DNA of 55,642 bases from a virus: positions 1 to 55,642 of the IMG/VR virus record IMGVR_UViG_3300048023_000226, one strand, 5' to 3'. The notes under the pieces were generated by a model. It saw only the letters and a list, made by a program, of their open reading frames with translations, did no database searches and was not told the DNA's origin. The position numbers were made by a program, and so were the translations under genes. Below, in pieces: positions 1 through 55,642 of the stretch; positions within the stretch are counted from its first letter, which is position 1; every line of letters starts with the position of its first letter.

Positions 1-840
1 AAGTGGAAACCTACCGTTGATGAACAGGGTAATGGTTACGCCGTGATTCGTTTTCTTCCTGCTACGGAAGGTCAAGATCTTCCGTGGGTACGTTACTGGG
101 ACCACGCATTCAAAGGCCCAACCGGACAGTGGTACATCGAGCGTTCACTAACGACTCTAGGTCAGAACGATCCATTAGGTGAGTTGAACTCACGTCTATG
201 GAACTCCGGTATCGAAGAGGATAAGGAAACTGCACGTCGACAGAAGCGTCGTCTACACTACGTTACTAACATCCAAGTTATTAATGATCCTTCTAACCCT
301 GCCAACAACGGCAAGACTTTCATCTATGAGTTTGGTAAGAAGATCTTTGATAAGATTATGGATCAGATGCAACCAGAATTTCCTGGCGAAGAACCAGTAA
401 ACCCATTCGACTTTTGGGCTGGCGCTGACTTCGAACTGAAGATCCGTAATGTTGCGGGATATCGTAACTATGATAAGTCAGACTTCAAGTCTCCTTCTGC
501 ATACCTAGGTTCAGATGAGACTAAACTTGAAGCGGTGTATAACACACTATATGACTTAAACGAGTTTGTAGTACCGGACTATCCGAATGCACACGACGCC
601 AAGTGGTTCAAGACTTATGATGAGTTGAAGAACAAGTTGGAGACCGTACTAGGTCTTGCAACTGGTGTTGGTGCAACTATCAAGAACGAGGCACTTGCGC
701 AGACTGCTGAAGCGGCACCTATGCGTGAGGCGTCAGAACCGACTGTGGTATCTTCTCCTGCTGTTGAGGCTGCACCTTTGGTTGCAGCGGAAGCGGACGA
801 TACACTGTCTTACTTTGCGCAGATGGCTGCGGAGGACTAA
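1..840 (+). CDS. gp32: ssDNA-binding protein gp32 (5' partial)
   Basis: This gene encodes the T4-type single-stranded DNA-binding protein that coats replication intermediates and organises the replisome. The frame is open from base 1, so the true start lies upstream of the window; the in-frame GTG at 43 is an internal valine (GNGYAVIRFLP), not a start. The OB-fold core is recognisable from NGYAVIRFLP, the basic KRRLHYVTNI stretch, GKTFIYEFGKKIFDKI and the later FWAGADFELKIRNVAGYRNYD. The C-terminus is Ala/Glu-rich and acidic, ending in DDTLSYFAQMAAED, as expected for the protein-interaction tail. T4 gp32 has a zinc-binding His-Cys-Cys-Cys site with a CPVC pair. The equivalent position here reads NDPLGELN and has no cysteine, so a T4-like zinc site is absent. 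Identification is firm; about 279 residues are present. Confidence 0.95.
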   Translation, partial: KWKPTVDEQGNGYAVIRFLPATEGQDLPWVRYWDHAFKGPTGQWYIERSLTTLGQNDPLGELNSRLWNSGIEEDKETARRQKRRLHYVTNIQVINDPSNPANNGKTFIYEFGKKIFDKIMDQMQPEFPGEEPVNPFDFWAGADFELKIRNVAGYRNYDKSDFKSPSAYLGSDETKLEAVYNTLYDLNEFVVPDYPNAHDAKWFKTYDELKNKLETVLGLATGVGATIKNEALAQTAEAAPMREASEPTVVSSPAVEAAPLVAAEADDTLSYFAQMAAED

Positions 841-842
841 AA

Positions 843-1106
843 ATGGATACTAATATGATTATTCTAATCCTAGCGGGATTAGTCGCATTTGGTCTGATCT
901 ACCGATCAGTATCAAGTAAACCGGAAAAGACAACGGGTGGGGGTACTTCCCCTACCACTCCGACTCAACCAGATCAGTCTGAGTTGATGTCCTTAACAAA
1001 GGCTCAATTGGTTGAAAGGGCTAGTGATCTTGGAGTGTCTGTACCTAAATCTGCCAACAAGGCAAGGATCGTACAAACGATTATTAATATGTCCAATCCA
1101 AACTAA
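843..1106 (+). CDS. Small membrane protein with C-terminal SAP/Rho-N-like domain
   Basis: An 87-residue protein starts 2 bases after the gp32 stop, with a GGAGG ribosome-binding site inside the gp32 C-terminal codons, so the two genes are probably translationally coupled. Residues about 5-22 (IILILAGLVAFGLIYRSV) form one hydrophobic segment. A Thr/Pro/Gly linker follows. Residues about 48-82 (LMSLTKAQLVERASDLGV...) resemble a SAP/HeH/Rho-N helix-extended-helix motif, a fold that often binds DNA. The predicted layout is a membrane anchor plus a small possible nucleic-acid-binding head. I do not recognise a named homologue. The position next to gp32 suggests, but does not show, a role in tethering DNA or replication to the membrane. 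Confidence 0.7.
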   Translation: MDTNMIILILAGLVAFGLIYRSVSSKPEKTTGGGTSPTTPTQPDQSELMSLTKAQLVERASDLGVSVPKSANKARIVQTIINMSNPN

Positions 1107-1126
1107 TTGATTGTTTGGTAGTATTT

Positions 1127-1152
1127 GGGAGTCTTCGGACTCCCTTTTTTTT
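1127..1152 (+). terminator. Rho-independent terminator after gp32 operon
   Basis: A perfect 7-bp stem (GGGAGTC/GACTCCC) with a TTCG tetraloop is followed by eight T residues. It ends the plus-strand gp32 unit. The T-run reaches the stop codon of the convergent minus-strand gene at 1151. Confidence 0.93.
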
Positions 1153-2752
1153 ATCTACCAAATGCTAAAATGTTTGGATCTGCACCGTCAGTTGAAGTGA
1201 CTCCGGTATGTACATGAGTTTCACCCCCGCCTCCACCTGAAGTGTTGGTTGAATTGTTACTGTTATCCTGTATAATTATTGGATTGTCGCTTGTTTTATT
1301 ATTCTCTTTTACTGCTTTATCCAATTCTGATCCAGTCATAGGTTTCACTGCGGCCGCATCTCCCTTCAGTATCGTTTCTCCCTTCAGTATATAATCAAAC
1401 CCCTTGGCGTTTTCCGACCCAGCTGCAAGTAATGCTAAATTTTTAGGAGCAAGTGTCTCTAAAACTCTTGCTATTATATCTCCCAACCATTCCCTCAGAT
1501 CTTTAAATGGTTTATTAATAGCAGTAAAGATACCTACAATTCCCTCGATGAAATCTCCAGATATTAATTTTTTAAATCCACCGATGAGATCTCCAAATAT
1601 ATCACTTGCATAGGTACCTATACTTTCAATTACACCAAATAATTTTTCGGATAATACCAAGTACATATCACTAAAACTAAAAGAGGAGAGATATTCTTGA
1701 ATTCCTTCGAACCCAAGTTTTCCAGAAATCCATCCAATTGCGCCCTTAACCATATCCAATAGATCAGTAACAAAAAATGTAAACAAGTCGTCAACTAAAT
1801 TTTTAAATGTGTCAAATATTCCAGATCCGCTTTTTATGCTATCGAATACTGACTTAACCGACACTATAATTCCTGCGATAGGATAAAATAATCTACCGGC
1901 AAGACCAGCAAAGGTTTTAAAAATACCGGAGAATTTCGACAGATATCCACCAACAGACTTAAATGTTTTTGTAATACTTTCAATAATTTTTCCTATAGGT
2001 CCTTTACCTTTACCCCCAAATAAGTCCTTCATAAATTGCAAGGCTTTACCTAATCTACCGTCTGGATTAATAGTGAATGCATTTTTTAAAGTTTTACCTA
2101 CACTAGAACCTATCTCCTTTATCCTAGTTCCAAGATTTTTTATCCCCTCAACGAAACTAATGAAAAGTCCTTGTACGGGACCTAGACGATTGGCTATGCC
2201 GCCCAGTAACTTTGTAACAGGGGTTAGATATGCCATGAAGGAACCGAAGGCAGCGCCGAGAGATGCGGCTAAGAGACCACCGATAAGTCCTACGGATCTT
2301 AACATTTCTCCTATTCTAAGACCTTCCTTTTTTGGCTCCGACTCATTCTTATCATCCTTTTTAGACTCTGAAAGAGCACGGATGGCATCTAACAAATCAT
2401 TCTGCCATTGTTGTTGCTCTCTCCGTTCTTCTAAAGAATCTCCTGTGGCGACAGGGTCTGGTCGAATCGGACCTACGAATGACGGATCTGGAGCTCTTTC
2501 AACGACTAAAGAATCTTTTTCAACAGAAACGCCCTTTTGCAGTTTGCGTCTAATGTAACCAAGATGACCAAACATTTGACTAAGGATATTTTCGCTACGA
2601 CCAGTACGCATGACAACGTCTTCCATAACAGCTATCAATCTGTCAGAATTATCAATATTCAATCTGTTCTGGTCGTATTGTCCCGATCTAACAGATGCCA
2701 TTTTTTGGTCAACTGATTTTAAGTTGTCGGACACTTCTTTGAGAGTAGACAT
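1151..2752 (-). CDS. Probable tail tape measure protein
   Basis: A 533-residue protein is the last gene of the minus-strand unit. The N-terminal ~75 residues are polar and helical. A charged segment (about 105-145) precedes hydrophobic, glycine-rich stretches at about 153-176 and 287-305, separated by amphipathic helices with repeated SVGKTLK/FKSVGGYLSK-like patterns. The tail is disordered and Gly-rich, ending near THVHTG. Long amphipathic helices with membrane-like segments are typical of tape measure proteins, which set tail length and pass through the tube. The length is close to the 590 residues of T4 gp29. The strongest contextual evidence is its place directly after a gp26-family chaperone with a frameshifted extension, the classic chaperone-chaperone-tape measure order of long-tailed phages. 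AAGGA lies upstream of the ATG. No direct gp29 sequence match was recognised, so another hub or structural role is possible. Confidence 0.6.
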   Translation of the reverse strand: MSTLKEVSDNLKSVDQKMASVRSGQYDQNRLNIDNSDRLIAVMEDVVMRTGRSENILSQMFGHLGYIRRKLQKGVSVEKDSLVVERAPDPSFVGPIRPDPVATGDSLEERREQQQWQNDLLDAIRALSESKKDDKNESEPKKEGLRIGEMLRSVGLIGGLLAASLGAAFGSFMAYLTPVTKLLGGIANRLGPVQGLFISFVEGIKNLGTRIKEIGSSVGKTLKNAFTINPDGRLGKALQFMKDLFGGKGKGPIGKIIESITKTFKSVGGYLSKFSGIFKTFAGLAGRLFYPIAGIIVSVKSVFDSIKSGSGIFDTFKNLVDDLFTFFVTDLLDMVKGAIGWISGKLGFEGIQEYLSSFSFSDMYLVLSEKLFGVIESIGTYASDIFGDLIGGFKKLISGDFIEGIVGIFTAINKPFKDLREWLGDIIARVLETLAPKNLALLAAGSENAKGFDYILKGETILKGDAAAVKPMTGSELDKAVKENNKTSDNPIIIQDNSNNSTNTSGGGGGETHVHTGVTSTDGADPNILAFGR

Positions 2753-2755
2753 TTA

Positions 2756-2944
2756 TTATCCTTGTTGTTTCGCCCTTTCGTTTTTCTCTTTGATGTCTTC
2801 TATCAACATCATTAAGTAGATCTCTCTCTCCCACGGAATCATTGTTTCGACCTCTTCCAGTGAGTAATTAAAGTTGTTAAGAAGCTGGAAGTTAACTTGA
2901 TAGTAATTTGTCAAGTTATCATGAGAGAGATTTACTAAAAAAAA
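2756..2944 (-). CDS. -1 frameshift extension of the gp26-family tail chaperone
   Basis: Directly after the T-run at the end of the gp26-family gene, the -1 frame is open for 60 codons, from TTA at 2938-2936 to TAA at 2758-2756, five bases before the tape measure ATG. The product reads LVNLSHDNLTNYYQVNFQLL and then NYSLEEVETMIPWEREIYLM, ending in a charged tail. It has no ATG near its beginning; the first is about residue 33, which would leave only 28 residues. Translation is therefore best explained by -1 slippage, giving a fusion of about 295 residues. The helical 'YSLEEVETMIPWEREIY' segment resembles the C-terminal extensions of frameshifted tail assembly chaperones (lambda G/GT type). The slip itself is inferred; initiation at an internal TTG is the alternative. 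Confidence 0.72.
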   Translation of the reverse strand, partial: FFLVNLSHDNLTNYYQVNFQLLNNFNYSLEEVETMIPWEREIYLMMLIEDIKEKNERAKQQG

Positions 2945-3642
2945 TCATCCATCCCCTTTAGTGTTCTTTCATTCGCATGGCCACAAGACGTACATTCAAA
3001 TTTAACATCTTGTGTTACGCTAGGAACCGAATTGATAAATTCAGATACTTTCGCAAACTGATCTGAAGTCATAGAGTCAATGAATTCTGACACGTCTTCT
3101 TTTGACTGATCATTCATAGAGATTCGTTCTTCGTCTGTCAACACTGCTTCCATACAAACGACTAATAACTCCCATAGACCCTCTGTCGTTGTTTCGGTAG
3201 ACAACAATGAATCATTGTTCAAGAACTCTTCATATGATGGATAACGCATCTGTATAGAAACACTATCAGTAATTTCGATCAGATTATTTGTTGTCTCCCC
3301 ACTCATCTTAATGTCATCAAGCTCAACCGAAACCTTATTTGCTTCACCGCATTCACTACATGATACCTGAATATCTGCGGATTCGCCTACCGACTTGGCA
3401 CGAATTTTTGTAAATAGATAGTCTACATCGAATGTAGTCAATGTACCTTCCAAAGGTTCTTCAACACAAGCGTCGATAGTTCGCAATATCGCACGTACCA
3501 TATCTTTGCGCTCTTGTGTTTCATATGCAATCAGGAGGTTTTTCTGTTCCTTTACTAGGAAAGGTCTAAATGTAGTCTTCTGTCCTGTAGACGGTACTTC
3601 AATGCTATAACTTGGGTTTTCATTCAGTTTTGGTAATGCCAT
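2935..3642 (-). CDS. gp26: gp26-family baseplate hub/tail assembly chaperone
   Basis: A 235-residue protein matches the T4_baseplate (gp26) family in its opening (a KEQKNLLIAYET-like segment near 31-42), overall size and two zinc-ribbon half sites: CSEC at residues 95-98 and CTSC at 217-220. The family is annotated as a baseplate hub subunit or assembly chaperone. The gene follows the tail-tube-like gene and precedes the tape measure gene. AGGA lies upstream of ATG at 3642. The 3' end carries an eight-T slippery run directly before TAG, so a minor product extended by 60 residues in the -1 frame is likely. That arrangement fits a tail assembly chaperone better than a purely structural subunit. 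Confidence 0.82.
   Translation of the reverse strand: MALPKLNENPSYSIEVPSTGQKTTFRPFLVKEQKNLLIAYETQERKDMVRAILRTIDACVEEPLEGTLTTFDVDYLFTKIRAKSVGESADIQVSCSECGEANKVSVELDDIKMSGETTNNLIEITDSVSIQMRYPSYEEFLNNDSLLSTETTTEGLWELLVVCMEAVLTDEERISMNDQSKEDVSEFIDSMTSDQFAKVSEFINSVPSVTQDVKFECTSCGHANERTLKGMDDFF
2937..2944 (-). promoter_or_regulatory. Slippery heptamer T TTT TTT for programmed -1 frameshift
   Basis: On the coding (minus) strand the last codons of the gp26-family gene are GAT GAT TTT TTT TAG. The eight-T run gives a perfect X XXY YYZ heptamer (T TTT TTT) placed immediately before the stop. A -1 slip there bypasses TAG and enters the 60-codon extension frame. Confidence 0.72.
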
Positions 3643-3662
3643 GATTTATCCTATAATGTATA

Positions 3663-4283
3663 TTAAATTAATCCACCTAGATTTATATTGATACTAGGAT
3701 CAAACAACTCTCTTTCATCCTTGATTACTTCATAGTCGGTATATGAAAGTTGTACAGTACACTCGACCAATTGACCGTCATTAGACAGTGGGATTGCTGC
3801 AATAGATGTTGGAAACGCCTCTATTAGTTTTACACTGTATATAGACTTATTTCCCACATCTAGATTTATATCAAATGGACCTATATCGAATCCAAATCTT
3901 GCTAAAGGTTTTTGTAGTTGGCGAATGTTGACATCAAAGGTGTAGTTGTTCTTATAGTTAACCTCACCTCTTTTTATGTCGGTGTATATTAACTTGGTCC
4001 ATTCATCAAAGTATCTACGGACACCATAGTCATTCAGCACATAGAAAGTCATCGTGACATCCTCTACACCAAATCCATTCACCACCTTCTCTTGAAATAT
4101 ACCGACTGTCCTATCCAGGCTCATCATTTGACGGCCAGGCAGACTTACCTCTTTACATAAGACATTAAGTGTGTCCGATGAGGTATTCTTATCCAAGGTA
4201 GGTAGATTGACCGCGAACTGGTTCGCCATTGCGATACCATTCTTTGCTATCAGTTTACTTTTTAACTCTTCTATTCCTGCCAT
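3663..4283 (-). CDS. gp54: gp19-fold tail tube family protein, probable gp54 tube initiator
   Basis: A 206-residue protein carries the signatures of the T4 gp19 tail-tube family: LCKEVSLPGRQMMSLDRTVG, a VEDVTMTFYVLNDYGVRRYFDEW core and a terminal LSYTDYEVI strand. T4-like phages have two proteins of this fold: the tube itself (gp19), usually located after gp17-gp18, and the baseplate tube initiator gp54. This copy lies with hub-assembly genes, well away from the sheath region that should follow the window, so gp54 is the better guess. It is shorter than T4 gp54 (320 residues). It starts 2 bases downstream of its neighbour's stop, in the same unit. It could instead be the main tail tube protein. 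Confidence 0.7.
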   Translation of the reverse strand: MAGIEELKSKLIAKNGIAMANQFAVNLPTLDKNTSSDTLNVLCKEVSLPGRQMMSLDRTVGIFQEKVVNGFGVEDVTMTFYVLNDYGVRRYFDEWTKLIYTDIKRGEVNYKNNYTFDVNIRQLQKPLARFGFDIGPFDINLDVGNKSIYSVKLIEAFPTSIAAIPLSNDGQLVECTVQLSYTDYEVIKDERELFDPSININLGGLI

Positions 4284-4285
4284 TT

Positions 4286-4876
4286 CTATTCGCCTATCAT
4301 CTGTTTAGAGTCGTAGTAGACCTTCTTAGAGTTTGCCTTACGGAAGTCTGCGGTCGGTAGGAATGTAGCGATCTCCCACTCTGGTGCAGGTACCATTGCG
4401 AACTTACTTTGTACGTGTTCATTCAAATAATGTTTGAAGCACGGTTTAAAGTACTTCAACTTACTTGTCTTGACCAACAACTCATACGACATCTTGAATC
4501 GAGTAGAACTGTTGAACTTAGTATTCGTGGTGATATCCATCAACGCATCCAACATCTTCGCACGTAGGATAGGTGGAAGGTAGTGTAGGTTCAACCCATA
4601 GAACCCACCTTCTGCCGGACCTACTACGACGACTAATGGAAATGTGTCATAGTACGGTAATGTATCTTTATGTTTCGGATCGTAGAAAAACATGTACATA
4701 CTACCAACGATTTCTTGACCCGTTTGCTTCAACGGATCTTCTTTCATCAAGGCCTCGCGCTTGATACTGCGCATATTCTTGATCTTCTTACGAAACCATT
4801 CTCGCGATTCTTTGGTACGAGGAGTAATACCCGCACGGAACGCTTGTAGTTCTAATCGTTGAAATATGTTAGACAT
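4286..4876 (-). CDS. Conserved T4-like virion-associated protein (possible DNA end protector gp2)
   Basis: A 196-residue basic protein with a central block FFYDPKHKDTLPYYDTFPLV followed by FYGLNLHYLPPILRAKMLDALM. I recall this block from marine T4-like phages, where such proteins are labelled structural or 'DNA end protector gp2'; I cannot confirm that label from sequence alone. The N-terminus is rich in Arg/Lys. The gene follows head-completion gp4, which supports a role in head or tail completion, and it has its own late promoter 28 bases upstream of the ATG. No catalytic motif was seen. Confidence 0.65.
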   Translation of the reverse strand: MSNIFQRLELQAFRAGITPRTKESREWFRKKIKNMRSIKREALMKEDPLKQTGQEIVGSMYMFFYDPKHKDTLPYYDTFPLVVVVGPAEGGFYGLNLHYLPPILRAKMLDALMDITTNTKFNSSTRFKMSYELLVKTSKLKYFKPCFKHYLNEHVQSKFAMVPAPEWEIATFLPTADFRKANSKKVYYDSKQMIGE

Positions 4877-4903
4877 GTCGCTACCGTAAAAAATTCGTAC
4901 TTC

Positions 4904-4911
4904 TATTTATA
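4904..4911 (-). promoter_or_regulatory. T4-type late promoter (minus strand)
   Basis: A perfect TATAAATA on the minus strand lies 28 bases upstream of the ATG at 4876. It overlaps the last codons of the preceding gp4 gene, so it is an internal promoter for the downstream tail-tube, chaperone and tape measure genes. Confidence 0.75.
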
Positions 4912-5425
4912 CCGATTTTTTCTTCTTTCTGAACGGCGGTAGTTTCTTTAGTGGTTTTTTAGTACGCATACGTTGGGTAGACTTGGGCATGATACCCATA
5001 GCGGTGAGTTCGTTCTCTGTCCATATCTCAAAGTGATACCCTCTATCCTTTGCGTATTCGGATGCTGCCTTCCACTTGGATTGGTTCTTGACGTACGTCA
5101 TACCCTCGTTCAATAGAGTGTGACGGGACTTTCCCTGCTTGCGTTCAGGACGTAGGGTCTGCTTATGGGGTTTGACCTCGACCAGTACAACACGTCCAGA
5201 CTTGTACTTGATAACGAAGTCCATGAAGTATCGATGCGGCTTCTTATCAGTCTCACAGATGTAGGGGATTACCAACTCTTCGGACATCCATTGTACCACG
5301 TCCAGACTGTCATCACACCATTTCATAACGTGTCGTTCCCACCCCGAACGGTAGACGACATTGTCCACGTCCCCAGCATACTTCTCTGGGTTCTTTGGTT
5401 TGAACCGTCCTTTATATGTCTTCAC
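4907..5425 (-). CDS. gp4: Head completion protein gp4
   Basis: A 172-residue protein matches T4 gp4, which finishes the packaged head before tail joining and has a TnsA-like nuclease fold. The start KTYKGRFKPKNPEKYAGDV, then VYRSGWERHVMKW and the following HRYFMDFVIKY are characteristic. PD-(D/E)XK-type residues can be assigned as E30 (in SGWE), D69 (in YFMDF) and E83-V-K85 (in LVEVKP). The C-terminus is very Lys/Arg-rich. The gene overlaps the end of the upstream methyltransferase by 14 bases. Its length is close to T4's ~150 residues, with a basic extension. Confidence 0.9.
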   Translation of the reverse strand: MKTYKGRFKPKNPEKYAGDVDNVVYRSGWERHVMKWCDDSLDVVQWMSEELVIPYICETDKKPHRYFMDFVIKYKSGRVVLVEVKPHKQTLRPERKQGKSRHTLLNEGMTYVKNQSKWKAASEYAKDRGYHFEIWTENELTAMGIMPKSTQRMRTKKPLKKLPPFRKKKKSV

Positions 5426-6014
5426 GTTTTAATAACACCATGTGGTTCATACGATCGGTAGCAGGGTACGTGAACTCACGTTCTATTTCGTATGGAAAGT
5501 CTGATTTGGATAGAAAATGTTGTACCAATCTTTTTGGATTAGGTGAGTCTATCTTCTCATCCATTGACAGTCGGCCGACGTAGTCGTCGAATAGAATGTA
5601 CTTGGGGTGTGATTGTTGACATAGGTTCAAGTCCCGTGACATACCATCGATGCTGTGATCGCCATCAATGAATATCATATCATAGTGGGACACCTTAGAT
5701 GGGTCGAGATCGTGTGAACTCATGTGAGTGAACTCGAACCTATCGGGGTACATATCAATGAGTTTATTAGCGTTGACCGCTGTATGGTCGTATTGGCATA
5801 TATCAATCGAATGATATTTAAGCGAGGTGTCGGTGTTTAGAAAAACGTATGCGCTGTGTCCGTAGTTGAATCCTATCTCCAAGATGTTTTTGGAACGAGT
5901 CATCTTCAATATTACATATACCATTCGGCAGGTCATGTCGTTTGGTATAACATGACCTTCTTCATAAGGCGGCCATCCATCGGTAAGGAATTTGGTATCG
6001 TTTACTAAGTTCAT
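5412..6014 (-). CDS. Class I SAM-dependent methyltransferase (Methyltransf_24-like)
   Basis: A 200-residue Rossmann-fold methyltransferase. Motif I is NILEIGFNYGHSA (about 43-55), the acidic end of strand 2 is SIDICQYD (69-76), and there is a MIFIDGDHS block (113-121) and an LFDDY motif (141-145). These match the Methyltransf_24 type that acts on small molecules or sugars; no DNA-methylase NPPY motif is present. It is the first gene of the minus-strand late unit, with a late promoter 28 bases upstream, and overlaps gp4. The substrate is unknown. With two glycosyltransferases in the window, O-methylation of a virion or host glycan is one option. Confidence 0.8.
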   Translation of the reverse strand: MNLVNDTKFLTDGWPPYEEGHVIPNDMTCRMVYVILKMTRSKNILEIGFNYGHSAYVFLNTDTSLKYHSIDICQYDHTAVNANKLIDMYPDRFEFTHMSSHDLDPSKVSHYDMIFIDGDHSIDGMSRDLNLCQQSHPKYILFDDYVGRLSMDEKIDSPNPKRLVQHFLSKSDFPYEIEREFTYPATDRMNHMVLLKREDI

Positions 6015-6024
6015 TGTTTTTATG

Positions 6025-6032
6025 TATAAATA
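6025..6032 (+). promoter_or_regulatory. T4-type late promoter for the gp48 operon
   Basis: TATAAATA followed by G lies 35 bases upstream of the gp48 ATG. It faces the minus-strand late promoter at 6042-6049 across only nine bases. Confidence 0.85.
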
Positions 6033-6041
6033 GTCAAACAG

Positions 6042-6049
6042 TATTTATA
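6042..6049 (-). promoter_or_regulatory. T4-type late promoter for the minus-strand tail unit
   Basis: The plus strand reads TATTTATA, so the minus strand is a perfect TATAAATA, 28 bases upstream of the methyltransferase ATG at 6014. It is a mirror copy of the element at 6025. Confidence 0.85.
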
Positions 6050-6066
6050 AACATAGGTTCACCCTC

Positions 6067-7197
6067 ATGGCTATACTAGAATTTTTGTCGGAAATATTCG
6101 ATCTATCACCCGAAGAAAAAACCGAAGCAGCAAAGAAAGAAGAACAACCACAGAATGTTGCTGATAAAGCTCCATCTAAATTAATATTTCCTGTCCATTC
6201 TCAAGACAGGTATGGCGCAAGCATATCCTTTAAAATATTTGAGATAGTCCCGCCGGGTCTTACTTCTAGCGCTGCAGATGTTGCTTCTACTCTACAGGGA
6301 GATGAAGAATATAGAAAGTTATTAAATGAAGAAGACGAATTAAAGACTAAGAGAAGGGATGGAGAACTAACCGACGCTCAGTACGAAAGAAAGTCTAAAG
6401 AAAATAAGAAGGCTATTGATAACAGATTCGTCGAGAAAGGGGGTGAGTTATCCTTTACTAGTAGTGAAATGAGAGACACCGATGAATCTGTAAAGTTGTA
6501 TTTACCTGTATCACTGCAACAAAATGACGGTCTTAATTATGCAACACCTGAACTGGGTGCTATAGGTGCTGGACTTGCCCAACAATTCAGTGGAGGTAAA
6601 GGTATCCTAGGAGCCTTAGCGGACACCGCATCAAAAGGAATGACGGGAGTCATGGATTTTGCTATGGGTAACCTATCTGGTGCTCAGGCAGCACTTGCGA
6701 TGAACAAGATGGCAACGAGAATAGGTAAGGCTGGCGGAGTTAGCGCAGAGGCGAATATGGCATCATCTCTAGTGGGTGGTGTAACCGTGAACCCTAACGT
6801 ACGTGCATTATTCAAGGGTGTGAACATAAGAGAGTTTTCATTCGCATTCAAATTTATTGCAAAGAGTGCTGAAGAAGCAAAGGCAGTCAAGAAAATTATT
6901 CGAAGATTTCGTATGTATGCCTATCCGGAATCAATTGATGTTGGTGGTGTTAGTGCGGGTTATAAATTCCCACACATGTTCGAATTAGATATTATGTATC
7001 AACCGAAAGAAGGATCTCCGGTTCGTGTTGGTAATCGAATGAAAAAGTGTTACCTAAAGTCAATCGCTACTAACTACAATGCCAGTAGTATGGCATTTCA
7101 CCCAGACGGTCAACCTGTAGAAATCGACCTATCATTAAACTTCGTCGAAGAGAGAACACTGACCCGCGCAGATATTATGGAGGATGATGGATACTAA
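6067..7197 (+). CDS. gp48: Baseplate tail-tube cap protein gp48
   Basis: A 376-residue protein close to the T4 gp48 length (364). gp48 sits on the baseplate hub and seeds the tail tube. The N-terminal third is charged and probably helical, with a Glu/Lys-rich region near 90-120. The middle is Gly/Ala-rich. The C-terminal domain (about 245-376) has gp19-like strand features: FSFAFKFIAKSAEEAKAVKK, then FPHMFELDIMY, CYLKSIATNYN, and a final VEIDLSLNFVEERTLTRADI. It opens the plus-strand baseplate operon. Its stop overlaps the next ATG by one base (TAATG). Assignment as gp48 rather than gp54 rests on length and on the operon with gp53-gp27-gp5. Confidence 0.78.
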   Translation: MAILEFLSEIFDLSPEEKTEAAKKEEQPQNVADKAPSKLIFPVHSQDRYGASISFKIFEIVPPGLTSSAADVASTLQGDEEYRKLLNEEDELKTKRRDGELTDAQYERKSKENKKAIDNRFVEKGGELSFTSSEMRDTDESVKLYLPVSLQQNDGLNYATPELGAIGAGLAQQFSGGKGILGALADTASKGMTGVMDFAMGNLSGAQAALAMNKMATRIGKAGGVSAEANMASSLVGGVTVNPNVRALFKGVNIREFSFAFKFIAKSAEEAKAVKKIIRRFRMYAYPESIDVGGVSAGYKFPHMFELDIMYQPKEGSPVRVGNRMKKCYLKSIATNYNASSMAFHPDGQPVEIDLSLNFVEERTLTRADIMEDDGY

Positions 7198-7913
7198 TGT
7201 CATATTTTAAGAATTTCCCATTAAGCTTTTATTCCTTTGGCGACAGCGAAGAATCGGCTGTTGTCCAAAACATCGCAACCTATGTTGATATACTAGATGA
7301 TGTTAAAGGTAATTCAGCATTCTATCAAAACTATTATGTTCAAGGTGGAGAAAGACCAGATCAGACTGCGTTTACTTTATATAGAAATCCTCATATGCAC
7401 TGGACATTTTATTTAATGAATGATAAGATACGTGAACAGGGTTGGCCTCTAGAATATAGCGGTGTTGTAGAAAAGGCAAAATCGGATTACTCGAACTTTA
7501 CTATAACAACCACCGGACCTATACACGATACATTTACTATAGGCTCTACCATAACTGGGGGTGATAGTAACGCGACGGGTACTATTGTACATAAGAACTT
7601 GGACCTAGGTCAAATCGTAGTTAAGTTATCAAGTGCTTTAGAATTCCATGTGGCCGAGGTTGCCATATGTGAGGGTGATATGGTTACTGTAACTGGGGCG
7701 TCCAAAGAATATCTTGCAGCGAACCATTATGTACTTAATAATGAAAGAGTCGATCTTGATCTAAGTAATATGAGTGTTCCTTTAGGTGCAGTTCCAAAAA
7801 CCAATCTAGATTTCTATATTGAAGAAAATGATAAGTTGAAACAGATACGTGTTATTAAACCGTCGTCTATCAACACTATTCAAACATTGTTTAATGAAGC
7901 ATTGAGATCGTAA
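7197..7913 (+). CDS. gp53: Baseplate wedge protein gp53
   Basis: A 238-residue protein with clear gp53 features: YQNYYVQGGERPDQTAFTLY, then RNPHMHWTFYLMND and GWPL, matching the T4 'YY..G..RPE..A..IYGNP..YW.L...ND...GW' pattern. The C-terminal ENDKLKQIRVIKPSSIN also matches. gp53 joins the wedge to the hub. An extra beta-rich insert of about 70 residues (near 98-175, with TIGSTITGGDSNATGTIV) lies between these conserved ends; T4 gp53 is 196 residues, so this phage's protein is extended there. It overlaps both neighbours by one base, in a tightly packed operon. Confidence 0.9.
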   Translation: MSYFKNFPLSFYSFGDSEESAVVQNIATYVDILDDVKGNSAFYQNYYVQGGERPDQTAFTLYRNPHMHWTFYLMNDKIREQGWPLEYSGVVEKAKSDYSNFTITTTGPIHDTFTIGSTITGGDSNATGTIVHKNLDLGQIVVKLSSALEFHVAEVAICEGDMVTVTGASKEYLAANHYVLNNERVDLDLSNMSVPLGAVPKTNLDFYIEENDKLKQIRVIKPSSINTIQTLFNEALRS

Positions 7914-9235
7914 TGAGTGATAAAGCCCCAGCAGAACAGGACTTTTCTGATAACCTTTCTATACAGCGTGTATTACTTGAAACTTCTGCTTCTAAACCAA
8001 CTATTGAGATATCCAGTACAACTAGTGGGATAGACATTTTTGAACACCTCGACAAACCTTATCTAACTGCCGCACTGGCATACGTTGATCAAGAAGATAT
8101 AATTGGATCATTAGATATTTCAGGTGGTGAGAAAATTACTATAGATCTGAAGAGTATGCAGAACAGTTCAACACGAGTTGTTTCCAAAACATTCTTTATT
8201 GATAAGATAGTCAGCGCTGATAAGACATCGGATAATGTAGAGATGTTCGTCTTTCATCTGATCGAAGATATCGGATACCTATCTAACCTACACAATTTGA
8301 ATAGATCCATGAGTGGCAAGCCTAGTGCTATTATCTCGACTATATCTAACGAGTTCTTTTCAAAAGATATTAAGAGTTCATCTACTGACTTTCAATCAAT
8401 GAAGGTCATTGTACCTAACTTAACTCCGATAGAGGCTATGTGTTGGATTAAGAACCGCGCATCGACCAGTGACGGGTATCCATTTTATTTGTACTCGACC
8501 TTAGTAGATAAAGAGTTAAACTTCAATGATCTCCGAAGCATGATGACAGGAATAAAAATAAATCCAGATATGCCTTTCACCTTTTCAGAAAGCGCATCTG
8601 GTAATGATGAACAACCTACAGTCGCTCGCAATAGAACAATAATGAGACATCAAGCTAAGAACACCAACAATATATTTGGATTGATTCGCGAAGGTATGGT
8701 AGGGTCCAAGTATTCTTATGTAGATGTAACTAAGAATAAGGTTGTAGACTTCGATTTTAATATCGATAATGAAGTTGTTAAGTTACTAAGACAAGATAAA
8801 ATTGTTAATAAGGGTACTCCTATATTTGATAGTTCTAGGCTAGATGATACGAAGGGTGATATTACTAGCAGAAAGATCACACAGATAGGCGGTACAAACG
8901 CATACGATACACAAAAGTCTTACATGGAAAGTGAAACCAGTGGACAGTATAAACTTAATATCGTCAATCGATCAATGGCGTATATGTTGACTAATAATAA
9001 GATAGACATAATCGTTGACGGTGTTGAATTCCTAGACGGAAACGCGAACAAGACTATCGGTAACAAGATCGATATACGGTTTTTACGTAATACCAACACT
9101 GAGCAAAAAGACAGAATATATGATAGAAAGAAGTCGGGTGATTTTTTAATCTTCGCATGTAAACATACAATATCCCCAAGAACATATACACTAACTCTAT
9201 CTGCTATGAAACTATCTAATGGAGAATTGTTATGA
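7913..9235 (+). CDS. gp27: Baseplate hub protein gp27
   Basis: A 440-residue protein, longer than T4 gp27 (391), located directly before the gp5 spike gene as expected for the gp27 hub ring that carries it. The N-terminal half resembles the beta-barrel domains of gp27/gpD-type hubs (IEISSTTSGIDIFEHLDKPY, then TFFIDKI). A helical AIISTISNEFF and a PIEAMCWIKNRAS segment follow, typical of hub proteins. The C-terminal region ends in strands (FLIFACKHTISPRTYTLTLS) consistent with the last barrel. The gene overlaps gp5 by ATGA, implying coupled translation of partners. Confidence 0.83.
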   Translation: MSDKAPAEQDFSDNLSIQRVLLETSASKPTIEISSTTSGIDIFEHLDKPYLTAALAYVDQEDIIGSLDISGGEKITIDLKSMQNSSTRVVSKTFFIDKIVSADKTSDNVEMFVFHLIEDIGYLSNLHNLNRSMSGKPSAIISTISNEFFSKDIKSSSTDFQSMKVIVPNLTPIEAMCWIKNRASTSDGYPFYLYSTLVDKELNFNDLRSMMTGIKINPDMPFTFSESASGNDEQPTVARNRTIMRHQAKNTNNIFGLIREGMVGSKYSYVDVTKNKVVDFDFNIDNEVVKLLRQDKIVNKGTPIFDSSRLDDTKGDITSRKITQIGGTNAYDTQKSYMESETSGQYKLNIVNRSMAYMLTNNKIDIIVDGVEFLDGNANKTIGNKIDIRFLRNTNTEQKDRIYDRKKSGDFLIFACKHTISPRTYTLTLSAMKLSNGELL

Positions 9236-9891
9236 TACCTAAAAGTTTTGTTGAGTATTATGGAGACCATACACGATGGTTCCTAGGTACCGTGGTCGAT
9301 ATCTTTGATCCACTGAAACTAGGACGTGTTAAGGTCAAAGTGCACGGTGTATACGATGAGATCAAGGATAAAGATTTACCTTGGGCACAAGTGACCATTC
9401 CGGTTACAACAGCAATACATGAAGGCAAAGGACAGAATCTTGGTATGTTAGTGGGTACTCAGGTTTTTGGTATCTTCTTGGATGGTCAGAACTCTCAGTT
9501 GCCGTTGGTTGTGGGGTCGATTCCGAAAGAAGATGACACAAACGAGAAGGCATTGAATGCATATCCGTACAATAAAGTGTATGAGACTGAGACAGGTCAC
9601 TTTAAAGAATATGACGATTCTTCAAATGGGCGTATCCGTGAAGAACATAGGTCAGGTACATACTATGAGATGCAAGACGACGGTAGTCGTGATACCACCA
9701 TACAGGAGAATGACGTTCTACGGGTCAAGGGTGATATAGAGATCAGAGGAGATAAGGACGCTAACATAACTATTAAAGGTGATTGTAATATAATTGTCAC
9801 AGGTGACGCGAAGATTTCTGCAAATAATGTAACAGTACGGGCGTCCGATAAAATATCCTTATCCGGAACTGTTGTTAAAATAAACTCATGA
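9232..9891 (+). CDS. gp5: gp5-like baseplate spike without lysozyme domain
   Basis: A 219-residue spike protein. The N-terminal OB-fold (about 14-100) reads FLGTVVDIFDPLKLGRVKVK, then LPWAQVTIPV and PLVVGSIP, as in gp5/gpV proteins. From about residue 160 there is a short beta-helix needle with repeated strands: VKGDIEIRGD, NITIKGDCNIIVTGD, NVTVRASDKISLSG. T4 gp5 is 575 residues and carries a lysozyme domain between these two parts; here they are joined by a short polar linker, so cell-wall cutting must come from another protein. It overlaps gp27 upstream and the next gene downstream by 4 bases each. Confidence 0.88.
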   Translation: MIPKSFVEYYGDHTRWFLGTVVDIFDPLKLGRVKVKVHGVYDEIKDKDLPWAQVTIPVTTAIHEGKGQNLGMLVGTQVFGIFLDGQNSQLPLVVGSIPKEDDTNEKALNAYPYNKVYETETGHFKEYDDSSNGRIREEHRSGTYYEMQDDGSRDTTIQENDVLRVKGDIEIRGDKDANITIKGDCNIIVTGDAKISANNVTVRASDKISLSGTVVKINS

Positions 9892-11285
9892 CTAGTTTAC
9901 CTTGTGGTGGTGGGAACCTACCCACTAAAGCAGATTATGTTAATATGATGAATCAGATCTCTAAGATCCCGTCGGACTTGGAGAGTATGCTAGTGGACGC
10001 ACAGTCCCAACTGGAAGCACAGAAGACAGAGACACTAGACCAAATAGAAGATCTCAAACGTCAAGCGAGAGAGGCTGAGGGTGACGCACGTGCGCAACTA
10101 GACGCAGAGATTGAGAAACTAGAATCAATGGACATTGGTCTGGAGATTCAGAAAGAAATAGAAGATCAGATAAAAGAGATTACCGATACGATAGAGGGAG
10201 TTGGTGATCTACTGGCCCCGTGGTGGCAGAAAGGTCAGGTACGAGATTGGGAAAAGGAAGCGGAAGACGCATTCACTGAACTCATACAGGACTACCATAT
10301 ATTCATTCCCATGAAGATCATGGAACTTATCAGTGCAATCATACCAGTGACATTTACTGTGCCTATACTTGGACTATCCATAGATGTTTTGAAAATATCT
10401 ACCGCTGAAGAACAAGAGAGACTCAAGGCACAGATTAGTGGAGACACCGAAGGGTTCCGCGCAAGTCTACAGCAACTGAAGGATGATTTTGAAAGTGGTA
10501 AGTTAGAACAAGATGCCTATGACTCTGCGATGGATACGCTACAGGAAACGAAGAATCAAATCGTTGATACCTTTTATAGCTTAGTTCCAGCCGAGTACCA
10601 ATACTTCAACGGTGAGTTTGGTGTGGAATGTGGTGAGTGGAAGGCAAAACTAACATGGTCTTATATCAAGAACGAGATCATGGCGTTTGTTACCGGATCA
10701 TTATTTGAACTGTTCGATAAATTAATCGGTAAGTTCAAAGCGATATGGGACCCATTAGGATTACCCTCTTTACCTATACCGTTAGACTTTGATATTGCAG
10801 CATGGATACGTGCTCAGGTAGAGGCGGCAAAGGTCAAGGCAGAACGTGAAATAAAACGCATAGAGGATCAGGCAGAACAACTACAATCCGATATAGAGAA
10901 CTTTGACATGGATGCAGAGATCACTAAAATTAAAGATGACATGTTATCACAGATCACTGATCTTGCGCTACCATTTCCCGCACCATTCAATATACCATTA
11001 AAGGATGTGTTCGGGGGTGATATTGATAAGAAAACTATCTGTATAGAAGATGAGATACATCAATTGACTACTGCGGCTAGGGATTGGTTCGAAAACGCAA
11101 AGAAAGGACTACTATTCGATTGGGTTAAGATTGTTAAGAAGTTTTTCAATGCTATAGGATTAGGTGCTATATTTGATTTTATTGACTTGACTTTATGTGA
11201 CGTTCTTGGTATGATAGGTATCCCAACTTCATTCGATATAACTTTACCTGAATTGCCGCCAATCGATGTTGCAATTCCTGTATAA
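9888..11285 (+). CDS. Coiled-coil virion protein of unknown function in the hub cluster
   Basis: A 465-residue protein that I cannot name. It starts with LPCGGGNLPTKADY and continues into a long acidic coiled coil (about 30-125). A hydrophobic region follows near 140-170 (FIPMKIMELISAIIPVTFTV), then a second coiled coil (about 175-225) and a third around 310-350. The tail is hydrophobic and proline-rich, ending in TLPELPPIDVAIPV. It lies between gp5 and gp25 in the baseplate operon, so a hub- or tube-lumen-associated structural role is likely. An alternative tape measure role cannot be excluded, although the minus-strand candidate fits better. The next late promoter overlaps its stop codon. 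Confidence 0.6.
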   Translation: MTSLPCGGGNLPTKADYVNMMNQISKIPSDLESMLVDAQSQLEAQKTETLDQIEDLKRQAREAEGDARAQLDAEIEKLESMDIGLEIQKEIEDQIKEITDTIEGVGDLLAPWWQKGQVRDWEKEAEDAFTELIQDYHIFIPMKIMELISAIIPVTFTVPILGLSIDVLKISTAEEQERLKAQISGDTEGFRASLQQLKDDFESGKLEQDAYDSAMDTLQETKNQIVDTFYSLVPAEYQYFNGEFGVECGEWKAKLTWSYIKNEIMAFVTGSLFELFDKLIGKFKAIWDPLGLPSLPIPLDFDIAAWIRAQVEAAKVKAEREIKRIEDQAEQLQSDIENFDMDAEITKIKDDMLSQITDLALPFPAPFNIPLKDVFGGDIDKKTICIEDEIHQLTTAARDWFENAKKGLLFDWVKIVKKFFNAIGLGAIFDFIDLTLCDVLGMIGIPTSFDITLPELPPIDVAIPV

Positions 11286-11288
11286 ATA
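11281..11288 (+). promoter_or_regulatory. T4-type late promoter for gp25-gp6
   Basis: TATAAATAG overlaps the stop codon of the upstream gene and lies 23 bases before the gp25 ATG. Confidence 0.85.
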
Positions 11289-11311
11289 GTACAAAAAGAG
11301 TTGATAGACTA

Positions 11312-11755
11312 ATGGCAAAGAATTTTTCAATAGAAGATGGTAATCTATATAACGCTCCGATCACTACATCGATTAAGCGAATCAACAAAGATATCGATAC
11401 TAGTTTTACCGCAAAACCTTCTACAGGTGACATCTATAAGGTCACCGATGCTGCGGCAGTCAAACAATCAGTTAAAAATTTATTAATGACGGAAAGAGGT
11501 AAGACACCTTTCCGTCCGTATTATGGTGGAGGTTTGGAAACTTTTCTATTCTCTCTATCAACCGATCTAGAACCATCCGATATTGAGAACAGAGTACGAC
11601 AAACTATTGAAGCACATGAACCTAGAGCAAAATTAGTAGACGTGGAAGTTACCATCAAAGAAGATTACAATGCCGTTAATGTGGTTATTGTATTTGATGT
11701 TATAGGATCTACTAAACGAGTAAGTCTAGGACTAACTATTGCAAGGACAAGATAA
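11312..11755 (+). CDS. gp25: Baseplate wedge protein gp25
   Basis: A 147-residue protein of the GPW/gp25 family (T4 gp25: 132). The diagnostic segment is NLLMTERGKTPFRPYYGGGL (about 57-76), followed by IENRVRQTIEAHEPRAKLVD and a beta-rich end (AVNVVIVFDVIG). In the tail, gp25 forms part of the inner baseplate and the nucleation handle for sheath polymerisation. It is the first gene after the late promoter at 11281, and its stop abuts the gp6 ATG. Confidence 0.93.
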   Translation: MAKNFSIEDGNLYNAPITTSIKRINKDIDTSFTAKPSTGDIYKVTDAAAVKQSVKNLLMTERGKTPFRPYYGGGLETFLFSLSTDLEPSDIENRVRQTIEAHEPRAKLVDVEVTIKEDYNAVNVVIVFDVIGSTKRVSLGLTIARTR

Positions 11756-13609
11756 ATGACTATTAATTCATCTGACTTAGATTTCTATGATATCAAGTCT
11801 AAACTAAAGACGTACTTCAAACAAAGTGATGAGTTTGCAGATTATGACTTTGAGGCAAGTGGGCTGTCTAATATTATGGATGTGCTGGCATACAATACAC
11901 ACGTCAATGGTCTTATTGCAAACATGTCAATCAATGAATCGTTCTTGAGTACATCTCAATTACGTTCATCCGTCGTATCTCATGCAGAGAGTCTAGGGTA
12001 TTTCCCTACATCGATGACTGCAGCTCGTGCGGTGGTAGATGTTGAAATAACAGTATTGAATAATGCGCCCACATCTTTACCACTAAATGCAGGGTCCAAG
12101 TTCTTCGTCACAATCGACGAAACTAACTATGAGTTCTTTACACTACAAACCTATGAAGCGATTAATGATACCACAGGTAAGTTTGTATTTCCTAATGTAA
12201 CACTAGTAGAAGGAAAAGTCAAGACAAAAACTTTCTTGGCTGATAGTAATATAGATGTACCATACGTCATATCAGATAATAATATAGATGTTTCTACTAT
12301 GTCTATATCGGTATTCCCTAACGGAAACTCAAGCGAGTCTAATAGTTATTTCAATATAAAAGAAGTTGCGACGATTACCGATCAATCTCGTGTTTACATC
12401 GTACGCGAATCAATGAATGGTTTTTATGAAGTATTGTTCGGTGACGGTAATGTGCTTGGTCAGCGACCACAAGCAGGTAATATAATTTCAATCGAGTATA
12501 TCTCTACCTCTGGGGTAGAGGGAAATGGTGGTTCTGAATTCAACCTGAATGAATATACGGGAGAAGACTACTCGACTAATATATCTTTGGTATCTGCATC
12601 AGCGGGAGGTTCTTCCCGTGAGTCTATTTCTCAGATCAAGATGAACGCGCCTCTGGCATTCTCTGCACAAAACCGTTTGGTTACTGCTGACGATTACACG
12701 GGTATGATCATGAGTAAATATGGTAGTTATTTAAGAGACGTTTCAACATGGGGTGGTAATGATAACATACCCCCACAATATGGTAAAGTTTTTGTTAGTT
12801 TAAATTTTGCTGACGGTATAAATGAAGAATCCAAAGCTACGGTTGAGAACTTGATCCGTAGTCAGTTGACATCCAACTTATCTATTATGTCTATAGATAC
12901 AGAATTCGTCAATCCTGAAATTACTTATTTGGAACTAGTTACTAGATTCAATGTTGATCCAGTCAAGAATATTCCTGCCTCACAATTAGAAGTTGCGGTC
13001 GAATCTATTATTACTGAATATACAAATTTGACATTGAGTTCATTCGATTCATCATTCAGACGATCTAATCTATTAACTCTGATAGACAATCACTCCAACG
13101 CAATCCTAAACTCTAAGATGGAAGTCAAAGTTCAACAACGATTGGACATCGATTCTATAGTTACTGATTTAAATGTTGCTAGAAAAGCACTAGATCCTCA
13201 GTCAGAAGACTTGACTTTTTTGGAAAAAGACTTTACAATAAACTACCCAGTCGTTATCGCTTCGCCAGATAAAGATGATCATATTATTCAATCGTCTATG
13301 TTTAAGTGGTATGATAAAAACGTATTTGTTAGAAATGAACTGGGGTCTACCCGATTACAATTGTTTGATGTCAACGGAGATGTCAAATTAAGCAATGCAG
13401 GTTTCTATGATGCAGCTAAAGGTACCGTGAATCTCAGGGCCCTTCGTATTGATGTAGACGGTTACTTGAGCAGCGGATTAAAAATATCTGCAACTCCAGC
13501 CAACCAGAGCACAATATCCCCGCTGAGGAATTACATCATAAAACTAGACTCAAGTGGATCTACAGTAATCAGTAATACAGAGCAAGGGTCTACTAAGGTC
13601 TTATTATAA
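11756..13609 (+). CDS. gp6: Baseplate wedge protein gp6
   Basis: A 617-residue protein matching T4 gp6 (660). The N-terminal part has the conserved DLDFYDIKSKLKTYFKQSDE, then SGLSNIMDVLAYNTHVNGL, MSINESFLSTSQLR and AESLGYFP. The central baseplate-J-like part includes FFTLQTYEA, FYEVLFGDGNVLGQRPQAG and VTADDYTGMIMSKYG. gp6 forms the continuous ring that holds the wedges together. The order gp25-gp6 and one-base spacings are as in T4-like phages. It overlaps the next gene by one base. Confidence 0.94.
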   Translation: MTINSSDLDFYDIKSKLKTYFKQSDEFADYDFEASGLSNIMDVLAYNTHVNGLIANMSINESFLSTSQLRSSVVSHAESLGYFPTSMTAARAVVDVEITVLNNAPTSLPLNAGSKFFVTIDETNYEFFTLQTYEAINDTTGKFVFPNVTLVEGKVKTKTFLADSNIDVPYVISDNNIDVSTMSISVFPNGNSSESNSYFNIKEVATITDQSRVYIVRESMNGFYEVLFGDGNVLGQRPQAGNIISIEYISTSGVEGNGGSEFNLNEYTGEDYSTNISLVSASAGGSSRESISQIKMNAPLAFSAQNRLVTADDYTGMIMSKYGSYLRDVSTWGGNDNIPPQYGKVFVSLNFADGINEESKATVENLIRSQLTSNLSIMSIDTEFVNPEITYLELVTRFNVDPVKNIPASQLEVAVESIITEYTNLTLSSFDSSFRRSNLLTLIDNHSNAILNSKMEVKVQQRLDIDSIVTDLNVARKALDPQSEDLTFLEKDFTINYPVVIASPDKDDHIIQSSMFKWYDKNVFVRNELGSTRLQLFDVNGDVKLSNAGFYDAAKGTVNLRALRIDVDGYLSSGLKISATPANQSTISPLRNYIIKLDSSGSTVISNTEQGSTKVLL

Positions 13610-14568
13610 TGTCCGAATTTCTAGAGAATCAATATAGGATTAATCCTAAATTCCACCAGAATCAAGTAAAGAGTATTCTACCTGAGTTTTATCAAACAGA
13701 ATATCCTAAACTAGTTTCTTTTCTAGAGACGTATTATAAGTATACGGGTGAAGACGGATCTATTTCTTTTGACGAACAAATTCAAAGATTGTTCAATATA
13801 AGAAACATTGCATCAACAGATCTACGATATTTGGATCTATTAATTTCTGAGCTTAGCGATGGATTAGAATCTGCTTCGTTCTATAAGAATCCGCGATTAA
13901 TGACAAGATTACTTGCGGACTTATATCGAGCAAAAGGAACACAAATATCAACTGAACAGTTTTTCAAAGCATTCTTTAATGAAGATGTTGAAGTATCTTA
14001 TCCTAAGAAAGATCTCTTTATTTTGAATGATAAACCTGGCGGTTCATTAATTGGACCTCAGTCACTACACTATATTCAAGACGATAGACGATATCAAATA
14101 TTCTCAGTTCTTTTGAGAACAGGTCTATCGTTATTAGATTTTGAAACGTTATATAAAAAACTGATACATCCAGCAGGATTCTATCTTGCAGTGGAGACTG
14201 TCACTCAGAGTTCTGCTGAGGTTGGTCTTGAAGCTGGAGAAGTTACAGATCCTCTAGAAGTACCTAACTATGCTATCGAACTCCAGACCAGACAGATGGG
14301 TTCACATGTACAAGCAAGATATTCTCTACTTACTATGGAAGAGAATGACGATATTGATAAACGAACTCAGGATCAGAAAGACACTGCTACAGGTATTGTC
14401 GTGAGTTCTTTAGAAACACTAGACAAATATGATGACATTTCTTTACAGCAGTTGGTAGATGATTTCACCACAGTCGCAGAATGGGCAGGCGTGAAATCCC
14501 CAACATTGGATGATGAAGGTTTAGACCTATCTCAAGATTATGAAACTTTAGACGCATCAGACCACTAA
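13609..14568 (+). CDS. gp7: gp7-like baseplate wedge / virion structural protein
   Basis: A 319-residue protein directly after gp6, the gp7 position in T4. The N-terminus (NPKFHQNQVKSILPEFYQ, then YPKLVSFLETYYKY) resembles the start of marine T4-like gp7/structural proteins. A conserved MTRLLADLYRAKGTQISTEQ segment and LIHPAGFYLAVE follow. The C-terminal ~80 residues are acidic and probably flexible (LDKYDDISLQQLVDD). T4 gp7 is over 1000 residues, so this would be only a minimal gp7; identification relies on position and on remembered family patterns, not on a full match. It precedes the collagen-like fibre and could serve as its baseplate attachment. Confidence 0.6.
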   Translation: MSEFLENQYRINPKFHQNQVKSILPEFYQTEYPKLVSFLETYYKYTGEDGSISFDEQIQRLFNIRNIASTDLRYLDLLISELSDGLESASFYKNPRLMTRLLADLYRAKGTQISTEQFFKAFFNEDVEVSYPKKDLFILNDKPGGSLIGPQSLHYIQDDRRYQIFSVLLRTGLSLLDFETLYKKLIHPAGFYLAVETVTQSSAEVGLEAGEVTDPLEVPNYAIELQTRQMGSHVQARYSLLTMEENDDIDKRTQDQKDTATGIVVSSLETLDKYDDISLQQLVDDFTTVAEWAGVKSPTLDDEGLDLSQDYETLDASDH

Positions 14569-14582
14569 TAACGGAATCCAAA

Positions 14583-17500
14583 ATGACAAGAAGAATTCTA
14601 GACACAGGCGGAGCTGCCAACGACGGGAAGGGGGATACTCTTCGTGAAGCCAGTGAAAAAATTAATGCAAACTTCCAAGAACTTTATGATCTAACCACAC
14701 TGTCAGGTGATGGTGATATTACTATAGGAGATCTTAGTGATATCGTTGATAGCTCTGTAAGCAAAGCAATCGGAAGTGCAGATCTAGGCGATGCTATTAG
14801 TAATAGTGCTACAGTAAGTTCTTTAGGTACACGGGTAACTCAGAACGAAGGATTGATAACAACACTTGATCAGCAAATCGCTGACATCAACACATTAATT
14901 GAAAATACTGATATCGGCGAAAAGGGCCCGCAGGGTGATCCAGGCCCGATAGGACCACAAGGATCTCTAGGATGGCAAGGTACTGTTGGACCTATAGGAC
15001 CACAAGGTAGCGTTGGTGCTCAAGGAGAACAAGGTGTTCAGGGTAACGTTGGTGAACTAGGACCACAAGGTAATGTTGGTGCTCAGGGCGAACAGGGTGT
15101 CCAAGGTAACGTTGGTGAACTAGGACCACAAGGAGAACGGGGCGCACAAGGAGAACAAGGTGTCCAAGGTAACGTTGGACCATTAGGTGCACAAGGAGAA
15201 CGAGGTGCTCAAGGAGAACAAGGCGTTCAAGGAAACGTCGGTGAACTAGGTCCTCAAGGAGAGCGGGGTGCTCAGGGTTTCCAAGGCGTTCAAGGTAATG
15301 TCGGTGAACTAGGACCACAAGGTAACGTTGGTGCTCAAGGAGAACAAGGTGTTCAGGGTAACGTTGGACCATTGGGTGCTCAGGGTATTCAGGGTTCTCA
15401 AGGTGAACAAGGTGTCCAAGGTAATGTCGGTGAACTGGGTGCACAAGGGGAACAAGGTGCACAAGGAGAACAAGGTGTTCAAGGTAATGTTGGTCCATTA
15501 GGTGCACAAGGTCAGCAAGGCGCACAAGGGGAACAAGGTGTCCAAGGTAACGTTGGTCCATTGGGTCCTCAAGGTGAGGCCGGCGCACAAGGTGAACAAG
15601 GTGTCCAAGGTAATGTTGGTCCATTAGGTGCTCAGGGCATTCAGGGTTCTCAAGGTGAACAAGGTGTTCAAGGAAACGTTGGACCTCTAGGACCACAGGG
15701 TGGACAAGGTGCTATAGGTGAACAGGGCATCCAAGGTAATGTTGGTCCATTAGGTGCTCAGGGTGATCGGGGACCACAGGGCTTCCAAGGTATTCAAGGT
15801 AATGTTGGTCTATTGGGTCCTCAAGGTTCGCCGGGTACGGTTGGTCCACAGGGTGTTCAAGGTAATGTCGGTGAGATAGGACCACAAGGAGAAGCTGGTG
15901 CTCAAGGGTCCACTGGACTTCAAGGTAACGTCGGTCCATTGGGTGGACAGGGTGTCCAAGGATCACAGGGTACTGTCGGTGTTCAAGGTAATGTCGGTGT
16001 TCGTGGTGCACAAGGTGAAGATGGACCACAAGGTTCTACCGGCGTACAGGGTGAAGTAGGAGATAAAGGTGCTCAGGGTGAAGCAGGCCCACAGGGATCT
16101 GCTGGTATTCAGGGCAACGTCGGAGACAAAGGTTCTCAAGGCGATAAGGGAGAACAAGGAGAGCAGGGTCTACAAGGAAACGTTGGAGACAAAGGTGTCC
16201 AAGGTAGTCAAGGTTTTCAAGGTTCTGTTGGCGTTCAAGGTAACGTTGGTGATAAAGGTGCTCAGGGAGACACTGGTGCACAGGGTCTAGTTGGTCCTCA
16301 AGGTGCAGTCGGAGACACTGGTGCACAAGGTGAAACTGGAGCCACAGGAGAAAAAGGTGCAACTGGTGAAACTGGAGCGCAGGGTGGTCAAGGTCTTACT
16401 GGTGATCCAGGCCCTAAAGGTCCAGCAGGAACTACGCCAGGCCCAGTAGGTCCACAAGGATTGCCTGGCGATGCGGGTCCTCAAGGACCAGCAGGTACAA
16501 CCCCAGGCCCAGTAGGTCCACAAGGTGCTACAGGTGACGCAGGTCCACAAGGTGCTGTAGGTGATACTGGTGCACAAGGTGAAACAGGCGCACAGGGTAT
16601 TGTAGGACCGCAAGGTACAGTTGGTTCTCAAGGTAGTGCAGGTGCACAGGGTCAAGCTGGTGCCCAAGGTGCGGTTGGATTCCAAGGTGCACAGGGACTA
16701 GTAGGTAATCAAGGTGCTGTAGGTGATCAGGGTGCTCAAGGTGATACTGGTGCGCAGGGTAATGCGGGTACACAAGGAGCAGTAGGTAACCAAGGTGCTG
16801 TAGGTGATCAGGGTGCTCAAGGTGATTCTGGTGCTCAAGGTGACACTGGACCGCAAGGTGCTGTAGGTTTCCAAGGTGCACAGGGATTAGTAGGTAATCA
16901 AGGAGAGCAAGGTGCTCAAGGCGCAGTTGGATTCCAAGGTGCACAGGGACTAGTTGGACCACAAGGAGAACAAGGTTCCCAAGGTGCTGTAGGTTTCCAA
17001 GGTGCCCAAGGTCTAGTTGGACCACAAGGTGAGCAAGGTTCCCAAGGTGCTGTTGGATTCCAAGGTGCACAGGGTCTAGTAGGTAATCAAGGAGAACAAG
17101 GGGATAAAGGAAATCAAGGCGAGCGTGGAGCTCAAGGTTTAGTAGGTCCTCAAGGAGAACAAGGTTCTCAGGGTGAAGTTGGATTCCAAGGTGCACAGGG
17201 TCTAGTTGGACCACAAGGTGAGCAAGGTTCCCAAGGTGAAGTTGGATTCCAAGGGGCGCAGGGTCTAGTAGGTAATCAAGGTGAACAAGGTGCCCAAGGT
17301 GCGGTTGGATTCCAAGGTGCACAGGGTCTAGTTGGACCACAAGGAGAACAAGGTTCTCAGGGTGCTGTTGGATTCCAAGGCGCCCAAGGTCTAGTTGGAC
17401 CACAAGGAGAACAGGGTGCACAGGGTGCTGTAGGTTTCCAAGGTGCACAGGGACTAGTTGGTCCTCAAGGTGAGCAGGGAGGCCAAGGTGAAGTTGGTTA

Positions 17501-18584
17501 CCAAGGTGCTCAAGGTCTAGTTGGACCGCAAGGTGAGCAGGGTGCCCAAGGTGCTGTTGGATTCCAAGGCGCCCAAGGTCTAGTTGGACCACAAGGAGAA
17601 CAAGGTGCCCAAGGTGAAGTTGGTTACCAAGGTGCTCAAGGTCTAGTTGGACCACAGGGAGAACAAGGTGGTCAAGGTCCCGTAGGCTACCAAGGTGCCC
17701 AAGGTCTAGTTGGACCACAGGGAGAACAAGGTTCTCAGGGTGCTGTAGGTTACCAAGGTGCACAGGGTCTAGTCGGACCACAGGGAGAACAAGGTGGTCA
17801 GGGAGCAGTTGGATTCCAAGGTGCACAGGGTCTAGTAGGTAATCAGGGTGCTGTAGGTAATAAAGGTGCTCAAGGTGAGGTAGGTAATAAAGGTGCTCAG
17901 GGTGAAGATGGTCCTCAAGGTGAACAGGGTGGACAAGGTGCTGTAGGTAATAAAGGTGCTCAAGGATCTGTAGGTGACCAAGGTGCTCAAGGTGCCGTAG
18001 GTAATAAAGGTCCTCAAGGTGAGGTAGGTAATAAAGGTGCCCAAGGTGAGGATGGACCACAAGGTGACCAAGGCCCTCAAGGTGGGGTGGGTGATAAAGG
18101 ACCTCAAGGTGGAGTAGGTGATAAAGGAGCCCAAGGTGAAACTGGAGCGCAGGGTGAACAGGGTGGACAAGGTGCTGTTGGAGATCAGGGACCACAGGGA
18201 GTTTCTGGTTCAGTAGGTGCACAGGGTCCAGTCGGAGGATTTGGTAATGCAGTATTGTTTGATACCAGCTCAAATCTACCTAGTAACATTAACTCAACTG
18301 CATCAGCTATGATTAGACAGTTCCGTACAGTGAACACTATATATGCTGGGGATGTTTATTGGCATATTGGAACTGGTCGTGTTTACAGGGCAACAGTTGA
18401 CAGAATAAATACTACGACGAATTCCACTTTTACTGAGTTGACAAATAACCAAGGATTTGTGGATATGAGTGGACTACTAAATACAGGGACAGCACCCAAT
18501 GAACGTATTGAGTTCACAAGTAACAGTATTGATATCTTTGACAATAGCAATAATCTAAGAGTCAAGATTGGTAAAATATCGTAA
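14583..18584 (+). CDS. Giant collagen-like tail fibre protein
   Basis: A 1333-residue fibre. The N-terminal ~38 residues ([20 protein letters not shown], then ANFQELYD) are the motif that starts many T4-like tail proteins and probably attach the fibre. A short coiled coil follows (about 75-110). Residues about 112-1218 are Gly-X-Y triplets, dominated by [12 protein letters not shown] and GPQ, about 369 triplets with two one-residue breaks. The C-terminal ~115 residues form a globular trimerisation or binding head ending in [11 protein letters not shown], nearly identical to the end of the fibre at 28122-31316. At about 0.29 nm per residue a collagen helix this long would span roughly 315 nm. 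Prolines are few, so stability must rely on charged and polar Y residues or modification. An oxygenase-like gene and a glycosyltransferase follow in the same unit. Confidence 0.9.
14916..18237 (+). repeat. Collagen Gly-X-Y coding repeat
   Basis: About 369 nine-base Gly-X-Y units, organised in higher-order blocks such as [20 protein letters not shown]. Synonymous codons vary between copies (GGT/GGA, CAA/CAG), showing that the protein repeat, not the DNA, is conserved. Two GTTPG breaks occur near 16426-16440 and 16492-16506. All of the about sixteen lysines are in Gly-X-Lys-Gly. Confidence 0.93.
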
Positions 18585-18593
18585 TTGAATACA

Positions 18594-18607
18594 CCCCCGA
18601 AAGGGGG
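18594..18607 (+). other. GNRA-capped hairpin before the oxygenase-like gene
   Basis: CCCCC-GAAA-GGGGG forms a 5-bp GC stem with a GAAA tetraloop, between the fibre stop (18584) and the next ATG (18627). It has no T-run, so it is not a classic terminator. It may reduce read-through or protect the downstream mRNA 5' end. Confidence 0.6.
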
Positions 18608-18626
18608 TTCCACATACAGGTATATT

Positions 18627-19181
18627 ATGTTTACAGTAATTGATAATTTTTATGCAGATCCCGACTCAGTTCGGGATTATGCTTTAAGTCTAGACTTTAA
18701 TGTTTCGGGTAACTATCCCGGCCTAAGAACATCTCCATGTACCAATGCTGGTGGATATGTTGATTCTATGAAAAACTCTTTAGAGGGGATCATAGGAAAA
18801 GCAATAACATACTTTCCACTAGACAACTATAACACTTCCTTCCAATACACTACCGAAAACTGCAAGACATGGATTCATCACGATAAAATGTCCTATGCGG
18901 GAGTCGTGTATCTAACGCCTGACGCGCCTCTAGATTCCGGAACTGCAATCTATAAACATAGACAGACTGGAATTATGAAACATGAAGATTCATGTCCAGT
19001 AGATTTTAATGAATTCCAGTTGGTTGAAGGTGACTGGGACATTGTTGCAGAATCTAAAAATATTTACAACCGACTGGTATTATATGATGCGATGTACTAT
19101 CATCGCAGTGTAGTTCCCGGCTTTGGTTCAAACCAATACGACGGTAGATTATTTCAGACATTCTTCTTTGAGGCAGAATAA
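18627..19181 (+). CDS. DUF6445-like putative 2OG-Fe(II) oxygenase
   Basis: A 184-residue protein with the layout of small double-stranded beta-helix oxygenases: WIHHDKMSYAGVVYLTP supplies an H84-x-D86 pair, GTAIYKHR follows, and YYHRSVVPGFG supplies H159 with R174 in GRLFQTFFF as a possible 2-oxoglutarate anchor. This is the pattern of phage DUF6445 proteins. Its substrate is not known; immediate linkage to a collagen-like fibre and a glycosyltransferase suggests fibre hydroxylation (inference). I chose ATG 18627, with an AGG-type site upstream, over the in-frame TTG at 18585, because the TTG follows the fibre stop directly and would put the GAAA hairpin inside the coding region. It overlaps the next gene by one base. 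Confidence 0.75.
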   Translation: MFTVIDNFYADPDSVRDYALSLDFNVSGNYPGLRTSPCTNAGGYVDSMKNSLEGIIGKAITYFPLDNYNTSFQYTTENCKTWIHHDKMSYAGVVYLTPDAPLDSGTAIYKHRQTGIMKHEDSCPVDFNEFQLVEGDWDIVAESKNIYNRLVLYDAMYYHRSVVPGFGSNQYDGRLFQTFFFEAE

Positions 19182-20059
19182 TGAAATTGATGACAACGTT
19201 GTTGACTTCCAACGACATCCCTAAGTTAGCACGATTAGTTAAATCTGCCCAACAAGTCATCAAAATTGAACCAATCGAATGGGAAGTGGTGATCGTTGTA
19301 AATAGTATTCATGAAGGATACTATGAAGATGTATGCGCACTTAATTTACCATTCCGTGTAGTCAATACGGAAAGTAATGGTAAACCAGGCCGTGGTAAAA
19401 ATGCATGTCTAGATGTATTTCTAGAAAGTGACTGTGATTTTGTATCTCAGATCGATGGAGATGATTTTTTATATCCGTCATACTTACAGTCGTTGTGGAA
19501 TCATTATAAGCATTATCCTTGCATTGATGTTCTAGGTGTGGTACCATGTGATTCTATTTGCAGTTGGGAATTGGTTTCGGGACATTACTGGCAAGTTAAT
19601 GAAACTTACTTTGCAAGTGTATGGGGCACATCGATGTGCTCTCCTCACGAAAACTTAGGACCACAAGAAAGTCATTTGTTTATTGATGAACGTCCAGTGT
19701 CGGTTGACTTCATTATGTTGCAGAGTCGTAAGTCTGCACAAATAAAAATGAACGAAGATATTGGTAACGGAGAAGATCACGCATACACCTACAAGTTATT
19801 AGCAGAACACCAGAAGGGAAATCTGTGTTACTTCCTATCAATGTCAAGCGACTTATATTGTATCGATAGGACGACTGAAGGAAGTGCTCAGAAGGTTCAT
19901 AGTTACGAAGAATATTTACAGCCGCTGAAGGACGAAGCACTTAAACATGTCTCCCAGTGGAGAAGTAGTGCATATGAACTTCCGGTAATATACAAAGACT
20001 TATTGATGAATCATCATCAAAAAGAATCATGGTTAAACAAATTTTTAAATGACTCATAA
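19181..20059 (+). CDS. GT-A glycosyltransferase (family 2-like)
   Basis: A 292-residue glycosyltransferase. The N-terminal Rossmann-like part has VVIVVNS and then NTESNGKPGRGKNACLDVFL, followed by the nucleotide-sugar/metal motif QIDGDDFLYP (D92-G-D94-D95). A later NGEDHAYTYKLL (E198-D199) fits the acceptor-side catalytic ED motif of GT2 enzymes. There is no membrane segment, so it should act in the cytoplasm on a protein or soluble acceptor. It overlaps the oxygenase-like gene by one base, is in the same unit as the collagen-like fibre, and is followed by a fresh late promoter. Glycosylation of the fibre is the contextual guess; host surface glycan modification is an alternative. Confidence 0.83.
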   Translation: MKLMTTLLTSNDIPKLARLVKSAQQVIKIEPIEWEVVIVVNSIHEGYYEDVCALNLPFRVVNTESNGKPGRGKNACLDVFLESDCDFVSQIDGDDFLYPSYLQSLWNHYKHYPCIDVLGVVPCDSICSWELVSGHYWQVNETYFASVWGTSMCSPHENLGPQESHLFIDERPVSVDFIMLQSRKSAQIKMNEDIGNGEDHAYTYKLLAEHQKGNLCYFLSMSSDLYCIDRTTEGSAQKVHSYEEYLQPLKDEALKHVSQWRSSAYELPVIYKDLLMNHHQKESWLNKFLNDS

Positions 20060-20065
20060 AAACGT

Positions 20066-20073
20066 TATAAATA
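20066..20073 (+). promoter_or_regulatory. T4-type late promoter for gp8
   Basis: GTTATAAATA lies 7 bases after the glycosyltransferase stop and 36 bases before the gp8 ATG. It overlaps a small inverted repeat (AAATAT/ATATTT, 20070-20088). Confidence 0.85.
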
Positions 20074-20109
20074 TAAGAATAATATTTCTAACATGCGTAG
20101 GATAAGAAC

Positions 20110-21501
20110 ATGGCAGCAATTGTAAGACAGACATTAAGTAGGAGCTTAGCGAAGGATCTGCTGATAGATATGCAATCTTCTGACAGTTACTATATTGGTA
20201 TCGGTAAATCAGACGAATTTCCAGTTTCAGAAAATTCGGAAACAACTATAGACCCAGTAGACTGTCCACGTGATGAAAGAGAGTTCCGACATAACCTACA
20301 ATCAATCAAGAAAATTGAGGGTTCAACATTCGTTGCCAAGAGAGTAAATTGGTCATCGGGATCTATATACACTGGATGGGATGACGCAACTTCTTCGGAT
20401 ATCGTAGAGCCATGGACGCCATTTTACGTATTAAACGATGCTAAAGAAGTATACGTTTGTATTGATTATGGTAAGAATGTAGATGGTACTCCAAAGCAAT
20501 CTATGGTCGAGCCTAATTACGGCTACCATAAAGATCTTCTAGATTCAATAGATCCTACCAACACATGGGACCATACCAAAGTTTTTGAAACTGGAGATGG
20601 ATATACATGGAAGTTCTTATACTCCATAACACCGGAGCGAATCTACCAGTTCTTATCATCCAACCACTTTCCGATACAAGAAACAGAACCAGATTACCAC
20701 GGTGGGGATTCAATCGAAGACCTACAGCGTGATGTTCATCTTGCTGCTGTAGGTGGCCAAGTCACCCGTGCAAAGGTAATAACACAAGGTCTTGGTTACG
20801 TAACCGAACCTACGGTCACGGTAGTCGGTGATGGATCAGGCGCAACTGCTACTGCTGTTATTGACGCTGATGGTAAGGTCACTGAAATTAAAATGACGGA
20901 CTACGGTTCTGGATACACATACGCTTCGCTTACAGTAACCGATGGCGATACCGAAAACTGTACGGCAGTACCAGTAGTAACTACCTCAGAAGGTCTGGGT
21001 AAGAACCCTATAGATGATTTGAAAACAAGTTCTATTCTAGCAGGTATCAAACCAGACGGTAATGTCAACGGAACATTTATCACTCGAAACACTTTCCGTG
21101 AAATGGGTCTTATTAAATCTCCGCTACTACCAGACGGATCTACTCCGTTCACCGGAACTTCGGTAAAAGTATTACCTACATTGACCTTAGAAGATACCTC
21201 ACCATTTATATCAGGAAAACTTATAACGGGCGGAAGTAGTATTGCCAAGGCATATGTTGATCAGTCCGATGGTAACGTTGTTCATTACCATCAAAATGAA
21301 TCGACAGGGTTTGTCGAGTTCGAAGAAAATGAGGCCGTAGTTCAAGAAGGTCAGGTTGCGGGTGTTATTGCAACGGGTGGATTGTCTCCAGTAAATGGTA
21401 TAGATCGCTTCTCTGGTGAAGTCCTATATATTGAGACAAGAAAAAGAATCAGACGCGACGAAGAACAACAAGAAGATATCAAGATCGTAATAACCGTTTA
21501 G
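20110..21501 (+). CDS. gp8: Baseplate wedge protein gp8
   Basis: A 463-residue protein with gp8 features: an N-terminal SDSYYIGIGKSDEF, WDDATSSDIVEPWTPFYVL, and GDGYTWKFLYSITPERIYQF. gp8 is a peripheral wedge protein bound to gp7 and gp10. T4 gp8 is 334 residues. The extra length here includes a beta module near 216-290 (VITQGLGYVTEPTVTVVGDG, then TDYGSGYTYASLTVTDGD), a 'GSGYT..PTVTI' unit common in phage tail proteins. In T4 gp8 follows gp7; here three genes (collagen fibre, oxygenase-like, glycosyltransferase) intervene. An AGGAT site precedes the ATG. Confidence 0.82.
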   Translation: MAAIVRQTLSRSLAKDLLIDMQSSDSYYIGIGKSDEFPVSENSETTIDPVDCPRDEREFRHNLQSIKKIEGSTFVAKRVNWSSGSIYTGWDDATSSDIVEPWTPFYVLNDAKEVYVCIDYGKNVDGTPKQSMVEPNYGYHKDLLDSIDPTNTWDHTKVFETGDGYTWKFLYSITPERIYQFLSSNHFPIQETEPDYHGGDSIEDLQRDVHLAAVGGQVTRAKVITQGLGYVTEPTVTVVGDGSGATATAVIDADGKVTEIKMTDYGSGYTYASLTVTDGDTENCTAVPVVTTSEGLGKNPIDDLKTSSILAGIKPDGNVNGTFITRNTFREMGLIKSPLLPDGSTPFTGTSVKVLPTLTLEDTSPFISGKLITGGSSIAKAYVDQSDGNVVHYHQNESTGFVEFEENEAVVQEGQVAGVIATGGLSPVNGIDRFSGEVLYIETRKRIRRDEEQQEDIKIVITV

Positions 21502-21509
21502 GATAAATC

Positions 21510-24500
21510 ATGGCAGATTTTACAGATAAGACGTTCAGAGAAACTTACCGCGATTTTTACGATCCGAAAGATGGTTATTATCGTGTACTCTATAATTCAG
21601 GTAAGGCTCTTCAAGCACGTGAGTTAAATGAATCACAAACAATAATACACGAAGAGATCGCACGTTTCGGTCGTAACATATTTACAGAAGGTGCACTAGT
21701 CAGCCCAGGTGGTTCGACAGTTGATAATAGGATAGAATATATTCGTCTTGATGCTAATAGTGTTATAGATCCTAGTTTAGTTGGTGAGACTCTAACTAAC
21801 GGTACTATACAGTTTATTGTCCTTGAGGCGTATAATGCAGTACCAGAGCAAGATCCATCAACTCTTTATGTTAGATATACAGATACCTCAAATGTAACCG
21901 ACACAGATAAAGCACCTCGCGTTCAATCAGGAGACGTTTTAACTCGCCCAGATAATTCTACTCTTACTGTAATCGACGACAGTGAAGATGAAATTCCGGC
22001 AGCAGGTCGTGGCACTAAAGCGTACTTTGCGCCAGGCGAGTTCTTTGTACAGGGTCACTTTGTTTATATGGAAGGCGGAGAATCTTTCCTATCCAAGTAT
22101 AGCACAGAACCGACAGCAGATATCGGTTTTGTGATTGAAGAATCAATCGTAGATGAGAGCGAAGATTCTAATCTATATGATAACCAAGGCGAAGTTCCAG
22201 ACATCACTGCGCCAGGCGCTCATCGATATCAGATCAAACTAACACCCACTACTCGCGATCAAGTCGATATAAGTCAAAACTTTATATTTGTCGCACGTGT
22301 TGTTAAAGGTGTTATCACACGTGAAGTAAGTACATTCGATGCATACAGTCGAGTTAATGATCTGCTTGCACGAAGAACAAAAGAAGAGTCTGGTGACTAT
22401 GTTGTAGATAAGTTTACTGCGATATTCGAACCTCTGGATAACACTAATTTAAATCTAGATGTTTCTGAAGGTATAGCATATGTAGATGGTTATCGATTAG
22501 AATTTGGTCAAACAGATATTACCGTACCAAAAGCAAGACAAACTCTTCAAACATTTAACGAACCAGTACCAGTTGCATATGGTAACTATGTTTATATCGA
22601 CCCGACCTCATCTGAAGGTTTCGGTAGATTAGACGCATTTGGATATTTGGCTATCTACGACGCAGCATCAGGTGGATCTGTAATAGGTTACTGTAATGTC
22701 CGTGGTATACAATCCGACTCATTTGGTTACCGACTATACATTTTTGACATTCGTATGTCTTCAATACAAGGTGGTACAGGATATCATAGTTTTGCTGATG
22801 CAGTATCATTACAGGATAATATTCCAGGCGCTGGTAGCCCAAGAATTCAATTAGTAGATAGCACAATACATGAGTCATCTAACAATAGTCTGCTGTTCCC
22901 GCTACCTAGAACCAGTCCAAAAGATGATTCGATTACTGCAAACTATACAGTACAGAGATACACTAGAATACAGTCTGATAGTCAAGGTGTTATTAGTTTG
23001 TCTGGCGTTGAAAATAATCGTTGGATAATCGCAGAGTCCGAAACCTCTATTCTAACTGGTCCAGAATCAGTACCAAGTATGGCGGGTGTATATTCGGGTC
23101 TAACCCCAAACACTAATCATGATATTGCATATTACGTTGAGGTCTCTAACGCAACACCTCGCACAAAGACAATAACGGTTGCAGAAAAAACACAGACTCT
23201 TCCATCGACAGACTGGGAGAAACGTCCTGTATTTACAGATACCGTAGATGGTATCTCTCTTCAATCAGTTTTATTCAGAGATAGTTCTGGTACAGATTGG
23301 TCTGCTGCTGAAGACATCACTCACCAGTTTTATCTAGACGGCGGTCAACGTGATAACTTCTATGACGAAGCTGTCGTGTACTTGAAGCCAGGATATCTTT
23401 TACCTACAGGTGACCAATCTGAGATAAAGGTTACATACACACATTATACGCATACTGGACCAAGCGGAAGCACGTTCTTCTCTGCTTCATCTTATGCAGA
23501 CGATAGTTATGAAAATATCCCTAACCATACCAGTGCGACAGGTCAGTCCATCTCTTTAAGAGATGTATTAGACTTCCGACCTTCCCGAACATTTGGTTAC
23601 ACCGGAGAATTCAACGTAGTCGCAGAGTTACCTCAGAATGCATCTGCCATCACTATTAATGATATAGAATACTACTTACCTCGTATTGACGTTTTAGTGG
23701 CGAACGCAGTAAACAGCGGCATTGGGTTTGGTGAACTACAGGTTATACAGGGGGTTCCTAGTATAACTCCAAAGGAACCAGAGATTCCAGTAGGTTCACT
23801 GTCTCTATATACGTTTACTTTGAGCCCTTACACATTCAGTGCATCTGACGTTTCGACAGCTTATATTCCAAACAAGCGATATACTATGAAAGATATCGCA
23901 AAATTAGAACGACGTTTGGATGAGTTGTATGAAAGGACTGCATTGAGTTTCTTGGAAACTAATACTCAGTCCCTAGTCATTACTGATAACCAAGGGCAGT
24001 CAAGAGTTAAGTCAGGATTCTTCGCTGATAATTTTAGTACATTCGACTACTCTGACATTAATAACGAGAACTATAGAGCGTCCGTTGATAGAAGTGGATT
24101 GTTACAGGCATCTTTTCGTGAAAATTCAGTACGACTATCATATAGCACAGATAACGTTGATACCGTAATAAGCAAGAAGGGTGATTTGGTTACCCTACCA
24201 TATGTTGAAGTCGAATTCACCGAACAGGAACTTGCTACTAGTTTTATTAATGTTAATCCTCATACTGTAGTATCGTATATCGGTAATTTAGAATTGTCTC
24301 CATCATCGGATGAGTGGAGAGAATCTAGAGATTTGCCTCCGGTAATACAAAGCATTTATCACACTCAAGAAGATTTGTGGTACGGCGGTAGTTATAATTG
24401 GATCGACGGTAGTGTAACGTCATTCAATAGTAACTTACATATGCCTTTGGCTGAATATCAATACAAATATGAAAATATGGTTCACGCACAAGACTTGCTT

Positions 24501-27500
24501 GGTGAAACTATTGGTGGACAGCAAATCATTCCGTATATGCGTTCTCGTAGAATCAACTTCGTCGCCAAAGGACTTCGTCCTAACACTAAGATGTTTGCAT
24601 ACTTTGACGGTGTAGACGTAAGTAATTGGGTTCGACAGGAATCAACTACCCAACGATTTGCGGATAATCCACAAGAATTTGGTAGTGAGTATGCAAACGA
24701 ATCAGGATATCCAGCAGACTTAGGTGGACCAACTCTCTTGCAGACAGATAGCAAGGGTGAGCTAATCGGATCATTCTTCTTACCTAATACAGAATCTTTG
24801 AAGTTTAGAACAGGAACTCAAAAGTTTGAGTTGTTAGATGTAAGTCTATATGACGCGGAGTCTACTATATCTACATCTGCGTTCTACTCGTCTCAAGGTG
24901 CTTTAGATACCTCACAGGGTAATATCGATACTACAAGAAGGGTCTACAGAAGTGAAGGACGTAATGATCCTTTAGCGCAGACATTCTTCGTCGACCAGAT
25001 TGAAAACCCTAACGGTATATTCCTAACTCAGCTAGACGTATTCATGGAGTCTAAGGATAGCAATGCCCCTCTACAGGTTGAGGTTCGCACAGTAGAAAAT
25101 GGAGTTCCTACCAATCAGGTCGTTCCAGGCTCGGTTGTGTTTGTCAATTCCGATGATGTCACAGTTACTTCATATGATTCTATTTCAGGCGAAAGTCAAG
25201 GAATGAATACACTATTGACTACTGGCGCAACTGCTGTTAAGTTTGACGAACCGATTTACTTGACAGGCGGTAAAGAATATGCGATAATACTATTCAGTGA
25301 ATCCGTAGAGTATAACGTATATATTTCTGAATCAGAAGAATTTGTCATAGGAAGTAATCAGGACAAGGCTCCAAGAATTTCTACTCTAGGTTCATTATTC
25401 TTATCTCAAAACTCTAGCACATGGACACCGGATCAAAGTAAAGACTTGATGTTCAAGTTGCATCGAGCACATTTTGAGACATCGGGTAATTTAGTATTAG
25501 ATAATACATCTTTACCTAAAGTCACATTAGAATTTAATCCTATTGAAACCGTTGCCGGTCAGACTCATACAGATGATATTGCTAACAACGGAATAGTAAA
25601 GGTTTATCATCAAGGTCACGGATTCAGTAACGAAGATATAGTTTCTATCTCAGGTGTTGTCAATGATATTGGTGGAGTTCCCGCTTCAGAAATGAATGGC
25701 CTACTTGAAGTATATCAACCAACATGGGACGGTTATTATATTAAGGTTCCTACTGTCGCAACTGCTAGTTCATCCGGTGGTGGTAATACGGTTGTCGCTT
25801 CACAACAAGTCTATTACGATACGTTCGTTCCACAGATCCAAGCAATAGTACCTAACACTACTAAAATAAATGCAGGCCTGAGTGCGCCTGTCGCAAAATC
25901 CTATGGTTCTTCTTCAGACAGTCGTACAGTAAATCAGTTTGTATACACTTTACAGGACGAAGTTCCGGTCTTTATAAATGAATATAATTTGAACTCACAA
26001 CCGAAGATTGTTGCTTCTTCTGAAAACGTATCAACTGAAACGCTAAAGTTAAACCTATCATTGGTCACAGCAGATCCAAAAGTTTCTCCTGTAATTGACC
26101 TTCAACGTGTTGCAGTTATGACATTAGAAAACGTAATTGATCATGATGTATATGATCCTAATACAGATACACCGGATTATACTACGTTTGCATATGCTGC
26201 GCAACACATTACAACACCAGTTGTTGTTGATGAGTCCTCACTTGGCCTAAAGGTAATATTTTCAGGTAACCGACCATCTGGTTCTGACTTTGAAGTTTAT
26301 GTTAAGACAGCACCAGACGAAGATACATTGGTCGCGTCTACTGCTATAGAAGGAGATTCTATACACGAATGGGTAAAGGTCGATATAGACAGAGAAATCC
26401 CTACAAGCGACAACCCATCTAATTTCCCAGAGTATGAGTATACTCATGAGTCAGAGCAGTTTACCGCATTCCAGATTAAGATCGTAATGCATTCAGAGAA
26501 CTCTTCTAAGTCTCCTTTAATTAAAGACTTACGTGCAATTGCTCTGATAACAGGAGGTTCGGGTTCCACAGGTACTACTACCACATCAAGTTCAAGTAGC
26601 AATAGTGGTAGTACAAACACTACTAGTAGCACAGACACCGCCGGCGAAACCAATACAGGTGGCGATGATACGGGTACAGATACAGGAACTTCTTTATCAG
26701 CAGTTGCATTCCCTGAGATAAGTCAATTACCAACTTCGGTATCTATCACAGGCGCTCCTCGTATCCTAAGTCAGTACAATCCAGAATCGGACATCAATAA
26801 TTACATGACTCCGAATGAGTACTGGCATCAAGGTACACGAAGGGTTCGATTGTTTGCTAAGTTCGATAATAATGGTGATTTCCAACTATACACCAATGAC
26901 CCTAAAAAAGGAAGTGTCAATGTTGGGGACGATTCTCTAACAGGAAGTACTATCCTGGCCACAGGTAAGTGGTTGGATAGACCAGTAGAAGTGGGAGAGA
27001 TTTTTGAATGTGGTTTCAGAATCACTCATGTTGACGATGTAGCGCTACCTGTTTACTCTGGTGCTTTTGCAACCCAGGCCACTCCTAGAGCAGAACTAAG
27101 AAACGTAGGTACTGGTGCAGACATAGGTTATCAGGAAGTTATTTCCGTTGATGTTGGTGAACTTGACTCTAGCGGTAACATGATTACTTGGGGCGGGCAT
27201 GGACTCGTTATCGATGAACATAGCAACTCGCTTGATAATGGTGCATCGTGGACTGTCGATTCACTACATCTAGATCCAGAAGTTGCCATCACTGGTACAG
27301 TAAGAATAGAAATATTCATTAGCCCAGACAATAGTCTAGACAATGGAACCACCCTTACAGGAACTACCTCTATACCATTAGATGTTAGCTATACTCTAGA
27401 GGGTGCCCCACTGGTTGATGACTCACTTGAGTCTCAGTTGGTTCTTTTGAATGCGGATGATGGTTTTGTTAATGACCCAGACCCTACTCTAACACACTAT

Positions 27501-27893
27501 TCACTGGATTCGACTAAACCTAAAAACTTCCATTATGGCGCGACCGTTTCAGACCAAGTGTTGACAGTTGATGCAAACAGTTCTGTCGACTTCCATATGA
27601 TGTGGGGGTCTGAACAAAACAGCACTATCGACGTAACTTTCGGAGCCGCATGGACGAATTCAGGAACTACTGTAACACTTAACCGTGGAGATTTCGCGTC
27701 GTTCACCGTTGCAAATGCTCCACAGGGCACTGACGCTACTGTTACAGCAACCACTACTCTACTTGGTTCAACGTTCACCAGAGAAGTCAAGATGATCGTT
27801 GGTGAAGGTGCTACATCTACGCCTGGCGCCGGCGGCAGTGGTAGCAGTAATGGCGATGGTGGCGATGGTGAAGGCGATCCGCAGCAGAACTAA
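21510..27893 (+). CDS. Giant baseplate/tail structural protein with DUF4815 N-terminus (gp10-like)
   Basis: A 2127-residue protein. The N-terminal domain (about 10-340) is of the DUF4815 type: YNSGKALQARELNESQTIIH, then EIARFGRNIFTEGALVSPGG, then GYRLEFGQTDITVPKARQTL. The middle (about 1010-1230) has RSRRINFVAKGLRPNTKMFA, the following YFDGVDVSNW, and RNDPLAQTFFVDQIENPNGI, as in T4-like gp10/tail-pin-like proteins of marine phages. A Ser/Thr/Gly-rich linker (about 1685-1730) separates C-terminal beta domains that may bind receptors. The end is Gly/Asp-rich. It lies in the gp10 position after gp8. The function is a wedge-peripheral or fibre-network protein; the exact T4 counterpart is uncertain. 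Confidence 0.8.
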   Translation: MADFTDKTFRETYRDFYDPKDGYYRVLYNSGKALQARELNESQTIIHEEIARFGRNIFTEGALVSPGGSTVDNRIEYIRLDANSVIDPSLVGETLTNGTIQFIVLEAYNAVPEQDPSTLYVRYTDTSNVTDTDKAPRVQSGDVLTRPDNSTLTVIDDSEDEIPAAGRGTKAYFAPGEFFVQGHFVYMEGGESFLSKYSTEPTADIGFVIEESIVDESEDSNLYDNQGEVPDITAPGAHRYQIKLTPTTRDQVDISQNFIFVARVVKGVITREVSTFDAYSRVNDLLARRTKEESGDYVVDKFTAIFEPLDNTNLNLDVSEGIAYVDGYRLEFGQTDITVPKARQTLQTFNEPVPVAYGNYVYIDPTSSEGFGRLDAFGYLAIYDAASGGSVIGYCNVRGIQSDSFGYRLYIFDIRMSSIQGGTGYHSFADAVSLQDNIPGAGSPRIQLVDSTIHESSNNSLLFPLPRTSPKDDSITANYTVQRYTRIQSDSQGVISLSGVENNRWIIAESETSILTGPESVPSMAGVYSGLTPNTNHDIAYYVEVSNATPRTKTITVAEKTQTLPSTDWEKRPVFTDTVDGISLQSVLFRDSSGTDWSAAEDITHQFYLDGGQRDNFYDEAVVYLKPGYLLPTGDQSEIKVTYTHYTHTGPSGSTFFSASSYADDSYENIPNHTSATGQSISLRDVLDFRPSRTFGYTGEFNVVAELPQNASAITINDIEYYLPRIDVLVANAVNSGIGFGELQVIQGVPSITPKEPEIPVGSLSLYTFTLSPYTFSASDVSTAYIPNKRYTMKDIAKLERRLDELYERTALSFLETNTQSLVITDNQGQSRVKSGFFADNFSTFDYSDINNENYRASVDRSGLLQASFRENSVRLSYSTDNVDTVISKKGDLVTLPYVEVEFTEQELATSFINVNPHTVVSYIGNLELSPSSDEWRESRDLPPVIQSIYHTQEDLWYGGSYNWIDGSVTSFNSNLHMPLAEYQYKYENMVHAQDLLGETIGGQQIIPYMRSRRINFVAKGLRPNTKMFAYFDGVDVSNWVRQESTTQRFADNPQEFGSEYANESGYPADLGGPTLLQTDSKGELIGSFFLPNTESLKFRTGTQKFELLDVSLYDAESTISTSAFYSSQGALDTSQGNIDTTRRVYRSEGRNDPLAQTFFVDQIENPNGIFLTQLDVFMESKDSNAPLQVEVRTVENGVPTNQVVPGSVVFVNSDDVTVTSYDSISGESQGMNTLLTTGATAVKFDEPIYLTGGKEYAIILFSESVEYNVYISESEEFVIGSNQDKAPRISTLGSLFLSQNSSTWTPDQSKDLMFKLHRAHFETSGNLVLDNTSLPKVTLEFNPIETVAGQTHTDDIANNGIVKVYHQGHGFSNEDIVSISGVVNDIGGVPASEMNGLLEVYQPTWDGYYIKVPTVATASSSGGGNTVVASQQVYYDTFVPQIQAIVPNTTKINAGLSAPVAKSYGSSSDSRTVNQFVYTLQDEVPVFINEYNLNSQPKIVASSENVSTETLKLNLSLVTADPKVSPVIDLQRVAVMTLENVIDHDVYDPNTDTPDYTTFAYAAQHITTPVVVDESSLGLKVIFSGNRPSGSDFEVYVKTAPDEDTLVASTAIEGDSIHEWVKVDIDREIPTSDNPSNFPEYEYTHESEQFTAFQIKIVMHSENSSKSPLIKDLRAIALITGGSGSTGTTTTSSSSSNSGSTNTTSSTDTAGETNTGGDDTGTDTGTSLSAVAFPEISQLPTSVSITGAPRILSQYNPESDINNYMTPNEYWHQGTRRVRLFAKFDNNGDFQLYTNDPKKGSVNVGDDSLTGSTILATGKWLDRPVEVGEIFECGFRITHVDDVALPVYSGAFATQATPRAELRNVGTGADIGYQEVISVDVGELDSSGNMITWGGHGLVIDEHSNSLDNGASWTVDSLHLDPEVAITGTVRIEIFISPDNSLDNGTTLTGTTSIPLDVSYTLEGAPLVDDSLESQLVLLNADDGFVNDPDPTLTHYSLDSTKPKNFHYGATVSDQVLTVDANSSVDFHMMWGSEQNSTIDVTFGAAWTNSGTTVTLNRGDFASFTVANAPQGTDATVTATTTLLGSTFTREVKMIVGEGATSTPGAGGSGSSNGDGGDGEGDPQQN

Positions 27894-27895
27894 TT

Positions 27896-28129
27896 ATGAA
27901 TAATCATATAAAAGTAGAAGGACATAATAATCTAGTGCGAGATAGACGAACTGGAGTGTTACTAAATACCAACAAGGCTGAGATAGATAAAGCACGGAAG
28001 ATAAGCAAATCAAATCAAGAAAAGCAAAATCATATTGAATATTTATCCAAAGAAGTTAAAGGATTAAAGGAAGATATGACACAAATAAAAGAATTGCTTT
28101 TTCGTTTAGTAGAGGATAAAAATGAGTAA
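27896..28129 (+). CDS. Small conserved coiled-coil protein
   Basis: A 77-residue protein. The N-terminal half (KVEGHNNLVRDRRTGVLLNT) is a short conserved-looking motif and the C-terminal half is a heptad coiled coil ending in LKEDMTQIKELLFRLVEDK. Proteins of this form (a 'VEG..NLVRD..TG.ILNT' start plus a coil) are frequent small virion or assembly genes in marine T4-like phages, without known function. It lies 2 bases after the DUF4815 gene and overlaps the following fibre gene by 8 bases, so it is likely made together with them. Confidence 0.75.
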   Translation: MNNHIKVEGHNNLVRDRRTGVLLNTNKAEIDKARKISKSNQEKQNHIEYLSKEVKGLKEDMTQIKELLFRLVEDKNE

Positions 28130-31100
28130 CATACAAGTAGTCAATCTTGCAGACAACATCAACGCCGCGATTTTAAAGATCAATCAAAACTTCGCTGAGA
28201 TAGATACGTCTAAGATGACAGAGGCCGAAGTCAATGCATTGATTCAGGCTGCGATCGATAGTCTAGACGTGAGTCTTGATGCCGCTGCAGTCCGTGCAAT
28301 CATCGAAGGTTCCGACTTGGATATGTCCGGCAATAAAGTTTTGTTTGGCAACATGTACCAGTCAGTGTCAGACCTACCAAATGCATCCACCTATCACGGT
28401 ATGTTTGCTCATGTTCATGAAACAGGTGGAGCATACTTTGCGCATAGTAATTCATGGATAGAACTTGCAAACAAAAGCGACATAGGGACAGGTTCTTCGG
28501 ATGTTGAATCCCTAGACGACTTAGAAGATGTCAATACCACAGGTAAAACTCTCGGACAGGTATTAAAGTGGAACGGATCTATTTGGATCGCTGATGATGA
28601 GTCTGGTGGCGGTTCAGGGACAGGTGGTACATCTGTCTACACAGTCACAGTATACGCTCGTTCTCCAAAAGAGACTACCCCTACAAAACCAAACAATGGG
28701 TCATATACATTTTCGACCGGAACCTTTGCAGAACCTACGGGTCCAAACTGGTACAGAAGTATTCCTTCAACTCCAGCAAACGAAGATGTCTGGGCGTCTA
28801 CTACAACCTTTATTACGCTTGACCCAGACACAACCGTAAACGCAGGCACATGGTCAGATCCATCACTTGTAGGATCACAGTCAACTCCAGTAGATAACAG
28901 TGCGGGAGCTAAGTATGCACAGATATTTGCATATAAGAGAGTTGCAAGCGATACGACACTTGGCGCAGCTGATGCTCCAGTGGGCGGTACATTTGATTTC
29001 TCTACAGGAATTTACTTATCACCAGATGAAGAACAGGTAACTGCATCGGTAGATGCTGGATGGGAAAGCACACCCCCACCTCGTACCGAAGAAACTCCTC
29101 AACTGTATGTTGTAACAGGTATTGCAAGTGATGTAGATCTTGCAGAAGGTGATACAGTTGATACTTCGATCACATGGGGAGATCCACGACCAACGTCTTC
29201 AGGTACAGATGGTCAAGATGGTAGGTCCACGTTCCTTGCAGTTGCATATCGTCGTGTAGCAGATACGGCAGACGCCAACAACGATTTAGTTGTACCAGAT
29301 GAGCCACGTGGTGGTGGTATCGATTTCGGTGCAGCCACTCCAGCAGGAGTTCATCTAGGATTCCCTATTACAGATTCTTCGGGTAACCAATGGTACTCAA
29401 CACCACCATCTGGTACAGATACTCTATGGCAGTCATATCACTTATTCACACAGTTTGGTGATACCGGCGAAGACTGGGCTACAGACGACAGAACATCTAC
29501 AGGTACGCCACTTGATTGGTCAGAACCTACGATTCAGTCGATCATTCCAGTATCAACATACTTCAAGTCTTTGTATGCACGATCACATCTAGACCTAACA
29601 CAGTCCGCATACATTCTACCGAATCCAGCAAACAATGCGAACAATGGTGCGGTGTATGACTTTACATTAAATCGATTCTCAAGTCTACCTTCACATGAAG
29701 GTATCAATTGGACAGAAGAGATGCCGCCGTTGTTCGATAGTAACGACGAAAGCAATGGTCCACTATGGGAGATCAGTACAGTCGCTACTCTTCGTGGTGC
29801 GATCGGTGCAGATAATACTCTAACATTTACTACACCAAAACTAATTCTTAATGTTGCGATTGATGGTATCGATGGATATCAAGTCACACAGGTTAATGCA
29901 TACCGTCGTGCGGGTAGTTGGACTACATCCACTGCCGTGTCTGGCGGATCATTTAACTTTGAAACTAAAACATTTACACCGCCTGCAAATTGGTCTAAAA
30001 CAGTACCAACAGGTGATAGTCAATTATACGTCATTACAGGTGTTGCGTCAACTCGACCAGACAACTATCCAACAGCAACTACTCCTCTGGTAGAAGATAC
30101 TCAAATAGAATGGGATCTCCCAGAAGCAACTCAGGCGGGTGGTAATGGTGCACCTGGCCGATCTACTGCGCACGTTGTTGCGGTGACCAGAACACCAAGT
30201 GCTAGTGCTCCAAATACTCCTACAGGCGGTAGTGTTAACTTCACGGGTGGTATTGCTAAAGTAATGCCTACTGCAACTGATCATACATGGTACGACGATG
30301 TGGGTCTTATGGACGCCGCAGGGTACAATGTCGGTGGTACAATATGGGCATCCGAAGCAACTTTCTCTATCAGTGGTGATGAGGGTACAGACAACACTGC
30401 AACTTGGTCTGCTCCTTACCTAGACCACAATAACGGTGCGGATGGATTCTCGACATATCAGGTACAGATCTTTAAGAGAGATTCTTCTACTGCGACAGTA
30501 TCAAGCATTACAGGGACTCTACCTACAAACAATGACCCAAGTGTTTACTATGATTTTGATAACGATGGAATGTCTGGACTACCTTCTGATTGGTCAGAGA
30601 CTCCACAAGAAGATCGTACACTAGGTAATGCACTATGGATGAGTCGTGCGGTAGCTACAGTTCAGGGTGACTTACAAGGAATCGATGATGATTTAACATG
30701 GACAAGTCCAGTTATCTACTCTGTCGATGGTGATTCAGGAACTCCGGACTTAGAAAATCTACCTAGAGAATCTCGCGGATACGTTTACTACTATACTGTT
30801 ATAGAGGCAGAACAGGATACTTTAGCAGCATCACTACAGCCTTCTTACAATGCAACACTAGGATTTACTTGGGATGATACAGATGGCGGTTCAATCACTG
30901 GATTGAATGGTAACTGGGGTATGAACCCAACAGTAGACACTAACTTATCTGGAACGTTATGGGCTGCTCGATACTTTGCAGAAAGAAGTGCCGAGGGTGT
31001 CACGACGGTTGCAGTAAGTGCTGCATTCCGTAGTTACAACTTTAATGGTTTGGTTACTTTCCAAAACATGAACCAAGAGTTAGGTAATCCGCAATCATCT

Positions 31101-31316
31101 TTAATCACAACTATTGATGGTGGTCATATTACCACGGGTAGAATCGATGCAAGTTTAGTTGCTATTACAACTGATCCAGATAGTTATGAAGAGGGAGACA
31201 CTGGTCTAAATATAACATCTAGTGTAGCTGGACAAGGTAGTATGTCAATTACTAACGATCTTATCACGATTAGTGACGCTAATAATGTAAGAGTCAAACT
31301 TGGTAAACTATCATGA
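28122..31316 (+). CDS. Modular tail fibre with about eight beta-sandwich repeats
   Basis: A 1064-residue fibre. The N-terminus (NLADNINAAILKINQNFAEI) shares the 'INxNFxEL' start of the collagen-like fibre. From about residue 168 to 960 there are about eight related modules, each running YxVxVYxR ... P..G..F.F ... W....P ... LWxS.a.a ... W..P; examples begin SVYTVTVYARSP, YAQIFAYKRV, STFLAVAYRRV, TYFKSLYARS, YQVTQVNAYRR, STAHVVAVTRT and STYQVQIFKR. The C-terminus contains TTIDGGHITTGRIDASLV and ends NNVRVKLGKLS, matching the collagen-like fibre end. This suggests a shared distal assembly or attachment element. It overlaps both neighbours (8 and 4 bases). Confidence 0.85.
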   Translation: MSNIQVVNLADNINAAILKINQNFAEIDTSKMTEAEVNALIQAAIDSLDVSLDAAAVRAIIEGSDLDMSGNKVLFGNMYQSVSDLPNASTYHGMFAHVHETGGAYFAHSNSWIELANKSDIGTGSSDVESLDDLEDVNTTGKTLGQVLKWNGSIWIADDESGGGSGTGGTSVYTVTVYARSPKETTPTKPNNGSYTFSTGTFAEPTGPNWYRSIPSTPANEDVWASTTTFITLDPDTTVNAGTWSDPSLVGSQSTPVDNSAGAKYAQIFAYKRVASDTTLGAADAPVGGTFDFSTGIYLSPDEEQVTASVDAGWESTPPPRTEETPQLYVVTGIASDVDLAEGDTVDTSITWGDPRPTSSGTDGQDGRSTFLAVAYRRVADTADANNDLVVPDEPRGGGIDFGAATPAGVHLGFPITDSSGNQWYSTPPSGTDTLWQSYHLFTQFGDTGEDWATDDRTSTGTPLDWSEPTIQSIIPVSTYFKSLYARSHLDLTQSAYILPNPANNANNGAVYDFTLNRFSSLPSHEGINWTEEMPPLFDSNDESNGPLWEISTVATLRGAIGADNTLTFTTPKLILNVAIDGIDGYQVTQVNAYRRAGSWTTSTAVSGGSFNFETKTFTPPANWSKTVPTGDSQLYVITGVASTRPDNYPTATTPLVEDTQIEWDLPEATQAGGNGAPGRSTAHVVAVTRTPSASAPNTPTGGSVNFTGGIAKVMPTATDHTWYDDVGLMDAAGYNVGGTIWASEATFSISGDEGTDNTATWSAPYLDHNNGADGFSTYQVQIFKRDSSTATVSSITGTLPTNNDPSVYYDFDNDGMSGLPSDWSETPQEDRTLGNALWMSRAVATVQGDLQGIDDDLTWTSPVIYSVDGDSGTPDLENLPRESRGYVYYYTVIEAEQDTLAASLQPSYNATLGFTWDDTDGGSITGLNGNWGMNPTVDTNLSGTLWAARYFAERSAEGVTTVAVSAAFRSYNFNGLVTFQNMNQELGNPQSSLITTIDGGHITTGRIDASLVAITTDPDSYEEGDTGLNITSSVAGQGSMSITNDLITISDANNVRVKLGKLS

Positions 31317-31615
31317 GTTATGGACTATATATTTCAGACGGTGTTAATGGGTCTGTTATCACCAATTCAAATAATATTTTTAATGAAGAATATGAATTTG
31401 AATTTACTAGTCAAGCAATTTCAGGGGGTTCTTCAATAGATATTCAAACGAGTGGTGCTGGAAATCCAGCACTCATAGGTATTTTCATTGAAGAAAACAC
31501 AGGGTTAGATGCAGACATTGAAGTAGAAAGAGATTCTGTCAATGACATACTAAGAATTAAAAATACAGGAACTTCTTCGCAATCTGTTTCTGCAAAACTA
31601 TTCAGGTTTCAATAA
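31313..31615 (+). CDS. Small beta-rich fibre-associated protein (YGL motif)
   Basis: A 100-residue protein beginning SYGLYISDGVNGSVITNSNN and continuing as predicted beta strands to the end (SVSAKLFRFQ). The 'YGL....NG..I.xS' opening recurs twice in the next gene, so the two appear related. It overlaps the fibre gene by ATGA and the next gene by one base. It may be a small tip or decoration subunit of the fibre; no named homologue recognised. Confidence 0.68.
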   Translation: MSYGLYISDGVNGSVITNSNNIFNEEYEFEFTSQAISGGSSIDIQTSGAGNPALIGIFIEENTGLDADIEVERDSVNDILRIKNTGTSSQSVSAKLFRFQ

Positions 31616-32403
31616 TGAGTGATTATGGCTTAACAGTATATAATGATAATAACGGGTTAATGTTTGACTCTTCTCGTAAAATGAATAGTTATGTTGTTAC
31701 TGAAATTGGAACAGGATTGGGACCTAGTATTACGATAGGTTCAGATGATTTTGTTTTTGTAAAGGTACCATATGGTCAAGCAAGCAGTTTTGCAACCACT
31801 GTAGTGTTTATGGGCGCACCCTTAACTATACCACCAACTGCGCCGGCATTTTATGGACAAGATTTTACTCTGACTAACAACAATGGTATTAGTAACACCA
31901 CATGGACATCCCCTACTCCAGTAATCCTAGATTACTTTGTAGTACGACATTCTAGTCAAATATCATCTACGGATGATTATGGTCTAGTTGTGTACAACGA
32001 AGATCAAACTGTACAATTTGATAGTAGATCCATAACATTAGGACAGCATTTTAAGATCAACAGTTTTTATGAAACGAGAACTGTGGATGCTTGGTCACCA
32101 CAAAATGGTGGTGAAGAACTAGGATCTTCAGGTGACTACGTTGAACTTTCAAAATGGACAAATGGAGTAGTTGGTGGACTTATTACTAGTTCTACGGTTA
32201 TAGGCCTATGGATTGGTCCACGTCATGCTATAAATTATTTCAGTACTGCGATCGACCTCGGCAACTCTGGCGATGACGATGATTCACCGCTGGGGCCACC
32301 CGGCGGCAACGGACTCCCAACCAGCGGTGGTAACTTTGCCACAAGTACTGAAAGTTATAATAATTCCATTAATGCAATGATCGTTACTGGCGTATTAATT
32401 TAA
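31615..32403 (+). CDS. Fibre-associated protein with two YGL-type units and Gly-rich tail
   Basis: A 262-residue protein with an internal duplication: DYGLTVYNDNNGLMFDS (about 3-19) and DYGLVVYNEDQTVQFDS (about 122-138) each begin a beta-rich unit of about 120 residues. Between about 218 and 242 there is a DDDDSPLGPPGGNGLPTSGG stretch, a loop type seen in tail adhesins, before a short final strand region. Position between the modular fibre and a fibre-assembly chaperone argues for a fibre tip or receptor-binding subunit. The function is not known. Confidence 0.68.
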   Translation: MSDYGLTVYNDNNGLMFDSSRKMNSYVVTEIGTGLGPSITIGSDDFVFVKVPYGQASSFATTVVFMGAPLTIPPTAPAFYGQDFTLTNNNGISNTTWTSPTPVILDYFVVRHSSQISSTDDYGLVVYNEDQTVQFDSRSITLGQHFKINSFYETRTVDAWSPQNGGEELGSSGDYVELSKWTNGVVGGLITSSTVIGLWIGPRHAINYFSTAIDLGNSGDDDDSPLGPPGGNGLPTSGGNFATSTESYNNSINAMIVTGVLI

Positions 32404-32417
32404 AAAAGAGAAAGAAA

Positions 32418-32858
32418 ATGATTTATTACATCGCATACATTAGAAATAATGAAATACAAACATTAAAGTTAGCCAGTGGCTCTAACGAACCTGAAGGTTT
32501 AAGAGAAGATGGCACAACAATTGTACACATCGATTTTGTTGTTCAAGACAAAACAGATTTTATACAAACTCATTATTGGGATGGTGACTGGAAACAAAGA
32601 GAACCTTCTCCAAATATACATTCTTCTTGGGTAGATGGAGAATGGGTTTGGGATCAAGAAGATCTAATGAATGAAGTCAGATTTATGAGAAATCGCATTA
32701 TAGCGAGCACTGACTGGACTCAGCTCTCAGACTCTCCACTATCTACTGATATGAAGAATGCGTGGGCGGGGTATCGTCAAGAATTAAGAGACTTAGACTT
32801 TATTGATCCGGATATGTCAAATATTAATCAGGTTAACTGGCCAGAACCCCCACAATAA
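32418..32858 (+). CDS. Tail fibre assembly chaperone (Phage_tail_APC-like)
   Basis: A 146-residue protein. The C-terminal half contains VRFMRNRIIASTDWTQLSDS followed by PLS......WAGYRQELRDL, the hallmark of Tfa/Phage_tail_APC proteins (R..RN.LL..tDWtq..D.pl......W..YR..LRd). The N-terminal half is a beta-rich, acidic adaptor. Such proteins help fold or trimerise the distal fibre and sometimes stay bound. It is the last gene of its unit and is followed by a terminator. Confidence 0.85.
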   Translation: MIYYIAYIRNNEIQTLKLASGSNEPEGLREDGTTIVHIDFVVQDKTDFIQTHYWDGDWKQREPSPNIHSSWVDGEWVWDQEDLMNEVRFMRNRIIASTDWTQLSDSPLSTDMKNAWAGYRQELRDLDFIDPDMSNINQVNWPEPPQ

Positions 32859-32912
32859 TTATTTACTTAATCTCTGAAATTAGAATATTATAAGTAAAGT
32901 AAATATTTTTTT

Positions 32913-32950
32913 AAAAATGTGCTTAGACTTCGTTTATGCACATTTTTTTT
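32913..32950 (+). terminator. Rho-independent terminator after fibre chaperone
   Basis: AAAAATGTGC/GCACATTTTT is a 10-bp stem with a 15-base loop, and the T-run continues past the stem. The next late promoter begins three bases later. Confidence 0.85.
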
Positions 32951-32952
32951 GT

Positions 32953-32960
32953 TATAAATA
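32953..32960 (+). promoter_or_regulatory. T4-type late promoter for the tetrapeptide-repeat gene
   Basis: GTTATAAATAAAG lies immediately after the preceding terminator and 51 bases before the GTG start of the giant repeat gene. Confidence 0.85.
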
Positions 32961-33011
32961 AAGGGGTCATTAACCAATAAACTTTAACTTTAGCTAAAGA
33001 GAGACGATATC

Positions 33012-36000
33012 GTGTCAGCATCTAGTATACCACTAAAAATTAAAAATACCGATGGTGACCTACAGGAATTCACTCCAGCGCAAGAGATGTATCTTGCGGT
33101 AAAGGTGGGTGAAGCATTAGCGGAGGCCTCCGCTGGTGATGTCGGTGACATCAGTCTAACCAATGGTACAAACATCGGTTCTTTTGTAGATACGTACTAC
33201 AATGAACCAGCGGGTACACACCCAATGTCTGCTATCACTGGCACAAGTGTAACTACAACCTTGAAACAGGTTGCTGGTTCCGCGAGTGAATCTGGTTCTG
33301 ATTTTGCCCGTCCTGTCGGTTATTATGCAGATAATTCTAATCCTGGCTTCTACGAAATGGTAGACTCAGATTTAGATAATCTCACAAATCGTGCACTAAA
33401 AAATGTGGAGACCCTAGGTCTTCAGGGTGCATATGAACTTTCAACGTCCTCGCCAGGCAGTGATTGGACCAAACACATCGATGGTGTGTTCTCCGATACT
33501 CATGGTGACGGTACAACAACTCAATACCACATCTGGAAGAAAGTTACTTTGGCAACACCACCAGCCGGTGTTACCACTACACGTCCAGTTGCAACCGACT
33601 ATGATGGTACTTCATCATTCAGCGGTTTTAAAGAAATGTCAGACGCAGAAATCAAGTATACACTTGGTCAACGCGCTAAGTCACTCCGAGCAACAGCAGG
33701 TGCGATTGGTTCATACCAGTTGCGTTCATCTGCACAAGGTGCTCCAACTCTAGCAGGTACATGGGTACCACGAGGTTCTGCCTCTAACACCCGTCGTACT
33801 ATTGTCGACGTTGCATACTCTCGTACACGTAACTCAGCTTACACACGTACAAGAATCTCTGCATATACTCGTAACCGTATTTCAACATATACTCGTAATA
33901 GTGTAGATACTTTCTCACGTACGTTTGTTGGAGAATATACGGGAGCGTATTCACGTGACTTCGTAGGAAACTATGCTCGTGACTATGTAGGCAACTACGC
34001 AAGAACTCGCGTTTCATCATATACACGTAACAGACTAACTGCATTTACTGGTTATTTTGCCGGTACTTACAACCGTTCACGTGTTTCTACATATGTCCGA
34101 AACCGAATCACACCATTTACTGGTACATTCTCACGCAATAGAGTTTCTTCTTATACTCGTGGTCGTGTATCAACTTACACAGGTACTTACTCACGTACAC
34201 GCAGTTCTGCTTACACAGCAGACTACACTCGTACTCGTGTGTCAGCATACACCGGAACTTACTCAGGAACTTATTCCCGTAACCGTGTATCTGCATATGC
34301 CGGTACCTACACACGCAACCGTGTATCAACTTATGCACGTACTAGTACTCGAACTCGTACATCTGCTTACTCAGCAGACTACACCCGTACTCGTATAACT
34401 AATTACACACGTGACCGTGTAACAAACTTCGCAGGCGTTTTCTCTCGTGCACGTGTTTCATCATACACACGCAATCGAGTTACTAACTTCGCTGGTAACT
34501 TCGTAGGTAACTATGCTCGTGGATTCGTGGGTAACTACTCACGTGGCTTCGCAGGCAACTACTCTCGTGGTTATGCTGGTGATTATGTTGGTAACTACGC
34601 TCGTGTTTCTACTCGTACATCCACTCGTACACGTTATTCAGCATATGCCCGTACGTCAACTCGTACTCGCTATTCTGCATATACTCGTGATCGCGTCACT
34701 AACTTTGCCGGAAACTTCGTAGGTAACTATGCAACTACCTTTACTGGTGATTTCGTAGGTAACTATTCAAGAACATTCGTAGGAAACTATGGTGGTAACT
34801 TCGTAGGTAACTATGCAACCACATTTACTGGCGACTTTGTTGGTAACTATGCTCGTGGATATGCTGGTAACTATGCCGGAGATTACGTAGGTAACTATTC
34901 ACGTGATCGTGTAACTAACTTTGCTGGTAACTTTATCGGTAACTACGCAACAACGTTCACAGGTGATTTTGTTGGTAACTATGCTCGTGGATATGCTGGT
35001 AACTATGCTGGCGATTATGTGGGAGATTACGCAAGAACAAGTACTCGTACTCGCTATCAAACATACGACTACACTCGTAATTCAACCCGCACATCAACAC
35101 GTACACTAGCCTATACCCGTACATTGTACTATGCCGGCGACTTCGTTGGAAATTATTCTCGTAACCGTGCATTCTCATACGCTGGAGATTACTCTCGCAA
35201 CCGTGCATTCTCATATGTCGGTAACTACGGACGCACACGTACTGGTAACTATACTGGTAACTATGGCCGTACTCGTGCTACTAACTACGCAGGTAACTTC
35301 GTAGGAAACTACGGACGTACTCGTGCCGCATCTTATGTTGGTAACTACGGACGTACATCCACTCGTACACGTAATGCGACATATACTGGTAACTATGGTC
35401 GTACTCGTGCCGCATCTTATGTCGGTAACTACGGACGTACATCCGCTCGTACACGTAATGCGACATATACTGGTAACTACGGACGTACTCGTGCAGCATC
35501 ATATGTTGGTGATTACTCGCGTAACCGCGCAACCAACTTTACTGGTAACTTTGCTGGTGATTACTCTAGAGGACGTGCTGCAACGCTTGACTACACTAGA
35601 GATTCTATAAACGGCGGATCATTCACAGGAAACTATAGTCGAAACCGTGCATCAAGTGTAAGCTATACTCGATATAACTATTCTACTCGTGTTTCTACCA
35701 GAGAAAGTACTGGATCTGGTTCTAGCTGGAGTGGCTTCCAAATTCAGACGAGCTTTGCACAACCAACTTATTACTGGGAAGTGCAATACGAAGGTGGTAT
35801 ATACATCTATAATATACACTGGGATGGGTTTGCTGGAAGTACTGCATTGAGCAACGGATCTACAACGACAATAACTGTCGGTGGGGTAACATACGGTAGA
35901 GGTAGCTACCATAGCTCTGGTTTCGGTGCTCCTAGGTATTATATTAGAAGATTATCACCTAATACTTTCACCGGCAACTATTCTGGTAACTACACTGGCG

Positions 36001-37931
36001 CTCTGTACTACAGCAGAAATTTAACATATACTGGTAACTACACACGTAATAGCACAGTAACGGTCTACTATACTGGTAACTACACGCGTGGCGTAACATA
36101 TACTGGTAACTATGGTCGTACTCGTGCTACTAACTATACCGGAGACTTCACTGGTAACTATAGTCGTACACGTGCAGCATCATATGTTGGTGATTACTCT
36201 AGAAACCGTGCAGCATCATATGCTGGTAACTATGCTGGTGATTACTCTCGTACTCGTGCAGCATCATATGCCGGAGATTACTCTAGAAACCGTGCAGCAT
36301 CATATGCTGGTAACTTTGCCGGAGATTACTCTCGTACTCGTGCGGCATCATATGCTGGTAACTATTCACGTGACCGTGTAACTAACTTTACTGGTAACTT
36401 TGCTGGAGATTACGCTCGTAACCGTGCGTTCTCATATGCTGGAGATTACTCTCGTACACGTACTGGTGCTTATACTGGTAACTATGGCCGTACTCGTACT
36501 GGTAACTATACTGGTAACTATGCTCGTACATCAACACGAACAAGAACTGAAACTGGTTACTATACGAGAGCTGGATACTATGCTGGTGACTACACTGGTA
36601 ACTATACTCGTACTCTAGGATACGCTGGCGACTATGTCGGTAACTATGCTCGTACAAGTACTCGTACATCTACACGTACTCGTTACTCTGCATATGCCCG
36701 TACACGCATCACTAACTATGTTGGTGATTTCACGCGTGATCGTGTAACTAACTTTGCTGGTAACTTCGTAGGTAACTACGCAAGAACTTCTACTCGAACT
36801 TCTACACGTACTCGTTACTCTGCTTATGCACGTACTCGTATCACTAACTACATTGGTGACTTCACACGTACCTCGACTCGTACCTCGACTCGTAACCGTG
36901 GTTCTGCTTATGCAAGAACTCGTATCACTAACTACGTTGGAGATTTCACAAGAGATCGCGTAACTAACTTTGCTGGTAACTTCGTAGGAAACTATGCTCG
37001 TGGATACGCAGGCGATTACGTAGGTAACTATGCTCGTGGATACGCAGGCGATTTCGCTGGTAACTACACTGGTGAGTATACTCGTACATCTACACGTACT
37101 CGTTACTCTGCATACGTACGTAACCGAATTTCGGTATACACTCGTAACCGTAGTTCAGCATATGCTCGTGATCGTGTAACCAACTTTGCTGGTGACTTCA
37201 CTGGTAACTACACAAGAACGTTCTCTGGTCAATACTCACGTAACTACGCTGGTAACTTCATCGGTGATTATGTTGGTGACTTCGGTGGAAACTATGTTGG
37301 TAATTATACTCGCGACTTCGGTGGAAACTACGTAGGAAACTACGCACGTGGCTTCGCTGGTGATTACGTAGGTAACTATGCAAGAACCTTTGTTGGTGAA
37401 TACACTGGTGCTTACTCTGGAACTTACTCACGACAATTTGGTGGAAACTACGTAGGTAACTACGCAAGAAACTATGTTGGTGAATACACAGGAACCTATG
37501 CAAGAACGTTTACTGGTAACTACTCTCGTGGGTTCTCTGGTCAATATACTCGTGACTTTGCTGGTGACTTTACTGGAAACTATGCAAGAACGTTTGCTGG
37601 TGAGTACACAGGAGCATATGCTCGTGACTTCGTCGGTGACTTTGTAGGCAACTACTCACGTGATTTCGTAGGTAACTACTCACGTGTCCGTGTATCTGCT
37701 TACTCAAGAATCCGTAGTTCTGCATACTCCGGTACTTACTCACGTGATCGTGTATCTACATACGTAGGTGACTTCACTGGTAACTACTCACGCGGATTTA
37801 CTGGTAACTACTCACGCAACTTCGGTGGCAACTACTCACGCTCCTTCCTAGGTAACTATGTTGGTGCAACGATTAGTGACACTCTAGTACATACACCAGA
37901 AGTGTATACACTATACTGTAGGGTTGCATAA
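33012..37931 (+). CDS. Giant tetrapeptide-repeat virion protein
   Basis: A 1639-residue protein. Residues 1-265 are a non-repetitive N-domain (SSIPLKIKNTDGDLQEFTPA, then GTHPMSAITGT, and FYEMVDSDLDNL) of a type I recall from marine T4-like structural proteins. From about 268 to 1615 nearly every fourth residue is Tyr, Phe or Arg/Ser, giving units such as YAGN, FVGN, YSRT, RVSA and STRT; about 300 tetrads in total, strongly Arg-rich. An interruption at about 898-984 is non-repetitive and beta-rich (tryptophans, SGFQIQTSFAQPTYYWEVQY). The C-terminus is a short plain segment. The start is GTG, with a purine-rich AGAGAG upstream and no ATG nearby. A fibre or adhesin role is inferred from length and context; no fold is recognised. 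Confidence 0.8.
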   Translation: MSASSIPLKIKNTDGDLQEFTPAQEMYLAVKVGEALAEASAGDVGDISLTNGTNIGSFVDTYYNEPAGTHPMSAITGTSVTTTLKQVAGSASESGSDFARPVGYYADNSNPGFYEMVDSDLDNLTNRALKNVETLGLQGAYELSTSSPGSDWTKHIDGVFSDTHGDGTTTQYHIWKKVTLATPPAGVTTTRPVATDYDGTSSFSGFKEMSDAEIKYTLGQRAKSLRATAGAIGSYQLRSSAQGAPTLAGTWVPRGSASNTRRTIVDVAYSRTRNSAYTRTRISAYTRNRISTYTRNSVDTFSRTFVGEYTGAYSRDFVGNYARDYVGNYARTRVSSYTRNRLTAFTGYFAGTYNRSRVSTYVRNRITPFTGTFSRNRVSSYTRGRVSTYTGTYSRTRSSAYTADYTRTRVSAYTGTYSGTYSRNRVSAYAGTYTRNRVSTYARTSTRTRTSAYSADYTRTRITNYTRDRVTNFAGVFSRARVSSYTRNRVTNFAGNFVGNYARGFVGNYSRGFAGNYSRGYAGDYVGNYARVSTRTSTRTRYSAYARTSTRTRYSAYTRDRVTNFAGNFVGNYATTFTGDFVGNYSRTFVGNYGGNFVGNYATTFTGDFVGNYARGYAGNYAGDYVGNYSRDRVTNFAGNFIGNYATTFTGDFVGNYARGYAGNYAGDYVGDYARTSTRTRYQTYDYTRNSTRTSTRTLAYTRTLYYAGDFVGNYSRNRAFSYAGDYSRNRAFSYVGNYGRTRTGNYTGNYGRTRATNYAGNFVGNYGRTRAASYVGNYGRTSTRTRNATYTGNYGRTRAASYVGNYGRTSARTRNATYTGNYGRTRAASYVGDYSRNRATNFTGNFAGDYSRGRAATLDYTRDSINGGSFTGNYSRNRASSVSYTRYNYSTRVSTRESTGSGSSWSGFQIQTSFAQPTYYWEVQYEGGIYIYNIHWDGFAGSTALSNGSTTTITVGGVTYGRGSYHSSGFGAPRYYIRRLSPNTFTGNYSGNYTGALYYSRNLTYTGNYTRNSTVTVYYTGNYTRGVTYTGNYGRTRATNYTGDFTGNYSRTRAASYVGDYSRNRAASYAGNYAGDYSRTRAASYAGDYSRNRAASYAGNFAGDYSRTRAASYAGNYSRDRVTNFTGNFAGDYARNRAFSYAGDYSRTRTGAYTGNYGRTRTGNYTGNYARTSTRTRTETGYYTRAGYYAGDYTGNYTRTLGYAGDYVGNYARTSTRTSTRTRYSAYARTRITNYVGDFTRDRVTNFAGNFVGNYARTSTRTSTRTRYSAYARTRITNYIGDFTRTSTRTSTRNRGSAYARTRITNYVGDFTRDRVTNFAGNFVGNYARGYAGDYVGNYARGYAGDFAGNYTGEYTRTSTRTRYSAYVRNRISVYTRNRSSAYARDRVTNFAGDFTGNYTRTFSGQYSRNYAGNFIGDYVGDFGGNYVGNYTRDFGGNYVGNYARGFAGDYVGNYARTFVGEYTGAYSGTYSRQFGGNYVGNYARNYVGEYTGTYARTFTGNYSRGFSGQYTRDFAGDFTGNYARTFAGEYTGAYARDFVGDFVGNYSRDFVGNYSRVRVSAYSRIRSSAYSGTYSRDRVSTYVGDFTGNYSRGFTGNYSRNFGGNYSRSFLGNYVGATISDTLVHTPEVYTLYCRVA
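33815..37860 (+). repeat. Tetrapeptide (12-base) coding repeat
   Basis: About 300 degenerate 12-base units encode [YF/R/S]-[AVTS]-[GRS]-[NDTA]; a typical run is YAGNYAGDYSRTRAASYAGD. Codons differ between copies. A non-repetitive block interrupts the array at about 35705-35965. Confidence 0.88.
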
Positions 37932-37952
37932 TCGCTCTAAGTATGGTATAAT
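37924..37952 (+). promoter_or_regulatory. Putative sigma70-type extended -10 promoter
   Basis: TTGCAT (37924-37929) is spaced 17 bases from a perfect TATAAT (37947-37952) preceded by TGG, giving an extended -10. It overlaps the stop of the repeat gene and could drive the 38046-39935 genes by host polymerase without the late sigma factor. Prediction from sequence only. Confidence 0.5.
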
Positions 37953-37963
37953 ATGAGAACAAG

Positions 37964-37988
37964 GCGGGTCATTCATTTGACCCGCTTT
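37964..37988 (+). terminator. Hairpin/weak terminator after the repeat gene
   Basis: GCGGGTC/GACCCGC is a 7-bp stem with an 8-base loop, followed by a short TTTAT. The T-run is weak, so partial read-through to the next genes is likely. Confidence 0.6.
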
Positions 37989-38045
37989 ATCTCAACACTA
38001 TATACATTATAACTTTGAATGAATTGAACTCTCTGGAGATATTTA

Positions 38046-38507
38046 ATGAGTCGTAAGCAATGGATGAATAATGCGTTCTGGGAAACAGACGAAAAGAAAG
38101 AACTAAACTGTATTTTAGAACTTGAAGATGATGTGGGTAGAGTAACCGCCCAACAAATGTTTTTACATCGGCATGATAAGAACGGTGTTGAAAACGAACT
38201 GTTTAATGAAGTAGTCGAGGCCTTAGGTGCTGATGCGATTGATAAGGAAACAACCGATCGCGTTATTCGCAAGAAGGCACAAGCAGAAGAAGAGAAGATG
38301 CGTGATGAAGAACATGATAAAGCACGTAAACTTGAAAAACTCTTCAATTATAAGATGGAAGCTTTTGAAGTAGATGATATTAAAAGTTCCAAAAACCGTA
38401 AGTTGAAGGCAAAATTGCGTCGTGCAAAATCTAAGATTGAAGTCGACATGTACTCAATCATGATTCTACAAGACCAACTAGAGGCCGAGACTAATGGAAA
38501 AGACTAA
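38046..38507 (+). CDS. Charged coiled-coil protein, function unknown
   Basis: A 153-residue protein starting after a GGAG site. It opens with QWMNNAFWETDEKKELNCIL, then a mixed region to about residue 80. A highly charged helix follows (about 84-115, rich in Lys/Glu), then KMEAFEVDDIKSSKNRKLKA and a final helix. I recall similar proteins in marine T4-like phages but no function. It overlaps the glycosyltransferase by 14 bases, so it may belong functionally to the glycosyltransferase-oxygenase pair, for example as an adaptor; this is inference. Confidence 0.7.
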   Translation: MSRKQWMNNAFWETDEKKELNCILELEDDVGRVTAQQMFLHRHDKNGVENELFNEVVEALGADAIDKETTDRVIRKKAQAEEEKMRDEEHDKARKLEKLFNYKMEAFEVDDIKSSKNRKLKAKLRRAKSKIEVDMYSIMILQDQLEAETNGKD

Positions 38508-39231
38508 AGGATTTATAATTGTTTCGTCCAAGAAACGAAACTTTTATTTGTACGGACTAAATCTTGCAGAGTCTCTCAGGGACTATTATGAACCTGAAGA
38601 AGAATGTAAGATCTGTATCGTTACAGAAGAACGATTTATTGATGACCGTGGTAGAGAAGTAGCAGATGATATTATATTCTGTGATGACCACTACCGCGCT
38701 AAACTATGGGGGATGGCAAAATCCCCGTATGACTTGACAATGTACATTGATGCTGACATGGAATGTGAGCATGAAGACATTATCAAGGTTTGGGATGAAA
38801 TGAAAGACCATGATGTGGTCTTCTCTGCATTGACAGATGATCGTGACTATATTTACGCAGAAAGAGACTTTGATACTCCAGAAGGTAGTGCGAAGTTTAC
38901 ATTATGCGGTGGTGTATGTTTATATGATATGACCAAACCAATTGTTCGTGAATTCATGAATGACTGGTGGGATTTGACGTTCAGGCAAATGAACGATACT
39001 TGGTGGCCAGAAGGGTATATTGACAGTCTCAAGTCTTGGGACCAATTTTCTCTTTGGTGGTTAGTCGAGAAAGAAGAAAAATATAAGGACCTCAAGGTTG
39101 GTATCTTTGATGACGACTTGAGGTGGAATTATTACAACGCTCTTAATTGGGCGATAACAAAACCTGAAACGGGACCAGTGATACTACGTCACTTCTCGGC
39201 AGGTTTAAATAAGGATACTCCAATCGTATGA
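38494..39231 (+). CDS. GT-A nucleotide-sugar glycosyltransferase
   Basis: A 245-residue protein. YDLTMYIDADMECEHEDI contains the metal/nucleotide-sugar D86-A-D88 motif, preceded by HYRAKLWGMAKSP, a pattern of GT8/glycogenin-like GT-A enzymes. LCGGVCLYDMTKP and a Trp-rich acceptor region (WWPEGYIDSLKSWDQFSLWW) follow. It is soluble with no membrane segment. It is unrelated in sequence to the glycosyltransferase at 19181 apart from fold class. It overlaps the upstream gene by 14 bases and the downstream oxygenase-like gene by ATGA, forming a tight pair. The acceptor is unknown; the adjacent repeat protein is the nearest candidate. Confidence 0.82.
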   Translation: MEKTKGFIIVSSKKRNFYLYGLNLAESLRDYYEPEEECKICIVTEERFIDDRGREVADDIIFCDDHYRAKLWGMAKSPYDLTMYIDADMECEHEDIIKVWDEMKDHDVVFSALTDDRDYIYAERDFDTPEGSAKFTLCGGVCLYDMTKPIVREFMNDWWDLTFRQMNDTWWPEGYIDSLKSWDQFSLWWLVEKEEKYKDLKVGIFDDDLRWNYYNALNWAITKPETGPVILRHFSAGLNKDTPIV

Positions 39232-39935
39232 CACAGGTAAACGACTCATATCTAAAGCACATACAGGTAAACAACCCTGAGTTGCTAGAGATTCTAAACG
39301 AATACGCCAAGTTGCATACCACGAAAGGTTTCGAAGAGAACTGTCACCTATCCTCTGCACAACACATTCGACAGCGTCCATACTTTGTTGGACCAGTTCA
39401 TATGGATGAGATCGTTGCACAGGGTCAAGGACACGAAGGTTTCCCAGACGAACTTGTTGGTTACAACTTTAAACTTTCAGATAAAGCACACATGATGTTT
39501 GAAAAGGATGCAGATCCATTTTTCAAACGTGACATGACTCATCACCTACGTGACTTAAACGATAAGATGATGAACTTTTTGTCAGTCAAGCATAACGCAC
39601 TTGCAGCAGTGTATCCGCCAGGCGGCTTCATCTCTTGGCACAACAATGCAAATGCTCCAGGCTATAACTTAATCTTCTCTTACTCAGAAGATGGTTCAGG
39701 TTACTTTGAGTATATCCACCCAGAGACTAAAGAAGTAATTCGTTGTCAAGACAAGCCAGGTGAATGGACTTGTAAGGCTGCATACTTCGGTCACTACGGT
39801 GAGTCAGACAAAGTAATGTATCATGCTGCATCTACAGAAGATTGGCGTTGCACAGTCTCTTATGTTTTTGATTACTCAGAAGCATCCGAAGGTTTCCGTG
39901 CAATGGTTCTTGCAGATATTGAATCTGAAGACTAA
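39228..39935 (+). CDS. Putative 2OG-Fe(II) oxygenase-like protein (HxN variant)
   Basis: A 235-residue protein. The core PPGGFISWHNNANAPGYNLI gives H138 with N140 at the usual HxD position, a strand FSYSEDGSGYFEYI follows, and later KVMYHAAS (H199) and EDWRCTVSYVF (R207) supply the distal His and the 2OG-anchoring Arg. I recall this family from marine T4-like phages as 2OG oxygenase-like. The carboxylate position is Asn here, so iron binding may differ from a typical hydroxylase, or another Asp may serve. It overlaps the glycosyltransferase by 4 bases. The substrate is unknown. Confidence 0.75.
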   Translation: MTQVNDSYLKHIQVNNPELLEILNEYAKLHTTKGFEENCHLSSAQHIRQRPYFVGPVHMDEIVAQGQGHEGFPDELVGYNFKLSDKAHMMFEKDADPFFKRDMTHHLRDLNDKMMNFLSVKHNALAAVYPPGGFISWHNNANAPGYNLIFSYSEDGSGYFEYIHPETKEVIRCQDKPGEWTCKAAYFGHYGESDKVMYHAASTEDWRCTVSYVFDYSEASEGFRAMVLADIESED

Positions 39936-39951
39936 AAATATTTTCTTCTAA

Positions 39952-39999
39952 CCTTGAACTGTTATAAATAGAGGAAGACGTTTTATAAACAGTTCAGGG
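39952..39999 (+). repeat. Inverted repeat enclosing the late promoter at 39963
   Basis: The left arm CCTTGAACTGTTATAAA and right arm TTTATAAACAGTTCAGGG pair almost fully (one mismatch, one bulged A), followed by TTTT. The arms flank a 13-base loop. It may terminate read-through from upstream while carrying the promoter for the next unit. Confidence 0.65.
39963..39970 (+). promoter_or_regulatory. T4-type late promoter
   Basis: GTTATAAATAG lies 40 bases before the ATG at 40011, in the left arm of an inverted repeat. Confidence 0.85.
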
Positions 40000-40010
40000 T
40001 TTTAAGGATT

Positions 40011-40361
40011 ATGGCTACTTACGAAGATTTTACAATTGACCAAGGTGCGGATCTAGCTCTACAAATAGAGTTGGTGAACCCCGATGGTTCACAGAAAGAC
40101 CTTACTGGTTATTCAGTAGCAGCCAAAATGAAAAAAACTTACAGAAGTGCTGAGTCGATCGACTTTACTGCTGTAATACCTACTCCCCCTTTAGAGGGCG
40201 TCGTTACAATATCCTTAACTAACTTGCAAACTGATACTTTATCCACTCGTGGTAGATATGTCTATGATGTTGAAATAAGCTTCAATGATGAAGAAGGTAA
40301 CACTATCATAGAAAGAATACTGGAAGGTAAGATCAAAGTCAACCCTTCGGTAACAAGGTAA
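40011..40361 (+). CDS. Small beta-rich virion structural protein
   Basis: A 116-residue all-beta protein: FTIDQGADLALQIELVNPDG, DLTGYSVAAKMKKTYRSAES, LEGVVTISLTNLQTDTLSTR, and GRYVYDVEISF. This is an Ig-like/BppU-like N-terminal module common in phage tails and cyanophage structural genes. Such proteins usually decorate baseplates or fibres. It is the first gene after the late promoter at 39963 and lies 4 bases before the next gene. Confidence 0.75.
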   Translation: MATYEDFTIDQGADLALQIELVNPDGSQKDLTGYSVAAKMKKTYRSAESIDFTAVIPTPPLEGVVTISLTNLQTDTLSTRGRYVYDVEISFNDEEGNTIIERILEGKIKVNPSVTR

Positions 40362-40365
40362 TACC

Positions 40366-41244
40366 ATGCCTATACGAAGAGTCAGTGGTGTAACCGGAGT
40401 AACATCAATCAATGGGTTTGGTTCTGGAACCAAGGTCAAACGAGTTACTGTCGGTCGTCCTATTAGTAATGTTGTTCAGAATATCGGTGCAAATATAAAG
40501 ACATTTGATGGTCTTGGTGATATTCCTAGTATTGAAGAACTAAAACTAGGCGAGATTGGTATAAATACTCAGGACGGCAAACTCTATATTAAACGAGAGT
40601 ATGATGGTGGCGTTCAAACAATTGTAGAGATTGGCGCTGTAGGAGATGAGAGTCTCTCTGCGACAACTACATTTAACGCATACATCTATACCTCTGACGG
40701 AACACTAGAAGTTATAACAGGATCAGACGACGCTGGTAACGTATTACAATACGATCCAGATCCGAACAGTCCATCAAGAATTCAAGTATATCTCAACGGT
40801 GTCTTACTCCATCAAGGAATAGACTACGTTGCAGATGACGGGAGTACTATCTCCCTAACTCACGTTGTAGACGCAGAACAAGTTGTTCAAGTAGCAGCCT
40901 ACAATTCCACAGGCGTTTCTTTTGGAAACGACCTCATAATAGATGACCACTTTGCCTTCATTGTAGGCACTAACGAAGAAACTCGTTTTTATCATAATGG
41001 TACTGACACAATCATTAAACATTTAGGTTTCAATGATAGTCAGTTTAAAATGCAGTATCAAAATGATGATCGACTTGTTATGGATGACACGGGAGTTCAA
41101 CTCTTTGGTCCCTATACCCTAAATGGTAACAATGTCGCCACTCAAGTTGAAATAGATGCATTACATACTAGAATTAACGGATTAGATAGTGACATACAAG
41201 AAATTAACCAGCTGTTGCAAGATTTATTACAGTTCAGGCAATAA
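40366..41244 (+). CDS. Beta-rich fibre/virion protein with C-terminal coiled coil
   Basis: A 292-residue protein. The N-terminal ~60 residues are basic and Gly-rich. SIEELKLGEIGINTQDGKLY (about 55-74) is the 'GEIAINT.DGKLYIK' motif that starts many phage fibre domains. RIQVYLNGVLLHQGIDYVAD (about 138-157) is a 'VNGVLQ.P..Y' beta module also present in the next two genes. DETRFYHNGTD-like strands follow, and the last ~35 residues are a heptad coil (LDSDIQEINQLLQDLLQF). It is probably a short trimeric fibre or attachment collar. Confidence 0.72.
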   Translation: MPIRRVSGVTGVTSINGFGSGTKVKRVTVGRPISNVVQNIGANIKTFDGLGDIPSIEELKLGEIGINTQDGKLYIKREYDGGVQTIVEIGAVGDESLSATTTFNAYIYTSDGTLEVITGSDDAGNVLQYDPDPNSPSRIQVYLNGVLLHQGIDYVADDGSTISLTHVVDAEQVVQVAAYNSTGVSFGNDLIIDDHFAFIVGTNEETRFYHNGTDTIIKHLGFNDSQFKMQYQNDDRLVMDDTGVQLFGPYTLNGNNVATQVEIDALHTRINGLDSDIQEINQLLQDLLQFRQ

Positions 41245-41276
41245 TAAAAAAACCCTATAGTGAAGAACATTTCACG

Positions 41277-41284
41277 TATAAATA
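41277..41284 (+). promoter_or_regulatory. T4-type late promoter
   Basis: ACGTATAAATAAC lies 37 bases before the ATG at 41322. It sits in the right side of a partial inverted repeat (ACCCT...GTGAA/TTCAC...AGGGT, about 41252-41292). Confidence 0.83.
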
Positions 41285-41321
41285 ACAGGGTATATTAACC
41301 ATTCTATAGTATCTCATCAAT

Positions 41322-41681
41322 ATGATCAATAATAAGTCCTTTAACAGGGTACTTGCAGAGAGTTTATTTAATCTTGCAAAACAAAAGCAAGATCAAGTCT
41401 CTGCATCTCCTGGCCAAGAAACTGCACTATTCGATTATATCGAAGGTACCTCTTCATCAACCAATGACCGCACAGTGATTCCTGAAGCACAATCGATCAC
41501 TGCTCAGGGCAACACTGCGCTATTTCAATTGAACGGTACGCCAACTCGTGATGATTTGATTGATGTATGGGTGAACGACGTTCTTCAGCATCCTGAAGAA
41601 ATCTATGAAACCATCAATGATACTATACAGTTTTTTGAGATCCCCCCGCAAGGGACGGACATATACATCAAATTTCGTTAG
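41322..41681 (+). CDS. Small virion protein with VNxVLQ beta module
   Basis: A 119-residue protein. The N-terminal helix (SFNRVLAESLFNLAKQKQDQ) precedes a beta module: ITAQGNTALFQLNGTPTRDD, VWVNDVLQHPEEIYETIND, and a final TIQFFEIPPQGTDIYIKF. That C-terminal module matches those in the proteins at 40366 and at the end of 41742. The N-terminal helix may dock to a partner. It stands alone between a late promoter and the giant fibre gene and probably attaches or caps that fibre. Confidence 0.7.
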   Translation: MINNKSFNRVLAESLFNLAKQKQDQVSASPGQETALFDYIEGTSSSTNDRTVIPEAQSITAQGNTALFQLNGTPTRDDLIDVWVNDVLQHPEEIYETINDTIQFFEIPPQGTDIYIKFR

Positions 41682-41741
41682 TATATTATTAAACGTTTAA
41701 TTATATTCCAATACCAATAACTTAACCTAGGAGATAACCTA

Positions 41742-44700
41742 ATGGCATTTAGGCAGATTAAATCCCCTGCACTAGCGGACAAGGCGGTACTTAATACCAA
41801 ACTTGACGAAAGTGCGGTACAGGGACAATCAACCCTTACAGGTATGGTCAATCCAGCGGATTGTTTCACCCTTCTCTATGATGTCGGTTCAGACTCATTA
41901 AAGAAGATTGGAGCAGACGCATTCTTCGCATCGTTCAGTACGGACGACTTGCAAGAAGGGGCTAACCAATATTTCACACCTGAAAGAGCAAAGACTGCTG
42001 TTGCATCTGATATCGCAAGTGCGGTAGCAGTAGAGACTAATCGAGCAACAGTCGCAGAAACACTACTACAGACTAACATTGACGCTGAAGCATCTACTCG
42101 TTCGTCAGCGGATGTTGTACTACAATCTAACATTGACGCAGAAGTAACACGTGCAACTGCTCGTGAAAACGCAATTGAAATTGCATATCAGTCAGCTGAT
42201 ACTGCATTGTCTGGTCGTATTGATCTACTACTAAACAATACTGACTCAGACGCGATAGATTCATTTGCAGAAATTATCGCAGCGTTTGAAGATGCAGATG
42301 ACGCATTATCTGCTTCAATTATTGCAAACTCTTCCGCAATTACTGCTGAAGTTACTCGTGCAACTAATAAAGAAACAGAAATCAATGACCGTGTTAGTGT
42401 CGAGATCACTCGTGCACAATCTGCTGAATCAGCACTTGCTGTTCAGATTGGTCAAGAGACAACTCGCGCTACTGGTGCTGAGGCTGCACTTTCTGCACGT
42501 ATCTCTACTGAAGAAGGTCTATCGACTTCTCTACAGTCACAGATTACTGCTGAAGTCACTCGCGCAACTAACGCAGAAAATGCTAACACAGCTGCAATTT
42601 CTTCTGAAGTTACTCGTGCTACTGGTGCAGAAGCTGCAAACGCGCAGAACATCACAGATGAAATTCTTGCACGTGCTGTTGCAGATACACAAGTTCGCGC
42701 TGATCTAGGTGCTGACATTGTTACTGCTGAAGCAGCTGCTAAGGCACACGCTGAAGCACAAGACGCACTAATGATTGGTGATGTATCTGTAGACGGTACT
42801 GTATCTAATACTGTTACTGACCGCATCGCAACTGCAAAAGCAGAAGCAATCACCGAAGCAACCAATTCTACAGCAATCGAAAACGCTGCACGAATCGCTG
42901 AAGACTCAGACATCAACGCACGTATCGATCAAGAACTTATTGACCGTGCTGCGGGTGATACTACTCTACAGGGTAACATCGATACAGAAGAAGCTGCTCG
43001 TATTGCTGGTGACGCAAACCTACAATCACAAGTTGACTTCATTACAAACAACACTGATCCAGCTGCTCTAGACTCACTAACAGAAATCGTTAGCGCATTC
43101 CAGTCATCTGATTCAGACATGTCTGCACTTATTTCGTCTAACACTACTGCAATCGCAACTGAGAAGTTACGTGCAGAAACAGCGGAAGGTGTTCTACAAA
43201 CTAACATCAATACTGAAGCATCAACTCGTTCAACTGCTGACACTGGTCTACAGTCTCAGATTGATCAAATCAACATTGACATTCAAGTTGAAAAAGACGA
43301 CGTTCTTGCTGAAGCAAAAGCATACACTGACTCAGAAGCTGACTCGCACCAGGCCGTTGCAATTGCACACGCTGATGCACAAGACGCCGCACTTATCGGT
43401 GACGCATCTGTAGATGGTACTGCTGGAAACACCGTTACTTCTCGAATTGCAACTGCTAAGTCGCAATCATATGCTTACACAGATGCAGAAGTTGCAACTG
43501 AAAAAGCACGTGCTGAAGCAGCTGAAGAAGCAGTCGCTCTACGTACTACTGTACTAGAAGGCGAGATGGACTCAGTTCAGGTTCTTTCTTCACAGAATGA
43601 AACCGACCTACGTGCAGAAGAAGTTGCTCGTGCATCAGGCGATACTAACCTACAAGGTCAGATCGATGCATTGGATTCAAACACTACAATAGAAGTTGAT
43701 GACCTACAAGCACAGATTACTGCTGAAATTGCCCGTGCATCTGGTGTTGAATCAACTAACGCAGCTGCAGTCGTTACTGAAAAGCAACGCGCAGAAGCGG
43801 TAGAACAGGGTCTACGTGCAGACGTAAACACTAACATCGCTAACATCTCTTCTAACCTAGGTGATATCAACGTAGAACGTACTCGTGCACTAGCTGCAGA
43901 AGGCGCTCTAAGTACTCGTTTAGATCTTGTTGAAGATGACTTCAACGCAGTAGACTCAGACCTACAAGCACAGATTCTTGCTGAAACTGCAAGAGCCGGT
44001 GGTGTTGAAGCAGGTCTACAGACTTCTGTGGATTCTCTACAAACTCAAGTAACTGGTAACGACTCAGACATTCTTGCTCTACAGAACTTGCAAGGTACAG
44101 ATGTTGCTGACCTACAATCACAGTTGGACGCAGAAATTGTTCGCGCCTCTGCTGCTGAAGTAGTAAACGCAAATGCTGTTGTTGCAGAGACTACACGTGC
44201 AACTGGTGTCGAAGCTGGTCTACGTACAGACGTTGATTCTAACCAATCACAAATCACTGCAAATGATTCAGACATTCTTGCTTTACAAGTATTGCAAGCT
44301 GCTGATCACTCAGACAACCAAGCACAAATCACTGCTGAAGTAAACCGTGCAACTGCCGCAGAAGGTGTTAATGCCGCTGCTGTTGTTACTGAAAAGAACC
44401 GTGCGGAAGGTATTGAAGCAGGTCTACGTACAGACGTAGATAGTGTTCAGGTACAGGTTACTGCAAACGATTCTGATATCCTTGCACTGCAAAATCTACA
44501 AGGAACAGATGTTGCTGATCTACAATCACAGTTGGATGCGGAAGTAGTACGTGCAACAGCTGCTGAAGGCGTACTGACTACTGACCTAACAACTCTAGAA
44601 ACTCGTGTTGACTTCATCGTATCTAACGAAGACGGTGCTGCTCTAGACTCATTGACAGAAATCGTTGCTGCATTCCAAGGTGCAGATTCAGACCTAGACG

Positions 44701-47660
44701 GTCTTATCTCTGCTAACTCTGGTCGACTAACTACTGCTGAAAATGATATTGATGCTGTAGAAGTTCGTGCAACTGATCTAGAAGCACGTGCAACTGCTGT
44801 TGAAGGACGTGCAACGTCACTAGAAGCAGGACAGGTTGTTCAGAACGGTCGACTATCAGTCAACGAAGCAGACATTGATTCACTACAAGCGAAGCAGGGT
44901 ACAGGCGGTTTCCATACTACTGCTCAAACTGTCGTTGGTGCTGTTAACGAAATCCACGGTGAGTTGGATGTCGAAGCAGGAAATGTTGATCTATTACAAT
45001 CAGAAATGGATGTCGCTGAAGGTCGTTTAGACGGACATGATTCAGACTTCACTGCAATCCAAGGTCGTGCAACTTCACTAGAAGGTCGCGCAACTACTCT
45101 AGAAGGACGTGCAACTGCACTAGAAACTAAGCAAGGTTCTGCGGCACTACAAACTGTTGCAACCGATCTATCTGCTGCGATTAACGAATTACACGCAGAG
45201 ATCGATGGTGAAGCTGCTGATCTGACTTCTCTAGAAGCTCGTGTTACTACAGAAGAAGCTAATGTCGATACTCTACAGTCTGAAATGGACGCAGTAGAAG
45301 GACGTGCAACTTCCCTAGAGTCACGAATGACTACAGAAGAAGGTCACGTAGATACACTACAGACTCAGATGGGTACTTCAACTCTTCTAACAGTTGCTAC
45401 AGACGTAACTGCAGCCGTAAACGAATTACACGGTCAAGCAGATTCTAACACAGGTCGTGTTGGTACTCTAGAAGTTGAAATGGACGCTGTCGAAGGTCGT
45501 GCAACTTCTCTAGAAACTCGTGCTTCTGCACTAGAGACTGAACAGACTCTACAAGGTGGTCGTCTAACAGTTAACGAAGCAGACATTGACGCACTAGAAG
45601 CTAAGGTTGGTTCTTCAACTGAAACTCTAGATACTGTTTCACAGACTCTAGTTGGTGCAATCAACGAAGTACACGGTGAGACAGATACTAATACATCTGG
45701 TCTTGCGGCTGCTGTTGCTCGTGCAGATGCAGATTCAGACGCACTTGTTTCTGAAATTGCTGACCGCATCGCTGCTGACAGTCAGATCCGTATCGATCTA
45801 GCTGCTGATCGCGTAACTGATCAAACAGACTACATCGCACGTGACGCAGTTGTTCTTGCATCTGCACAGACTTACGCAGAAAACGAAGCGGATGACGCAG
45901 AAGTTGCTGCTAAGACTTACGCAGACGGAATCGTTGCTAACGAAGCAACTCTACGTGAAAACGCAGATGACGTTCTAGATGGTAAGATCACAACAGAAGC
46001 AACTGCTCGTGCAAATGCTGATAACGCTCTAGACTCACGCACTACTGTACTTGAGACAGAGATGTCTGCTACACAGTTGGGTGCAGGTCTTGCAACTGAC
46101 GGTACTTACGTCGCTCCAACAACTACTAACTACATTGATGCATCTACTTCTCTAGCAGACGCAGACAAGAAGTTAGACGCTGCAATCAAAGCCGTTGATA
46201 ACACAAGAAATTCTGGTATCAACAACCTACAATCACAAATCGACGCAGAAATTGCTCGTGCTACTGCTGCGGAAGGTGTACTAACATCTGACCTAGCAAC
46301 TGAAGTAACTCGTGCTACAGACGCTGAAACTGCACTAGGTGTACTAATCACTACTAACGCAACTGCTATCTCTGACGAGTCAAGCCGTGCGCAAGGTGTT
46401 GAAGGTTCACTACAGACGCAAATCGATTTCATCACTTCGAACACTGACTCTGCCGCTCTAGATTCATTGACAGAAATCGTTGCTGCTTTCCAAAGCGCAG
46501 ACGGTTCTCTTGCTGGTCTAGTTGCTCAGAACCAGACGGATATCGCAACTAACGCTTCAGGTCTTGCTCAGGAAATTACTGATCGAGTCGCTGGTGATAA
46601 TGCGGTCCGTGGTGAGTTCGCTACTGCTGATGCCGCACTACAAACTCAGATTGATGGACGTGTCCAGAAGTCTGGCGATTCAATGACTGGCGACCTAGCA
46701 ATGGGCGGAAACAAAGTTTCCGGTGTTGCAACTGGTACTGACGCTGCTGATGCAGTGAACAAAGGTCAGATGGATGCGGGTCTTGCTGCACAGCATATCT
46801 CACAGTTCTCTACAGACGATCTAGTAGAAGGTACTAAGAAGTTCTTCAGCGATGCACTTTCTCGCGCTTCAGTATCTCTAACAGATGTTGCTGGTGAAGG
46901 TAAGGCATCTTACGACCAATCTACTGGCGTATTCTCAATCGACACTGCTAAGACCATGCTGGAACTTGCAGACGTTGCTGATTCTGATTACGACGGTAAG
47001 AACGGTTATGTACTACGTGTAAATAACACTCTAGACGGAATGTCTCTACAAGATCCAACTCAGTTGGCATTCAACAACGCACAACGTCAGACTATGTCTG
47101 GTGACGGTGCGCAGTCTACTTTCGCTCTGAACTTCTACACGCAAGATCAGAACGCGATCGTATTCGTTGGTGGTGTTATTCAGGATCCATCGGTTCACTA
47201 CTCGATTGATGCTGCTAACCAGACTATCACGTTCAACGCTGCACTTCCAGTTGGTACACAAGCGGTTGTTATCGCTCAGTCTACTAACTCAGTTGGTGTA
47301 CTTGATCCTAAGTCTGTCGGTCTTGAGACTCTTGCGGATAACATCAAGGTATTCGAACAGGGTAATGATGTTGTTGCCGGAACTTCTGCTACAGTAGTTT
47401 CTGCATTCAATAAGACAACTTATCGTTCTGCTAAGTACGTAGTTACTACAGAATTGAACGGTGAGTTCGAGACTCGCGAATGTCTAGTTATACACAATGG
47501 CACAGACGCCTTCATTACTGAATATGGTATCCTATACACTGGTTCCTCACTATTGGGTGACACAGACGTACAGGTTAACGGTTCAAGTGTTGAATTGACT
47601 TACACGGCTGTAGACGCTGGTGCGGTAGTATCTGTATCTGCGACATACGTCGACGCATAA
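41742..47660 (+). CDS. Giant coiled-coil tail fibre
   Basis: A 1972-residue fibre. The N-domain (FRQIKSPALADKAVLNTKLD) leads to a 'FSTDDLQEGANQYFTPERA' motif at about 66-84. From about 90 to 1690 it is mostly heptad coiled coil built from repeated units such as AEVTRATAAEGV, LQSQIDAEIARA, RATSLEGRATTL and AAVNELHGE, with recurring 'ALDSLTEIVAAFQ.ADSDL' breaks. Near 1645-1665 it has the fibre motif SMTGDLAMGGNKVSGVATGT, then a second FSTDDLVEGTKKFFS. The C-domain is beta-rich (VFVGGVIQDPSVHYSIDAAN). An AGGAG site precedes the ATG. It is likely a long trimeric fibre; a coil this long could exceed 200 nm at 0.15 nm per residue. Confidence 0.83.
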   Translation: MAFRQIKSPALADKAVLNTKLDESAVQGQSTLTGMVNPADCFTLLYDVGSDSLKKIGADAFFASFSTDDLQEGANQYFTPERAKTAVASDIASAVAVETNRATVAETLLQTNIDAEASTRSSADVVLQSNIDAEVTRATARENAIEIAYQSADTALSGRIDLLLNNTDSDAIDSFAEIIAAFEDADDALSASIIANSSAITAEVTRATNKETEINDRVSVEITRAQSAESALAVQIGQETTRATGAEAALSARISTEEGLSTSLQSQITAEVTRATNAENANTAAISSEVTRATGAEAANAQNITDEILARAVADTQVRADLGADIVTAEAAAKAHAEAQDALMIGDVSVDGTVSNTVTDRIATAKAEAITEATNSTAIENAARIAEDSDINARIDQELIDRAAGDTTLQGNIDTEEAARIAGDANLQSQVDFITNNTDPAALDSLTEIVSAFQSSDSDMSALISSNTTAIATEKLRAETAEGVLQTNINTEASTRSTADTGLQSQIDQINIDIQVEKDDVLAEAKAYTDSEADSHQAVAIAHADAQDAALIGDASVDGTAGNTVTSRIATAKSQSYAYTDAEVATEKARAEAAEEAVALRTTVLEGEMDSVQVLSSQNETDLRAEEVARASGDTNLQGQIDALDSNTTIEVDDLQAQITAEIARASGVESTNAAAVVTEKQRAEAVEQGLRADVNTNIANISSNLGDINVERTRALAAEGALSTRLDLVEDDFNAVDSDLQAQILAETARAGGVEAGLQTSVDSLQTQVTGNDSDILALQNLQGTDVADLQSQLDAEIVRASAAEVVNANAVVAETTRATGVEAGLRTDVDSNQSQITANDSDILALQVLQAADHSDNQAQITAEVNRATAAEGVNAAAVVTEKNRAEGIEAGLRTDVDSVQVQVTANDSDILALQNLQGTDVADLQSQLDAEVVRATAAEGVLTTDLTTLETRVDFIVSNEDGAALDSLTEIVAAFQGADSDLDGLISANSGRLTTAENDIDAVEVRATDLEARATAVEGRATSLEAGQVVQNGRLSVNEADIDSLQAKQGTGGFHTTAQTVVGAVNEIHGELDVEAGNVDLLQSEMDVAEGRLDGHDSDFTAIQGRATSLEGRATTLEGRATALETKQGSAALQTVATDLSAAINELHAEIDGEAADLTSLEARVTTEEANVDTLQSEMDAVEGRATSLESRMTTEEGHVDTLQTQMGTSTLLTVATDVTAAVNELHGQADSNTGRVGTLEVEMDAVEGRATSLETRASALETEQTLQGGRLTVNEADIDALEAKVGSSTETLDTVSQTLVGAINEVHGETDTNTSGLAAAVARADADSDALVSEIADRIAADSQIRIDLAADRVTDQTDYIARDAVVLASAQTYAENEADDAEVAAKTYADGIVANEATLRENADDVLDGKITTEATARANADNALDSRTTVLETEMSATQLGAGLATDGTYVAPTTTNYIDASTSLADADKKLDAAIKAVDNTRNSGINNLQSQIDAEIARATAAEGVLTSDLATEVTRATDAETALGVLITTNATAISDESSRAQGVEGSLQTQIDFITSNTDSAALDSLTEIVAAFQSADGSLAGLVAQNQTDIATNASGLAQEITDRVAGDNAVRGEFATADAALQTQIDGRVQKSGDSMTGDLAMGGNKVSGVATGTDAADAVNKGQMDAGLAAQHISQFSTDDLVEGTKKFFSDALSRASVSLTDVAGEGKASYDQSTGVFSIDTAKTMLELADVADSDYDGKNGYVLRVNNTLDGMSLQDPTQLAFNNAQRQTMSGDGAQSTFALNFYTQDQNAIVFVGGVIQDPSVHYSIDAANQTITFNAALPVGTQAVVIAQSTNSVGVLDPKSVGLETLADNIKVFEQGNDVVAGTSATVVSAFNKTTYRSAKYVVTTELNGEFETRECLVIHNGTDAFITEYGILYTGSSLLGDTDVQVNGSSVELTYTAVDAGAVVSVSATYVDA

Positions 47661-47667
47661 TAACGTC

Positions 47668-47690
47668 GGGGGTAGAATCAGTCTACCCCC
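47668..47690 (+). other. Hairpin between the two coiled-coil fibre genes
   Basis: GGGGGTAGA/TCTACCCCC forms a perfect 9-bp stem with a 5-base loop. No T-run follows (ACTTCTC), so it looks like an RNA stability or attenuation hairpin rather than a full terminator. The next gene has no TATAAATA of its own, which agrees with read-through. Confidence 0.6.
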
Positions 47691-47723
47691 ACTTCTCTAA
47701 TATATTCTAAAAGGTATAAACTA

Positions 47724-50700
47724 ATGAGTACTAACAAAAAGTTTAGAATTCAGAACGGAGCTGACATAGTTGGAGAACTATCAATCAACGACGTTACTGT
47801 TATTGGCGCAGACGGCAAGGTTGTCGCAGGTGCCATCCAAGATGCGGTAGCAAGTTTAACTGCTGCTGACATCGCAGACCTACAGTCGCAAGTTACTGCG
47901 ATTCTAGGTACGTCTCCAGAAACTCTGGATACATTGCAAGAAATCGTAACTGCATTTCAAGATGCAGATACAAACCTAGTAGCAAGTGTTGCGTCTAACT
48001 CAGCCGACATTGCTACAATTAATGCTACTTTAACAAGTGGTGTTGCGACTCCTGCTGATGTTGCGGCAAACACAGCTGCTATTGCGGCTGCAAATGCTCG
48101 TACTGCTGGTATCAGCACATCTTCAGGTTCAGCTGACATTCAGATGACTGCTGATGTTGACATGGACGGTAACTCAGTTACTAACATGGCTGACCCAAGT
48201 TCTGCACAAGATGCGGCAACTAAGGCATATGTTGATGCGGCATCAACCGGATCAAGTACCGATCTGTCAAATGAGTCTGCGGCGCGTATTGCTGGCGATT
48301 CTGCTTCAGTATCAACCGCAGCTGCTGACGCAACTTCTAAAGCAGATGCGGCAGAAGCAAGTGCTAAAGCATATGCTGATCAAGTTGTCGCTGCAACTGT
48401 TGACGCCGCTCCTGCTGCACTGGATACTCTTAACGAGTTGGCAGCTGCACTAGGTGACGACGCAAACTTTGCATCAACTGTTACTGCTTCAATTGCCACT
48501 AAGGCAGACGATGCCGCAACTACTGCTGCTCTTGATCTGAAAGAAGACAAGACTGTTGTTGCTGATCTAGACATGTTTGTTAAAGGATCTCCAGCATCAG
48601 TATCATTATCTGAGTGGAATGGTAGTCCAAACGGATCCATCCATCAAAATTCGCACCCTAATGTTGTTGTCCCAGCTGGGTCTTGGACATTTAGTGTTGA
48701 CTTTACAGGTCCAGATGGATACGAAGCGGCTTTCTTCATTGTCCCAGCAGATCGAGTTATCACAAGCTCTTATGATAGCTATGGTACTGGAGCTCTATAT
48801 TCTTCGGGTAATATGGGAAGTTCAGGATCAATTTCTATCCCATTGAATTACAGTGTAGATGTGAAGCTTGTCTATGCAATTGTGGCTGTTGGTGGTGATA
48901 CTTCTAGCAATCAGGTGTATAGTAATGCATCTATCGTAGGATCTCCATCATCCCTAGACACAACTGCAACTCAGGTTGTTCCAGCGATCAACGAAGTACA
49001 CGCAGAACTAGGCGCATTGTCTGCAACTCAGTCTGGAGATACTTCATCTCTAACATCTGCGATTGCAACAGCTAAGTCAGAAGCAATCTCAACTGCATCT
49101 GCTGACGCAACTGCAAAAGCAGACTCTGCTGAAGCGGACGCCAAGGCATATGCTGACCAAGTTGTTGCTGCAACTGTAGACGCTGCCCCTGCGGCATTGG
49201 ATACATTGAACGAACTAGCAGCTGCTCTAGGTGACGACGCAAACTTCGCATCAACTGTTACTGCATCTATTGCTACTAAAGCAGACGATGCCGCAACTAC
49301 TGCTGCTCTTGCTACTAAAGAAGACAAGACTGTCGTTGATGCACTTGACTTGTTTGTTAAAGGTGAACCAACAAGTGCGGGACCTGTTGCAGGAGCACCA
49401 GAACTTGGAAAAAGCACTTTATCTACTTCTGATTTCACCTTCCCTAACGGTGTGGTGAGAAGCACCTCTGGCGTAACTGGTGTTGAAATTATTAGGCCAG
49501 GTTCTGAAGCTGCAGCCATTGCAATCACGCTAGAAGTCGGTAAAACCTATGAGGTATCATATAGAGCAAGTACTTGGGGTGCGATGGTTGGATCTAACTA
49601 TATGGCCATTATTCCTGCTTCGGTAAAACCGACAGGAGGTCATACCTTCAATGATGGATACGATAACAACTTGTTATTTAAACATTACAATGGCCAGTTT
49701 TTCCCAGGCGATGAAGCGAACTTTCAGAGTCATCACTGGGGAAATGAGTATGAAGTAGTAGAAACAGATCGTATAAGATATATAACCCCAAATGTAGCCG
49801 ATCTACACATTCTATTTTGGTTGGGTGGCGGTGCCTTTGGACTTGCAGATTTTTCCATCAAGGAGTATAGTTTTGGTGGATCTCCTTCTTTAGACACAAC
49901 CGTATCTGGGGTTGTCCCTGCGATCAACGAACTACACACTGAACTGAATGCACTGTCTTCAACTCAGTCCGGTGACGTATCTGGTCTACAAGCACAGATT
50001 AATGCGGAAGCAGGACGTGCGGCAAGCGCAGAAGCAGTTAACGCTGCGAACATCGTGTCAGAAACATCTGCACGTAGTTCTGCTGATGCTGCTTTAGAGT
50101 CTGACATCATTGGTCTACAGAATCAGGTCAGTACTATTATTTCTGGTTCCCCTGCGTCTCTAGACACATTGGTTGAGATTGTATCTGCATTTGAAACTGC
50201 TGACGCATCCCTATCTGGTGTTATCACGGCAAACGGTGGTCGATTGACTACTGCTGAGAACAACATCACTGCACTCGAAGCGGACCTAACTGCTGAAGAG
50301 TCTGCACGTGGTGCTGGTGATGTTGCACTACAGGCAAACATTGATGCAGAAGCAACAACTCGATCTAACCTTGGTTCACAACTTCTAGGCTACATCAACA
50401 TCAACGGTGCTGCAATTACCGCTGGTGATAATGCTAACTCTGCGGAAATTGCGACTGAGAAGTCACGTGCGGAAGGTGCTGAGGCTACTCTACAGTCTAA
50501 CATCGATGCATTGACATCTTCTACAGGTGGTGATGTTAGTGGTCTACAGGCAAACATTGATGCAGAAGCATCTACTCGTAGTTCTGCTGATAGCGCACTA
50601 CAGAGTTCGATTGACGCTGAAGAAACTCGTGCGACATCTGCGGAAGCTGGACTACAGTCTCAGATTTCTAATGTATTGTCTAACACAGACGCAACTGCAC

Positions 50701-51071
50701 TAAACTCTCTTGCAGAAATCGTTGCTGAGTTCCAATCTGCTGACAGCACTCTAACAGGTGCGGTTGCTGGACACGGTACTCGATTGACTTCTCTAGAGTC
50801 ATCTACATCTGCAATCCTAGCATGGGATACAGATAACGTATCAGAAGGAAGTACTAATAAGTACTGGACTCCAGAGCGTACTAAGACAGCTCTATCTGGT
50901 GGTCTATGTATCACTTATAACTCTACTACTGGTGAGATTAAGATTGATGAAGCAGAAGTTGCAACCGATCTACACGTTGCATCTTCATCTGACGCAAACG
51001 CACTGGGTGGACAAACTCCATCTCACTACCGTATCGACGTATACGATGTGAACGGTGTTGTTGTAAACTAA
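47724..51071 (+). CDS. Second coiled-coil tail fibre with two inserted beta domains
   Basis: A 1115-residue fibre. The start KFRIQNGADIVGELSINDVT and DVDMDGNSVTNMADPSSAQD (about 153-172) are fibre motifs. Coiled-coil segments alternate with two different beta-rich domains: one at about 292-405 (GSPNGSIHQNSHPNVVVPAG onward) and one at about 550-718 (ending FGLADFSIKEYSFGG). The coil before each is nearly identical (AKAYADQVVAATVDAAPAAL), offset by 259 residues. The C-terminal part has AILAWDTDNVSEGSTNKYWT, the TDDLxEG motif of the preceding fibre. The jelly-roll-like inserts may bind sugar receptors. It ends at a strong terminator. Confidence 0.83.
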   Translation: MSTNKKFRIQNGADIVGELSINDVTVIGADGKVVAGAIQDAVASLTAADIADLQSQVTAILGTSPETLDTLQEIVTAFQDADTNLVASVASNSADIATINATLTSGVATPADVAANTAAIAAANARTAGISTSSGSADIQMTADVDMDGNSVTNMADPSSAQDAATKAYVDAASTGSSTDLSNESAARIAGDSASVSTAAADATSKADAAEASAKAYADQVVAATVDAAPAALDTLNELAAALGDDANFASTVTASIATKADDAATTAALDLKEDKTVVADLDMFVKGSPASVSLSEWNGSPNGSIHQNSHPNVVVPAGSWTFSVDFTGPDGYEAAFFIVPADRVITSSYDSYGTGALYSSGNMGSSGSISIPLNYSVDVKLVYAIVAVGGDTSSNQVYSNASIVGSPSSLDTTATQVVPAINEVHAELGALSATQSGDTSSLTSAIATAKSEAISTASADATAKADSAEADAKAYADQVVAATVDAAPAALDTLNELAAALGDDANFASTVTASIATKADDAATTAALATKEDKTVVDALDLFVKGEPTSAGPVAGAPELGKSTLSTSDFTFPNGVVRSTSGVTGVEIIRPGSEAAAIAITLEVGKTYEVSYRASTWGAMVGSNYMAIIPASVKPTGGHTFNDGYDNNLLFKHYNGQFFPGDEANFQSHHWGNEYEVVETDRIRYITPNVADLHILFWLGGGAFGLADFSIKEYSFGGSPSLDTTVSGVVPAINELHTELNALSSTQSGDVSGLQAQINAEAGRAASAEAVNAANIVSETSARSSADAALESDIIGLQNQVSTIISGSPASLDTLVEIVSAFETADASLSGVITANGGRLTTAENNITALEADLTAEESARGAGDVALQANIDAEATTRSNLGSQLLGYININGAAITAGDNANSAEIATEKSRAEGAEATLQSNIDALTSSTGGDVSGLQANIDAEASTRSSADSALQSSIDAEETRATSAEAGLQSQISNVLSNTDATALNSLAEIVAEFQSADSTLTGAVAGHGTRLTSLESSTSAILAWDTDNVSEGSTNKYWTPERTKTALSGGLCITYNSTTGEIKIDEAEVATDLHVASSSDANALGGQTPSHYRIDVYDVNGVVVN
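48369..49338 (+). repeat. Direct duplication flanking an inserted domain (two copies)
   Basis: About 190-200 bases at 48369-48561 recur at 49146-49338, 777 bases (259 codons) apart, with scattered, mostly synonymous differences. Each copy leads into a different beta-rich domain and then a related GSPSxLDTT..VVPAINE return segment. Confidence 0.85.
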
Positions 51072-51096
51072 TCTAGGTTTCGACCAAGATATGAAA

Positions 51097-51122
51097 GGGG
51101 GACTTCGGTCCCCCTTTTTTTT
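51097..51122 (+). terminator. Strong rho-independent terminator after the fibre genes
   Basis: GGGGGAC-TTCG-GTCCCCC is a 7-bp GC-rich stem with a TTCG loop followed by eight Ts. Confidence 0.94.
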
Positions 51123-51136
51123 ATGTTTATTTTACG

Positions 51137-51144
51137 TATAAATA
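51137..51144 (+). promoter_or_regulatory. T4-type late promoter, upstream copy of a tandem pair
   Basis: ACGTATAAATAA, 15 bases after the terminator; the first of two late promoters 12 bases apart before gp13. Confidence 0.83.
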
Positions 51145-51148
51145 AACG

Positions 51149-51156
51149 TATAAATA
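51149..51156 (+). promoter_or_regulatory. T4-type late promoter, downstream copy of a tandem pair
   Basis: ACGTATAAATAG, 29 bases before the gp13 ATG. It repeats the ACGTATAAATA of the upstream copy at 12-base spacing. Confidence 0.85.
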
Positions 51157-51184
51157 GAAGGGTAACTAATACTGGACTATAGTA

Positions 51185-51955
51185 ATGTATTCAACAAGTA
51201 GAGAAGAATTGATTGATTACTGCCTGCGTGCCTTAGGGCATCCGGTAGTTGAAGTCAACATTGACGAAGAACAACTCGACGACCGAATTGATGAGGCGTT
51301 ACAGTGGTTCCGTGAACATCACCCCGATGGATCTAAACGATACTATCTAAAGCACCAATTGACTCAGGCTGATGTCGATAATCAATATGTGGATTTTAGT
51401 GACGACCTAGATCTTTCGGCCGTCGTTCGTATGATCCCCATGACATTTGGAAATGCTCATACTGGCTGGTTCAGTGATGCATGGCAGTTGATGGCATATA
51501 CCATTTCTGACTTTACTCGTCAAGGGGGTATGCTAGGTGACCTTGCGCACTATGAACAGATGCAACAAAATCTAGCACTATTAGATATGAAACTGGGTGG
51601 CACACCTCAGATTACATTTGACAGACAATATAATCGTGTTAATTTACATGTTTCCAAAACGAACCTTAAAGTGGATGACTATGTTATATTTGAGGTTTAT
51701 GGTATTCGTAATCCAGACGAAACGGTAAACGAATATAACTCGCTATGGAATCACCGATTCCTAAAAGAATATGCAACCGCATTGATCAAGCGTCAATGGG
51801 GTACCAACCTAATTAAATTTGATGGTATGACATTGCCTGGCGGCGTGACCGTTAATGCTCGTCTGATATATGAAGATGCGCTAGCAGACATCGAACGAAT
51901 GATGGAAAAATTCCGTAACGAAGAAGACGAAGGTCCGATGTTCTTCATGGGGTAA
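51185..51955 (+). CDS. gp13: Neck protein gp13
   Basis: A 256-residue neck protein. The N-terminus (ELIDYCLRALGHPVVEVNID, then DRIDEALQWFREHH) and the C-terminal block LIKRQWGTNLIKFDGMTLPG, followed by GVTVNARLIYEDALADIERM, match T4-like gp13 (T4: 309 residues). gp13 and gp14 seal the portal after packaging and join the tail. It is the first gene of the neck-terminase operon behind tandem late promoters. Confidence 0.92.
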   Translation: MYSTSREELIDYCLRALGHPVVEVNIDEEQLDDRIDEALQWFREHHPDGSKRYYLKHQLTQADVDNQYVDFSDDLDLSAVVRMIPMTFGNAHTGWFSDAWQLMAYTISDFTRQGGMLGDLAHYEQMQQNLALLDMKLGGTPQITFDRQYNRVNLHVSKTNLKVDDYVIFEVYGIRNPDETVNEYNSLWNHRFLKEYATALIKRQWGTNLIKFDGMTLPGGVTVNARLIYEDALADIERMMEKFRNEEDEGPMFFMG

Positions 51956-51958
51956 GAC

Positions 51959-52834
51959 ATGGCAACTAATCCATATATCAGTTTAAAGCATAGAGAAGAA
52001 CAAAACCTCTACGAAGATCTTTTAATAGAAGCAATCCAATTCTATGGCCAAGACGTATACTACTTGCCGAGAGAAGTTGTTGAGCGAGAAGATATCTTCT
52101 TGGATACTATTGAGTCTCAGTTCTCTGACGCATATAAAGTCGAAGTCTACATCGAAAACGGTGAAGCGTTTGAAGGTGACGGAGATCTATTTACCAAGTT
52201 TGGTATTGAGCTAAGAGACCAAGCAACTTTTGTTATTGCACGTCGTCGATGGAGACAACTCATCGGTGATCGTTTATCACAAGCACAATTCCGCCCTAGA
52301 GAGGGTGATGTGATCTATCTCCCATTGTCTGAATCTTTATTTGAGGTTAAAAAGGTCGAGACTGAATCACCGTTCTATCAACTATCCCAGTTACCACAAT
52401 TCCGTATGACTTGCGAGTTGTTCGAATTCTCAGATGAAGACTTTGACACTGGTATCAGTGCTATTGATCGTGTTGAACGTGAGCACGCATTCCAATACGA
52501 ATTGGTTATGGAAAATACGGGTGAAGATAATTACTACTATCCAGGCGAAACCGTTTATCAAGACTTTGGTGATTATCGAATAGAAGGAGAAGTCACATCA
52601 TTCAACAGCCAAACTCGATTTTTGACTATAGCACATACTGGCGCTACAGACGGTAAGTTTCATCTGTGGACGCCTGACACACCAGTAATCGGAATGTACG
52701 CTTCATTTAAACTACTCACCATGAACGAAGGTATAAACGAAATTCAACCACTGTCACAGAATGAAGTTTTTGATGACTTTGCAAATGACTTTGTCGATTT
52801 CACTGAGACCAATCCATTTGGAGATATATCGTAA
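51959..52834 (+). CDS. gp14: Neck protein gp14
   Basis: A 291-residue protein (T4: 256). LLIEAIQFYGQDVYYLPREV, FSDAYKVEVYIENGEAFEGD, GDLFTKFGIELRDQATFVIA and RRRWRQ match the T4 gp14 pattern 'YVPR..., AY.IEVYVEN..GF.GDGDLFSKFGL'. It works with gp13 in the neck. It lies 3 bases after gp13 and overlaps gp15 by one base. Confidence 0.94.
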   Translation: MATNPYISLKHREEQNLYEDLLIEAIQFYGQDVYYLPREVVEREDIFLDTIESQFSDAYKVEVYIENGEAFEGDGDLFTKFGIELRDQATFVIARRRWRQLIGDRLSQAQFRPREGDVIYLPLSESLFEVKKVETESPFYQLSQLPQFRMTCELFEFSDEDFDTGISAIDRVEREHAFQYELVMENTGEDNYYYPGETVYQDFGDYRIEGEVTSFNSQTRFLTIAHTGATDGKFHLWTPDTPVIGMYASFKLLTMNEGINEIQPLSQNEVFDDFANDFVDFTETNPFGDIS

Positions 52835-53604
52835 TGATGGGAGGACACTTCTACCATAAACGCGTTCGTACATGCGTTGCCGTATTCGGTTCAATGTTCG
52901 ATGACATACATGTTTTGAGAACAGACTCAAACGGCAAGGTATTGTCACAGGTTAAAGTACCATTATCTTATGCTCCTAAAAGGTCATTCTTAGAACGCCT
53001 ATCTGAAATGGAAAACGGAGAAAGCGCAGAAAGAAGAGTTGCAGTAAAGCTTCCTCGCATGTCTTTTGAGATTTCTTCTATAACATATGACCCAACCCGA
53101 CAACTCCCTAAAGTTAATGGATTTGGATCTGTTATATCTACTGAGACCGGATCTAAGAGAAAGATCTATGTCGGAGTTCCTTACACCGTAGGATTCTCTC
53201 TATCAGTATATGCCAAATCACAGGATGATGCATTACAAGTCGTAGAGCAAATTATACCATACTTCGCACCACAATACACGTTGACCGTAAAACCTTTTGC
53301 TGATGAACCAAACATAAAGGAAGATGTCCCTGTCATATTATCAGGACTAGACTTTGCTGATGATTATGAGGGTGCGATTGAGCAAAGACGGACGATTGTA
53401 TATACGTTGACGTTTGAGATGAAAGTTAACTTCTATGGACCAGAAAACACAGGGCCTATTATCCGAGAGGTAACCACGAATCTTAATCTTATAGATAATC
53501 CAGAAGATACTGCGGGATCTATTGTAAATACAACCCCAGATCCTATAGATGTTAGTCCAGACGGAGACTATGGGTTCAACACTGAGATAATTTCCCCAGA
53601 ATAA
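52834..53604 (+). CDS. gp15: Tail completion/sheath stabiliser gp15
   Basis: A 256-residue protein (T4: 272). GHFYHKRVRTCVAVFGSMFD, then VPLSYAPKRSFLERL and RRVAVKLPRMSFEISSITYD match T4 gp15, which caps the tail tube and sheath and binds the neck. The later AQYTLTVKPFADE-like strand (QYTLTVKPFADEPNIKEDVP) and YTLTFEMKVNFYGP are also typical. The C-terminal ~40 residues are acidic and probably flexible. It starts inside the gp14 stop. Confidence 0.93.
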   Translation: MMGGHFYHKRVRTCVAVFGSMFDDIHVLRTDSNGKVLSQVKVPLSYAPKRSFLERLSEMENGESAERRVAVKLPRMSFEISSITYDPTRQLPKVNGFGSVISTETGSKRKIYVGVPYTVGFSLSVYAKSQDDALQVVEQIIPYFAPQYTLTVKPFADEPNIKEDVPVILSGLDFADDYEGAIEQRRTIVYTLTFEMKVNFYGPENTGPIIREVTTNLNLIDNPEDTAGSIVNTTPDPIDVSPDGDYGFNTEIISPE

Positions 53605-53618
53605 TCAGGAAATATATT

Positions 53619-54005
53619 ATGAGAGACAACAGTAAACCACCTGCTATCTTTGACGATGAGCAGAAGAAAAACTTTGTTCATGAACAAGATTATGAATATT
53701 CTCGTGACACTTATTATGACCTAATTGAAAAGGGTCGTGAGTCTCTAGAGCTCATGATTGAAGTCGCACGTGAGAGTGAACACCCTCGTGCGTTTGAGGT
53801 TCTATCTGGTATGATCAAAGGCATCGCAGATGTTAATGATAAACTAATGGATCTTAACAAGAAACAGAAAGAACTTACTAAAGAAGATAGACCTTCCGAA
53901 GCCGCAACTACTAATAATAATCTATTCGTCGGTTCCACCACAGACCTTCAGCGTATGCTGATGGGTGATGAAAAAACTATAGACCACGACGACGAAGATG
54001 AGTAG
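53619..54005 (+). CDS. gp16: Terminase small subunit gp16
   Basis: A 128-residue protein (T4: 164). The central helical region (YYDLIEKGRESLELMIEVAR, then ESEHPRAFEVLSGMIKGIAD, NDKLMDLNKKQKEL) matches the gp16 coiled core that forms a ring and stimulates packaging by gp17. A NNNLFVGSTTDLQRMLMG segment resembles the C-terminal region that contacts gp17. It overlaps gp17 by 8 bases. Confidence 0.9.
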   Translation: MRDNSKPPAIFDDEQKKNFVHEQDYEYSRDTYYDLIEKGRESLELMIEVARESEHPRAFEVLSGMIKGIADVNDKLMDLNKKQKELTKEDRPSEAATTNNNLFVGSTTDLQRMLMGDEKTIDHDDEDE

Positions 54006-55608
54006 TTATACAAAAAACTCTTACTTAGGTAATCCATTAGTAAAGAAAGATGGTGTCGCAGAAGAGTGGGACGCCAAGAAACTACGTGAGTATAAGAAAT
54101 GCATGAAAAACCCAGCATATTTCTGTAAGAAGTATGTCAAGGTCATTCATCTAGACAAAGGTTTAGTTCCATTTAAACTATATGATTATCAAGAACAAAT
54201 GTTCGAACACTTCAGTGATAATCGGTTTTCTATTGTACTGGCATGTCGACAGTCTGGTAAGTCCATCTCATCCGTAGGATACCTTTTATGGTACACCTTA
54301 TTTCACCCAGAGAAAACCATTGCAATCCTTGCAAATAAAGGCGCAACTGCACGTGAGATGTTGGCACGTGTGACACTCATGTTGGAAAATCTTCCGTTCT
54401 TTTTACAGCCAGGATGCAAGGCGCTTAATAAAGGGTCATTAGAATTCTCGAACAACTCTCGTATTGTCGCAGCTGCAACATCTGGATCATCCATTCGTGG
54501 TATGTCGGTTAACCTTCTATTCTTAGATGAGTTTGCGTTTGTAGAGAATGCCGCTGAGTTCTACACATCTACATATCCAGTAATCTCATCTGGTAAAGAT
54601 ACAAAGGTTATCATAACAAGTACTGCTAACGGTATCGGTAACACGTATCAGAAACTATGGGAAGGTGCCGTGCAAGGAGTGAATGAGTATAAACCATTCC
54701 GTGTAGACTGGTGGGATGTACCTGGCCGTGATGATAAATGGAAAGCACAAACAATTGCTAACACATCTCAATTACAGTTTGATCAAGAGTTTGGTAATAC
54801 TTTCTTTGGTACTGGTAATACTCTTATTGAGGGTCAAGTACTTCTAGATTTACGTGCCAGAGAACCTATCCATCGGTATGAAGGTGGAGATCTTTTAGTG
54901 TATCAAGAACCTATCGAAGAACACCAGTATATCATGACTGTCGATGTTTGTCAAGGGCGAGGTCAGGATTATTCTACATTTAATATAATTGACGTATCGG
55001 TTCAACCTTTCAAGCAGGTTTGTGTATACCGCAATAATAGAATATCACCGATACTATATCCTAATATTATATACAAGTATGCGACAGTATACAACGAGGC
55101 GTATGTCGTCGTAGAGAATAATGACCAAGGTATGGTAGTGTGCGTAGGTCTTTATCAGGATCTAGAATATGAGAATATTCACCTAGAGTCTGCAATAAAA
55201 GCAGATGCTATCGGTATTCGTATGGATAGAAAGGTAAAGAGAATAGGATGCTCTTCAATTAAGGATATTATTGAAGGTCACAAACTAGATATTGTTGATG
55301 AGAATACTATCATGGAGATATCTACATTCGTATCCAGAGGAACATCATTTGAGGCCAGTGATGGTAATCATGATGACTTGATGATGAATCTAGTAATGTT
55401 TGGATACTTTGTTGGGACGCAATCGTTCGGTAATGTTGCTGACGTTAATATCAAACAGATGTTGTTTGATCAGCGGATGAAAGAGATTGAGGATGATATA
55501 CCGCCGTTCGGAATTATCGATGATGGTAGTGATTACATTCCAACCGAAGATAGATATGACCCTTATAGCACAGCTGGATGGAAAGACTACGAACCCGACT
55601 TATGGTAA
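53998..55608 (+). CDS. gp17: Terminase large subunit gp17
   Basis: A 536-residue packaging motor (T4: 610). The ATPase domain has Walker A CRQSGKS (83-89), Walker B LLFLDE (173-178) and coupling motif ITSTANG (about 206-212). The nuclease domain has D316 in TVDVCQGRG, E373 in VVENNDQG and D459-D460 in GNHDDLMMN, the expected acidic triad. It cuts the concatemer and pumps DNA into the prohead. It is complete and ends 12 bases before the next late promoter. The N-terminus is shorter than T4's. Confidence 0.97.
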   Translation: MSSYTKNSYLGNPLVKKDGVAEEWDAKKLREYKKCMKNPAYFCKKYVKVIHLDKGLVPFKLYDYQEQMFEHFSDNRFSIVLACRQSGKSISSVGYLLWYTLFHPEKTIAILANKGATAREMLARVTLMLENLPFFLQPGCKALNKGSLEFSNNSRIVAAATSGSSIRGMSVNLLFLDEFAFVENAAEFYTSTYPVISSGKDTKVIITSTANGIGNTYQKLWEGAVQGVNEYKPFRVDWWDVPGRDDKWKAQTIANTSQLQFDQEFGNTFFGTGNTLIEGQVLLDLRAREPIHRYEGGDLLVYQEPIEEHQYIMTVDVCQGRGQDYSTFNIIDVSVQPFKQVCVYRNNRISPILYPNIIYKYATVYNEAYVVVENNDQGMVVCVGLYQDLEYENIHLESAIKADAIGIRMDRKVKRIGCSSIKDIIEGHKLDIVDENTIMEISTFVSRGTSFEASDGNHDDLMMNLVMFGYFVGTQSFGNVADVNIKQMLFDQRMKEIEDDIPPFGIIDDGSDYIPTEDRYDPYSTAGWKDYEPDLW

Positions 55609-55620
55609 ATATTCGGAAAG

Positions 55621-55628
55621 TATAAATA
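55621..55628 (+). promoter_or_regulatory. T4-type late promoter for the gene after gp17
   Basis: GTATAAATAG lies at the very end of the window. In T4-like order the next gene is the tail sheath gp18, whose start is outside the window. Confidence 0.83.
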
Positions 55629-55642
55629 GATACATTGATTTA

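Follow-up and report, generated by a model that had tools for sequence, protein, structure and literature searches.

The gp26-family gene of this phage ends in a run of T close to the start of a putative tape-measure gene, which raises the question of whether it encodes one protein or, by a ribosomal frameshift, two. In the window (the whole 55,642-nt stretch of DNA that was analysed), the gp26-family open reading frame, the extension that follows it in the −1 frame and the tape-measure gene are all on the minus strand (Table 1), and PHROG matches on both sides define the order tube, chaperone, tape measure. The 3′ end of the gp26-family gene reads GAT TTT TTT TAG, as the first-pass annotation had stated, and the T TTT TTT heptamer is contained in an 8-T run (2937–2944) that extends into the stop codon. 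The −1 frame was also correctly described there as open for 60 codons and closing just before the tape-measure ATG: the extension codons occupy 2938..2759, the TAA stands at 2758..2756 and the ATG at 2752, leaving a gap of 3 nt. Joining the extension (LVNLSHDNL...AKQQG) to the 235 residues of gp26 yields a predicted long form of 295 aa (TAC-NC) with the slip junction DFF-LVNLSHDNLTNYYQVNFQ. The statement that the extension has no usable ATG is true in substance, its first ATG being codon 32, within the conserved domain; a TTG is present at codon 8, and relatives vary in having it. Elsewhere in the window, positions 4907–5425 (minus strand) encode a TnsA-like endonuclease N-terminal domain (PF08722, E 5.4e-21), where the gene of phage C48C1 is annotated as head closure.

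Table 1. Features of the gp26-family locus in the window and the evidence for each.
Feature	Position	Strand	Evidence
Tape-measure-like gene	1151..2752	−	phrog_1272 tail length tape measure, E 7.8e-9
−1 frame extension, 60 codons + TAA, gp51-like C-terminal domain	2756..2938	−	phrog_634, E 1.5e-22
Candidate hairpin, 8-bp stem, 19 nt 3′ of the heptamer; uncertain	2893..2918	−	group fold z; weak covariation
gp26-family gene, short form (TAC-N), 235 aa, stop TAG	2935..3642	−	PF12322 T4_baseplate, E 1.4e-58; phrog_150, E 2.1e-59
Slippery heptamer T TTT TTT, in phase with the gp26 frame	2938..2944	−	sequence
SD-like AAGGGG, internal, 8 nt upstream of the heptamer	2953..2958	−	sequence; duplex energy −8.5
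Tail tube gene, directly upstream of the gp26-family gene	3663..4283	−	phrog_45 tail tube, E 6.8e-29

Among 39 chosen window genes (18,092 codons), T TTT TTN occurs in phase four times, and only the gp26-family heptamer sits in the last codons of its gene. The other three fall inside the genes at 7913–9235 (near 9142), 11756–13609 (near 13216) and 19181–20059 (near 19465). The length of the open −1 frame was also tried as a chance control and proved uninformative, with 11 of the 39 genes running on to the 200-codon limit; taken alone, this length is unremarkable in the window because many following genes occupy the −1 frame.

Relatives were collected from IMG/VR contigs and named phages, giving 297 loci and, with the window, 298 sequences. 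T4 (L003), which had no gp26 match at E 1e-3, was dropped together with eight others that end before or within 60 nt of the gp26 stop, leaving 289 sequences, 238 of them distinct. An in-phase TTTTTT followed by C, T or G, starting 7, 10 or 13 nt before the stop, is found at the gp26 end of 237 of the 238 distinct relatives, and in the same 237 the −1 frame is open for 55–65 codons. The heptamers are TTTTTTC at −10 (159), TTTTTTT at −7 (65) and TTTTTTC at −7 (6), with TTTTTTT at −10 (3), TTTTTTC at −13 (2) and TTTTTTG at −10 (2) as rarer types. The single miss, L102, was excluded from later statistics; it is 99% identical to the HTVC008M gp26 query and carries a nonsense codon in the middle of gp26 (near position 1687). 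This nonsense codon is either a sequencing error or the mark of a broken gene. The alignment of homologues that the first-pass annotation had proposed as a check therefore shows the T-run to be kept, and the arrangement that it had named as contradictory, a broken T-run before a downstream frame that keeps a start codon, occurs in none of the 238.

The heptamer and the open −1 frame occur together in all 18 named relatives, which comprise cyanophages and Pelagibacter, Vibrio, Rhizobium, Pseudomonas, Xanthomonas and Aeromonas phages; in these 18, the +1 frame shuts 1 to 13 codons past the gp26 stop. Searched against viral contigs, the Vibrio gp26 query returned no relatives and the Rhizobium gp26 query one. 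As judged from the letters of the DNA, the combination of heptamer and open −1 frame is beyond chance. Aeromonas phage PX29 (L093), which belongs to the Straboviridae by classification, has the frameshift layout and not the two-gene layout of T4, and may mark the point at which the arrangement switched.

For statistics the relatives were grouped into 58 clusters at 70% identity, with independence of clusters assumed in the tests of codon choice and of SD-like pairing. The codon preceding Phe-Phe ends in T in 58/58 clusters, whichever of Asp, Ser, Asn or Ala it encodes. TTT also encodes the first Phe in 58/58 clusters, as compared with 63% TTT elsewhere in gp26 (402 TTT, 238 TTC). Stops over all 58 clusters number 0 in the −1 frame versus 117 and 122 in the other two frames. 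In 17 clusters with TTTTTTT adjoining the stop, variant letters within the first 18 codons of the extension are distributed over codon positions 1, 2 and 3 as 37, 25 and 114.

The best surviving alternative is that the −1 frame constitutes a small gene in its own right (gp51), translated by reinitiation or from its own start codon after the gp26 stop. Several relatives have the layout that this predicts. An ATG lies within the first 10 codons of the −1 frame in 18 of the 58 clusters; P-SSM2, P-TIM68 and S-SSM7 have one just past the gp26 stop, annotated in GenBank as the start of a separate gene, and in Vibrio D484 (TAATG) and Rhizobium I1_9 (TGATG) the stop shares bases with the annotated ATG, as is typical of translationally coupled genes. 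Reinitiation could therefore add a short separate product in such relatives. Yet 37/58 clusters have no ATG within the first 18 post-slip codons, and 16/58 have no ATG, GTG or TTG there, while the stretch is under selection at the protein level: in the 16 start-less clusters, pN/pS is 0.46 with 0 stops in the −1 frame, versus 1.23 and 1.41 with 33 and 42 stops in the other two frames (pS is near saturation in this test). Selection that acts in the −1 frame before any start argues that the region is translated as a continuation of gp26, so that the extension would be made as part of a fusion rather than from a start of its own; this comes from 16 of the 58 clusters, and the window itself has the TTG at codon 8. 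A separate gene also leaves the in-phase heptamer unexplained. No −1 stop occurs between the heptamer and the ATG in any of the 58 clusters over 18 codons, the SD-like GGAGGG of P-SSM2 is about 24 nt before the annotated ATG, far for initiation, and in T4 the extension domain is made only as the C-terminal part of a long protein. A separate gene is thus judged improbable.

Frameshifting by the ribosome would be favoured by stimulatory elements around the slip site. Frameshift signals of the dnaX type have an internal Shine-Dalgarno sequence about 10 nt upstream, and a comparable spacing is seen in the window (8 nt) and at the group peak. Group mean anti-SD pairing peaks in windows of 10 nt beginning 18, 15 and 12 nt upstream of the heptamer (−5.74, −6.01 and −3.71), and pairing at −5 kcal/mol or below is found in 44 of the 58 clusters. 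Over a 21-nt stretch the observed mean is −6.18 versus −5.20 after synonymous resampling, with 0 of 200 trials as low; at eight upstream control positions the observed minus the resampled mean ranges from −0.43 to +0.75. The strength of the SD-like pairing therefore comes mostly from conserved residues, with a smaller part in excess of them.

Downstream of the heptamer, on the side where dnaX-type signals have a stem-loop, the group mean fold z (45-nt windows) is −1.29, −1.50 and −1.17 at +7, +12 and +17, and between +0.31 and −0.72 at the remaining 23 of 26 offsets. For the window alone, fold z is −1.75 to −2.22 at +12 to +22, yet reaches −2.78 at −30, −2.91 at +120 and −2.41 at +240; the hairpin of the window itself is therefore not singled out. 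The P-SSM2 cluster (38 distinct sequences) has a hairpin right after the slip site that is 92.8% paired, with changes on both sides at 2 of 11 pairs. The window-type hairpin, counted in 41 of 44 distinct sequences (the three left out are of the HTVC008M type), has 71% of cells paired and changes on both sides at 4 of 8 pairs, a weak covariation. Consensus folding of all 58 clusters gave no common downstream RNA structure (−1.4 kcal/mol), nor did that of the 41 non-window-type clusters (−1.3); for the 17 window-type clusters it gave −15.1, mostly from the covariation term, and the helices include five pairs of the window hairpin.

The long form could also arise at the level of transcription, if RNA polymerase slipped on the 8-T run and the resulting mRNAs were a mixture, some of them in the −1 frame. 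The window and its window-type relatives do have the 8-T run, but most relatives (167 of 237) have TTTTTTC, with six T in the same phase. Polymerase slippage would be unlikely on six T. The strict codon phase of the heptamer and the SD spacing suit a ribosomal signal, and polymerase slippage is regarded as very improbable.

The identity of the extension provides a further line of evidence for translational fusion. As listed in Table 1, the extension of 60 residues hits phrog_634, annotated 'baseplate hub assembly catalyst' (gp51); a second hit is the end of phrog_150 (E 4.9e-8). With tblastn, 938 phage records match the extension at E up to 1, including the C-terminal part of gp51 in Straboviridae (such as Phi1 and a Klebsiella phage). 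When the 58 predicted long forms were made into a profile, it aligned end to end, over 249 columns, with that of six Straboviridae gp51 proteins (E 2.4e-29), and the extension profile alone aligned with gp51 columns 199–255 (E 6.7e-11). T4-type gp26 and gp51 profiles match each other at E 2.3e-23, and the group gp26 profile matches T4-type gp26 at E 6.7e-30; all of these E-values are from single profile comparisons. The matches between the long form and gp51 indicate that T4-type gp51 corresponds to the long form carried as a gene of its own.

Copy number was examined in 11 records, namely T4 and 10 of the frameshift type (a 137-kb contig, G001, with the window's gp26, a 151-kb contig and eight named phage records). 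The extension alignment used (A6: 25 of 41 available extensions, the window and five gp51 ends) overlaps some of the records searched. Each of the 11 has one significant match to the extension domain. In T4 the domain sits inside the gp51 frame (a 277-aa open frame), and in the other ten it lies in an open frame of 60–83 codons. Vibrio D484 has a second extension-profile match at E 0.009, with two stops inside. The window record and G001, both of which may be fragments, each have a single extension match, in a 62-codon open frame. A full-length gp51 profile found a full-length match in T4 only; matches were partial, gp26-like or extension-like, in eight of the other records and none were seen in two. 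No second gene able to supply the long form was found in the 10 frameshift-type records. That such a fused gp51-like gene lies elsewhere, with the −1 frame here a mere remnant, draws on T4 and its close kin, which carry separate 26 and 51 genes, and on the window record being a 55,642-base fragment, but it is hardly credible against the single domain copy in each frameshift-type record, the full-length gp51 match confined to T4 and the selection acting on the −1 frame.

An AlphaFold2 model of the window gp26 (m2fdf982f6561) has a mean pLDDT of 87.6. Foldseek found no match for it in the PDB at E 0.001 or better (HK97 chaperone, E 2.2). When the candidates were realigned, 3fgx_A scored Z 8.1 over 84 residues and 2ob9_B, the HK97 tail assembly chaperone, Z 7.5 over 82, values in the range where the tool warns of a possible common arrangement; the next row was at 2.8. 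Both match gp26 model residues ∼1–95, so the likeness is limited to the N-terminal ∼95 of 235 residues, with 8% identity to 3fgx and 13% to 2ob9. The model thus suggests, with moderate confidence, an HK97-like chaperone fold for the N-terminal part of gp26. The model of a Straboviridae gp51 had no structure match above Z 4.9, and no chaperone match was seen; its C-terminal part is predicted, at lower confidence, to form helices at 206–221, 226–230 and 234–248. Matches of the gp26 model in BFVD include Bacillus, Campylobacter, Ralstonia and siphovirus-labelled proteins, and the gp26 family is therefore wider than sequence families show.

Taken together, the conserved signals, the coding selection in the −1 frame, the homology to gp51, the single copy, the gene order and the chaperone-like predicted fold make it very probable that the locus encodes tail assembly chaperones from a single gene with two readings, a short form and, via −1 frameshifting, a long form. 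That slippage occurs, how often it does so and that the products act as chaperones are what we infer from these features. Most ribosomes would stop at the TAG and release the 235-aa gp26 short form as the major product, and a minority would shift back by one base at T TTT TTT and continue to the TAA at 2756, producing the 295-aa long form as the minor product. The upstream SD-like sequence, 8 nt away, probably aids the slip, as does a downstream hairpin in many relatives. With tRNA-Phe in both sites, T TTT TTT would offer the simplest route of slippage; in the window clade, a single tRNA slipping at the stop codon could yield the same product. The long form would end in a small helical domain, the same as that at the end of T4 gp51. 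In phage lambda, gpG is the major short form and gpGT the minor long form; G coats the tape measure and the T part recruits tube subunits. By analogy, the short form here would coat the tape-measure protein and the tail of the long form would recruit tube subunits. Work by Levin in 1993 and Xu in 2004 is said to cover lambda gpG/gpGT and other frameshifted tail assembly chaperones. A frameshift of the lambda G/GT kind before the tape-measure gene, with gp26 as a tail assembly chaperone, had been proposed in the first-pass annotation and is supported by the comparative test.

Its suggestion that such a frameshift was undescribed in T4-type phages does not stand as written. A 2022 paper by Vladimirov et al. 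(Virology 566:9–15) reportedly names tail chaperones of T4-like phages in its title. PMC12846349 credits Vladimirov et al. with polyT −1 signals in the TAC-N genes of T4-like phages, and PMC10885494, citing the same authors, states that some T4-like phages have one short and one longer fused gene replacing frameshifting. Going by these citing passages, identification of the proteins as chaperones is therefore already in print, and so, probably, is frameshifting in part of the group. A supplementary table of mass-spectrometry peptides suggesting frameshifts is indicated in PMC13119998, a paper on Klebsiella T4-like phages. The listings and passages covered by the literature search contained no account of this frameshift for cyanophages or for other T4-like phages of marine origin, and the passages of PMC9024508, PMC11131426, PMC9603447, PMC10448857, PMC12671138, PMC12859696 and PMC13119998 do not concern this site. 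What the present analysis contributes is breadth, together with the test for selection, the signals of the SD-like and hairpin type and the test for a single copy. It is conceivable, although rather doubtful, that the −1 frameshift, with its SD-like stimulator, T-TTT-TTN slip and often a hairpin, is ancestral across the T4-like supergroup (cyanophages and Pelagibacter, Vibrio, Rhizobium, Pseudomonas and Aeromonas phages), that T4-type gp51 is a later fused second gene replacing recoding, and that this is unpublished at such breadth.

None of the 18 frameshift-type phage records inspected has the joined gene annotated. The extension has no GenBank gene in S-CAM1, S-MbCM6, S-SSM6b, ACG-2014d and ACG-2014b (L084, L085, L086, L094 and L099), and in P-HM2, C48C1 and HTVC008M its gene is annotated from a codon inside the domain. 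The short and erratically annotated 'gp51' of cyanophages and other marine T4-like phages would then be the end of a frameshifted chaperone, and many phage records could be corrected. The hub proteins gp26 and gp51 of T4, whose roles have long been obscure, could then be tested for a chaperone role toward the tape measure gp29. Both are listed as hub assembly chaperones in PMC3004832, and PMC9024508 mentions proposals of chaperone or cofactor roles for them. The listing in PMC3004832 fits the chaperone reading; the statement in the same paper that genetic studies support gp26 within the hub does not.

The locus shows homology to the T4 gp26/gp51 family in both of its products, the short form to gp26 and the predicted long form to gp51. 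T4 has separate genes 26 and 51 on opposite strands, whereas in the window phage one gene and its −1 frame would give both, so that related phages appear to make a two-protein chaperone by two routes: one group uses recoding, T4 a pair of genes. A separate full-length gp51 gene as in T4 was not found in the window record or in G001, and the eight named phage records agree. The chaperone frameshift of Vandenendeviridae/Andersonviridae (phage Adele), according to PMC12846349, likewise combines a −1 signal of polyT type, where the short frame ends, with an open −1 frame up to the tape-measure gene; these are other phage families, and the likeness is one of signal and frame layout. With the lambda G/GT kind the window locus shares its position between the tail tube and tape-measure genes, the conserved in-phase heptamer and the open overlapping −1 frame. 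It differs from lambda in that the short form is longer, with a further β-rich part in the model, and in that the heptamer abuts the stop codon in the window clade.
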